From positions 1-39,074 of the forward strand of contig JAAEPH010000048.1 in NCBI GenBank assembly GCA_024232855.1: a DNA stretch of 39,074 nt. The letters run 5' to 3'. Of this stretch, positions 1-39,074 are shown in pieces (the first letter of the stretch is position 1; the number at the start of each line of letters is the position of its first letter). The DNA is from Gammaproteobacteria bacterium (lineage in GTDB: Bacteria; Pseudomonadota; Gammaproteobacteria; GCA-001735895). A model generated the notes under the pieces. That model was not told where the DNA came from. It did no database searches and saw nothing but the letters and a program-made list of their open reading frames with translations. Made by a program: the position numbers and the translations under genes.

Positions 1-140
1 AATCTCGCTTGTCTATTGATTCCACAAGAAATATATCCTCAGTCGCTCGTAATCACCGATACGAGACTTCTTCGGATATTTCCTTGTGAAATCAATATAC
101 TGCGCGATTTTTGCGCATATTTATGAATTCTCCGGGCTAG
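1..140 (-). repeat. Family A palindromic element, copy 1 (cut by window edge)
   Basis: This stretch is the reverse complement of most of the element at 19590-19757, at roughly 90 percent identity by eye. It ends at 121-140 in the shared terminus TTATGAATTCTCCGGGCTAG. The inner stem arms ATTCCACAAGAAATATATCC and GGATATTTCCTTGTGAAAT are both present and can pair. The other terminus lies beyond the left edge of the window. It sits 3' of cysG. No protein is encoded. The remaining bases 141-269 hold nothing I recognise. Confidence 0.85.
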
Positions 141-269
141 TGAGCAGACAAACCGAGAACAATCTTTCCGATTTATTCCCGCCGATAATCAGACTCTAGT
201 AACTGATGGCGATTTTTTCGGGATATCTTCGCCCGAATCGTCATTATTTTCGGTCACACAGCGCGCCGG

Positions 270-1667
270 TTAGCTGATTTCCTCGCCCGGTTTATACCAG
301 CCAAGCTTGTTGTGCAGTTCCACCACTTCGCCCACCAGCAACAAGGTTGGCGCGTGTACCTCATTATCGGCGATGATGCCGGGCAGGCTGTCGAGATCAC
401 CGATGAAAACCCGCTGCGCCGCGGTGGTGCCCTTCTCCACCAGTGCCGCGGGCGTATCGGCTGCACGGCCATGAGCCTTCATCGAAGAACAGATACGCTC
501 CACGTTTTCCAGGCCCATGTAAAACACTACGGTCTGGTTGGCGTGACTGAGCATTTCCCAGTTCAGGTCCTCGGCACCGCTACGCCGGTGACCGGTGACG
601 AAGATACAGGCCTGGGAGTAGTCGCGGTGGGTGAGCGGTATGCCGGCATAGCTGGCGCATCCCGAAGCCGCGGTGATACCCGGCACCACCTGGAATTCGA
701 TGTTTTCGTCGACCAGTTCAGCAAGTTCTTCACCGCCGCGGCCAAAAATAAACGGATCACCACCCTTCAGACGCAGAACCCGCTTGCCTTCGTGCGCCAG
801 GCGAACCAGCATCTGGTTGATACTTTCCTGGGGGATGGCATGGTTGGCGCTGGCCTTGCCGGCGTAGATTTTCTCGGCATCACGACGCACCATGTCGAGG
901 ATAGGCTCGGATACCAGGCGGTCGTAAATGACGATATCGGCCTTCTGCATCAGGCGCAGAGCCTTGAAGGTAATCAGGTCGGGATCCCCCGGTCCGGCGC
1001 CGACCAGGTAGACTTCGCCCGTTACCGAGGAGATGTCGAATTCGTCTAATTGCTGCTGCAACAGTTCGCGTGCCGCCGCCATTCTGCCGGAAAATACCAG
1101 CTCCGCCACCTGCCCGTCGAGAATCGATTCCCAGAAACGGCGGCGAGCATCGACATTGGGCAATGCCCGCTTGACCGGCTGTCGAAACGCTTCGGCCAGT
1201 TTTGCCAGTTCACCGTAGGCTCCGGGGATACAGCTTTCCAGTCTGGAGCGCAACATGCGGGCCAGCACCGGCGATACCCCGCCGCTAGAAATCGCAATCT
1301 GAACCGGGCCGCGGTCGATCATTGACGGCATGATGAAGCTGCACAGTTCGGGATTATCGACCACGTTTACCGGAATATCGCGCGCTCGCGCCAGCCCTGA
1401 AATTTCACGATTGAGGATATCGTTATCGGTGGCGGCGATGACGCAGGCGACCCCGTCCATATCGGCCTCGGTAAATTCACGCTGTAGTAGTTCGAGGCTA
1501 TGACCGGCGGCCAGCTCGTGGATGCGCTCGCTGATATCGATAGCGACAATGCACAGCTTGCCACCGGCCTTGAGCAGTAACTCAGCCTTGCGTGCGGCAA
1601 TCGCCCCGGCGCCGATGACGAGGCACTTTCTGCCCGAAATATTGTAGAAAATCGGTAAATATTTCAT
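270..1667 (-). CDS. cysG: Siroheme synthase CysG (fused dehydrogenase/ferrochelatase and uroporphyrinogen methyltransferase)
   Basis: CysG makes siroheme, the cofactor of sulfite and nitrite reductases, from uroporphyrinogen III: SAM-dependent methylation to precorrin-2, NAD-dependent oxidation, then iron insertion. The predicted 465 residues match the fused enzyme (E. coli 457). The N-terminal half opens with a Rossmann loop (VIGAGAIAARKAELLL) and carries the CysG-A region. The C-terminal half, from about residue 205, has the methyltransferase signature VGAGPGDPDLIT followed by LRLKGGDPFIFGRGGEE. I chose the ATG at 1667 rather than an upstream in-frame start at 1709, because AGGAGG lies ten bases before it and the protein then begins MKYLPIFYN as in the family. 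It lies behind the iscU terminator and so probably has its own promoter. Confidence 0.95.
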   Translation of the reverse strand: MKYLPIFYNISGRKCLVIGAGAIAARKAELLLKAGGKLCIVAIDISERIHELAAGHSLELLQREFTEADMDGVACVIAATDNDILNREISGLARARDIPVNVVDNPELCSFIMPSMIDRGPVQIAISSGGVSPVLARMLRSRLESCIPGAYGELAKLAEAFRQPVKRALPNVDARRRFWESILDGQVAELVFSGRMAAARELLQQQLDEFDISSVTGEVYLVGAGPGDPDLITFKALRLMQKADIVIYDRLVSEPILDMVRRDAEKIYAGKASANHAIPQESINQMLVRLAHEGKRVLRLKGGDPFIFGRGGEELAELVDENIEFQVVPGITAASGCASYAGIPLTHRDYSQACIFVTGHRRSGAEDLNWEMLSHANQTVVFYMGLENVERICSSMKAHGRAADTPAALVEKGTTAAQRVFIGDLDSLPGIIADNEVHAPTLLLVGEVVELHNKLGWYKPGEEIS

Positions 1668-1705
1668 CGCTTCAGGACCTCCTGAGCGGGTTACAAGTGG
1701 GCGGG

Positions 1706-1734
1706 ACAATAGCTTAATCTTCGGGATTGAGCAA
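1706..1734 (-). promoter_or_regulatory. Possible cysG promoter
   Basis: On the minus strand TTGCTC (1734-1729) and TATTGT (1711-1706) are separated by 17 bases, about 40 bases before the cysG ATG. The -35 hexamer overlaps the T-tract of the iscU terminator, so the two signals would be back to back. Only three and four of six consensus positions match; this is a pattern call only. Confidence 0.35.
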
Positions 1735-1757
1735 AAAAAAGCCCGCCTTGGCGGGCT
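1733..1757 (-). terminator. Rho-independent terminator after iscU
   Basis: Read leftward, AGCCCGCC and GGCGGGCT form an eight-pair GC stem (1757-1750 with 1747-1740) with a two-base loop, followed directly by seven or eight T residues (1740-1733). This is a textbook intrinsic terminator and marks the end of the iscRSU transcript before cysG. Confidence 0.9.
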
Positions 1758-1778
1758 CGTTCAGGCGCGTGGCGTGAT

Positions 1779-1840
1779 TATCCTAAAATCCTCAGTTGAA
1801 TCGTAGCGAGGGCGTCTAATGTGCTGAATTTTAGGATTAT
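1779..1840. repeat. Imperfect inverted repeat over the iscU stop codon
   Basis: ATTATCCTAAAATCCTCAG (from 1778) and CTGAATTTTAGGATTAT (1824-1840) are imperfect reverse complements about 30 bases apart. The right arm contains the iscU TAA at 1837-1839. In the transcript this would fold into a hairpin just before the GC-rich terminator. It could be a processing or stability element, or a small dispersed palindrome. Confidence 0.55.
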
Positions 1841-2214
1841 TGATTCTTGTTCCGATAATTATCGATAGCGGCCGCAATCGCATCCTCGGCCAGTACCGAG
1901 CAGTGAATCTTGACCGGAGGCAAGGCCAGCTCCTCGGCGATCTGGGTGTTCTTGATTTCGGCGGCCTCGTCGAGGCTCTTGCCCTTGACCCATTCGGTCA
2001 CCAGCGAGCTCGACGCGATTGCCGATCCGCAGCCGTAGGTCTTGAACTTCGCGTCTTCGATGATACCGTCACCGTTGACCTTGATCTGCAGTTTCATAAC
2101 GTCGCCGCAGGCGGGCGCGCCGACCATGCCGGTACCGACCGACCGGTCGTCCTCGAGGACGCCGACGTTACGTGGATTTTCGTAATGGTCGAGAACTTTT
2201 TCACTATATGCCAT
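1837..2214 (-). CDS. iscU: Iron-sulfur cluster scaffold IscU
   Basis: IscU is the scaffold on which IscS-derived sulfur and iron are assembled into [2Fe-2S] and [4Fe-4S] clusters before transfer to apoproteins. The 125 residues (E. coli 128) contain the three cluster cysteines C36 (GAPACGD), C62 (TYGCGSAIA) and C105 (KIHCSVLAEDAI), and Asp38. The LPPVK motif at 98-102, which the chaperone HscA recognises, is kept even though hscBA do not follow. It lies 33 bases downstream of iscS, in the same direction, with an AGAAGGTG ribosome site. A terminator follows, so the operon ends here. Identity is clear from motifs and length. Confidence 0.97.
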   Translation of the reverse strand: MAYSEKVLDHYENPRNVGVLEDDRSVGTGMVGAPACGDVMKLQIKVNGDGIIEDAKFKTYGCGSAIASSSLVTEWVKGKSLDEAAEIKNTQIAEELALPPVKIHCSVLAEDAIAAAIDNYRNKNQ

Positions 2215-2247
2215 GTTGCACCTTCTAATTGCCGCGCCTAGTGAGCA

Positions 2248-3471
2248 CTAGTGCGCAACCCATTCAACAGAATTCAGATCGATACCGTCCTTGTACATAT
2301 CCCAGAGCGGCGACAGATCGCGTAATTTTTTGACCGCGGCGCGCACCAGCTCGACCGTATAGTCGATTTCTTCAGCACTGGTAAAGCGCCCGATGGTAAA
2401 GCGAATCGAACTATGCGCCAGTTCGTCATTTCTTCCCAGGGCGCGCAGTACGTAAGACGGTTCGAGGCTGGCGGAAGTACAGGCGGAACCCGATGAAACC
2501 GCCAGGTCGCGTAGCGCCATAATCAACGACTCACCCTCGACAAAATTGAAGCTGATATTGAGGTTGCCGGCGATACGGTGATCCAGGTCGCCGTTGACGT
2601 AGACTTCTTCCATGGTGTTGAGCCCGTTGTAGAGGCGATCGCGCAACATACGGATGCGCTCGTTCTCGGTCGCCATCTCTTCCCTGGCGATCTGGAAGGC
2701 TTCGCCCATGCCGACGATCTGATGCGTGGCGAGCGTGCCGGAACGCATGCCGCGTTCATGACCACCGCCGTGCATCTGCGCTTCGAGGCGCACCCGCGGC
2801 TTACGCCGCACGTAGAGCGCGCCGACGCCCTTCGGGCCGTAACTCTTGTGGGCGCAGAACGACATCAGGTCGACCTTCAGTTTTTCCAGGTCGATATCGA
2901 CCTTACCGGTGGACTGGGCCGCGTCGACATGGAATATGATTCGTTTTTCACGCGCGAATTCACCGATGGCCTCGATATCCTGAATCACGCCGATTTCATT
3001 GTTGGCGTGCATTATCGAAATCAAAATGGTTTGATCGGTGGTGGCGGCCTTGAGTGTCTCCAGGTCGAGCAGGCCATTTTCCCGCGGGTCCAGGTAAGTC
3101 ACGTCAAAACCTTCGCGCTCGAGCTGGCGACAGGTATCGAGCACCGCCTTGTGCTCGGTCTTCATGGTGATGATGTGATTGCCCTTCTTGCGATAAAAAT
3201 GCGCGGCGCCCTTGATCGCGAGGTTGTCGGATTCGGTAGCGCCACTGGTCCAGACGATTTCACGCGGATCTGCATTTATCAGGTCGGCGACTTGCTGGCG
3301 CGCCCGGTCCACCGCGGCTTCCGCCGTCCAGCCAAAGGAATGGCTGCGTGACGCCGGGTTTCCGAAGTTGCCCTCGATGGTCAGGCACTCGGCCATCTTT
3401 GCGGCCACGCGCGGATCGATGGGCGTGGTAGCGCTGTAATCGAGGTAGATAGGTAATTTGATATCACTCAC
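2248..3471 (-). CDS. iscS: Cysteine desulfurase IscS
   Basis: IscS is a PLP enzyme that takes sulfur from cysteine, leaving alanine, and hands it as a persulfide to IscU and to tRNA thiolation partners. At 407 residues it matches the family (E. coli 404). The PLP lysine is K209 in [12 protein letters not shown], with the cofactor histidine and aspartate in [10 protein letters not shown]. The persulfide cysteine is C331 in [14 protein letters not shown], inside the long loop typical of group I enzymes. It starts with GTG at 3471, preceded by GGAG, twelve bases after iscR, and is co-transcribed with iscR and iscU. Confidence 0.97.
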
Positions 3472-3483
3472 TTGACTTCTCCG

Positions 3484-3957
3484 TCAGGCTATTGCTCGTG
3501 GGCGATTGAGAAAGCGACCGTATTGAATATCCTGTTTCTTCACTAATTCGTTTATATCGGGGCGATTAACGTATTGATCAAGCTTGATACCGCTTAAAAA
3601 GCGGTACAGGTTGCAGGAAAACTCGTACCACAGCTGGTGCGTCAGGCATTTTTCACCCTGCGAGCAATTGCCCAGGCCGCCGCACTTGGTCATATCGAGC
3701 TTTTCATCGACCGATTGAATAATGTCCGCGACCGAGATCTGATCGGCCGGCTGCGCCAGGCGATAACCCCCACCCGGGCCGCGTACGCCCTCGACCAGTC
3801 CACCCTTGCGCAACTTGGCAAACAATTGCTCGAGGTATGACAACGAGATTCCCTGGCATTGCGATATATCGGCCAGGGTTACCGGCCCTACTTGCTCATG
3901 TAATGCGATATCCATCATCGCGGTTACGGCGTAACGGCCCTTGGTAGATAAACGCAT
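3484..3957 (-). CDS. iscR: Rrf2-family Fe-S regulator IscR
   Basis: IscR senses the cell's Fe-S status by carrying a [2Fe-2S] cluster and represses its own operon when the cluster is present. The N-terminal winged helix starts MRLSTKGRYAVTAM as in the family. The cluster ligands C92, C98, C104 and H107 sit at the same numbers as in E. coli IscR. At 157 residues it is close to the usual 162. It is the first gene of the iscRSU transcript. A near-perfect type 1 IscR site overlaps its predicted promoter at 3971-4021, so autoregulation is expected. Confidence 0.97.
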   Translation of the reverse strand: MRLSTKGRYAVTAMMDIALHEQVGPVTLADISQCQGISLSYLEQLFAKLRKGGLVEGVRGPGGGYRLAQPADQISVADIIQSVDEKLDMTKCGGLGNCSQGEKCLTHQLWYEFSCNLYRFLSGIKLDQYVNRPDINELVKKQDIQYGRFLNRPRAIA

Positions 3958-3970
3958 GCGTGATTCCGTA

Positions 3971-3995
3971 ATTCCTGACTAAATTAGTCAGGAAT
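3971..3995. promoter_or_regulatory. IscR type 1 operator
   Basis: This 25-base palindrome is symmetric except at the central base: ATTCCTGACT, five A/T bases, AGTCAGGAAT. It fits the published type 1 consensus ATASYYGACTRWWWYAGTCRRSTAT closely. It lies 14 bases upstream of the iscR start and overlaps the predicted -10 box, the arrangement expected for holo-IscR repression. Confidence 0.9.
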
Positions 3996-4021
3996 TTAAT
4001 CGATGACCGGTGTCAGGTCAA
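3993..4021 (-). promoter_or_regulatory. Predicted iscR promoter
   Basis: On the minus strand TTGACC (4021-4016) and TAAATT (3998-3993) are spaced by exactly 17 bases. The -10 hexamer runs into the IscR palindrome. The transcription start would fall within the palindrome, about 30 bases before the iscR ATG. Confidence 0.7.
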
Positions 4022-4074
4022 GATGTATTTACGCGAAGGCCGTCAGAATTTGAGAAATGAGGAAATTCAATTAA

Positions 4075-4102
4075 TTTAAGTGTGTTAATTCAAACACTTA
4101 AA
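4075..4102 (-). terminator. AT-rich hairpin after the sdh operon, possible terminator
   Basis: TTTAAGTGT (4075-4083) and ACACTTAAA (4094-4102) are a perfect nine-base inverted repeat with a ten-base loop, just downstream of the last gene of the leftward sdh operon. There is no strong T-tract, so termination is uncertain. Confidence 0.4.
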
Positions 4103-4116
4103 TGATGTTTTTAAAG

Positions 4117-4578
4117 TTATGTATTACCAGCTTTCAAATGTTGCATCGGCTGGAAATAGTGCCCCTGGTGCAAACAGTATCCCAGCCACTTGAACAGAAA
4201 TCGGTTCATCATCCATTTTTGTTCGATCATATCGGCGACGTACAGGGGACCGTGCGCACGGGACGTGAACTGTTGTACCTCGATGACACGCGCATCGTGA
4301 TAAACCTTCAGATGCAGATCCGGTTCGAACAACAGATCGCCGTCGTCTTCGAACTGGTAGGTCAGGCGCAGCATCGTGGTATAGCGGCAGCGTAGTATTA
4401 TCGAAAGATACAGGTCCTGGTGCCCGGGCACCGATGAAATCATCTCATCGGCCACCTTCAGGTCCGGTGCGAGGTTACGCAGGCGCAGGTAGTTTTGTTC
4501 GTAAAGTTCCATCAGGCCCGCGAAGCTGCGCGCATTGACGTCGCGCCCCCTGCGGACCGGGTTGAGATCAAGCAGCAT
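4117..4578 (-). CDS. DUF1249 family protein (YqiB-like)
   Basis: A 153-residue cytoplasmic protein without signal peptide or membrane segment. It resembles the DUF1249/YqiB family in the N-terminal LMELYEQNYLRLRNL, the central LKVYHDARVIEVQ and the C-terminal NRFLFKWLGYCLHQGH stretches. The molecular function of this family is not known to me. Its ATG lies inside the end of ygfX (11-base overlap), so it is probably translationally coupled as the last gene of the sdh-sdhE-ygfX transcript. In E. coli yqiB sits elsewhere; linkage to sdh here is context, not proof of function. Confidence 0.8.
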   Translation of the reverse strand: MLLDLNPVRRGRDVNARSFAGLMELYEQNYLRLRNLAPDLKVADEMISSVPGHQDLYLSIILRCRYTTMLRLTYQFEDDGDLLFEPDLHLKVYHDARVIEVQQFTSRAHGPLYVADMIEQKWMMNRFLFKWLGYCLHQGHYFQPMQHLKAGNT

Positions 4579-4984
4579 CGAAGCGCTCCAGCCGGCGGAT
4601 CTGGCGGCGTAGCCGGCGGTAACTCCGCGGCGAACTAAAGCTATCCGGGATCAATATCAGGGTCCTGTTTTGCCGATTGTCCATGAGCTTAAGAATAGCA
4701 AACCATCGAGTCTCGTAAACCTTGTATTTACGATAAAAATATGGTTGCCCGCACCGCTCAAACTCGATTATCGCGCTGCCTGGATTCACGCGCAGGCGGA
4801 TAATCCCGTGTCGAATCAAACGCCTGTATTCACTTAAGGTATAAAGACATAAAGCGGCCAGACCCGACCATTTCAACAAGCCCGCGGGGAAAAATAAATA
4901 TATTGTCAGCGCGGCGACCGCATGTCCCGCGGCGAGGGTAATCAGTAACGATCTCGACGCCCTGACTTCGTGGTATTCGTGCAT
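4568..4984 (-). CDS. ygfX: YgfX/CptA-like inner-membrane protein
   Basis: A 138-residue protein with two adjacent hydrophobic helices near the N-terminus (about residues 10-30 and 33-50: LLITLAAGHAVAALTIYLFF, then LLKWSGLAALCLYTL) and a basic cytoplasmic C-terminal domain ending in RRLRRQIRRLERF. This layout, and its position directly after sdhE, are those of YgfX (CptA), which in Enterobacteria pairs with SdhE. I start at the ATG at 4984, preceded by AAGGA; the open frame continues to 5176 but only as an out-of-frame reading of sdhE. Sequence similarity in this family is low, so the call rests largely on topology and neighbours. Confidence 0.8.
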   Translation of the reverse strand: MHEYHEVRASRSLLITLAAGHAVAALTIYLFFPAGLLKWSGLAALCLYTLSEYRRLIRHGIIRLRVNPGSAIIEFERCGQPYFYRKYKVYETRWFAILKLMDNRQNRTLILIPDSFSSPRSYRRLRRQIRRLERFDAA

Positions 4985-4997
4985 GCAACAATCCTTG

Positions 4998-5243
4998 TCA
5001 TTTCCGCCCCGATAGCTTGCGTAAAACCTGCAAAAGACCGGCGAGTTCGGGGTCGTTGGGCTCGTCGCGTCCAAGCAGTAAATTGTACAGATCCGGGTCC
5101 TGCATTTGCAGCAGGCCGCGAAACTGCGCCTGCTGCGATGCCGTGGCCTCGTCGTAGTGACGTTCCAGATAGCCACTCATGACCAGGTCCAGTTCCTTCA
5201 TGCCACGGCGGCACAACCAGCGTAAACGCGACAACTCTGACAT
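4998..5243 (-). CDS. sdhE: FAD assembly factor SdhE
   Basis: SdhE (SDHAF2, YgfY) promotes covalent attachment of FAD to SdhA. The 81-residue protein is of normal size and carries the family signature RRGMKELD (residues 12-19), matching the RGxxE motif required for flavinylation, followed by the LxxYL-type region (MSGYLERHYD) and the C-terminal DPxLYNLLLG/NDPELAGLL helices. It sits 16 bases after sdhB in the same transcript and next to ygfX, as in many Gammaproteobacteria. Confidence 0.95.
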   Translation of the reverse strand: MSELSRLRWLCRRGMKELDLVMSGYLERHYDEATASQQAQFRGLLQMQDPDLYNLLLGRDEPNDPELAGLLQVLRKLSGRK

Positions 5244-5259
5244 AGCCTCGGCGCCGGGC

Positions 5260-6042
5260 CTAAATTTTGCGCTGCACCAGGAGTTTCTTGGTTTCCGCGA
5301 TGGCCATCGCCGGGTTTAATCCCTTCGGGCAAACCTTGCTGCAATTCATGATGGTGTGACATCGATACAGCTTGAACGGGTCTTCGAGTTCATCGAGGCG
5401 CTCGCCGGCGGCCTCATCACGACTGTCGACAATCCAGCGGTAGGCATTGAGCAGGGCCGCCGGACCGAGATAACGATCGCTGTTCCACCAGTAGCTAGGG
5501 CAACTGGTGGAACAGCAGGCGCAAAGAATACACTCGTAGAGCCCATCCAGCTTTTCACGATCTTCGCGCGACTGCAGGCGCTCGCGGTCCGGTGGGGTCG
5601 CCGTATCGGTTTTCATCCAGGGTTCCACCGAAGCATACTGGGCATAGAAATTGGTCAAATCGGACACCAGGTCCTTGACCACCGGCTGGTGGGGCAGCGG
5701 GTAGATCTTGACGTCACCCTTGATGTCCGCTATCGACTGCGTGCAGGCCAGCGTATTGGCGCCGTCGATGTTCATCGAGCAGGACCCGCAAATGCCTTCG
5801 CGACAGGAACGCCTCAGTGACAGCGTGGCGTCCATTTCGTCCTTGATCTTGAGCAGTGCATCGAGCACCATCGGCCCGCAGCTATCCATGTCGATTTCGT
5901 AGGTGTCGATGCACGGGTTCTCACCGCTGGCCGGGTCGTAGCGATAGACCACGAAACGCCTGATGTTGGTGGCGCCGTCCGCGGCCCTGAACAGCTTGCC
6001 CTGTTTGACCACGGAATTTGCGGGTAAGGTAAATTCTGCCAT
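5260..6042 (-). CDS. sdhB: Succinate dehydrogenase iron-sulfur subunit SdhB
   Basis: SdhB passes electrons from the SdhA flavin to ubiquinone through three clusters. The [2Fe-2S] ligands are C80, C85, C88 and C100 ([10 protein letters not shown], then LAC). The C-terminal domain has [12 protein letters not shown] and [14 protein letters not shown] for the [4Fe-4S] and [3Fe-4S] clusters. I start at 6042 ([10 protein letters not shown]), 13 bases after the sdhA stop with GAGGAATCG as ribosome site; an upstream in-frame ATG at 6096 would lie inside sdhA. At 260 residues it is somewhat longer than E. coli SdhB (238), in the size range of mitochondrial and alphaproteobacterial forms. Confidence 0.96.
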
Positions 6043-6055
6043 CTTCTTCGATTCC

Positions 6056-7843
6056 TCAGTAAACCCGTTTCTTCGGCGGGATAACTTCACATTCATCGCT
6101 CTGCGTATACATGTGCACCGGACGGTAGTCGAAACTGACCCGCCCCTTGCCGTCTACCCAGGTGAGCGTGTGCTTCATCCAGTTTTCGTCATCGCGTTCA
6201 CTGTAATCCTCGCGCGCATGTCCGCCGCGACTCTCGGTACGGTTTAACGCGCTCTGGATAGTGGCCTGCGCCTGCAACAAAAGGTTCTCCAGTTCCAGCG
6301 TCTCGATCAGGTCGGTGTTCCACACCAGCCCGCGGTCGGATAAACCGACGTCTTCGAAACTCGCGAACACCGCGTTCAGCTTGTCGACACCTTCCACCAG
6401 CGAATCACCGGTGCGGAACACGGCGGCATGCTGCTGCATGTCGCGCTGCATCCCGTTCCTGATGCTGGCCGTGGTGCTGGCGCCGGAGGCGTTGCGCAGG
6501 CGATCGAAGCGTTCGAGTATGCCTTCGCAGGCATCCGTGGCCAGCGGCCTGTGCGCCATGCCGGGCTTAATGATCTCGGCCGCTCTGAGGGCCGCGGCGC
6601 GGCCAAAAACGACGATGTCGAGCAGTGAATTGGAGCCCAGTCGATTGGCGCCATGCACCGAGACACAGGCGGCCTCGCCAATCGACATCAACCCGGGCAC
6701 GACCGAATCCGGGTCACCGTCTTTCAGCGTCACCACTTCACCGTGGTAGTTGGTCGGAATACCGCCCATGTTGTAATGCACGGTCGGTAGTACCGGGATC
6801 GGCGCGCGCGTGACGTCGACACCGGCAAAAATTTCCGCCGACTCCGATATCCCCGGCAGGCGCTCGTCGATGACTTCGGGTCCAAGATGCTCGAGGTGCA
6901 GGTGGATGTGGTCGCGGTTTGGTCCAACCCCGCGCCCCTCGTTTATTTCGATCGTCATCGAGCGGCTGACCACGTCACGCGACGCCAGGTCCTTGGCGTT
7001 GGGCGCGTAGCGTTCCATGAAGCGTTCACCGTCCGAGTTGGTCAGGTAACCGCCCTCGCCGCGCACGCCTTCGGTAATCAGGACCCCGGCGCCGTATATG
7101 CCGGTCGGATGGAACTGTACGAATTCCATGTCCTGCAGCGGCAGTCCGGCGCGCACCACCATACCGCCGCCGTCACCGGTACAGGTATGGGCCGAGGTGG
7201 CGGAAAAATAAGCGCGTCCGCAACCACCGGTGGCGAGTACTACCGTGTGAGCCCGAAAACGATGCAATTCACCGCTGGCCAGATCCCAGGCGACCACCCC
7301 ACGGCAGACGCCATCTTCCATGATCAGGTCGATGGCAAAATACTCGATGAAAAACTCGGCGCGATGTTTCAATGACTGCTGGTAAAGCGTATGCAAGATG
7401 GCGTGACCGGTACGATCCGCCGCCGCACAGGTGCGTTGCGCGGTGCCTTCGCCAAAATTGGTAGTCATGCCGCCGAAGGGGCGCTGGTATATCTTGCCCT
7501 CTTCGGTACGCGAAAACGGAACGCCGTAGTGCTCGAGTTCGATCACCGCCGGAACCGCTTCGCGACACATGTACTCGATAGCGTCCTGATCGCCGAGCCA
7601 GTCCGAACCCTTGACGGTGTCATACATGTGCCACTGCCAGTTGTCGGGCCCCATGTTTCCAAGCGAGGCGCTCATGCCGCCCTGCGCCGCAACGGTATGG
7701 CTGCGGGTCGGAAACACCTTGGTGATACAGGCGGTGGAGAGCCCCGCGGCGGCCATGCCCAGGGTTGCGCGCAAGCCGGCCCCGCCGGCGCCGACAATGA
7801 CGACATCGTAGGCGTGATCGATCAGTTTATAGTCGCTGGCCAT
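6056..7843 (-). CDS. sdhA: Succinate dehydrogenase flavoprotein subunit SdhA
   Basis: The catalytic subunit of complex II oxidises succinate to fumarate in the TCA cycle. The 595 residues start with the FAD-binding fold [14 protein letters not shown]49 in [11 protein letters not shown] is the histidine that carries covalent FAD. The substrate-site motifs FHPTGI, GEGGYL and SRSMTIEI follow, and [13 protein letters not shown] lies in the C-terminal half. The length matches E. coli (588). It begins three bases after sdhD. Because flavinylation is needed, the nearby sdhE and the SDHAF4-like gene at 8664 fit functionally. Confidence 0.98.
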
Positions 7844-7846
7844 GGC

Positions 7847-8227
7847 TTAAGCCCCTAGTGAAATCTTCAACACCGAGACCACCCCGATGATACCGAATAA
7901 CAGACACAACGCATTCGACAGCAGCAGAACCAGGGTGCGGCTCGAGTGCGACGCGATGTAATCCTCGATGACGGTCTGCAGACCCAGTTGCGCGTGGTAA
8001 AACGTCGCCATGATCAGCAACACCATCGCAATGGTGACCAGTGGTTGCCGAATCCAGTTCACGAGGATAGCGTGCTCGAGCGGCAGCGCGGCGATGCCGA
8101 AGCCAATCCACAGCACCAGTGGAATCAGTAACAGTGCGGTCAGGCGCTGATGCCAGAAGTGGGAAGTGCCTTCGCGGGCCGAGCCCAGCCCCTTCACCTT
8201 CGATAATGGTGATCTCAAATCGTTCAT
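7847..8227 (-). CDS. sdhD: Succinate dehydrogenase membrane anchor SdhD
   Basis: A 126-residue protein with three hydrophobic helices at about residues 29-49, 57-78 and 98-122. With SdhC it anchors SdhAB in the inner membrane and forms the quinone site and haem pocket. The helix 2 segment MATFYHAQLGLQTVIEDY has the histidine and the DY pair conserved in SdhD (haem ligand and quinone-site residues). It lies two bases after sdhC and three before sdhA. Confidence 0.95.
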   Translation of the reverse strand: MNDLRSPLSKVKGLGSAREGTSHFWHQRLTALLLIPLVLWIGFGIAALPLEHAILVNWIRQPLVTIAMVLLIMATFYHAQLGLQTVIEDYIASHSSRTLVLLLSNALCLLFGIIGVVSVLKISLGA

Positions 8228-8229
8228 GA

Positions 8230-8613
8230 TCAGCCTGCCCCCGCGATCATCCAGGTCGCCACGGTCAGCACCAGCGCCATCGCAATCGCCAGTTTGGCGG
8301 TCAGGTCCACGGTTTCCAGTTCAAAGCCATAACCAACGTCCCAGAACAGGTGTCGAATGCCGTTGCAAAAATGCAGGTACAGGGAAAATACCACGCCGAG
8401 CAGGAATATCTGTCCGTACCAGGGTTGCAAATGCGACATCAGGGCTTCGTAGGCCGGCACGCTTTCCGCGGCCGCGGAAAGCACCCAGACCAGCAGCAGG
8501 CTTGCGCAGGCGAGGATCACCCCGGTCAGGCGATGCGTGATCGACAGTAACGCGGTTAGCGGCAGGCGATAAATCTGTAAATGCGGTGAAACAGGATGAT
8601 TGTTATTCGGCAT
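8230..8613 (-). CDS. sdhC: Succinate dehydrogenase cytochrome b556 subunit SdhC
   Basis: The 127 residues contain three hydrophobic helices and the SdhC signatures: RPxSPHLxIY-like start (HPVSPHLQIYRLP), SITHRLTG with the quinone-site serine and arginine, and HFCNGIRHLFWD with the haem b histidine. It forms the other half of the membrane anchor with sdhD, which begins two bases downstream. The next gene upstream is the small SDHAF4-like frame 50 bases away, so sdhC is probably second in the operon rather than first. Confidence 0.96.
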   Translation of the reverse strand: MPNNNHPVSPHLQIYRLPLTALLSITHRLTGVILACASLLLVWVLSAAAESVPAYEALMSHLQPWYGQIFLLGVVFSLYLHFCNGIRHLFWDVGYGFELETVDLTAKLAIAMALVLTVATWMIAGAG

Positions 8614-8663
8614 CGTCTATTCCCAGGTTACGAGTTGTGCTTCAGTGCAGGTGATGATGGGCA

Positions 8664-8825
8664 TCAAAAATCGATACAGCGGCCATTCTTCTCCCAATCG
8701 CCGTAACGAGTCGGCTCCTTGCCCTTCGGACCACCGTATTCGCGCGGCGGCGCTGTATCTTCTCCCGATTGCTCATCGTCCGTTTCAACAGGTGCGGGCT
8801 CATCTTTTGATTCCATCTCGGGCAT
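8664..8825 (-). CDS. SDHAF4-like succinate dehydrogenase assembly factor (DUF1674)
   Basis: A 53-residue frame that is easy to miss because of its length. The acidic N-terminus (MPEMESKDEPAPVETDDE) leads into the C-terminal signature REYGGPKGKEPTRYGDWEK, followed by NGRCIDF and the stop. This closing block is the hallmark of DUF1674, the bacterial relative of SDHAF4/Sdh8, which in eukaryotes binds free flavinylated SdhA and limits reactive oxygen release before SdhB joins. It lies 50 bases before sdhC, in the same direction. Two in-frame stops precede the ATG at 8825; the ATG three codons later is the other possible start. Confidence 0.9.
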   Translation of the reverse strand: MPEMESKDEPAPVETDDEQSGEDTAPPREYGGPKGKEPTRYGDWEKNGRCIDF

Positions 8826-8888
8826 TCGAACTGAAACTCATTTTCAACAGCCCGGAATTTTATCACAGTAAACCAATTCGACGCGCAC

Positions 8889-8910
8889 AAAAGCGCTCCC
8901 GCGAGGGCGC
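8889..8910 (-). terminator. Probable terminator after dsbC
   Basis: Read leftward, GCGCCCTCGCGGGAGCGC (8910-8893) folds into a short GC hairpin with one bulge and is followed by TTTT. It lies between the dsbC stop at 8944 and the start of the sdh operon. The T-tract is short, so strength is uncertain. Confidence 0.45.
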
Positions 8911-8943
8911 CGGGGCTGATTTCTATGGGTTATATTGAAATTC

Positions 8944-9681
8944 TTACTGATTAATCAACTGCGGAATCAATTCCTGGTACGGCACATAGCCATTGAACAT
9001 GACGCCCTCGCTGGTATAGAGCGCGGGTGTACCCTTGACGCCAATGCGATTACCGAGCACATAGCCGTCGTCGACATGCGCGGCTGATGCACAATCTCCA
9101 GAAGATGCCAGGGTTCCCGCAAGCGCACCCTTGGCGATGCTCATTGCCGCAAGCTTGTCGTCGGCACACCAGACTTTTTTCAGGTCACTGTACCCCGGAC
9201 CGCGATTACCACCGCGCGGATAGGGAAAGTAGTGAACCGATATCCCGGCTTGCTGCAGGTACTTGACCTCCTTGTGTAACTGTTGGCAGTAACCGCAGCT
9301 GGTATCGGTAAACACATTGAGCACGGCAAGTTCTTCCTCCAGCGCCGGGTAGACGATCTGTTTTTCCTCGGCGAAGCCGGCAAGTTCCTCGACGACCAGG
9401 TCGCGCCGGCTAACCTCGGTCATGTTACGCGCCAGCTTGAGGTCGACCAGGTCACCGATGAAAACATAGCGCCCGCCCTCGATCAGGTAGGCGAACTTGT
9501 TACCGAAACGGGTTTGATAAACCCCTTCGACACCGGTGGCGACCGGCGCTGCAATCTGGTCGGTGCCGAGGCGCAGCTTCAGCAGCCGCGTCATATCTTC
9601 GGGTGCTTCTTCATTGGCACCGGCGTATGACATGGACAATGAAAATAACAGGGCACAGGCCAGCGTGAAGAGTGATTTCAT
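8944..9681 (-). CDS. dsbC: Periplasmic disulfide isomerase DsbC
   Basis: DsbC reshuffles wrong disulfides in exported proteins and is kept reduced by DsbD. The 245 residues begin with a signal peptide (MKSLFTLACALLFSLSMSYA). The N-terminal dimerisation domain includes GVYQTRFGNKFAYLIEGGRYVFIGDL. The thioredoxin-fold domain has the active site C129-G-Y-C132 in FTDTSCGYCQQLH, and the cis-proline loop GTPALYTSEG lies near the end. The ATG at 9681 has AGGA eight bases upstream. It is separated from rarA by 155 bases and is probably its own unit. Confidence 0.95.
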   Translation of the reverse strand: MKSLFTLACALLFSLSMSYAGANEEAPEDMTRLLKLRLGTDQIAAPVATGVEGVYQTRFGNKFAYLIEGGRYVFIGDLVDLKLARNMTEVSRRDLVVEELAGFAEEKQIVYPALEEELAVLNVFTDTSCGYCQQLHKEVKYLQQAGISVHYFPYPRGGNRGPGYSDLKKVWCADDKLAAMSIAKGALAGTLASSGDCASAAHVDDGYVLGNRIGVKGTPALYTSEGVMFNGYVPYQELIPQLINQ

Positions 9682-9726
9682 GGGTGGATTCCTGGTTTAT
9701 AGTTGAAGTATTAGTCTGACTATGGG

Positions 9727-9840
9727 CTATAAAGTTCGCTTTTTCCATATCAAACCGCGATTGTTTGCCGGCATCTCGATATCGGCATCGAGCGCCATGC
9801 CGGCCGCCTGTATGAACGGAAGGTTGCGCGGCGCGTTCAT
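9727..9840 (-). CDS. Possible 37-residue small protein coupled to rarA
   Basis: An ATG overlaps the rarA stop as ATGA (9840-9837) and opens a 37-codon frame ending at a TAG at 9727. The product begins MNAPRNLPFIQAAGMAL and ends GLIWKKRTL. I do not recognise it and see no signal peptide or membrane helix. The stop-start overlap is the only positive evidence; chance is quite possible at this length. Confidence 0.25.
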   Translation of the reverse strand: MNAPRNLPFIQAAGMALDADIEMPANNRGLIWKKRTL

Positions 9841-11138
9841 TTTTTCGCTTCCAGGTTAAGCTTGCGCAGGCGCGCCAGTTTCTCCGCGATCCTGATCTCC
9901 AGCCCACGCTCAACCGGGTGATAATACTGCCGTGCGCCCAGCGCCTCGGGGAAATAGTCGACACCGGCGGCGAAGGCATCGCCTTCATCGTGTGCGTAAC
10001 GATAGCCTTCGCCGTAACCCTGCTCCGCCATGAATTTTGTCGGTGCGTTGCGCAGGTGCAACGGCACCTCGAGGCTGCCCGAGTCACGCGCATCCTGCAT
10101 CGCCTGCTGGTAAGCGCTGTAGACGGCGTTACTCTTTGCCGCGCAAGCGAGGTAAACGATGCCCTGGGCGATCGCGAGCTCACCCTCCGGGCTACCGAGG
10201 CGCTCGTAGGTCTGCCAGCCATTGAGGCATAGCTCCAGCGCGCGCGGGTCGGCAATACCGATATCCTCGATCGCCATGCGCACCACGCGGCGCGCGATGT
10301 ATACCGGATCGCAGCCGCCATCGATCATGCGGCAGAACCAGTAAAGCGAGGCATCGGGGTCGGAGCCGCGCACCGACTTGTGCAGCGCCGAAATCTGCTC
10401 GTAAAAAAGATCGCCCGCCTTGTCGAAGCGACGCGGCCCCTGCTGCGCGATCTCGGCAACCAGCGCGGGATCGATATGCCCGCTCTCGACCAGGTCGCTG
10501 ATGATTTCGAGATAGGTCAGTGCGCGCCGTGCATCACCATCGGCCGCCTGCGCCAGCAGGCGCCTGGCGTCATCGTCGATACCGAGGTCGAGCTTTCCGA
10601 GCCCGTACTCCGGGTCCCGCAGGGCGCGATCGATCACCTGCTCGATGTCCTCGTCCTGAATCGGCTTGAGCACGTAGGTTCGGGTGCGCGACAACAGCGC
10701 ATTGTTCAACTCGAAGGAAGGATTCTCGGTGGTGGCGCCGACAAAGAGGATGGTGCCGTCTTCGATATGCGGCAAAAAGGCATCCTGCTGGGCCTTGTTG
10801 AAACGGTGCACCTCGTCGATGAACAGTACCGTCAAGCCCTGGAACTGCCGCGCCTGCTCGATTGCCTCGCGAATATCCTTGACCCCGGCAAGCACCGCGG
10901 AGAGGGTGATAAAGCGCGCGTCGGAATATTCCGCGAGCAGGCGCGCGATCGTTGTTTTGCCGGTTCCGGGCGGCCCCCAGAAGATCATCGAATGCAGGCG
11001 ATTGCTTTCAATGGCCTGGCGCAGCGGTTTGCCGGATGCGAGCAGGTGTGACTGGCCGAAGACCTGTTCGAGCTTGCGTGGACGCATGCGGTCGGCAAGA
11101 GGTTGAAATTCCTTTTCCGCCTGGAACAGATCACTCAT
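9837..11138 (-). CDS. rarA: Replication-associated recombination protein RarA (MgsA)
   Basis: RarA is a AAA+ ATPase of the clamp-loader/RuvB group that acts at stalled replication forks. Motifs: Walker A GPPGTGKTT at 55-63, Walker B LFIDEVHRFNKAQQDAFLPHIEDG, sensor 1 GATTENPSFELN, the arginine finger in LLSRTRTY, and the C-terminal tetramerisation domain with MIDGGCDPVYIARRVVRMA. I start at the ATG at 11138 (MSDLFQAEKEFQPLADRMRP, matching the family start); a TTG four codons earlier is the alternative. At 433 residues it is normal. It follows lolA and ftsK, an arrangement common in Gammaproteobacteria. Confidence 0.95.
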   Translation of the reverse strand: MSDLFQAEKEFQPLADRMRPRKLEQVFGQSHLLASGKPLRQAIESNRLHSMIFWGPPGTGKTTIARLLAEYSDARFITLSAVLAGVKDIREAIEQARQFQGLTVLFIDEVHRFNKAQQDAFLPHIEDGTILFVGATTENPSFELNNALLSRTRTYVLKPIQDEDIEQVIDRALRDPEYGLGKLDLGIDDDARRLLAQAADGDARRALTYLEIISDLVESGHIDPALVAEIAQQGPRRFDKAGDLFYEQISALHKSVRGSDPDASLYWFCRMIDGGCDPVYIARRVVRMAIEDIGIADPRALELCLNGWQTYERLGSPEGELAIAQGIVYLACAAKSNAVYSAYQQAMQDARDSGSLEVPLHLRNAPTKFMAEQGYGEGYRYAHDEGDAFAAGVDYFPEALGARQYYHPVERGLEIRIAEKLARLRKLNLEAKK

Positions 11139-11158
11139 GGGCTGGTGCAACAGGCGGG

Positions 11159-11776
11159 TTAACCGCCCACGCCGTAGATATCGACCCCGGGGGGCGGCAC
11201 GAATTTGAATGTGGCGGGATTGTGGACCACGCCGCTACGCTGGTTTTCGAAAACAATTTGCGTGCTCTGGCCGAACTGATCCTGCAGTTCCATCGCACGC
11301 ACGCGCTCGCCGTCGATACCGATGTAGATATGGGTATACTCAAGATCGTCTGCGTGCGGCGACAATTCAACCCAGTAGAGAAACTTGCGCTGCCCCACTT
11401 CGCTGATCTCGAATTGCTCGCTGACGTCGGCCTGTTTCATCAGGATCATGATCGGCGCATTGGAGAGCCCCTGATCCATCGGTTTCACCGTCACCTGGTC
11501 CAGTTCGACATCGTACACCCACAGTTCGCTGCCGTCGGCAATAATGCGTTGCTCGAAAGGATCGGTATAAACCCAGGCAAATTTCCCGGGCCGCTGCAAC
11601 GCCAGCGTGCCGCGGCTTTGCTGCACGACGTTCTTATCCTCGTCCAGCAGGGTCTGTTTGAACTCGGTACTGAGATTGTCCATGTTCTCGAGGGCGACCT
11701 TGAGTCGTTGTGCGGCATCCTCGGCCCAGGCCGGGTTGGCAATCAACAGCAAGGCGACAATCAGGTATCTCATCAT
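11159..11776 (-). CDS. lolA: Outer-membrane lipoprotein carrier LolA
   Basis: LolA ferries lipoproteins across the periplasm from LolCDE to LolB. The 205-residue precursor has a signal peptide (MMRYLIVALLLIANPAWA, cleavage before EDA). The mature part shows the LolA pattern: NLSTEFKQTLLDE near the start, RGTLALQRPGKFAWVYTDPFEQRIIADG in the first sheet, and VFENQRSGVVHNPATFKFVPPPGVDIYG at the end. Its ATG directly abuts the ftsK TAA. It is encoded between ftsK and rarA in the classical order. Confidence 0.95.
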   Translation of the reverse strand: MMRYLIVALLLIANPAWAEDAAQRLKVALENMDNLSTEFKQTLLDEDKNVVQQSRGTLALQRPGKFAWVYTDPFEQRIIADGSELWVYDVELDQVTVKPMDQGLSNAPIMILMKQADVSEQFEISEVGQRKFLYWVELSPHADDLEYTHIYIGIDGERVRAMELQDQFGQSTQIVFENQRSGVVHNPATFKFVPPPGVDIYGVGG

Positions 11777-14107
11777 TTAATCCGCTGGTGGTGGCGGCGC
11801 CAGTACTTCCCGGCTGCCGTTTGACTGCACCATCGAAACCACGCCCGAGGCTTCCATTTCCTCGATCATGCGCGCCGCCCTGTTATAACCAATCTTGAGT
11901 CGCCGTTGCACGTAGGAAATCGACGCCTTGCGAGTTTCGGTGACGACCGCAACGGCCTCGTCGTAGAGCGGGTCGGCTTCGTCGCCGCTGGAATCACGCG
12001 GTGCTTCTCCGGGCAATACGGGTGCAGTGGACTCTTCAAGGACATCGGTAATGTAGTTTGGCTGGCCGAGTTTCTTGATTTCATTGACGACGGCGTGGAC
12101 TTCGTGATCGTCGACGAAGGCGCCGTGCACCCGTTCCGGCACGCTCGTGCCCGGCGGCAGGTAAAGCATGTCGCCGTGGCCCAGCAAGGTCTCGGCGCCC
12201 ATTTGATCGAGTATCGTGCGCGAATCGACCTTCGACGACACCTGGAACGCGATGCGGGTCGGGATATTGGACTTGATCAAACCGGTGATGACGTCGACCG
12301 AAGGCCGCTGCGTCGCCAGCAGCAGGTGTATTCCGGAAGCGCGCGCCTTTTGCGCCAGGCGTGCGATCAATTCTTCGACCTTCTTGCCGACGACCATGAT
12401 CATGTCGGCGAATTCGTCGACCACGACGACGATATAGGGCAAGGGTTCGAGATCATCCGGTTTGGCGTCGGGATCGAGCAACAGGCGATTCCTGTCGAAA
12501 AGCGGGTCCTTGATCGGCGAGCCCTCGGCGGCAGCTTCGCGCACCTTGCGGTTGTAGCCGGAAATATTGCGCACGCCCAGCGACGCCATCAGCCGGTAAC
12601 GGCGCTCCATTTCCGCCACGCACCAGCGCAACGCGTTGGCGGCCTCCTTCATGTCGGTTACCACCGGCGCGATCAGGTGCGGGATATCTTCGTAGACATT
12701 GAGCTCGAGCATCTTCGGGTCGATCAGAATCATGCGTACGTCGCTCGGGGTCGCCTTGAACAGTATGCTCAACAGCATCGCGTTCAAAGCCACCGATTTA
12801 CCGGAACCGGTCGTGCCCGCGACCAGCAGGTGGGGCATCCTGGCGAGATCGGCGACCACGGCTTCACCGCTGATATCCTTGCCAAGCGCAAGCGTCAGCG
12901 GCGAAGCGGCCTGGTCGAAACTCTTCGACTGCACGATTTCACGCAGCGCCACGAGTTCGCGCTTTTCATTTGGAATTTCGAGCCCCATGACCGACTTGCC
13001 GGGAATGATTTCGACCACGCGCACGCCTATGACCGACAACGAACGCGCCAGATCCTTGGACAGGTTGGATATCTGGTTGACCTTGACGCCGGGCGCGGGC
13101 AGGATCTCGAAGCGTGTAATAACCGGACCGGGATGCACCGATTCGACCTGGACTTCGATACCGAAATCGCGCAGCTTCGACTCCAGCTGCTGCGACATGG
13201 CTTCGAGCGCCGAGGTACTGTACCCGGCCACCCTGGCCCGGGGCTGGTCCAGCAATGCCAGCGGCGGTATCGTGCTGCCGCCGTTGCTGGAAGACTTGAA
13301 CAGCGGGATCTGTTTTTCCTTTTCGACGCGCGTACTCGATTCGATGTGTTCGACCACCGGTTCGATCTTCAGCGGTTTGCGTTTTACCTGCTTTTGCTGC
13401 CGCACCTGGAAAACCTGTTCGCGCTCGCTGCGATTGCGCTTGCCCTCGACACGGTCGCGAATCAGGTAGTAACGATCGATCACCTTGTCGATTGCGAGCA
13501 AGGTGTACTTGCCGAGAGCGTCGACCAGGGCGAGCCATGAAAGACCGGTAAACAGCGTCAGCCCCGACAGAAACAACGCCAGGTGCAATACCGTGGCGCC
13601 GACAAAACCCAGCCCCTGGGAGAAGTAATTACCGGTAATCTGCCCGAGTATGCCGCCGGCATCGAGCGGCATCGCGCCCGGCGCGACCGAGAAATGCAGG
13701 CTCGCCAGCGCGCAGCCGGAAATCAGCGTAAGCACGAAACCGCTCCAGCGGATGACCAGCATCTGGTAGCGGTCTTCCGCGCTCAGGTCGCGCGTCTTCA
13801 CCAGAATCACGCCGTTGTAAACGAGCATGGTCGGCAACAGTAACGCCAGGTAACCGAACAGGTAAAAAGTCAGGTCGGCGATCCATGCGCCCGCGGAACC
13901 ACCGAAGTTGCTGGTCTCGACGTTGCTGCCGCTGTGCGACCACGAGGGGTCCTGGATGTCGTAACTGAACATTGCCACCAGGAAATAGCCCGCCAGCGCA
14001 AACGACAGCAGCATGCCGGCCTCGCGCAGGCGCTGGTTGACCTGGGCGGCAAACATCAGCCTGTTTTGCGGGGAGTCGCCGCGCGATTTGGGTTTCGCTT
14101 GCGCCAC
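11777..14107 (-). CDS. ftsK: DNA translocase FtsK
   Basis: FtsK couples chromosome segregation to septation, pumping DNA toward dif for XerCD. The 776 residues hold an N-terminal membrane domain with hydrophobic segments at about 30-48, 78-102, 120-140 and 165-195. A short linker (about 200-290) is far shorter than the E. coli one, which explains the smaller size. The motor domain follows, with Walker [11 protein letters not shown] at 431-440 and Walker B in [14 protein letters not shown]. The C-terminal winged-helix gamma domain (about 700-770: [23 protein letters not shown]) reads KOPS sites. It is divergent from trxB. Confidence 0.96.
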
Positions 14108-16407
<2,300 letters not shown>

Positions 16408-16451
16408 AGACTATTTACTTTAAGTATGTATTGTATATTATTGATATATAA

Positions 16452-17096
16452 ATGATTAGTTGGCTTGAACCCACCGCCGATCCACACTTTCCGGATACCG
16501 AATCGGCACTTGCTGAACCGCCCGGATTACTCGCGGCGGGCGGTAAACTGAGCGTCGAATGGTTGGTGGTGGCTTATCGACAGGGCATTTTCCCCTGGTT
16601 TAACGAGGGCCAGCCCATACTGTGGTGGGCGCCGGCGCCACGCATGGTGCTGTATCCGCAAGACTTTCACACCAGCAAAAGCCTGCGCAAACTACAGCGG
16701 CAACAACGCTACCGGGTCAGCGAGGATCGCGACTTCAATGCCGTCATCGAGGCCTGTGCCGGGGAACGGTCGGGCCAGCGCGGTACCTGGATCAATTCAC
16801 AGATGGTCGAAGCTTACATGACGATGCATCGAGCCGGGTTCGCGCATTCGATCGAGTGCCGCGACGGCAGCGAACTCGTCGGCGGACTTTACGGTATTGC
16901 CCTCGGCAAGGTTTTTTTTGGTGAGTCGATGTTCAGCCGCGTGCCGAATGCCTCCAAACTGTGCCTGAAACAGCTGGTCGATTGCGGGCGCTACGAACTC
17001 ATCGATTGCCAGATGCCGACCACGCACCTGCATTCGCTCGGCGCCAGTGAAATCAGCCGCGAAGAATTCGAAGCCGCGCTCAATCGATGGGTTTAG
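16452..17096 (+). CDS. aat: Leucyl/phenylalanyl-tRNA-protein transferase Aat
   Basis: Aat adds Leu or Phe from charged tRNA to proteins with N-terminal Lys or Arg, marking them for ClpS-ClpAP. The 214 residues (E. coli 234) include [84 protein letters not shown] and [14 protein letters not shown], which cover the family's signature blocks in order. The 44-base leader is AT-rich (TATATTATTGATATATAA) without a visible Shine-Dalgarno sequence, so it may be weakly translated or leaderless. Arginyl-transferase bpt/ate, infA and clpA, often adjacent, are not seen here. Confidence 0.95.
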
Positions 17097-17118
17097 GCTG
17101 CGGATGCTTTCCTGGGGG

Positions 17119-17317
17119 GGTTCTCGCGGAGGCGCGGAGCACGCTGAGCGCGCAAAGAAGGTTCTCGCTGAGAACGCTGAGTGCGCAGAGAAGGTTCTCG
17201 CAGAGGCGCAGGGGGGCAGGGAGCGCTGAGGAATATAAGTGTGGGTGGCTGGGGATTTCCATTCAATTTTCGACAACCCCTATATCGCTCCGCGAACACC
17301 GCGCCTCTGCGAGAACC
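17119..17317. repeat. Imperfect tandem and inverted GGTTCTCGC repeat
   Basis: GGTTCTCGC starts three similar units at 17119, 17160 and 17193 (41 and 33 bases apart), each followed by GAG-rich sequence such as GGAGGCGCGGAG or GCTGAGTGCGCAGAG. The last unit, GGTTCTCGCAGAGGCGC (17193-17209), recurs as its exact reverse complement at 17301-17317. The stretch reads open in several frames, but the products are low-complexity Arg/Ala/Glu peptides, so I regard it as noncoding. Confidence 0.7.
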
Positions 17318-17480
17318 TCCCTGCGTGCTCGGCAGGGTTTATCCAGAGTGATCTTACCGCGGCGCTTATGGATGGCAATGCCGCCAGCAGCGCCGGCGCC
17401 ACCTACCTGGATTCCGCGCGATATTTCATGGCGATCGGCCTGTGACTCGCCTGCCCGCCGCCCTACCTGACACACCGGCG
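17318..17480. other. Unassigned gap between aat and mtkB
   Basis: Between the GGTTCTCGC repeat and the mtkB stop. A plus-strand frame ending at 17445 closes with LDSARYFMAIGL and has non-random-looking composition. It has no start of its own outside the repeat. It may be the 3' scrap of a decayed gene, but I do not recognise the family. Confidence 0.3.
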
Positions 17481-18368
17481 TTATAGCTTCTGCAACGCCT
17501 GCGCCACGGCATTACCGAATTCCGAAGGCCGCAGGATGATGCCGACACCGGCGGCACGCAGTATCTCTACCTTTTCGGCGGCCGACTCGCCCGCACTGGT
17601 GACGATGGCGCCGGCGTGGCCCATTGTGCGTCCGCGCGGGGCGGTCAGGCCGGCAATATAGGCGAGCACCGGTTTTTGCATGTGATCGCGCACGAAGGCA
17701 GCGGCCTCGGCTTCCTGCGGGCCGCCGATTTCGCCGATCATGACGACCAGTTTCGTATCGGGGTCCTCTTCGAAACGCTCCAGGTGATCACGAAAGGCGC
17801 TGCCGTTGATCGGGTCGCCGCCGATACCGACGCTGGTGGAAATACCGATCCCCATCGCTTTCATCTGCGAGGCGGCCTCGTATCCGAGCGTACCTGAGCG
17901 GCCGATCAGGCCGACGTTGCCCTGCTGGTAGATATGCCCCGGCATGATTCCCATCATCGCCTTGCCCGGGCTGATGGTGCCGGCACAGTTGGGGCCGGTC
18001 AGGGTCATGCGCTGTTCGCGCCTGTAACGCCGCATGTAGCGTTTGACGCGCATCATATCCTGCGCCGGGATACCGTCGGTGACGCAGACACAGAAGCGAA
18101 TGCCGGCATCGGCGGCTTCCATGATGGTATCGGCGGCAAACGGCGGCGGCACGAAAACCACGCTGGCCTCGGCGCCGGTGTCACGCACCGCATCCTTGAC
18201 CGTGTTGAAAACCGGGCGATCGAGGTGCCGTTCACCACCTTTTCCGGGCGTGACGCCACCGACGACATTGGTGCCGTAGTCGATCATCTCCTGCGCGTGA
18301 AAACTGCCGATACGGCCGGTGTATCCCTGTACGATGACCGGGGTTTTCTCATCTAGAAATATACTCAT
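17481..18368 (-). CDS. mtkB: Malate-CoA ligase (malate thiokinase) alpha subunit, SucD-like
   Basis: The alpha subunit binds CoA and carries the phosphohistidine of this ATP-dependent acid-thiol ligase. Seen: CoA-site start PVIVQGYTGRIGSFHAQEM, NVVGGVTPGKGG, TGPNCAGTISPG, GRSGTLGYEAA, VGIGGDPINGS, and the active His in RTMGHAGAIV. In 295 residues the pattern follows MtkB of serine-cycle methylotrophs rather than SucD: YTGRIGSFHAQEMIDYGTN instead of FTGSQGTFHSEQ, an insert MMRVKRYMRRYRREQRMTL, and GPNCAGTI instead of GPNCPGVI. The adjacent mcl gene strengthens this. GAGGAGA precedes the ATG. Succinyl-CoA ligase remains the alternative. Confidence 0.8.
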   Translation of the reverse strand: MSIFLDEKTPVIVQGYTGRIGSFHAQEMIDYGTNVVGGVTPGKGGERHLDRPVFNTVKDAVRDTGAEASVVFVPPPFAADTIMEAADAGIRFCVCVTDGIPAQDMMRVKRYMRRYRREQRMTLTGPNCAGTISPGKAMMGIMPGHIYQQGNVGLIGRSGTLGYEAASQMKAMGIGISTSVGIGGDPINGSAFRDHLERFEEDPDTKLVVMIGEIGGPQEAEAAAFVRDHMQKPVLAYIAGLTAPRGRTMGHAGAIVTSAGESAAEKVEILRAAGVGIILRPSEFGNAVAQALQKL

Positions 18369-18380
18369 CTCGGTCTCTCC

Positions 18381-19568
18381 TCAGGTTTGTGCGCCGGCTG
18401 ACTGGTGGAGGTTTGCCGAGGCGACCGCCTTTTCCGCCGCCTCGGCAAGGGTATCGGCGGTAATCAGGTCGATATCGCTGTCGGCCAGTATCTGCCGGCC
18501 GAGTTCAACGTTGGTGCCGGATAGCCGCACGACCACGGGAACCGGCACATCGAGTTTCCGCATCGCCTGGATGACACCCTCGGCAACCCAGTCACAACGG
18601 TTGATACCGGCGAATATGTTGACCAGGATCGCATCCACGCCCTCGTCGGAAAGCACCAGGTTGAATGCCTTGGCGACCCGGTCGGGCGAGGCGCCACCGC
18701 CGATATCGAGAAAGTTGGCCGGCTCGCCGCCGACGTGCTTGATCATATCCATGGTAGCCATGGCCAGCCCGGCGCCGTTGATGATGCAACCGATATTGCC
18801 ATCGAGGCCAACGTAACTGAGGCCGCGATCGGCTGCGTTCATTTCGCGTGCATCCTCCTGTGACTTGTCACGCAGCTCGGAAATCTGCGGACGGCGGAAT
18901 AGCGCGTTGTCGTCGAATCCCATCTTCGCGTCGAGCGCGATGATACGACCGTCGCTGGTTACCACCAACGGGTTGACTTCGACCATGGTGGCGTCGAGGT
19001 CGCGAAACGCGCGGTAGCAAGCCTTCAATGCCTTTACCGCCTCGGCCAGCTGCGAGGCCTCCATGCCGAGCGCAAAGGCGATTTCGCGCGCCTGAAAATC
19101 CTGCATGCCGACCGCCGGTTCGATGGGCACACGCACGATGGCATCGGGATCGGTCTCGGCGATTTCCTCGATGTCCATTCCACCCGAAGAGGAAGCGACA
19201 CAGACGATGCGTTCAAAGGCGCGATCGAGCACAAACGCGAGGTAGATTTCGCGCGCGATATCGGTCGCTTCCTCGATGTAAAGCCGCCCGATGAGCTTGC
19301 CCTGGGGGCCGGTCTGGTTTGTCGCCAGACGCCGGCCCAGCAAGGCATTGGCGGCTTCCATGACTTCGTTCTCGCTGCCGCAGACTTTGATGCCGCCGGC
19401 CTTGCCGCGCGCACCGGAATGGATCTGCGCCTTGACCACCCACTTTTCACCGCCGAGTTCCTTGGCGCGGTAGGCGGCCTGTTCGGGACTATATGCGATG
19501 CCTCCCTTTGCTATCGGCATGCCGAAATCGGCCAGTAACGTCTTCGCCTGGTACTCATGAATATCCAT
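18381..19568 (-). CDS. mtkA: Malate-CoA ligase (malate thiokinase) beta subunit, SucC-like
   Basis: The beta subunit has the ATP-grasp fold and binds nucleotide and acid substrate. Residues: [16 protein letters not shown] start, [19 protein letters not shown]-grasp loop, MVEVNPLVV and [12 protein letters not shown] for metal binding, and the C-terminal [19 protein letters not shown] and [16 protein letters not shown]. The 395 residues are typical of the family. I start at the ATG at 19568, preceded by CAGGAG seven bases away. mtkB follows after 12 bases. It could serve either malate or succinate; malate is favoured because of malyl-CoA lyase next door and the MtkB-like partner. Confidence 0.8.
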
Positions 19569-19589
19569 CGTGCTTCTCCTGCCGGGTCT

Positions 19590-19757
19590 TAGCCCGGAAA
19601 GTTCATAAATCTGCGCGAAGATCACGCAGTATATTTATTTCACAAGGAAATATCCGAAGGAACCTCGTATCAGTGATTACGAGTGACTGAGGATATATTT
19701 CTTGTGGAATCAATAGACAAGCGAGATTGTGCACGATTTATGAATTTTCCGGGTTAG
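19590..19757 (+). repeat. Family A palindromic element, copy 2
   Basis: A complete 168-base element between mcl and mtkA. Ends: TAGCCCGGAAAGTTCATAAAT and ATTTATGAATTTTCCGGGTTA, near-perfect inverted repeats. Inner stem: ATTTCACAAGGAAATATCC with GGATATATTTCTTGTGGAAT. Apex: CTCGTATC with GATTACGAG. Copy 1 (1-140) is its close inverted relative; copy 3 (29118-29285) shares the ends and plan but has different stem bases. Here it would sit in the mcl-mtkA intercistronic mRNA. Confidence 0.9.
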
Positions 19758-19769
19758 TTAGCGCCTGGG

Positions 19770-20711
19770 TTACTGTTTGGCTTGAATCGCGGCGTCGGTG
19801 TTGACGATGTTTTCCGCCATGCGCGCCGAGGCCGCGTCGATCATGCGCCCGTCGAGCTGGGCGGCACCCCTGCCCTGCGCGGCCGCTTCGTCGAGCGCAA
19901 CCAGTATGCGTTGCGCGCGATCGACCTCGGCCGGGGGCGGTGAAAAAACGTCGTTGGCGAGATCGATCTGCGAGGGGTGGATCGCCCACTTGCCCTCGTA
20001 GCCCATCGCCGCGCCGCGCCGCGCCGCTTCGATATAACCGTCGGCATCGTTGAAATCGCCGAAGGGACCGTCGATGGCGCGCAGGCCATAAGCGCGGCAG
20101 GCCACCAGCATGCGCGAGAGACCATGGTGCCACTGGTCGCCCGGGTAGTCCGGGTTGACTCCGCCGATGTTGGTGGTGCGTGCACGACAGCTCGCGGCGT
20201 AGTCGGCGACACCGAAGTGCATCGCCTCCATGCGCGGGCTCGAAGTCGCGATCGCATCGACATTCGCCATACCGAGGGTAATTTCGATCAATGCCTCGAT
20301 GCCGATACGGTTGTCATACCCTTTCGCCGTTTCGATCTGGGTCAGCATCGCGTCGACCATGTAGACATCCGCGGCGACGCCAACCTTGGGGATCAAAATG
20401 GTATCGAGCCGATCGCCGGCCTGCTCGATGACGTCGACGACATCGCGGTACATGTAGTGTGTATCGAGGCTGTTGATGCGCAGCGAGATGGTTTTACCGC
20501 GAGCGCGCCAGTCGATGTCATGCAGCGCTTCGATGATATTCTTGCGCGCCTGCAGTTTGTCGGCGGGCGAAACCGCGTCTTCCAGGTCCAGAAAGACGTA
20601 ATCGGCGTTACTGCCGGCGGCTTTCTCGAACATCCCCGGATTGGATCCGGGTACCGCCAGTTCACTGCGTTGCAGGCGCTGTCGCGCCGCTGCGTATTGC
20701 GTATGACTCAT
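19770..20711 (-). CDS. mcl: L-malyl-CoA / beta-methylmalyl-CoA lyase (HpcH/HpaI family)
   Basis: Mcl cleaves (S)-malyl-CoA to acetyl-CoA and glyoxylate, reversibly, with Mg2+. The 313 residues show the CitE/Mcl TIM-barrel signatures: ELAVPGSNPGMFEKAAG, YVFLDLEDAVSPADK (metal-binding acid), SLRINSLDTHYMYRDVVDVIEQAGDRLDTILIPKVG, and IDGPFGDFNDADG, GKWAIHPSQIDLANDVF at the C-terminus. The segment from MYRDVVD through ADVYMVDA is the Mcl1 pattern known from Rhodobacter. GAGGAAG precedes the ATG. Together with mtkAB just downstream it completes malate to acetyl-CoA plus glyoxylate. A citrate lyase beta subunit or citramalyl-CoA lyase is a less likely reading. Confidence 0.85.
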   Translation of the reverse strand: MSHTQYAAARQRLQRSELAVPGSNPGMFEKAAGSNADYVFLDLEDAVSPADKLQARKNIIEALHDIDWRARGKTISLRINSLDTHYMYRDVVDVIEQAGDRLDTILIPKVGVAADVYMVDAMLTQIETAKGYDNRIGIEALIEITLGMANVDAIATSSPRMEAMHFGVADYAASCRARTTNIGGVNPDYPGDQWHHGLSRMLVACRAYGLRAIDGPFGDFNDADGYIEAARRGAAMGYEGKWAIHPSQIDLANDVFSPPPAEVDRAQRILVALDEAAAQGRGAAQLDGRMIDAASARMAENIVNTDAAIQAKQ

Positions 20712-20873
20712 AAAACTTCCTCAAAAAATAAAGATTTGCTGCCTCGGCAGACATGACTGGATATGTGAATAATTTATATCCAAAGTTTAAATCCGTATAA
20801 GGGAACCCGACTATCGCTCAGCCGACATGTGGAATTTCAAGAACGACGGACTGCCGTCCGCGGAGGTGGGGGG

Positions 20874-21041
20874 CTAGTGCATCAAAGCGGTAACCAGCAG
20901 GTAGAGGAATACCGAGCTCAGCCAGAGGTCGACAAGCACGTAAAGGAAAAGCAGCTTTCGCCGTTCAGGATCGCCGCGGACTCCCAGCGTGAGATGGATA
21001 AAAAACGCCAGCGCGGCGAGCAGAAGGACGACCAGGTGCAT
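20874..21041 (-). CDS. 55-residue two-helix membrane protein coupled to maeB
   Basis: The ATG at 21041 comes three bases after the maeB TAA. The 55-residue product has two hydrophobic segments: HLVVLLLAALAFFIHLTLGV (residues 2-21) and LLFLYVLVDLWLSSVFLYLL (residues 30-49), joined by a charged turn RGDPERRK. The predicted topology is a helical hairpin with both ends on one side. I do not recognise a family. The tight spacing and clean composition argue for a real, translationally coupled gene. Confidence 0.6.
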   Translation of the reverse strand: MHLVVLLLAALAFFIHLTLGVRGDPERRKLLFLYVLVDLWLSSVFLYLLVTALMH

Positions 21042-21044
21042 CGC

Positions 21045-23309
21045 TTACTTCGACTCCGCCGCGCTGCGCGCGGCCGCAATCGCGGTCATATTGACCAATC
21101 CGCGCACCGTGGTCCCCGGCGTAACGATATGCGCCGAAATATCACAGCCCAGCAATATCGGTCCGATCGGCACCCCGTCGGCACCCGACTTGACGAGATT
21201 CATCGCAATGTGTGCCGCGTCAAGGTTGGGCATCACCAGCAGATTGGCAACACCGGCCAGGTTTGAGTTGGGGAATTGCTCCGCCATCGCATGCGGCGAC
21301 AACGCCAGGTTGGCCTGCATTTCACCCTCGACCATCAACTCGGGATGGGTTTGATTGATGATTGACAGGGCCTTACGCATCTTCAGCGACGACGACGAAT
21401 CACGGCTGCCAAAACTGGAATGCGACAGCAGGGCCGCCTTCGGCTTCAAACCGAAGCGCGCGACTTCGGTGGCGGCGAGAATGGTCATCTTCGCTATCGA
21501 TTCCGGCGTCGGGTCGTGGGTGACATGAGTATCGACGATAAACAGCGTGTATTTACCGGTGATGACGATGCTCAGCGCCGAGGCTTCCTCGTAGCCATCG
21601 TCCTGCTGGGCAACACTGAAAATGCGCCCGAGGTGGCGGTGGTAGCGGCCGATGGTGCCGCAAATCATGGTGTCGGCCAGGCCCATCCTGACCATCATGG
21701 CCGCCTGGGTAGTTTTACTGTTGCGCAGTATCTCGGTCGCTTCGGACAGTGTCTTACCACGGCGCTGGGTACTCTCTTGAAAATTCCGCACCCAGTCTTC
21801 GTGATCGGCGTATTCCATGATTTCGAAATCCTTGCCCGGTACGATCGTGAGCCCGTTTTCGCGGATATTCGCACGAATGACGTCTTCCCGGCCGATGGCT
21901 ATGGGTGCGCAGAGCTTTTCCTGAACGATGCTATCGATAGCCTGCAATACCCTGGAGCTTTCTCCCTCCGCGAATGCGACGCGACGCTGCGTTGCGCGCG
22001 CCAGGTCGAAGACCGGCTTCATGAATAACCCGGAACGAAACACGAAAGCGCTCAGTTTGTGGCGGTAGGCTTTCATATCTTCGATCGGGCGTTCGGCGAC
22101 GCCCGAATCCATTGCCGCCTGGGCCACCGCCGGCGCGATCTCGAGGATCAGACGCTGATCGAAGGGCTTTGGAATCAGGTACTCGGGACCGAAGGTCAGG
22201 GATTCGCCGTGGTAGGCGCTGGCGACCACATCGCTGGTACCCGCGCGCGCCAGCTTCGATATGGCATCGACACAGGCGATTTTCATCGCCTGATTGATCT
22301 CGGTGGCGCCCGCGTCGAGCGCGCCTCGAAACAGGAAGGGAAAGCACAGCACGTTGTTGACCTGGTTGGGGTAATCGGTGCGCCCGGTTGCCATCACCAC
22401 GTCGGGACGCAAGCGGCGCGCTTCGGCCGGGTCGATTTCCGGCGTCGGATTGGCGAGCGCGAATACGATCGCCTTTTGCGCCATCGAATCGACCATTTCC
22501 GCCGTCATAATATTACCCGCGGATAGCCCGAGAAAGACATCGGCGCCGGCGATGGCTTCACCAAGCGTGCGCATTTCGGTATCGACGGCATAGACCGCCT
22601 TGTACTCGTCCATGTAATCGGTGCGCCCCTCAAAAACGACGCCGAGGGAATCGCAGACGATAACATTGCGCTTGTCCAAACCCATGGAAACCAGCAGGTT
22701 GAGACAGGACAGGGCCGCCGCGCCCGCACCCGAGGCCATCAGTCGAACCTCGGTGATATCCTTGCCGACCACCTCGAGCGCGGACTTCAACGCCGCCGCG
22801 ACGACGATGGCGGTACCGTGCTGATCATCGTGGAACACCGGGATCGACATGCGCTCGTGCAGGTATTTCTCGACGTAAAAACAGTCCGGCGCCTTGATAT
22901 CCTCGAGATTGATGCCGCAGAAGGTGGGCTCCAGGCGCTCGATGGTTTCGGCCAGCTTGTGGGGGTCGCTCTCGTCGATTTCGATATCGAACACGTCGAT
23001 ACCGGCGAAACGCTTGAACAGTACCGCCTTGCCTTCCATCACCGGTTTTGCCGCCATCGCACCGATATCGCCGAGCCCGAGCACCGCGGTACCGTTGGTC
23101 ACCACTCCGATGAGGTTGGCGCGCGCGGTGTATTCACGTGCGGCAAGCGGGTTGTTTTCGATTTCGAGGCAGGGATAGGCGACCCCGGGCGAATAAGCCA
23201 GCGCGAGATCCCGTTGCGAGGTCAACGGCGTGGTCGCCTCGATGCGGAGTTTACCGGGAGTCGGTTTACGGTGGTAGTTCAGCGCTTTATCGCGATTTTC
23301 GTCTGACAT
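21045..23309 (-). CDS. maeB: NADP-dependent malic enzyme MaeB, with phosphotransacetylase-like C-terminal domain
   Basis: MaeB decarboxylates malate to pyruvate with NADP+. The 754 residues fit the hybrid type (E. coli 759). The N-terminal malic domain (about 1-430) has the catalytic tyrosine in [69 protein letters not shown] (metal site) and NAD(P)-binding [11 protein letters not shown]. The C-terminal half (about 435-754) is a phosphotransacetylase-like regulatory domain, including [13 protein letters not shown] and PLTS-free ends [18 protein letters not shown]. It is first in the leftward run of malate/malyl-CoA genes. Confidence 0.95.
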
Positions 23310-23361
23310 GAGTTATCTCACCGGAGGAATCACTAGAGTATACGGGGAATCGGGTTTACAT

Positions 23362-23592
23362 TTAAATATTAAGCATCATTCCGGCACAATCCGGAATCCA
23401 GCGACGCTTCAGAGAAAATTCCCTCGACTCTGGATCCCGGCTTGCGCCGGGACGACGGTAGTGAGAGCGCCCGCCAGGATCGACGATGATGATGTGCCCA
23501 TCGCGAAACTCCGGCGCCATGTCGTCGCTCAGGACGCATGACGCGAAGGGTTCACTGGCGCTGCACTGACCGGGATTGGGGGATCGGCTCAT
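23362..23592 (-). pseudogene. S24-peptidase-like fragment fused to a palindromic repeat
   Basis: The ATG at 23592 overlaps the ABC exporter stop as ATGA, so this was once a coupled gene. The first residues, MSRSPNPGQCSASEPFASCVLSDDMAPEFRDGHIIIVDPG in two blocks, resemble the start of the small S24/LexA-like peptidase family. After the DPG turn, the reading runs directly into a family B palindrome and gives repeat-encoded residues (RRPGASRDPESREF and so on) to a stop at 23362. The usual S24 serine, in a GDSM context, is Asp here (SDDM), and the downstream lysine region is absent. I read it as a truncated, inactive gene. Confidence 0.65.
23371..23460. repeat. Family B palindromic repeat, copy 1
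   Basis: CATTCCGGCACAATCCGGAATCCAG on the left and CTCTGGATCCCGGCTTGCGCCGGGACGAC on the right form an imperfect palindrome of about 90 bases. The same kind of GTCATTCCGGCG...TCCAG / CTGGATCCCGG...GACGAC unit recurs at 33125-33250 and 37654-37732. Confidence 0.7.
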
Positions 23593-25316
23593 TCGGCTTG
23601 CGCCGCCTTCTTTTGCTGCATGCGCCACAGCTTCGCGTACAGGCCATCTGCTTCGATCAGCGATTCGTGATCGCCCTGCTCACACACCTGTCCCTGGTCG
23701 AGCACGACAATGCGATCGGCGTCGATCACGGTGGAAAGGCGATGGGCGATCACCAGCGTCGTTTTGTTGTGCGAAATGCGCGTCAGCGCATCGAGGATAT
23801 TTTTCTCCGACTGGCTGTCCAGGCTCGAGGTCGCCTCGTCGAAGACGAGAATTGCGGGGTCTTTCAGTAACACGCGGGCGATGGCGACACGCTGCTTTTC
23901 GCCCCCGGACAGTTTCAGCCCACGCTCACCGACGAGGGTATCGTAGCCCTGCGGCAGCCTCGAGATAAAACCGTCGATATCGGCCAGGCGCGCCACCTCG
24001 CGGACTTCTTCGAAGGAAGCCCCGGGGCGGGCGTACTGGATATTGTAGAGGATGGTGTCGTTGAACAGCACGGTATCCTGCGGAACGATGCCAATGGCCT
24101 CGCGCAGGCTCTGCTGGGTCACTGCCGCGATATCCTGCCCACTGATCAGAATCCGCCCGGCATCAATATCGTAAAATCTGAACAGCAGGCGCGCGATGGT
24201 CGATTTACCGGCGCCCGAAGGTCCGACAATGGCCAGTTTTTCACCGTCTTCGAGCTTGAAGCTGACCTCGTCGAGAATGCGCCGGTCCTGGTTGTAGTGG
24301 AAGCCGACCGCACGAAATTCGACGCTGGCGCGTTTAATCTGCAACGGCGCGGCGTTCTCGCGATCGACGATATCGAGCGGAAGCCGCAACAGCTTGATCA
24401 CCATGTCCATGTCGGCGAGCGCGTACTTGAGCGAACGATAAATGATGCCGAGAAAATTCAGCGGCAAAAACAGTTGCAGCATCATCGTGTTAATCAGCAC
24501 CAGGTCGCCCAGGGTCAGCTCCTGATCGACCACGCCCTGCGCCGCCAGAAACATGATTCCGGTAACGCCGATGGCGATGATCGCCGCCTGCCCGAAGTTC
24601 AGCATCGACATGGTATTCTGGCTCTTCACCGCGGCCTCTTCCCACTCGCCCATGGTGTTACGGTAACGATCGATCTCGTGTCGGTCATTGTTGAAATACT
24701 TGACCGTTTCATAATTTATCAAACTGTCCATTGCACGCCCGTTCGCGCTCGAGTCGAGTGCGTTCATTTCATGACGGTAATGCATGCGCCATTCCGTGAC
24801 CATCAGCGTGAAACCGACGTAAAAGATCACCGCGAAAAAAATGATGCCGGCGAACAGGCTATCGTACTGGCTGAAGAGAATCAGCGCCACCAGCAAGAAC
24901 TCGGCCGCGGTTGGAACGATGTTGAACACCAGGTAATTCAGGATCGAGCTGATGCTTTGCGTGCCGCGCTCCATGTCGCGCGAGATCGCGCCGGTGTTAC
25001 GCTCGAGATGGTAGCGCAGCGACAGCTGATGCAGGTGTTGCAGCACGGAGATCGATAGCGCGTTCATGGCGTGGTAGCGCACGCGCGCAAAAATGGCGTC
25101 GCGCAGTTCATTGAATCCCGAATTGGCGAAGCGCAGCAGTCCATAGGCGAGCAACAATACGACCGGCAGCGCCACGGTCTGCTCGGGGCCGGCATCGAGT
25201 CCGTCAACGATGTACTTGAGGAGCACCGGCACACCCACCATCGCCAGCTTGGAAACCACCAGGCAGGCAAGCGCGATCAGGACACGTCCCTGGTATTCCC
25301 AGACATAGGTCATCAT
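23589..25316 (-). CDS. Atm1-type ABC exporter, fused membrane and ATP-binding half-transporter
   Basis: A half-transporter with six predicted membrane helices in the first 300 residues and an ATPase domain with Walker A GPSGAGKS (about residue 365), signature LSGGEKQRVAIARVLL, Walker B ILVFDEATSSLDS and H-loop VIAHRLST. The membrane part (GVPVLLKYIVDGL, YHLERNTGAISRDMERGT, NYETVKYFNND) matches the Atm1/HMT1 group that exports glutathione-linked sulfur or metal species. The only ATG start is at 25316, but the frame continues upstream, encoding DWRNLRA at 25317-25337 (typical of the conserved family N-terminus), with no ATG, GTG or TTG before a stop. The true start is thus uncertain. Confidence 0.88.
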   Translation of the reverse strand: MMTYVWEYQGRVLIALACLVVSKLAMVGVPVLLKYIVDGLDAGPEQTVALPVVLLLAYGLLRFANSGFNELRDAIFARVRYHAMNALSISVLQHLHQLSLRYHLERNTGAISRDMERGTQSISSILNYLVFNIVPTAAEFLLVALILFSQYDSLFAGIIFFAVIFYVGFTLMVTEWRMHYRHEMNALDSSANGRAMDSLINYETVKYFNNDRHEIDRYRNTMGEWEEAAVKSQNTMSMLNFGQAAIIAIGVTGIMFLAAQGVVDQELTLGDLVLINTMMLQLFLPLNFLGIIYRSLKYALADMDMVIKLLRLPLDIVDRENAAPLQIKRASVEFRAVGFHYNQDRRILDEVSFKLEDGEKLAIVGPSGAGKSTIARLLFRFYDIDAGRILISGQDIAAVTQQSLREAIGIVPQDTVLFNDTILYNIQYARPGASFEEVREVARLADIDGFISRLPQGYDTLVGERGLKLSGGEKQRVAIARVLLKDPAILVFDEATSSLDSQSEKNILDALTRISHNKTTLVIAHRLSTVIDADRIVVLDQGQVCEQGDHESLIEADGLYAKLWRMQQKKAAQAE

Positions 25317-25338
25317 GGCGCGAAGATTGCGCCAGTCT

Positions 25339-25679
25339 TCACGATCTGAATGCTCTCTTTCGGTGCGCCCGAAGGCGGGATGAGTGGCTATTTCAACGGC
25401 TCTCGGCGAATAAAGCTGAGCACCTTAGCAGAAGACTCGAATTCAGTCTTCGTCTAAAAACCGGCGCTACCCGAAAAATTTGTTTTACCGCGAAATTTCT
25501 GTAACCATCCGTCAGCACGCGGGGATTGCGCAATCTTAACCAGCGCTTGCCCGCGGTAATCCACGCGGCGATACTGTCGTGGTTTTTTCAGCGCTAGCGT
25601 GCCGGAGCCGGTTAACCCGTTGACCCAGGCCCACGACCGCCTGGCTGAATTTTATTTACTACTTCATCGATGCACCTTT
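25339..25679. other. Gap between divergent exporter and amidotransferase genes
   Basis: Its left part probably encodes the missing N-terminus of the ABC exporter on the minus strand (see that entry). Bases 25440-25600 are of mixed composition, with ATTTGTTTTACCGCGAAATTTC; promoters of both divergent genes should lie here but I cannot assign them. No other gene is seen. Confidence 0.4.
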
Positions 25680-26417
25680 ATGACCGCTTCCAAACCCTTT
25701 TTGATACTGCAACTGCGGCCGGAAGACGATACCTCGGACAGTGAGTTCGAAGCATTCCTGAAACACGGTGAACTGGATGTCGCGAACACTCATCGTCTGC
25801 GCATTGAAAAGAACGGAATTCCGGAGTTGTCGATGGGTGACTACGCCGCGGTGATCGTTGGCGGCAGCCCGTTTGATATCAGCACTCCGGAACACGAGAA
25901 AATGCCAATACAGGTCAAAATCGAGGCAGACTTCAGGCGCCTGTTCGACGACGTCGTCAGCAACGATTTCCCCTTTCTCGGCGCCTGTTCGGGCTGTGGT
26001 TTGCTGGGGTCATACCTGGGCACGCCGATTTCAGGTAAATATGGCGAACCGGTCGGCGGCGCCGTTGTGCGCGTGACCGAAGCGGGCAGAAATGACGGCC
26101 TGCTTACCGATTTCCCGGAACAGATCACGGTTCTCTGCGGCCACAAGGAAGCCTGCGATAGGGTTCCGGACGGCGCTACCCTGCTGCTCAGCAATGATGC
26201 CTGCCCGGTACAGATGTTTCGCATCGGTGAGAACGTCTACGCCACGCAGTTTCACCCGGAGGGGGATGGCGAGGGTTTTACCGTCAGGATCCATGCCTAC
26301 AAGCATCACGGCTATTTCCCGGCGGAGGAAGCGGATGCGTTGATCACCGAAGTCAATCGTGAAGACACGCCGTACGCGCGCGAGATCCTGCGTCGTTTCG
26401 TCGCACGCTACGCGTAG
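25680..26417 (+). CDS. Class I glutamine amidotransferase (GMP-synthase glutaminase-like)
   Basis: A 245-residue stand-alone class I amidotransferase domain. The nucleophile lies in FLGACSGCGLLGSYLG, the oxyanion glycines in VIVGGSPFDIS, and the His-Glu pair in YATQFHPEGDGEGF, so the Cys-His-Glu triad is complete. Such proteins hydrolyse glutamine or act on gamma-glutamyl compounds; the substrate cannot be read from the sequence. I start at 25680 (MTASKPFLILQLRPED); a GTG at 25599 would add 27 residues without homology-like features. No clear ribosome site. It stands alone, divergent from the exporter. Confidence 0.85.
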   Translation: MTASKPFLILQLRPEDDTSDSEFEAFLKHGELDVANTHRLRIEKNGIPELSMGDYAAVIVGGSPFDISTPEHEKMPIQVKIEADFRRLFDDVVSNDFPFLGACSGCGLLGSYLGTPISGKYGEPVGGAVVRVTEAGRNDGLLTDFPEQITVLCGHKEACDRVPDGATLLLSNDACPVQMFRIGENVYATQFHPEGDGEGFTVRIHAYKHHGYFPAEEADALITEVNREDTPYAREILRRFVARYA

Positions 26418-26566
26418 TCAGATCATTTTTTTACCATCGGCATAGACCAGGGTCCACTCCATGATTCGAAGCGACCGGCGCAGACCGGTTGGCCAGAAAG
26501 GATCCGATTCGACCAGTTCCCGTACCTGTTGGGAATCGACTGCATAAATCAGTACAACGTCTTTTA
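26418..26566 (-). pseudogene. Remnant of a YCII-like small protein gene
   Basis: The last 46 or so residues of a minus-strand frame read VVLIYAVDSQQVRELVESDPFWPTGLRRS..., ending EWTLVYADGKKMI at a stop. This resembles the C-terminal half of YCII-related proteins, where a VIL segment is followed by an ADPF-type motif and a hydrophobic strand. Upstream, the frame runs into the pgsA-like gene on the opposite strand and has no normal N-terminal half. I therefore call it a truncated remnant with modest confidence. Confidence 0.4.
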
Positions 26567-26618
26567 TAAACAGGTATATTCTGAATAGTCGTAAACCAAC
26601 CGGAAAACAGACAGCACC

Positions 26619-27203
26619 ATGAGCTTGAGGCAGGACTTGTTCCAGATTCCCAACCTGGTGAGTTCGGTTCGCATTCTGATCGCGCCGCTGCTGTTTGTGT
26701 TTGCTTTCCGGCAAATGGAATACTGGTTTCTCGGCGCACTGGTTTTTTCCGGCCTGACCGACGTGCTCGACGGAATGCTTGCGCGCAAGCTCAACCTGAT
26801 CACGCCGCTCGGCGCGCACCTCGACAGCTGGGGCGATTTTACCGTTTACATCACCATGGCGACCTGCGCGTGGATCCTGTGGCCGGACATGACGCAACAG
26901 ATACTGCCCCACTACGCCATGATCCTGTTCAGCTTCCTGTTGCCGACCTGGGCCGGGCTGATCAAATTCGGCAAACTGACCGGATACCACACCTGGAGTG
27001 TCAAGGTCGCCGTGGTGGTCACCTTTGCCGGCTATATCGCACTTTATACCGGTATCGCAAGCTGGCCTTTCGTACTCGCAAGCTGGTTATGCGCGCTCGC
27101 CGGGACCGAGGAAATCCTGATCACGCTGGTGCTGAGCCGCGAGCGCACCGACGTGCGTTCGCTGTGGTCCGCGTGGCGACTACGTAACCGCGATTCAGTT
27201 TGA
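26619..27203 (+). CDS. CDP-alcohol phosphatidyltransferase, PgsA-like
   Basis: A 194-residue integral membrane enzyme with several hydrophobic segments. The catalytic motif DGX2ARX8GX3DX3D is complete: DG at the start of DGMLARKLNLITPLG, then AHLDSWGD. Family members join a CDP-linked lipid to an alcohol; PgsA makes phosphatidylglycerophosphate. The N-terminal IPNLVSSVRILIAPLLFVFAF matches the usual entry helix. The substrate cannot be fixed from sequence, and the main pgsA may lie elsewhere. Its promoter region lies over the YCII remnant on the other strand. Neighbours give no functional clue. Confidence 0.85.
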   Translation: MSLRQDLFQIPNLVSSVRILIAPLLFVFAFRQMEYWFLGALVFSGLTDVLDGMLARKLNLITPLGAHLDSWGDFTVYITMATCAWILWPDMTQQILPHYAMILFSFLLPTWAGLIKFGKLTGYHTWSVKVAVVVTFAGYIALYTGIASWPFVLASWLCALAGTEEILITLVLSRERTDVRSLWSAWRLRNRDSV

Positions 27204-27281
27204 TCGGGAGCGCTTGCCCTTAGTGCATCAACTACCGTTAGCGGTCTTCTCGATACCCCAAAGCTCGAAATTCGTATCAGC

Positions 27282-27350
27282 GGGCTATCAGGGCTATCAG
27301 CGGAGACACACACCTAGTATTATCCGTAGATTATCCGAAGGACACACACT
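27282..27350 (+). repeat. Short direct repeats upstream of the CYTH-CHAD gene
   Basis: GGGCTATCA occurs twice in tandem (27282-27299). GACACACAC occurs at 27305 and 27341, and ATTATCCG at 27319 and 27330. The AAGGACACACACTTTCC string resembles sequence found near small REP-type transposases, but no transposase is present. Meaning unknown. Confidence 0.4.
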
Positions 27351-27385
27351 TTCCTATCCATGACACCCAGGATCGACGCAATCAA

Positions 27386-28924
27386 TTGAATATCGAATCG
27401 GAAATCAAATTCTCGCTCAATGCGGCAACGATTAAAGCCACTCTCAGATCCCGCCTGATCGAACGTTCTTCGGTAAGTAAGCCAAAACGCAAGCAGCTGC
27501 AAAGCAGGTATTTCGATACCCGGCAACACCTGCTGCACAAGGCCGGCGTATCGCTGCGCGTGCGCCGCCTGGAGGATGGTTTCGAACAGACAATCAAGGT
27601 ACCCACAGCGGGCCCGGTCGGCATGTTGACCTTCGAGGAATGGGATGTTCCCCTCGAAAGTAGTGAACTCGATCTAACAAAGTTCGACAAAGCGGTTATC
27701 ACCCGCTTCAATCCGCGCCGGCGCAAGCTGAAGCTGCAGCCGATTTTCACGACGGAGGTGAACCGGACCACCATCCAGCTCCAGCGTGGCAAGACCCGAT
27801 TTGAGCTCGCGCTCGACCTCGGCACGATTGAAAGCCACGGCAAACCGCCCCGTCAAACGCCGGTCTGCGAAGTCGAATTCGAGCTGCTGGCGGGCCCGCC
27901 ACTGGCGATGCTGGAATTCGCCCTGCAATTGAGCGAACGGTTCGAACTTCACCCGGAGCACCGCACCAAGGCCGCGCGGGGCTATGCGCTGGTGCGTCCC
28001 GCGCTCGGCCCCCAGCCAACGAAAGCGAGAGACATGCCGCTCAATCCGGACATGTCGGTTGGTGATGCGTTCCGCCAGATTGTCTCCGGGGCCCTGACAC
28101 AGCTGTATAGCAACGAGATCCCGACGATCAAGGGCATGCCCAGCGGGATTCACCAGGCACGGGTCTCGATCCGCCGCATCCGCGCGGCGTTGCGCGCCTT
28201 CAAGAAGAGCCTGCCTTATGATAAGCGCAAGGCTTTCAACGGCGAGTTTCGCTGGTTTCAGCAACGGCTCTCGGGTGCGCGCGACTGGCACGTATTCCTC
28301 GACGAAACCGTGCCGCGGATCCGGCGCAATCGGCCGAATGCGCGGGTCAACCTGGATCGGCTGCACAAGATTGCGATACGCCAAAGACGCCGCGAGACGA
28401 ACGAGGCGATGGCGGTGTTCCGCAGCCGGCGCTATACGCGGCTGCTGCTGCAGTTCCAGTGCTGGTTGCTGGCTCTCGAGCGCGACAACCGGCAATGGTT
28501 CGAAACCGAACTGGAACCGTTTGCACGCAAGGTCCTGAAAAAAACCCGAGGCGATTTTCTGGTGGACAGCCGCCCGTTTTCGCGTATGACGCCGGACGAA
28601 TTGCACGGGCTGCGCAAGCGCGGTAAAAAGGCCCGCTACGCGACCGAGTTCTTTGCCTGTCTGTGGCAGACCAAATTGGCCGTGGACGGTATCGCGATGA
28701 TGAAAGCGCTTCAGAACGAACTCGGCGAGGCAAACGACGCAGCCATGGCGCGCCAGATTCTAGCAGGCCTGCAACCAAAAGCACTGAAACCATCAACCCT
28801 CGAGCTGGTACACACCTGGTCGGACCAGCAGGTGCGCAAAAACATCAAATCGGGACAGGTGATCTGGCGCAAGTTTCAGAATACGAAGCCGTTCTGGCTG
28901 GAGTCGAAGGCTGGCGACAGCTGA
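27386..28924 (+). CDS. CYTH-CHAD protein, probable inorganic triphosphatase
   Basis: The 512 residues start with the CYTH signature ExExK (ESEIK, residues 4-8), then the CYTH tunnel strands (RYFDTRQHLLHKAGVSLRVRR, EQTIKVP, EWDVPL, CEVEFELLAGP) to about 205. A CHAD helical domain follows from about 230 to 505, with the histidine-rich and basic motifs GIHQARVSIRRIRAALRAFK and DELHGLRKRGKKARYATEFF that bind polyphosphate. E. coli YgiF has the same order and hydrolyses tripolyphosphate. The start is TTG at 27386; no in-frame ATG exists nearby, and AGGA lies 12 bases before it. Confidence 0.9.
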   Translation: MNIESEIKFSLNAATIKATLRSRLIERSSVSKPKRKQLQSRYFDTRQHLLHKAGVSLRVRRLEDGFEQTIKVPTAGPVGMLTFEEWDVPLESSELDLTKFDKAVITRFNPRRRKLKLQPIFTTEVNRTTIQLQRGKTRFELALDLGTIESHGKPPRQTPVCEVEFELLAGPPLAMLEFALQLSERFELHPEHRTKAARGYALVRPALGPQPTKARDMPLNPDMSVGDAFRQIVSGALTQLYSNEIPTIKGMPSGIHQARVSIRRIRAALRAFKKSLPYDKRKAFNGEFRWFQQRLSGARDWHVFLDETVPRIRRNRPNARVNLDRLHKIAIRQRRRETNEAMAVFRSRRYTRLLLQFQCWLLALERDNRQWFETELEPFARKVLKKTRGDFLVDSRPFSRMTPDELHGLRKRGKKARYATEFFACLWQTKLAVDGIAMMKALQNELGEANDAAMARQILAGLQPKALKPSTLELVHTWSDQQVRKNIKSGQVIWRKFQNTKPFWLESKAGDS

Positions 28925-29117
28925 CCTGATAGCCCGATGGACATCGTTCGCAAACGGCACCCTCAAATCAACAAAATCATGTCAACCCAGTCACCCCAGG
29001 CATCGCCTGTTTGAAGACGCGCCCGTTTCCCGGATACATTATTTGTCGATGCTGTCGCAAAATCCAGCGATTACGCTAGTGGTTCGCGGAAATACGAACT
29101 AAAATACCCTGCTATCC
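28925..29117. other. Intergenic region before repeat copy 3
   Basis: No coding frame, hairpin or promoter I can defend. It joins directly to the family A element at 29118, which leaves only 28 bases between that repeat and the galU ATG. Confidence 0.4.
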
Positions 29118-29285
29118 TAGCCCGGATAATTCATAAACTGCCGCGATGATTGCGTAGGACTTTGGTTTCACAGGGGATTATCCGATTGAGCGCCGGACTT
29201 ATTGATCCGGTCGATTGAGGATAATCCCCTGTGGAATCAAAGAGCAAGCAAGGGCGCGTGCATGTTTATGAATTGTTCGGGCTAG
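29118..29285 (+). repeat. Family A palindromic element, copy 3
   Basis: Complete 168-base copy directly before galU. Ends: TAGCCCGGATAATTCATAAA and TTTATGAATTGTTCGGGCTA, each bordered by CTAG. The inner stem, TTTCACAGGGGATTATCC with GGATAATCCCCTGTGGAA, is almost perfectly paired but differs from copies 1 and 2 on both sides. The apex CCGGA with TCCGG also differs. The galU promoter must lie inside or overlap this element. Confidence 0.9.
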
Positions 29286-29313
29286 AATTAACTCGAAGAT
29301 TGTAACCTAACGT

Positions 29314-30204
29314 ATGACAGAACTGACAAAAATAGTCATTCCGGTGGCCGGCCTTGGCACGCGCGTGTTGCCCGCGAGCAAGGTCATTCCAAAAGAAATG
29401 CTGACCGTCGTCGACAAGCCGGTGATTCAGTACGTCATCGAGGAAGCGGTCGCGGCTGGTTTCAAGGAGATTATCCTGGTGACGCGCCCCGGCAAGGAAT
29501 CGATCGAGGCACATTTCCAGCCGCATGATGAACTCGAAGCCGCGCTCGAACAAAAAGGCAAAACCGCCCTGCTCGCCTCGGTGCGCGACATATTGCCGGC
29601 CGACGTGCGTATAACGACCGCGTTTCAAAACCAACCGCTCGGCCTCGGCCACGCGGTGCTGTGCGCGGCGGAGCTCATCGGCGACGACGATTTCGCGGTG
29701 AGCCTGCCCGACGTGCTGATCTTTCATTCCGATGGCGATCATGCCCATGACCTGAGGGCGATCGTCGCCGCGTTCAAACAAAATCATGCCGCCCAGATCA
29801 TGGTCGAGCCCGTTGCCGACGACGAAGTCAGCAGCTACGGCATCGTCGACTGCGGCGGCGCCGTATTTCACCCCGGGGAGAGCCATAACGTCATCGCCAT
29901 GGTGGAAAAGCCGGCCGTCGGCTCGGCGCCATCGAACCAGTCGATTATCGGCCGCTACATCCTGCCGGCGCGCACCATGACCCTGCTCAAGGAGACACAA
30001 CCCGGCGCCGGCGGCGAAATCCAGCTGACCGACGCCATCGATGCGCTGATCGCCGAAATGCCGGTGCAGGCGAACAGCATGCAGGGGCGCACCTACGATT
30101 GCGGCAGCAGGCTCGGTTACCTGATCGCGAACCTGAAATACGGGCTCGACCATCCGCAGATCGGCGCGCGGCTCAGCGCCTGGATCCGCGAGCAGGATCT
30201 GTAA
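29314..30204 (+). CDS. galU: UTP-glucose-1-phosphate uridylyltransferase GalU
   Basis: GalU makes UDP-glucose from glucose-1-phosphate and UTP. The 296 residues match the family (E. coli 302). Motifs: the nucleotide loop PVAGLGTRVLPASKVIPKEML, VDKPVIQYVIEEA, FQNQPLGLGHAVLCA, SLPDVLI (metal Asp), VEKP, GRYILPA and GGEIQLTDAI. It begins the galU-pgi-dehydrogenase run, with only four bases to pgi. A Shine-Dalgarno sequence is not clear; the nearest is weak. UDP-glucose would be the normal substrate for the dehydrogenase homologue two genes on. Confidence 0.96.
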   Translation: MTELTKIVIPVAGLGTRVLPASKVIPKEMLTVVDKPVIQYVIEEAVAAGFKEIILVTRPGKESIEAHFQPHDELEAALEQKGKTALLASVRDILPADVRITTAFQNQPLGLGHAVLCAAELIGDDDFAVSLPDVLIFHSDGDHAHDLRAIVAAFKQNHAAQIMVEPVADDEVSSYGIVDCGGAVFHPGESHNVIAMVEKPAVGSAPSNQSIIGRYILPARTMTLLKETQPGAGGEIQLTDAIDALIAEMPVQANSMQGRTYDCGSRLGYLIANLKYGLDHPQIGARLSAWIREQDL

Positions 30205-30208
30205 GCTT

Positions 30209-31849
30209 ATGGCCCTGACCGACAGGAAAGCCTGGAAGAACCTGCGCGAGCACGCCGTCAAGACCGGCAACCTGCACCTCAGCGAGCTGTTTGGCGAGGA
30301 TGGCGATCGCTTCGAGGCCTTCAACCTGCAGCACGACAACCTGCTGTTCGACTACTCCAAGCAGCGCATCAACCACGAAACCATCGAACTGTTATGCAAA
30401 CTGGCCCGCGAGTGTGATCTGAAGGGGTGGATCGAAAAGCTGTTCTCGGGCGATGCCATCAATAATTCGGAAAATCGGGCGGCACTGCATGCTGCACTGC
30501 GCCTGCCAGCCGACAGCGAACTTATCGTCGATAGCGAAAATATCGTAAGCGGCATTCACGACACGCTCGGGCGCATGCAACAGATTGTCGAACGCATTCA
30601 TGCGGGGCAATGGCGCGGGTTTTCCGGGCGACCGGTCGACACCATCGTCAATATCGGCGTCGGCGGCTCGGACCTGGGGCCTTTCATGGCGTCCAAGGCG
30701 CTGTCGGACGCGCGCGTTCCCGGCGCACGCAAGCTCGAAATCATATTCGTCTCGACCATGGACGGCAGCCAGATCGCACAACGGCTCGACAGTCTCGACC
30801 CGGAAACGACCCTGTTTATCATTTCCTCGAAGTCGTTCACCACCATCGACACCCTGTCCAACGCCAACACCGCGCTGCAATGGCTGCGCCAGGCCAGCGG
30901 CGCCGAGGACGAAGTTCTCTATCGCCGGCATTTCATCGGTATATCGGCGGATAACGAGCGCATGGCCGACTGGGGAATTCCGCCCAACAGCCGCCTCGCG
31001 TTGTGGGACTGGATCGGCGGGCGTTACTCGATGTGGTCGGCGATCGGGTTGCCGATCGCGCTCGAGATCGGCATGGACGGTTTCAGGCAGATGCTCGCCG
31101 GCGCGCACGCCATGGACCGGCACTTCCGCGAGGAACGCTTCGAGAAGAACCTGCCGGTGATGCTCGCCATGATCGGCATCTGGAACATCAATTTCCTCAA
31201 CATCCGCGCGCATGCCATCCTGCCCTACGACGGCCGGCTGAGCCATTTGCCGGCTTATCTCGAGCAGCTCGAGATGGAAAGCAACGGCAAAAGCGTCAGC
31301 CGCGATGGCAAAGACATCGATTACAATACCTGCCCGATCCTGTGGGGCGAGGTCGGGCCCAATGCGCAGCACGCCTTCTACCAGCTGTTGCACCAGGGCA
31401 CCGAACCGGTGATGTGCGATTTCGTGGTGCCGGCGCGGCGTTACCACGAGAGCGGTAACCCCGAGCTGCAACAGCAGCACAAGCTGACGCTCGCCAACTG
31501 CCTGGCGCAATCGCGCATCCTGGCGCTCGGCGATACCGTCATCAACGAGGACAACACCACGCCATTTTTCAAGCGCTACAGCGGCAATCAGCCGTGCACG
31601 ACGTTGATGCTCGACGAAGTGACCGCCTACAGTTTTGGCCAGCTGATCGCGCTGTATGAACACAAGGTATTCGTGCAGTCGGTGATCTGGAACATCAATC
31701 CCTTCGACCAGTGGGGCGTGGAACTCGGTAAGCAGGTGGCGACGACCCTGATCGATCCGCTTTCGCAGACATCGCCACAAGCCGACTTTGACAGTTCCAC
31801 CAACGGCCTGCTCAAGTCGATCCTCGGGCATCAGGAGCAGGATTCATGA
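30209..31849 (+). CDS. pgi: Glucose-6-phosphate isomerase Pgi
   Basis: Pgi interconverts glucose-6-phosphate and fructose-6-phosphate. The 546 residues match the family (E. coli 549). Motifs: NIGVGGSDLGPFMASKAL, the sugar-phosphate loop SSKSFTTIDTLSNA, WDWIGGRYSMWSAIGLP, catalytic Glu in ILWGEVGPNAQHAFYQLLHQG, and the C-terminal catalytic Lys in HKVFVQSVIWNINPFDQWGVELGK. Its stop overlaps the next ATG as ATGA, so the three genes are translated as a unit. Pgi would balance glycolytic flow against nucleotide-sugar synthesis by the neighbouring galU. Confidence 0.97.
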   Translation: MALTDRKAWKNLREHAVKTGNLHLSELFGEDGDRFEAFNLQHDNLLFDYSKQRINHETIELLCKLARECDLKGWIEKLFSGDAINNSENRAALHAALRLPADSELIVDSENIVSGIHDTLGRMQQIVERIHAGQWRGFSGRPVDTIVNIGVGGSDLGPFMASKALSDARVPGARKLEIIFVSTMDGSQIAQRLDSLDPETTLFIISSKSFTTIDTLSNANTALQWLRQASGAEDEVLYRRHFIGISADNERMADWGIPPNSRLALWDWIGGRYSMWSAIGLPIALEIGMDGFRQMLAGAHAMDRHFREERFEKNLPVMLAMIGIWNINFLNIRAHAILPYDGRLSHLPAYLEQLEMESNGKSVSRDGKDIDYNTCPILWGEVGPNAQHAFYQLLHQGTEPVMCDFVVPARRYHESGNPELQQQHKLTLANCLAQSRILALGDTVINEDNTTPFFKRYSGNQPCTTLMLDEVTAYSFGQLIALYEHKVFVQSVIWNINPFDQWGVELGKQVATTLIDPLSQTSPQADFDSSTNGLLKSILGHQEQDS

Positions 31850-33114
31850 AAATTGCCGTCTGGGGTGATGAACTGACCGCGTGGGTTACCGCGGGCGCGC
31901 TCGCCGAAACCGGCAATGACATCGCCTTTGTCAGCAACAGCCAGATCGACGATCCGATCACGTTGATGGGCAGCAGCATTCGTAACGAACCCGGCCTGCG
32001 TGACCTGATCTGCAACGAGGTCGAACACAAGCGCCTGCGTTTCGTGCAGACCCGCACCGCGCTTGGCATCCAGGCGCATATTCTGAGCATGAACCCGAAC
32101 CAGTTCGACGAGGCCCACGACATTGTCGAACAACTGGTGAGAAAGGCCGAAGGTCCGCTGCTGATCATCAACCAGAGCCATTTCGGCTTTGGCGCGACCG
32201 ACAGGCTGCAGGCTTTACTGAACCGCCGTAAAAAACAGATCGTCGTCTACTTCGCGGAGAATATCTCCGAGGGTGAGGCGCTCGATCGTATCCGCAACCC
32301 CAAGTCGCTGATTCTGGGCAGCGATGATGAAGCCGCAACGCGTACCCTGGAGGCGTTGTTCAAACCCTTCAGCGCGCAGCTGGAAAACCGGTTCGTGATG
32401 ACACCACGCGAAGCGGAGTTCACCAAACTTGCAATTATCGGCATGCTCGCGCTGCGCATCGGCTACACCAACGAGCTCGCCAACCTCGGCGAACAACTCG
32501 GCGTCGATATCGACGTGATTCGACGCGGCATGGGCGCCGACCCGCGCATCGGCAGGCACCACCTCTCCCCCGGCTGCGGCTTTGGCGGCAACAACTTTCC
32601 ACAAACGCTGAAAAGCCTGGCGCGGTTACTGTCGGAGAACAATGAATCGACGCTGATGCAGACCGTGCTGCAGGAAAACGAAAACCAGAAGGAATTGCCG
32701 TTTCGCAAGCTCTGGCAGCATTACAAGGCCGACCTGCACGAACGCAAGATTGCGATCTGGGGCGCTTCGTTCAAACCGGGTTCGGCCTCGCTCGACGCGG
32801 CGCCCAGCCTGCGCGTCATCGATGCGATCGTCGCGCAGCAGGCCGAAGTGCGCGTTCACGACCCCGAGGCGCATGAAAACGTTCATCATATCTACCACGA
32901 CAACCCCTACGTCAAAATCATCAACGGCAAGTACGACGCGCTCAAAAATGTCGATGCGCTGGTGTTGCTGACCGAGTGGCCGGAGTACTGGTCGCCGGAC
33001 TTCGAATTGGTGCGCAAGCAGATGAAGTCACCGGTGATCGTTGACGGGCGCAACATCTACGATCGCGACCTTATCGAGTCCCGGGGCTTCACCTATTACG
33101 GCATCGGCCGTTAG
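31846..33114 (+). CDS. UDP-glucose/GDP-mannose dehydrogenase homologue lacking the catalytic cysteine
   Basis: The 422 residues follow the three-domain plan of UDP-sugar dehydrogenases: an N-terminal dinucleotide fold (MKIAVWGDELTAWVTAGALA), a central domain with AENISEGEALDRIRNP and AEFTKLAIIGMLALRIGYTNE, and a C-terminal sugar-binding domain (KIAIWGASFKPGSASLDAAPSLRVID). Active-site Glu138 and Lys194 are kept. The Asn (usual YAANA) is Ile198, and the cysteine of GGSCFPKD is Asn250 in GGNNFPQT, which also loses the following Asp. Cys244 lies six residues earlier. Ordinary four-electron oxidation to the uronate therefore seems unlikely. It is coupled to pgi by ATGA. Confidence 0.9.
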   Translation: MKIAVWGDELTAWVTAGALAETGNDIAFVSNSQIDDPITLMGSSIRNEPGLRDLICNEVEHKRLRFVQTRTALGIQAHILSMNPNQFDEAHDIVEQLVRKAEGPLLIINQSHFGFGATDRLQALLNRRKKQIVVYFAENISEGEALDRIRNPKSLILGSDDEAATRTLEALFKPFSAQLENRFVMTPREAEFTKLAIIGMLALRIGYTNELANLGEQLGVDIDVIRRGMGADPRIGRHHLSPGCGFGGNNFPQTLKSLARLLSENNESTLMQTVLQENENQKELPFRKLWQHYKADLHERKIAIWGASFKPGSASLDAAPSLRVIDAIVAQQAEVRVHDPEAHENVHHIYHDNPYVKIINGKYDALKNVDALVLLTEWPEYWSPDFELVRKQMKSPVIVDGRNIYDRDLIESRGFTYYGIGR

Positions 33115-33124
33115 CCCGCCATCC

Positions 33125-33250
33125 ACCCCCGTCATTCCGGCGCCTCACTGCGTCGTCCCGGACCGCATGCGTCCCACTTAGCCGGGATCCAGTTTTGCGG
33201 GGCATTCCCGGCAGTTGGACTGGATTCCGGTTTGCGCCGAAATGACGGGT
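33125..33250. repeat. Family B palindromic repeat, copy 2
   Basis: Left arm ACCCCCGTCATTCCGGCGC (33125-33143) and right arm GCGCCGAAATGACGGGT (33234-33250), with inner CCGGGATCCAG and CTGGATTCCGG. It fills the gap between two convergent genes and could act as a bidirectional stop for transcription. Confidence 0.75.
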
Positions 33251-33267
33251 TTGTGGGGATAACGGGA

Positions 33268-34041
33268 TTATTTGCGGAAGAGCTGGCGGGCGATGTTTGC
33301 GGGGAGGCGGCCTTTCTGTTCGATGCGGTACTTGTTGAGGCTGATGCGTGCCGCCACCAGGTTGAGTACGGATTTTACGGGCGGATCGATATCGCCCACG
33401 GAGGCGATTTTCACATCGACCTCGTAGAGTCCGGCGGCTCGGATGATGCCGCCTCCGCTGACGTCGAGAGCGGCGTCTAGATCACGCACCGTGAAATCGT
33501 ATTGTTGCGGGTTGCCGGTGAATTCAACCTGGTAATCGCCGATATCGATCTTGATACCGTCGTCATCTATGCCCAGGTCGCGCCATATCAACTTGCCGTT
33601 AGCGGTAACCAGCTTGCCCTGCAGCATCGACAGATCATCAACCTTCAACTGCAGTCGCCCGACCGGCCTGACCAGCACATTGGGCACATGCTTCAGCAGT
33701 TCCGAAACCGGGTACTCGATACGGGTCTTACTGACCTCGGTGTCGCCGTTCAATACATCGTAAGCAACCTGGACCCTCCCCTGCTCGTAGTCGATGCGAT
33801 AACAGACTTTCAGCAATAGAATACAGGAAGGCAGGTAACGGTAACGGATGCCCCGGATCGGAAAGTCATTGATGCGCACTTCCACCGCCGTGCCCCCGAG
33901 CACGTTGCCGTCGACCCCGCTAACCTGCACCGATCGGGGCAACTCGACATGCGGCAAAACTTGCGAAATCGGCAGGTTGAGTAACAATGCAACCACCTGG
34001 CACAGCAGAAAGAACAGCGTGAACTTCCAGGTCTTGAGCAT
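33268..34041 (-). CDS. gspN: Type II secretion protein N
   Basis: GspN is an optional T2SS inner-membrane protein. The 257 residues start with one membrane helix (KFTLFFLLCQVVALLLNLPI) and continue as a periplasmic domain with the family features LPRSVQVSGVDGNVLGGTA, GRLQLKVDDLSMLQGKLVTANGKLIWRDLGI and YDFTVRDLDAALDVSGGG. It is the last gene of the gspG-N run, adjacent to gspM, and closes the operon against a palindromic repeat. The sequence is diverse in this family, so the call relies on both features and position. Confidence 0.85.
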   Translation of the reverse strand: MLKTWKFTLFFLLCQVVALLLNLPISQVLPHVELPRSVQVSGVDGNVLGGTAVEVRINDFPIRGIRYRYLPSCILLLKVCYRIDYEQGRVQVAYDVLNGDTEVSKTRIEYPVSELLKHVPNVLVRPVGRLQLKVDDLSMLQGKLVTANGKLIWRDLGIDDDGIKIDIGDYQVEFTGNPQQYDFTVRDLDAALDVSGGGIIRAAGLYEVDVKIASVGDIDPPVKSVLNLVAARISLNKYRIEQKGRLPANIARQLFRK

Positions 34042-34515
34042 TCAGGGACGCATCAATACGATGTGGCTGTCGACAACGCCGGGCATATCCGAGACGAGGA
34101 TGCGCATATCCTGGACCTCGAGCCCGTTGCTGTTGACCTCGGCGATAAAACCGATCAGATGGTTAAAGTCGACCGCCTTGTAACGCATCCTGATTTCATC
34201 CGCGCCAATCGGCGACATTTGCGACAACTGTTCGCTAAGACCCTGGCGGCGCACCGCCTGGTCGATAAAATTAGCCAGGGTACCGCTGATCCTGGTGGTG
34301 CTGGACGAAGCCACCCCGGTTGGCATGCGCGCAACCGCCGATTTCATCCAGGTGAGATCGGTACGCTGCTGCTCGATCTCGTCGAGCAAGGACGCTACTC
34401 GCTGCTGGTAGGGTTCGATCACCAGGGCGTGCGCGCCGATAACAATGACGACCACCATGGCCGCCAGCACGATCAGTTTTTCACGCAGCGAATAGCGGGC
34501 GAGGAATTCAGACAT
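34042..34515 (-). CDS. gspM: Type II secretion protein M
   Basis: GspM is a bitopic membrane protein that pairs with GspL in the assembly platform. The 157 residues have one N-terminal helix (LIVLAAMVVVIVIGAHALVI), a coiled segment YQQRVASLLDEIEQQRTDL, and a periplasmic ferredoxin-like domain ending in LEVQDMRILVSDMPGVVDSHIVLMRP. I start at the ATG at 34515, which overlaps the gspL stop by eight bases. A GTG two codons earlier is the alternative. Confidence 0.88.
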   Translation of the reverse strand: MSEFLARYSLREKLIVLAAMVVVIVIGAHALVIEPYQQRVASLLDEIEQQRTDLTWMKSAVARMPTGVASSSTTRISGTLANFIDQAVRRQGLSEQLSQMSPIGADEIRMRYKAVDFNHLIGFIAEVNSNGLEVQDMRILVSDMPGVVDSHIVLMRP

Positions 34516-35701
34516 CGCCACCTCCCTGCATCACCAGGCGGCCCGAACTGAACTCGGGCTTGATGTTGAGGCTGAGCAGCGTCGCGTTGACGCCAGACTT
34601 TTTCACCGCTTCCAGCAAGGCCTCGATATTGTTCAACTCGGTACTGCTGATATCGAAAGCAAGCTGCTTGTCCTGGTATCCGACGCGCGTGATTTTCACA
34701 TCCGGGAATTTGGCCCATGCGCGCGTGAAATCGAGCATTAGCCGTAAAAACCCCTGTTCGCGCTGGCTCGACTGCAATAGCTTGAGCCGCTCGATCAGGA
34801 CTTTCTTCATGTTGTCATCGACGGAAAGCCCCGGCAGGTACGGCTTCAGCAGCTCGTACTGCTGCTGCTTGATTCCGGCAAGTTCCTGTTCCATCTCCTG
34901 CAGTGCAACCGCCTTGTTGTAGGCGCCGAGCACGAGCAGGGTCGCGAACAGCAATCCAATCCACTTCCAGGCCCGGGCCAGCCCCTGCCTCGCCGAGGAC
35001 AGCTGGTAATCGCGCTGCTGCAGATCGATGATCGGCGCATCGACAAACCCGGGCCGAGCCTCCGCCAGCGTCCTGCGCTCGATCCGGTAACCGTCGAGTT
35101 CGGGCGTGGGCTCGTCCGCGCAAGCATAATAAATAATATCGCCGAACTCGACCTCGCGCCCGACGAGTTCGAGCATGGCCGGCAACGCCTGCGCATTGCA
35201 TTTCAGGCCGCGATAATCACCGTAGCGCAGCAGGCTACCCTCGCAACCTTCCATCAAAACGATGCCACTACCCGGCCACGGGCATAAAAACAGTTCCGGC
35301 AGAATTTGAATCAGACGCAAGCCATACCCCTGCGCCAGGGCAGTACAGCGCATCATGATGAAACGCTCCACCACGGCCACCGGGATCGGGTTTACGTTGT
35401 TATCGCCGAGCGCACAGTGCTGGGTTTCGATGTCCTGCGCGAGCTGATCCTCGACCTGGTACTCGATCGCGGAGAGCAATTGCCGCCCCGCTCTCTCGGG
35501 CAGCTCGACCTGCGTCAGGTAAACGCATTGCTGCGGCAGGATCATGATCACCGGGTGCGGGTTTTGCGACGCCACCGTGGCGAGCTCCCCTTCCTCGGCC
35601 GACTGCCACTCGATGTCGGCGGTTTGCACCGCTTCGTCGATACTCGCCCAATGGAAATCGGCGAGTTCGTAACTGGTGAACTGAAGCAGCAGGTGCGCCA
35701 T
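34508..35701 (-). CDS. gspL: Type II secretion protein L
   Basis: GspL links the GspE ATPase to the inner membrane. The 397 residues hold an actin-like cytoplasmic domain (about 1-235, with the family block IMILPQQCVYLTQVELPERAGRQLLSAIEYQVEDQLAQDI), one membrane helix around 245-262 (WIGLLFATLLVLGAYNKAV) and a periplasmic domain (FDISSTELNNIEALLEAV). The start is the ATG at 35701, overlapping the gspK stop by one base (TGATG), a coupling repeated through this operon. Confidence 0.93.
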   Translation of the reverse strand: MAHLLLQFTSYELADFHWASIDEAVQTADIEWQSAEEGELATVASQNPHPVIMILPQQCVYLTQVELPERAGRQLLSAIEYQVEDQLAQDIETQHCALGDNNVNPIPVAVVERFIMMRCTALAQGYGLRLIQILPELFLCPWPGSGIVLMEGCEGSLLRYGDYRGLKCNAQALPAMLELVGREVEFGDIIYYACADEPTPELDGYRIERRTLAEARPGFVDAPIIDLQQRDYQLSSARQGLARAWKWIGLLFATLLVLGAYNKAVALQEMEQELAGIKQQQYELLKPYLPGLSVDDNMKKVLIERLKLLQSSQREQGFLRLMLDFTRAWAKFPDVKITRVGYQDKQLAFDISSTELNNIEALLEAVKKSGVNATLLSLNIKPEFSSGRLVMQGGGDV

Positions 35702-36606
35702 CAAAACTGCCCCAGGGTGCGGTTGATGACGCGGGTTTTACCCTCGGTATCGCGGTAGATCAGCGAGGTCAGGTTGTACTGCTGTTCGCCCTGCACTACC
35801 TGCCCGTGCGCCCGGAAAAAATCCGTATCGACCGACAGGCCGTCGGCTTCGACGGGTATCTGCAGGCGCTCGATGAAATCGTTGACGCTTTCATAGACAT
35901 CATCGTCGCGCTGTTCGATAAAATCGCTCACATCGACATCCGGGGCAAGAATCTGGAATATTACTTCTGACATGGTGTTGACATTAATTGTAGACGTTCC
36001 CGGCAAGGCCGTGATATGCGGTTTCAGCTTTTCGTAAATTTCCGGGGTAACGTTTTGCACCAGTAGCAGCTCGCTGATGTCGGCCATCTCGCGGTTGGCG
36101 ACACGGTAGTCTTCATAGTTCTCTTCCATGCCGTCCGGGTAGCGAATGTCGAAATCCTCGTCGATCCAGTCCATGAGCGCGGGGATGAAAGTGTCGTCGA
36201 CGTCGAGATTATCACACAATCGCTTGAACCTGTTTAGCGCGATTTTCGATCCTGGCAGCGTATTCAGATTGAATTTGGCCTGCTCGTCTTCTACGTAACC
36301 GGTCAGGTAGCCGCCCTCGATCGGCAGGCCGGGAATATCGGTCGCCCAGTATTCGTCGAGGCTGTCGGTATCCGACTCCTCGCTGTCCTCCTTCAGATAG
36401 ATTCGGGCCAGGTCCTCGAGCCCGATGGCGTACAGCGCGGCGCGGTCCGAGAGATGAATGTGCGCGCTCTTGCGAATGGTGAATTTCTCCTCGTGCACGA
36501 TGCTGACCGCAACCGTAGTGCCGATGACGACGATCAGCATCGCCATCAACAGCGCGAGACCACGTTGACGCCGCGGGCTGGTCCGCATCAGGTTAGAGGA
36601 CACCAT
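35701..36606 (-). CDS. gspK: Type II secretion minor pseudopilin K
   Basis: GspK caps the pseudopilus tip. The 301 residues have the type IV prepilin-like segment RRQRGLALLMAMLIVVIGTTVAV; cleavage is expected after the glycine. The GspK family lacks the usual +5 Glu, as here. A long alpha domain follows, with DEYWATDIPGLPIEGGYLTGYVEDEQAKFNLNTL and the INVNTMSE block. GGAG lies seven bases before the ATG at 36606, which I use; a second ATG at 36588 would shorten the leader by six residues. It overlaps the end of gspJ by 14 bases. Confidence 0.92.
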   Translation of the reverse strand: MVSSNLMRTSPRRQRGLALLMAMLIVVIGTTVAVSIVHEEKFTIRKSAHIHLSDRAALYAIGLEDLARIYLKEDSEESDTDSLDEYWATDIPGLPIEGGYLTGYVEDEQAKFNLNTLPGSKIALNRFKRLCDNLDVDDTFIPALMDWIDEDFDIRYPDGMEENYEDYRVANREMADISELLLVQNVTPEIYEKLKPHITALPGTSTINVNTMSEVIFQILAPDVDVSDFIEQRDDDVYESVNDFIERLQIPVEADGLSVDTDFFRAHGQVVQGEQQYNLTSLIYRDTEGKTRVINRTLGQF

Positions 36607-37192
36607 CGGGTATCTCCAGGAGGCGCGTGATCTCGCCGATATCGGCCAGGTCCAGGCGCAGCGCCAGCACGATCGGATTATCCGTGCTCGAACCCGATTC
36701 CAGCGGCCAGCTGCGGATCGGTTGCCCGAGCGCATCCACGAATTCGATCTCGACGGCTTCAATGTTGTCCAGCAACACGGTTTGCAACGGCTCTTCACCG
36801 ATACCCTGGTCGAGTGAGCGCCAGTAGCGCCGCACCAGCTGATCGTCGATCTGGAGGTATTGCACGCGTTGCAGGCTGCTGCGCTGGTGTCCGAACAGGC
36901 TACTCCAGCCGCTGCGGGTGAAGGTAATGCCGGCGTCACCGATGACGACGTTGTGCTCTTCGTCGCCATACTGGTTGCGGATCTTGCGCGGCGACACCTG
37001 GGCCCAGTCGCGGTTAAAATAGGCCACCGCAAACTGCAAATCCGAAAGCCGATTGTTGGCCTCGGTGACGGCCTGCCCGGTACGCGTCATCTGCCCGAGT
37101 CCGCCGAATGCGACCACCCCCATGAGCGCAAAAATCGACACCGCGATCACCATCTCGAACAGCGTAAAACCCCGACAGTTTCTCCTGGTCAT
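36593..37192 (-). CDS. gspJ: Type II secretion minor pseudopilin J
   Basis: A 199-residue pseudopilin with the cleavage site CRG/FTLFEMVIAVSIFALMGVVAF, including Glu at +5. The body shows GspJ features: RLSDLQFAVAYFNRDWAQVSPRKIRN, RSGWSSLFGHQRSSLQRVQYL and LLDNIEAVEIEFVDALGQ. It forms part of the tip complex with GspI and GspK. The ATG at 37192 overlaps the gspI stop by one base (TGATG). Confidence 0.93.
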   Translation of the reverse strand: MTRRNCRGFTLFEMVIAVSIFALMGVVAFGGLGQMTRTGQAVTEANNRLSDLQFAVAYFNRDWAQVSPRKIRNQYGDEEHNVVIGDAGITFTRSGWSSLFGHQRSSLQRVQYLQIDDQLVRRYWRSLDQGIGEEPLQTVLLDNIEAVEIEFVDALGQPIRSWPLESGSSTDNPIVLALRLDLADIGEITRLLEIPDGVL

Positions 37193-37803
37193 CACAGGTT
37201 CGCTATAAACCCGGTGACCCGCGCCTTGACGGCGGTTTCACCCTTCACGGAGACCTCGACATCGATGCGGCGCATGGAAGGATTATCGGTCTTCGAGATC
37301 TTCATCTCCCAGCTCCAATCCGTGTTCGCCATTTCAGTCTCGCCGGTGTGCCGGGTCTTGCTGCCCCAGGTACGCCGGGCCCGATACACGGCAATTTCGT
37401 TGTGTGCGACCCAGCTCGCGATCGTCGATTGCCGCAGATGCGCCGACTTCCAGCCCGACTCAGCCGTGGTGCTGATCACCGCACCCATGCCGAGCGTGAT
37501 CACCAGCAATGCGGTCATGACTTCGAGCAGCGTGAAGCCGCGCTCCTTACCGTCATTCCTCGACTGGAACGGCCTGGGTACGCCCTCACAACCGTCATCC
37601 CGCATCTTGTCCGGGTGGAGCAACGAAACAATCCCGCTCTCATCACCACAACCGTCATCCCGGCGAAGGCCGGGACCCAGTGTTCTTGGGTGTAATCCTT
37701 CGCCTCTGGATCCCGGCCTTCGCCGGGATGACGTGAGGGGGCGCCAGGATGACGTAAGCGAGTGCCAGGATGACGTGCGCATGGATAGCGGTTGGATGCT
37801 CAT
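37192..37803 (-). CDS. gspI: Type II secretion minor pseudopilin I with repeat-derived leader
   Basis: The C-terminal 114 residues are a normal GspI: ERG/FTLLEVMTALLVITLGMGAVIS cleavage region with Glu at +5, then ASWVAHNEIAVYRARRTWG and the closing VKARVTGFIANL. The open frame starts at 37803, where its ATG overlaps the gspH stop (ATGA), the coupling expected for the native start. Between that ATG and the cleavage site lie 89 codons, most of them a family B palindrome read in frame (about 37588-37775). Either an 89-residue leader is made, or translation restarts at the ATG at 37605, giving a 23-residue leader. See findings. Confidence 0.88.
   Translation of the reverse strand: MSIQPLSMRTSSWHSLTSSWRPLTSSRRRPGSRGEGLHPRTLGPGLRRDDGCGDESGIVSLLHPDKMRDDGCEGVPRPFQSRNDGKERGFTLLEVMTALLVITLGMGAVISTTAESGWKSAHLRQSTIASWVAHNEIAVYRARRTWGSKTRHTGETEMANTDWSWEMKISKTDNPSMRRIDVEVSVKGETAVKARVTGFIANL
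37588..37775. repeat. Family B palindromic repeat, copy 3, inside the gspI leader
   Basis: GTCATCCCGGCGAAGGCCGG... (37654-37680) and the arm at 37706-37732, beginning CTGGATCCCGGCC, are reverse complements with one mismatch. ACAACCGTCATCCCG occurs at 37588 and again at 37648, and GCCAGGATGACGT at 37743 and 37763. It looks like one full palindrome flanked by partial copies on each side. Confidence 0.85.
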
Positions 37804-38324
37804 CCCAGCGGCTCCGGTCCGGTCATCAGGACGTTGCCGAGCATATTGCCCTGCAAGACGATCCCGGACCGCGAAAGCTTATCCTCGATGCGCCATTCGA
37901 ACGGCGTCATTTCACCGCTGGCGAGAATCAGAATATGCGGCTGCGGATCGGTTTTCGGCGAGATATCGATGATCTGGTCCTCGATGACCAGCTCCGAAAT
38001 TTGAGATTCGGTCATCTTGAACCGGCTAAAAAAAGAATCTTCGGCAGGCGCCCAGTCGCCCCTTCCATACTCGAGCACTATGAATCCCTTTTCCTGCACC
38101 GAGATCGCGTAATTACGGCCTTCGAAAACCGCTTCCTGATTTAACAGGTGGAATAGCTTACCGAGATCCTTGCCGACGCGTTTCAGATCGCGCGTCTGAT
38201 CGCCGAGGCCCACCGAAAACTGCACCATCGAGATCGTGACCGCGACAATGGCAACCACGACCAGCAATTCCCACAGGGTAAAGCCCCGTTGCGAATCGGC
38301 GGCTCGCGCAGCGTCTGGTGGCAT
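37800..38324 (-). CDS. gspH: Type II secretion minor pseudopilin H
   Basis: The 174 residues start MPPDAARAADSQRG and the prepilin site is RG/FTLWELLVVVAIVAVTISMV, with Glu at +5. The rest fits GspH: the DLKRVGKDLGKLFHLLNQEAVFEGRNYAI helix and strand, GFIVLEYG, PHILILASGEMTPFEW. It starts seven bases after gspG and ends in the ATGA overlap with gspI. I start at 38324; the longer frame to 38681 is an out-of-frame reading of gspG. Confidence 0.92.
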   Translation of the reverse strand: MPPDAARAADSQRGFTLWELLVVVAIVAVTISMVQFSVGLGDQTRDLKRVGKDLGKLFHLLNQEAVFEGRNYAISVQEKGFIVLEYGRGDWAPAEDSFFSRFKMTESQISELVIEDQIIDISPKTDPQPHILILASGEMTPFEWRIEDKLSRSGIVLQGNMLGNVLMTGPEPLG

Positions 38325-38331
38325 ATGCAGG

Positions 38332-38766
38332 CTAGGAATCGAGGTTCCAGTTTCCAATGTCGGCCGCTTCACTTTCTCCTCCGGACGCGGCATCCGCACC
38401 CAGCGAAAACACGTCAAACTCGCCATTGGAGCCCGGGTAGAGGTAGCGATACTCGTTGCCCCACGGGTCCTTGGTGAGTTTCTTGATATAGCCGCCATCG
38501 CGCCAGTTGCGCAGCTCGGACCCCGAGGGCTTGTTGACGAGTGCGTCAAGGCCCTGTGCGGACGACGGGTACACAAAATTATCCAGCTTGTAGAATTCGA
38601 GCGAGGATTCGAGAACGCGGATATCGCTCTTGGCCTTGGCGATGCGCGCATCGTCAACCCGTCCGGCGACCTTGGGCGCAATATAAGCGGCGAGAATCGC
38701 GATAATCGCGACCACGACGATGATTTCGAGCAGGGTAAACCCCTGGTTGGAGCGTAGTTTGTTCAT
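38332..38766 (-). CDS. gspG: Type II secretion major pseudopilin G
   Basis: GspG is the main subunit of the pseudopilus. The 144 residues begin MNKLRSNQG/FTLLEIIVVVAIIAILAAYIAPKV, a classical prepilin peptidase site with Glu at +5. The calcium-loop region is present: LTKDPWGNEYRYLYPGSNGEFDVFSLGAD. I start at the ATG at 38766; an ATG nine codons upstream is in frame. It is the first gene of this block, since gspF does not directly precede it. A possible -10 TATACA lies around 38801-38806. Confidence 0.95.
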   Translation of the reverse strand: MNKLRSNQGFTLLEIIVVVAIIAILAAYIAPKVAGRVDDARIAKAKSDIRVLESSLEFYKLDNFVYPSSAQGLDALVNKPSGSELRNWRDGGYIKKLTKDPWGNEYRYLYPGSNGEFDVFSLGADAASGGESEAADIGNWNLDS

Positions 38767-38809
38767 GTCAGTTAGATTGTCAGGTTGTGCCATGGTTCAT
38801 TGTATACCT

Positions 38810-38979
38810 AGCCTGCACTTCTCACCACAATCCGTTGCGAGGGCGCCGAGAAGCTCGCTGTGGCGTGGCGCACGGACCAGAGGCCGGCGCCGGCGTAGTT
38901 AAACCGACCGGCGGGAGTACGCCACGCCACAGTGAGTTTATCGGCGTCCACAGCAGGAGAGTGGTGAGAAGTGCAGGCT
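38810..38979. repeat. 170-bp nested palindrome (family C)
   Basis: The ends AGCCTGCACTTCTCACCAC (38810-38828) and GTGGTGAGAAGTGCAGGCT (38961-38979) are a perfect 19-base inverted repeat. Inside, CTGTGGCGTGGCG (38858-38870) and CGCCACGCCACAG (38920-38932) are another perfect 13-base pair, and the centre is rich in GCCGGCGCCGG. The plan is that of a MITE-like element without coding capacity. Confidence 0.9.
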
Positions 38980-39072
38980 TGCCCATACAAGCGCAATTGC
39001 AATCGCCATCAACAGGCCGTAGAGGTGCGCGTCGACGATAACACGGGCGCCGATGAGTGCGCCGCTGTTGAC
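38938..39072 (-). CDS. C-terminal end of a probable rhomboid-family protease (cut by window edge)
   Basis: A minus-strand frame enters at the right edge and reads VNSGALIGARVIVDAHLYGLLMAIAIAL, then VWASLHFSPLSCCGRR to a TAA at 38938. The DAHLYG segment followed by a hydrophobic helix is like the last catalytic-His helix of rhomboid-type intramembrane proteases, including rhombosortases. The final 15 or so residues are encoded by the arm of the 170-bp palindrome, so the repeat supplies the stop. Only 45 codons are visible; family assignment is tentative. Confidence 0.45.
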   Translation of the reverse strand, partial: VNSGALIGARVIVDAHLYGLLMAIAIALVWASLHFSPLSCCGRR

Positions 39073-39074
39073 GT

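Follow-up and report, generated by a model that had tools for sequence, protein, structure and literature searches.

The third gene of a galU-pgi operon in the analyzed window, a stretch of 39,074 nucleotides of gammaproteobacterial DNA, encodes a homologue of UDP-glucose dehydrogenase (UGDH) and belongs to a family of proteins in which the nucleophilic cysteine is absent. In this Cys-less family, the dehydrogenase function has very probably been lost, judging from the residues that were replaced. The explanation that we favor is a pseudoenzyme of single UGDH origin, which would bind a UDP-hexose and regulate the node leading from glucose-6-phosphate (G6P) to UDP-glucose. In its broadest form, the proposal describes a widespread pseudoenzyme that senses UDP-sugars, arose from UGDH a single time through the loss of NAD binding and catalysis, and controls the supply of UDP-glucose in Acinetobacter as well as in many marine and halophilic gammaproteobacteria. 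The always-present K-locus 'ugd' of Acinetobacter baumannii would then be the same regulator, producing no UDP-glucuronate; we give this broad form an even chance of being right.

The open reading frame is translated into 422 amino acids without internal stops, and its ATG shares four bases with the TGA of pgi (ATGA, 31846-31849), in agreement with the initial annotation of the gene as an intact frame. The protein matches UGDH over its full length, scoring 205.8 bits against the TIGR03026 cut-off of 189.8, and the N-terminal, central and C-terminal UDPG/MGDP dehydrogenase domains (PF03721, PF00984, PF03720) are all recognized. The match to BceC (2y0e) is found at 1e-64. By these three domains and the score above the cut-off, it is a member of the UGDH superfamily by descent. 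The copy numbers of UGDH, galU and pgi in the host genome come from searches of genome assemblies, in which no second full copy of galU or pgi was found in that genome. The GalU of the operon scores below its profile cut-off, as does a relative from the same genus (309.8 bits, L037); its motifs look intact, and it represents a diverged GalU. Just 3′ of the pUGDH gene lies a nested inverted repeat (33128-33249) with 16-nt arms CCCGTCATTCCGGCGC and GCGCCGAAATGACGGG and a second pair of 12 nt inside them; it may be a mobile element of small size or a REP-like one. It is followed on the minus strand by a cluster of genes that, judged by eye, looks like type II secretion (gsp-like, 33268-38793) and is convergent with the operon.

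Table 1. Operon genes and diagnostic segments of the UGDH-like protein (window coordinates).
Feature	Position	Strand	Basis
galU (UTP-glucose-1-phosphate uridylyltransferase), sole clear copy in genome	29314..30204	+	303.5 bits to TIGR01099, short of the 326.8 equivalog cut-off
pgi (glucose-6-phosphate isomerase), sole genome copy; stop overlaps pUGDH start	30209..31849	+	NF001211, 728 bits
Probable UGDH-like pseudoenzyme gene (422 aa), third in galU-pgi-pUGDH	31846..33114	+	Translation, profile and structure-sequence matches, family conservation
Rossmann motif, canonically GxGYVGL, degenerate as G7-D-E-L-T-A12-W; loss of the NAD pyrophosphate loop	31864..31884	+	Alignment, 67-row scoring
K194-L-A-I-I198, with the catalytic Lys present and Ile in place of the catalytic Asn	32425..32439	+	Alignment
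G247-G-N-N250-F-P-Q253-T254: nucleophile Cys, Lys and Asp replaced, glycines kept	32584..32607	+	Alignment, 67-row scoring
F309-K310-P...D317...S321, with the UDP-diphosphate Lys present and Asp in place of the NAD-pyrophosphate Arg	32770..32808	+	Alignment; roles from PMC4794789

Alignment to BceC (2y0c/2y0e) bears out the earlier claim that the catalytic Cys, Asn and Asp are lost while Glu138 and Lys194 are retained. The segment TKYAANAMLATRI of these structures reads TKLAIIGMLALRI in the window protein, with Ile198 in place of Asn and Lys194 kept, and GGSCFPKD reads GGNNFPQT, with Asn250 in place of Cys and Thr254 in place of Asp. A cysteine, Cys244, stands six residues ahead of Asn250. The initial annotation missed the loss of the PKD Lys (Gln253) as well as that of the NAD-binding residues, where G9 is replaced by E, Y10 by L, G12 by A, D29 by S30 and R327 by D317. 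As a result of these replacements GxGYVG has become GDELTA, and the nicotinamide-ribose loop GTPPDEDGSAD, which bears Thr83, is deleted. The window protein thus lacks each of the features by which an active UGDH is recognized, namely the Cys of GGxCFPKD, the pair Asn208 and Asp264, and the Rossmann GxGxxG with Asp29, Thr83 and Arg327. The same changes are present in orthologues at 80-86% identity from seven genomes of the genus and in homologues at 48-61% from named isolates, so they are not due to chance or to an assembly error. No solved structure was found for any member of the Cys-less family. In an AlphaFold2 model built from an alignment of the window protein and 14 relatives (pLDDT 76.7, pTM 0.57), the N-terminal domain is confident and the central domain is weak; a Foldseek search of the PDB with this model returned UGDHs with a TM of about 0.5 and 11 A rmsd.

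The extent of the family was followed through several searches. One search with the window protein, covering 84,980 species genomes of bacteria and archaea, gave 16 loci. Orthologues came from metagenome-assembled genomes (MAGs) within the genus of the window, and homologues from Neptunomonas, Marinobacterium and Neptuniibacter; one named orthologue record among them is the Olavius algarvensis Gamma 3 endosymbiont. Wider searches added three large groups within one order and a few outliers. Matches at the family's score occur in 83 of 117 genomes of one taxonomic family and in 36 of 46 of another, the motifs being checked for those loci that were fetched. Such matches were picked by similarity and not by the absence of Cys, and in an order-wide search it is missing from every sequence of the 27 genomes with an E value no higher than 1e-80, the first canonical sequence (L102, GGSCFPKD) appearing at 3e-77. 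In two genomes (G563:C15:371-1429 and G646:C19:966-2027) another UGDH-like protein is encoded, which stands at 39% to the canonical form and matches only residues 3-359.

The conservation of individual sites was scored with a published list of 18 invariant and several near-invariant dehydrogenase-family residues and their roles (PMC4794789), applied to 44 rows and then to 67, some of them near-identical or from the same genome twice. Glu201, Lys204, Asn219, Arg244, Gly257, Gly258, Asn287, Lys320 and the DGRN Arg are kept in all 67 rows, and these are UDP-sugar contacts and loop-holding residues. Glu145, which lies close to the diphosphate of UDP-glucose, is retained by 56 rows and is the sole scored UDP-glucose contact that falls short of full retention. 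The nucleophile Cys260 is found in none of the rows, and the NAD residues are nearly or fully gone (Gly9 1/67, Tyr10 0/67, Gly12 4/67, Asp29 0/67, Lys263 4/67, Arg327 2/67), with the Thr83 nicotinamide-ribose loop deleted in the inspected members. Retention of Asn208 (15/67) and Asp264 (27/67) is intermediate. The Cys site is occupied by H, G, T, N, S, Y or A, from which it follows that nothing took over from Cys; the same variation makes a specific role of Asn250 itself unlikely. The place of the NAD pyrophosphate carries acidic residues, Glu at 9 in 41 of 67 and Asp at 317 in 52 of 67, which suggests dinucleotide exclusion. Other positions, e.g., Leu10, Lys288 and Trp290, are constrained in the Cys-less family only. 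One locus of a genus relative (L032) was excluded from the counts since its first coordinates overran the gene. The last ~54 codons of the gene are duplicated directly downstream in this locus (L032:7405-7566; G005:C133:35587-35748), and the duplicate is 83% identical to the window protein and contains one TGA.

In the IQ-TREE phylogeny, a 100/100 branch separates the Cys-less proteins, including that of A. baumannii, from canonical UGDH. Looking for a clade with Asn at the Cys site had been suggested earlier as a check; the monophyletic Cys-less clade is real, and Asn is not common to it. The members nearest to the canonical side, L049 and L050, have already lost Cys, GxGxxG, Asp29 and the loop with Thr83 but still have Asn208, and L050 also retains Lys263, Asp264 and Arg327. 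The family is graded, as these early-branching members show, and we infer from the tree that NAD binding and the nucleophile were lost first, with the remaining residues decaying later. Monophyly, absence of Cys, absence of GxGxxG and adjacency to galU or pgi were all found for this UGDH-like family. The genus of the window nests beside Neptunomonas, and the gene is present in only 8 of 31 sampled genomes of the genus, from which we weakly infer that the operon may be horizontally acquired. No description of a UGDH pseudoenzyme or of a Cys-less UGDH was found in the open-access literature.

The A. baumannii member is the K-locus gene located between galU and gpi, which came at the top of a search of proteins from plasmid records, including whole chromosomes deposited as plasmids (37.6% identity, 5e-83). 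In three strains, its product Ugd (L123:5001-6263) carries FGTTLHAG and GVGFGGENFSHD, lacks GxGxxG and Cys, and falls in the Cys-less clade by the tree and by residue scoring. This region-3 Ugd shares the clade and the neighbors (galU-ugd-gpi) with the window family. It differs from the window protein in being more diverged, in keeping Asp264, in having Val at 244, and in being published as a predicted UDP-GlcA producer. The genes galU, ugd, gpi and pgm are described as always present in K loci, ugd leading to UDP-D-GlcpA by prediction (PMC3628348, PMC9676051), and ugd is called a constant member across 237 K loci (PMC9676051). The glucuronic acid of capsules is assigned to the extra genes ugd2-ugd5, 24 in the table (PMC9676051), and in K71 to ugd4 (PMC11619341). 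Such a combination of an always-present ugd with glucuronic acid assigned to ugd2-ugd5 is the pattern expected if the region-3 Ugd is dead, and from its residues the annotation of the K-locus 'ugd' as a UDP-GlcA producer appears doubtful.

A phage-resistance phenotype has been connected with ugd as well. Mutation of ugd in A. baumannii CRAB110 is reported to lead to phage resistance, and no complementation of this mutation was found in the text of the report (PMC13340115). The strain is KL34, with a capsule predicted to be common to KL20 (PMC9676051), and the KL20 capsule contains GlcpA (PMC10715181). A role of Ugd2 has reportedly been published for KL20. The mutation was set aside as evidence, since in a strain with this predicted capsule the mutated ugd may be the extra gene.

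The placement in a galU-pgi operon, noted initially for the window, extends to the family, with galU or pgi as an immediate or near-immediate same-strand neighbor in 36 of the 37 loci with flanks. The gene orders, with X as the Cys-less gene, are galU-pgi-X, galU-X-pgi, galU-X and pgi-X, and other recurrent neighbors, named by eye from sequence, are galE-like and phosphomannomutase/phosphoglucomutase-like genes. This adjacency could simply go back to a galU-ugd-pgi operon in an ancestor. In the human enzyme, Arg260 and residues 265-280 relay the state of the sugar site to the neighboring subunit, and mutation of Cys276 alone blocks normal turnover (PMC3184952). Every Cys-less member retains the equivalents of these relay residues, namely Arg234 and the GG loop, and a ligand-driven conformational signal is therefore plausible without catalysis. 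The predicted UDP-sugar site itself (Lys204, Arg244, Gly257, Lys320 and the DGRN Arg) is intact in all rows; the full retention of Lys204 could mean that some chemistry is left. The pseudoenzyme would thus retain the UDP-hexose site together with the cross-subunit Arg that reads the ligand of the neighbor. With Cys and the NAD residues lost, NAD binding and thiohemiacetal formation would be gone, and the protein would make no UDP-glucuronate. Encoded in one operon with GalU and Pgi, it would sense the level of UDP-glucose or a related UDP-hexose and bind a partner at the node, GalU and/or Pgi being the best candidates, thereby adjusting the flow of glucose-6-phosphate into UDP-glucose. Of the functions suggested initially, a single oxidation step is disfavored by the family-wide loss of the NAD site. 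For a nucleotide-sugar-binding regulator, binding without oxidation fits the kept and lost residues; the regulatory role we hold to be reasonably probable, with UDP-sugar binding, regulation and partner all putative.

Several other explanations were weighed. The loss of several catalytic residues could point to a decaying pseudogene, a reading with practically no probability left, as the frame is open, the four-base operon overlap is preserved and conservation is family-wide. Among pairs from the genus, NG86 gives a dN/dS of about 0.04-0.10, as low as for galU (0.04-0.14) and pgi (0.04-0.16), dS being close to saturated for several of the pairs; these values and the distribution already refute decay, as the initial annotation had held. 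It is very improbable that the protein is a normal UGDH using Cys244 or another Cys as the nucleophile, an option also raised at the outset. Cys244 is indeed present in 63 of 67 rows, but it is ancestral, with Cys at this position in 6 of 9 canonical enzymes. A. baumannii and L050 lack it, Val or Thr being found there in some members of the Cys-less family, and the Asn, the Asp and the NAD site are lost. A different enzyme, i.e., a UDP-sugar-acting catalyst that is NAD-independent or uses another cofactor in a remodeled N-terminal domain, is unlikely but deserves some weight. Strong purifying selection, the invariant Lys204 and the residues constrained in the family only would agree with it, whereas the old reactive-centre sites (Cys260, Asn208, Asp264) vary freely among the members and no new conserved acid, base or nucleophile is evident there.

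The protein might also act as a regulatory subunit that joins and tunes active UGDH hexamers. UGDH is active in dimeric and hexameric form, with sensing across subunits (PMC3184952), and in L087, L089, L093 and L101 a canonical or E. coli-type ugd is clustered with galU, the Cys-less gene and pgi, the paralogues coexisting. We regard this as quite unlikely, since the gene is kept where such a partner is missing: no other UGDH-type gene was found in the genome of the window (97% complete), in three further MAGs of the genus or in G093, a complete single-contig genome. Likewise, two of three A. baumannii chromosomes keep the gene with no second, canonical UGDH match at E 1e-15. The absence from MAGs could reflect incompleteness; as the Cys-less gene is the sole UGDH-type gene in these genomes, a canonical partner is not obligatory. 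Equally improbable is a moonlighting UDP-glucose sensor that acts outside sugar metabolism, e.g., in division or envelope synthesis. It would be consistent with the kept predicted UDP-sugar site, the position at the UDP-glucose node and the precedents of UgtP and OpgH, but no linkage to division genes was seen in the examined flanks.

The UDP-hexose-binding pseudoenzyme thus remains the favored explanation, and it bears on how such genes are read. In automatic annotation and in published K-locus schemes, these proteins count as UDP-glucose dehydrogenases, and UDP-glucuronate is predicted as their product. If the family is catalytically dead, predictions of pathways and capsules that build on this gene in Oceanospirillales relatives and Acinetobacter need correcting, and there would be a direct answer to why GlcA-containing A. 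baumannii capsules need ugd2-ugd5 beside the always-present ugd. The family would also provide a conserved candidate for sensing at the branch point of G6P and UDP-glucose.

The window protein has the same three-domain architecture as known UGDHs (BceC 2y0c/2y0d/2y0e, Porphyromonas gingivalis 3gg2 and the human enzyme), is about 31-35% identical to the bacterial ones and shares the scored UDP-glucose contacts, invariant except Glu145. Unlike UGDH, the family lacks the nucleophile Cys, GxGxxG, the ribose Asp and the PKD Lys, has Arg327 replaced and the nicotinamide-ribose loop deleted. A precedent at the same metabolic node is what we take GalF of enterobacteria to be, a paralogue named 'GalU regulator GalF' in TIGR01105; GalF is of GalU descent, whereas the window family descends from UGDH. 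UgtP of Bacillus subtilis and OpgH of E. coli are UDP-glucose-responsive regulators as well, but they are unrelated glycosyltransferases, and no homology to them is claimed.
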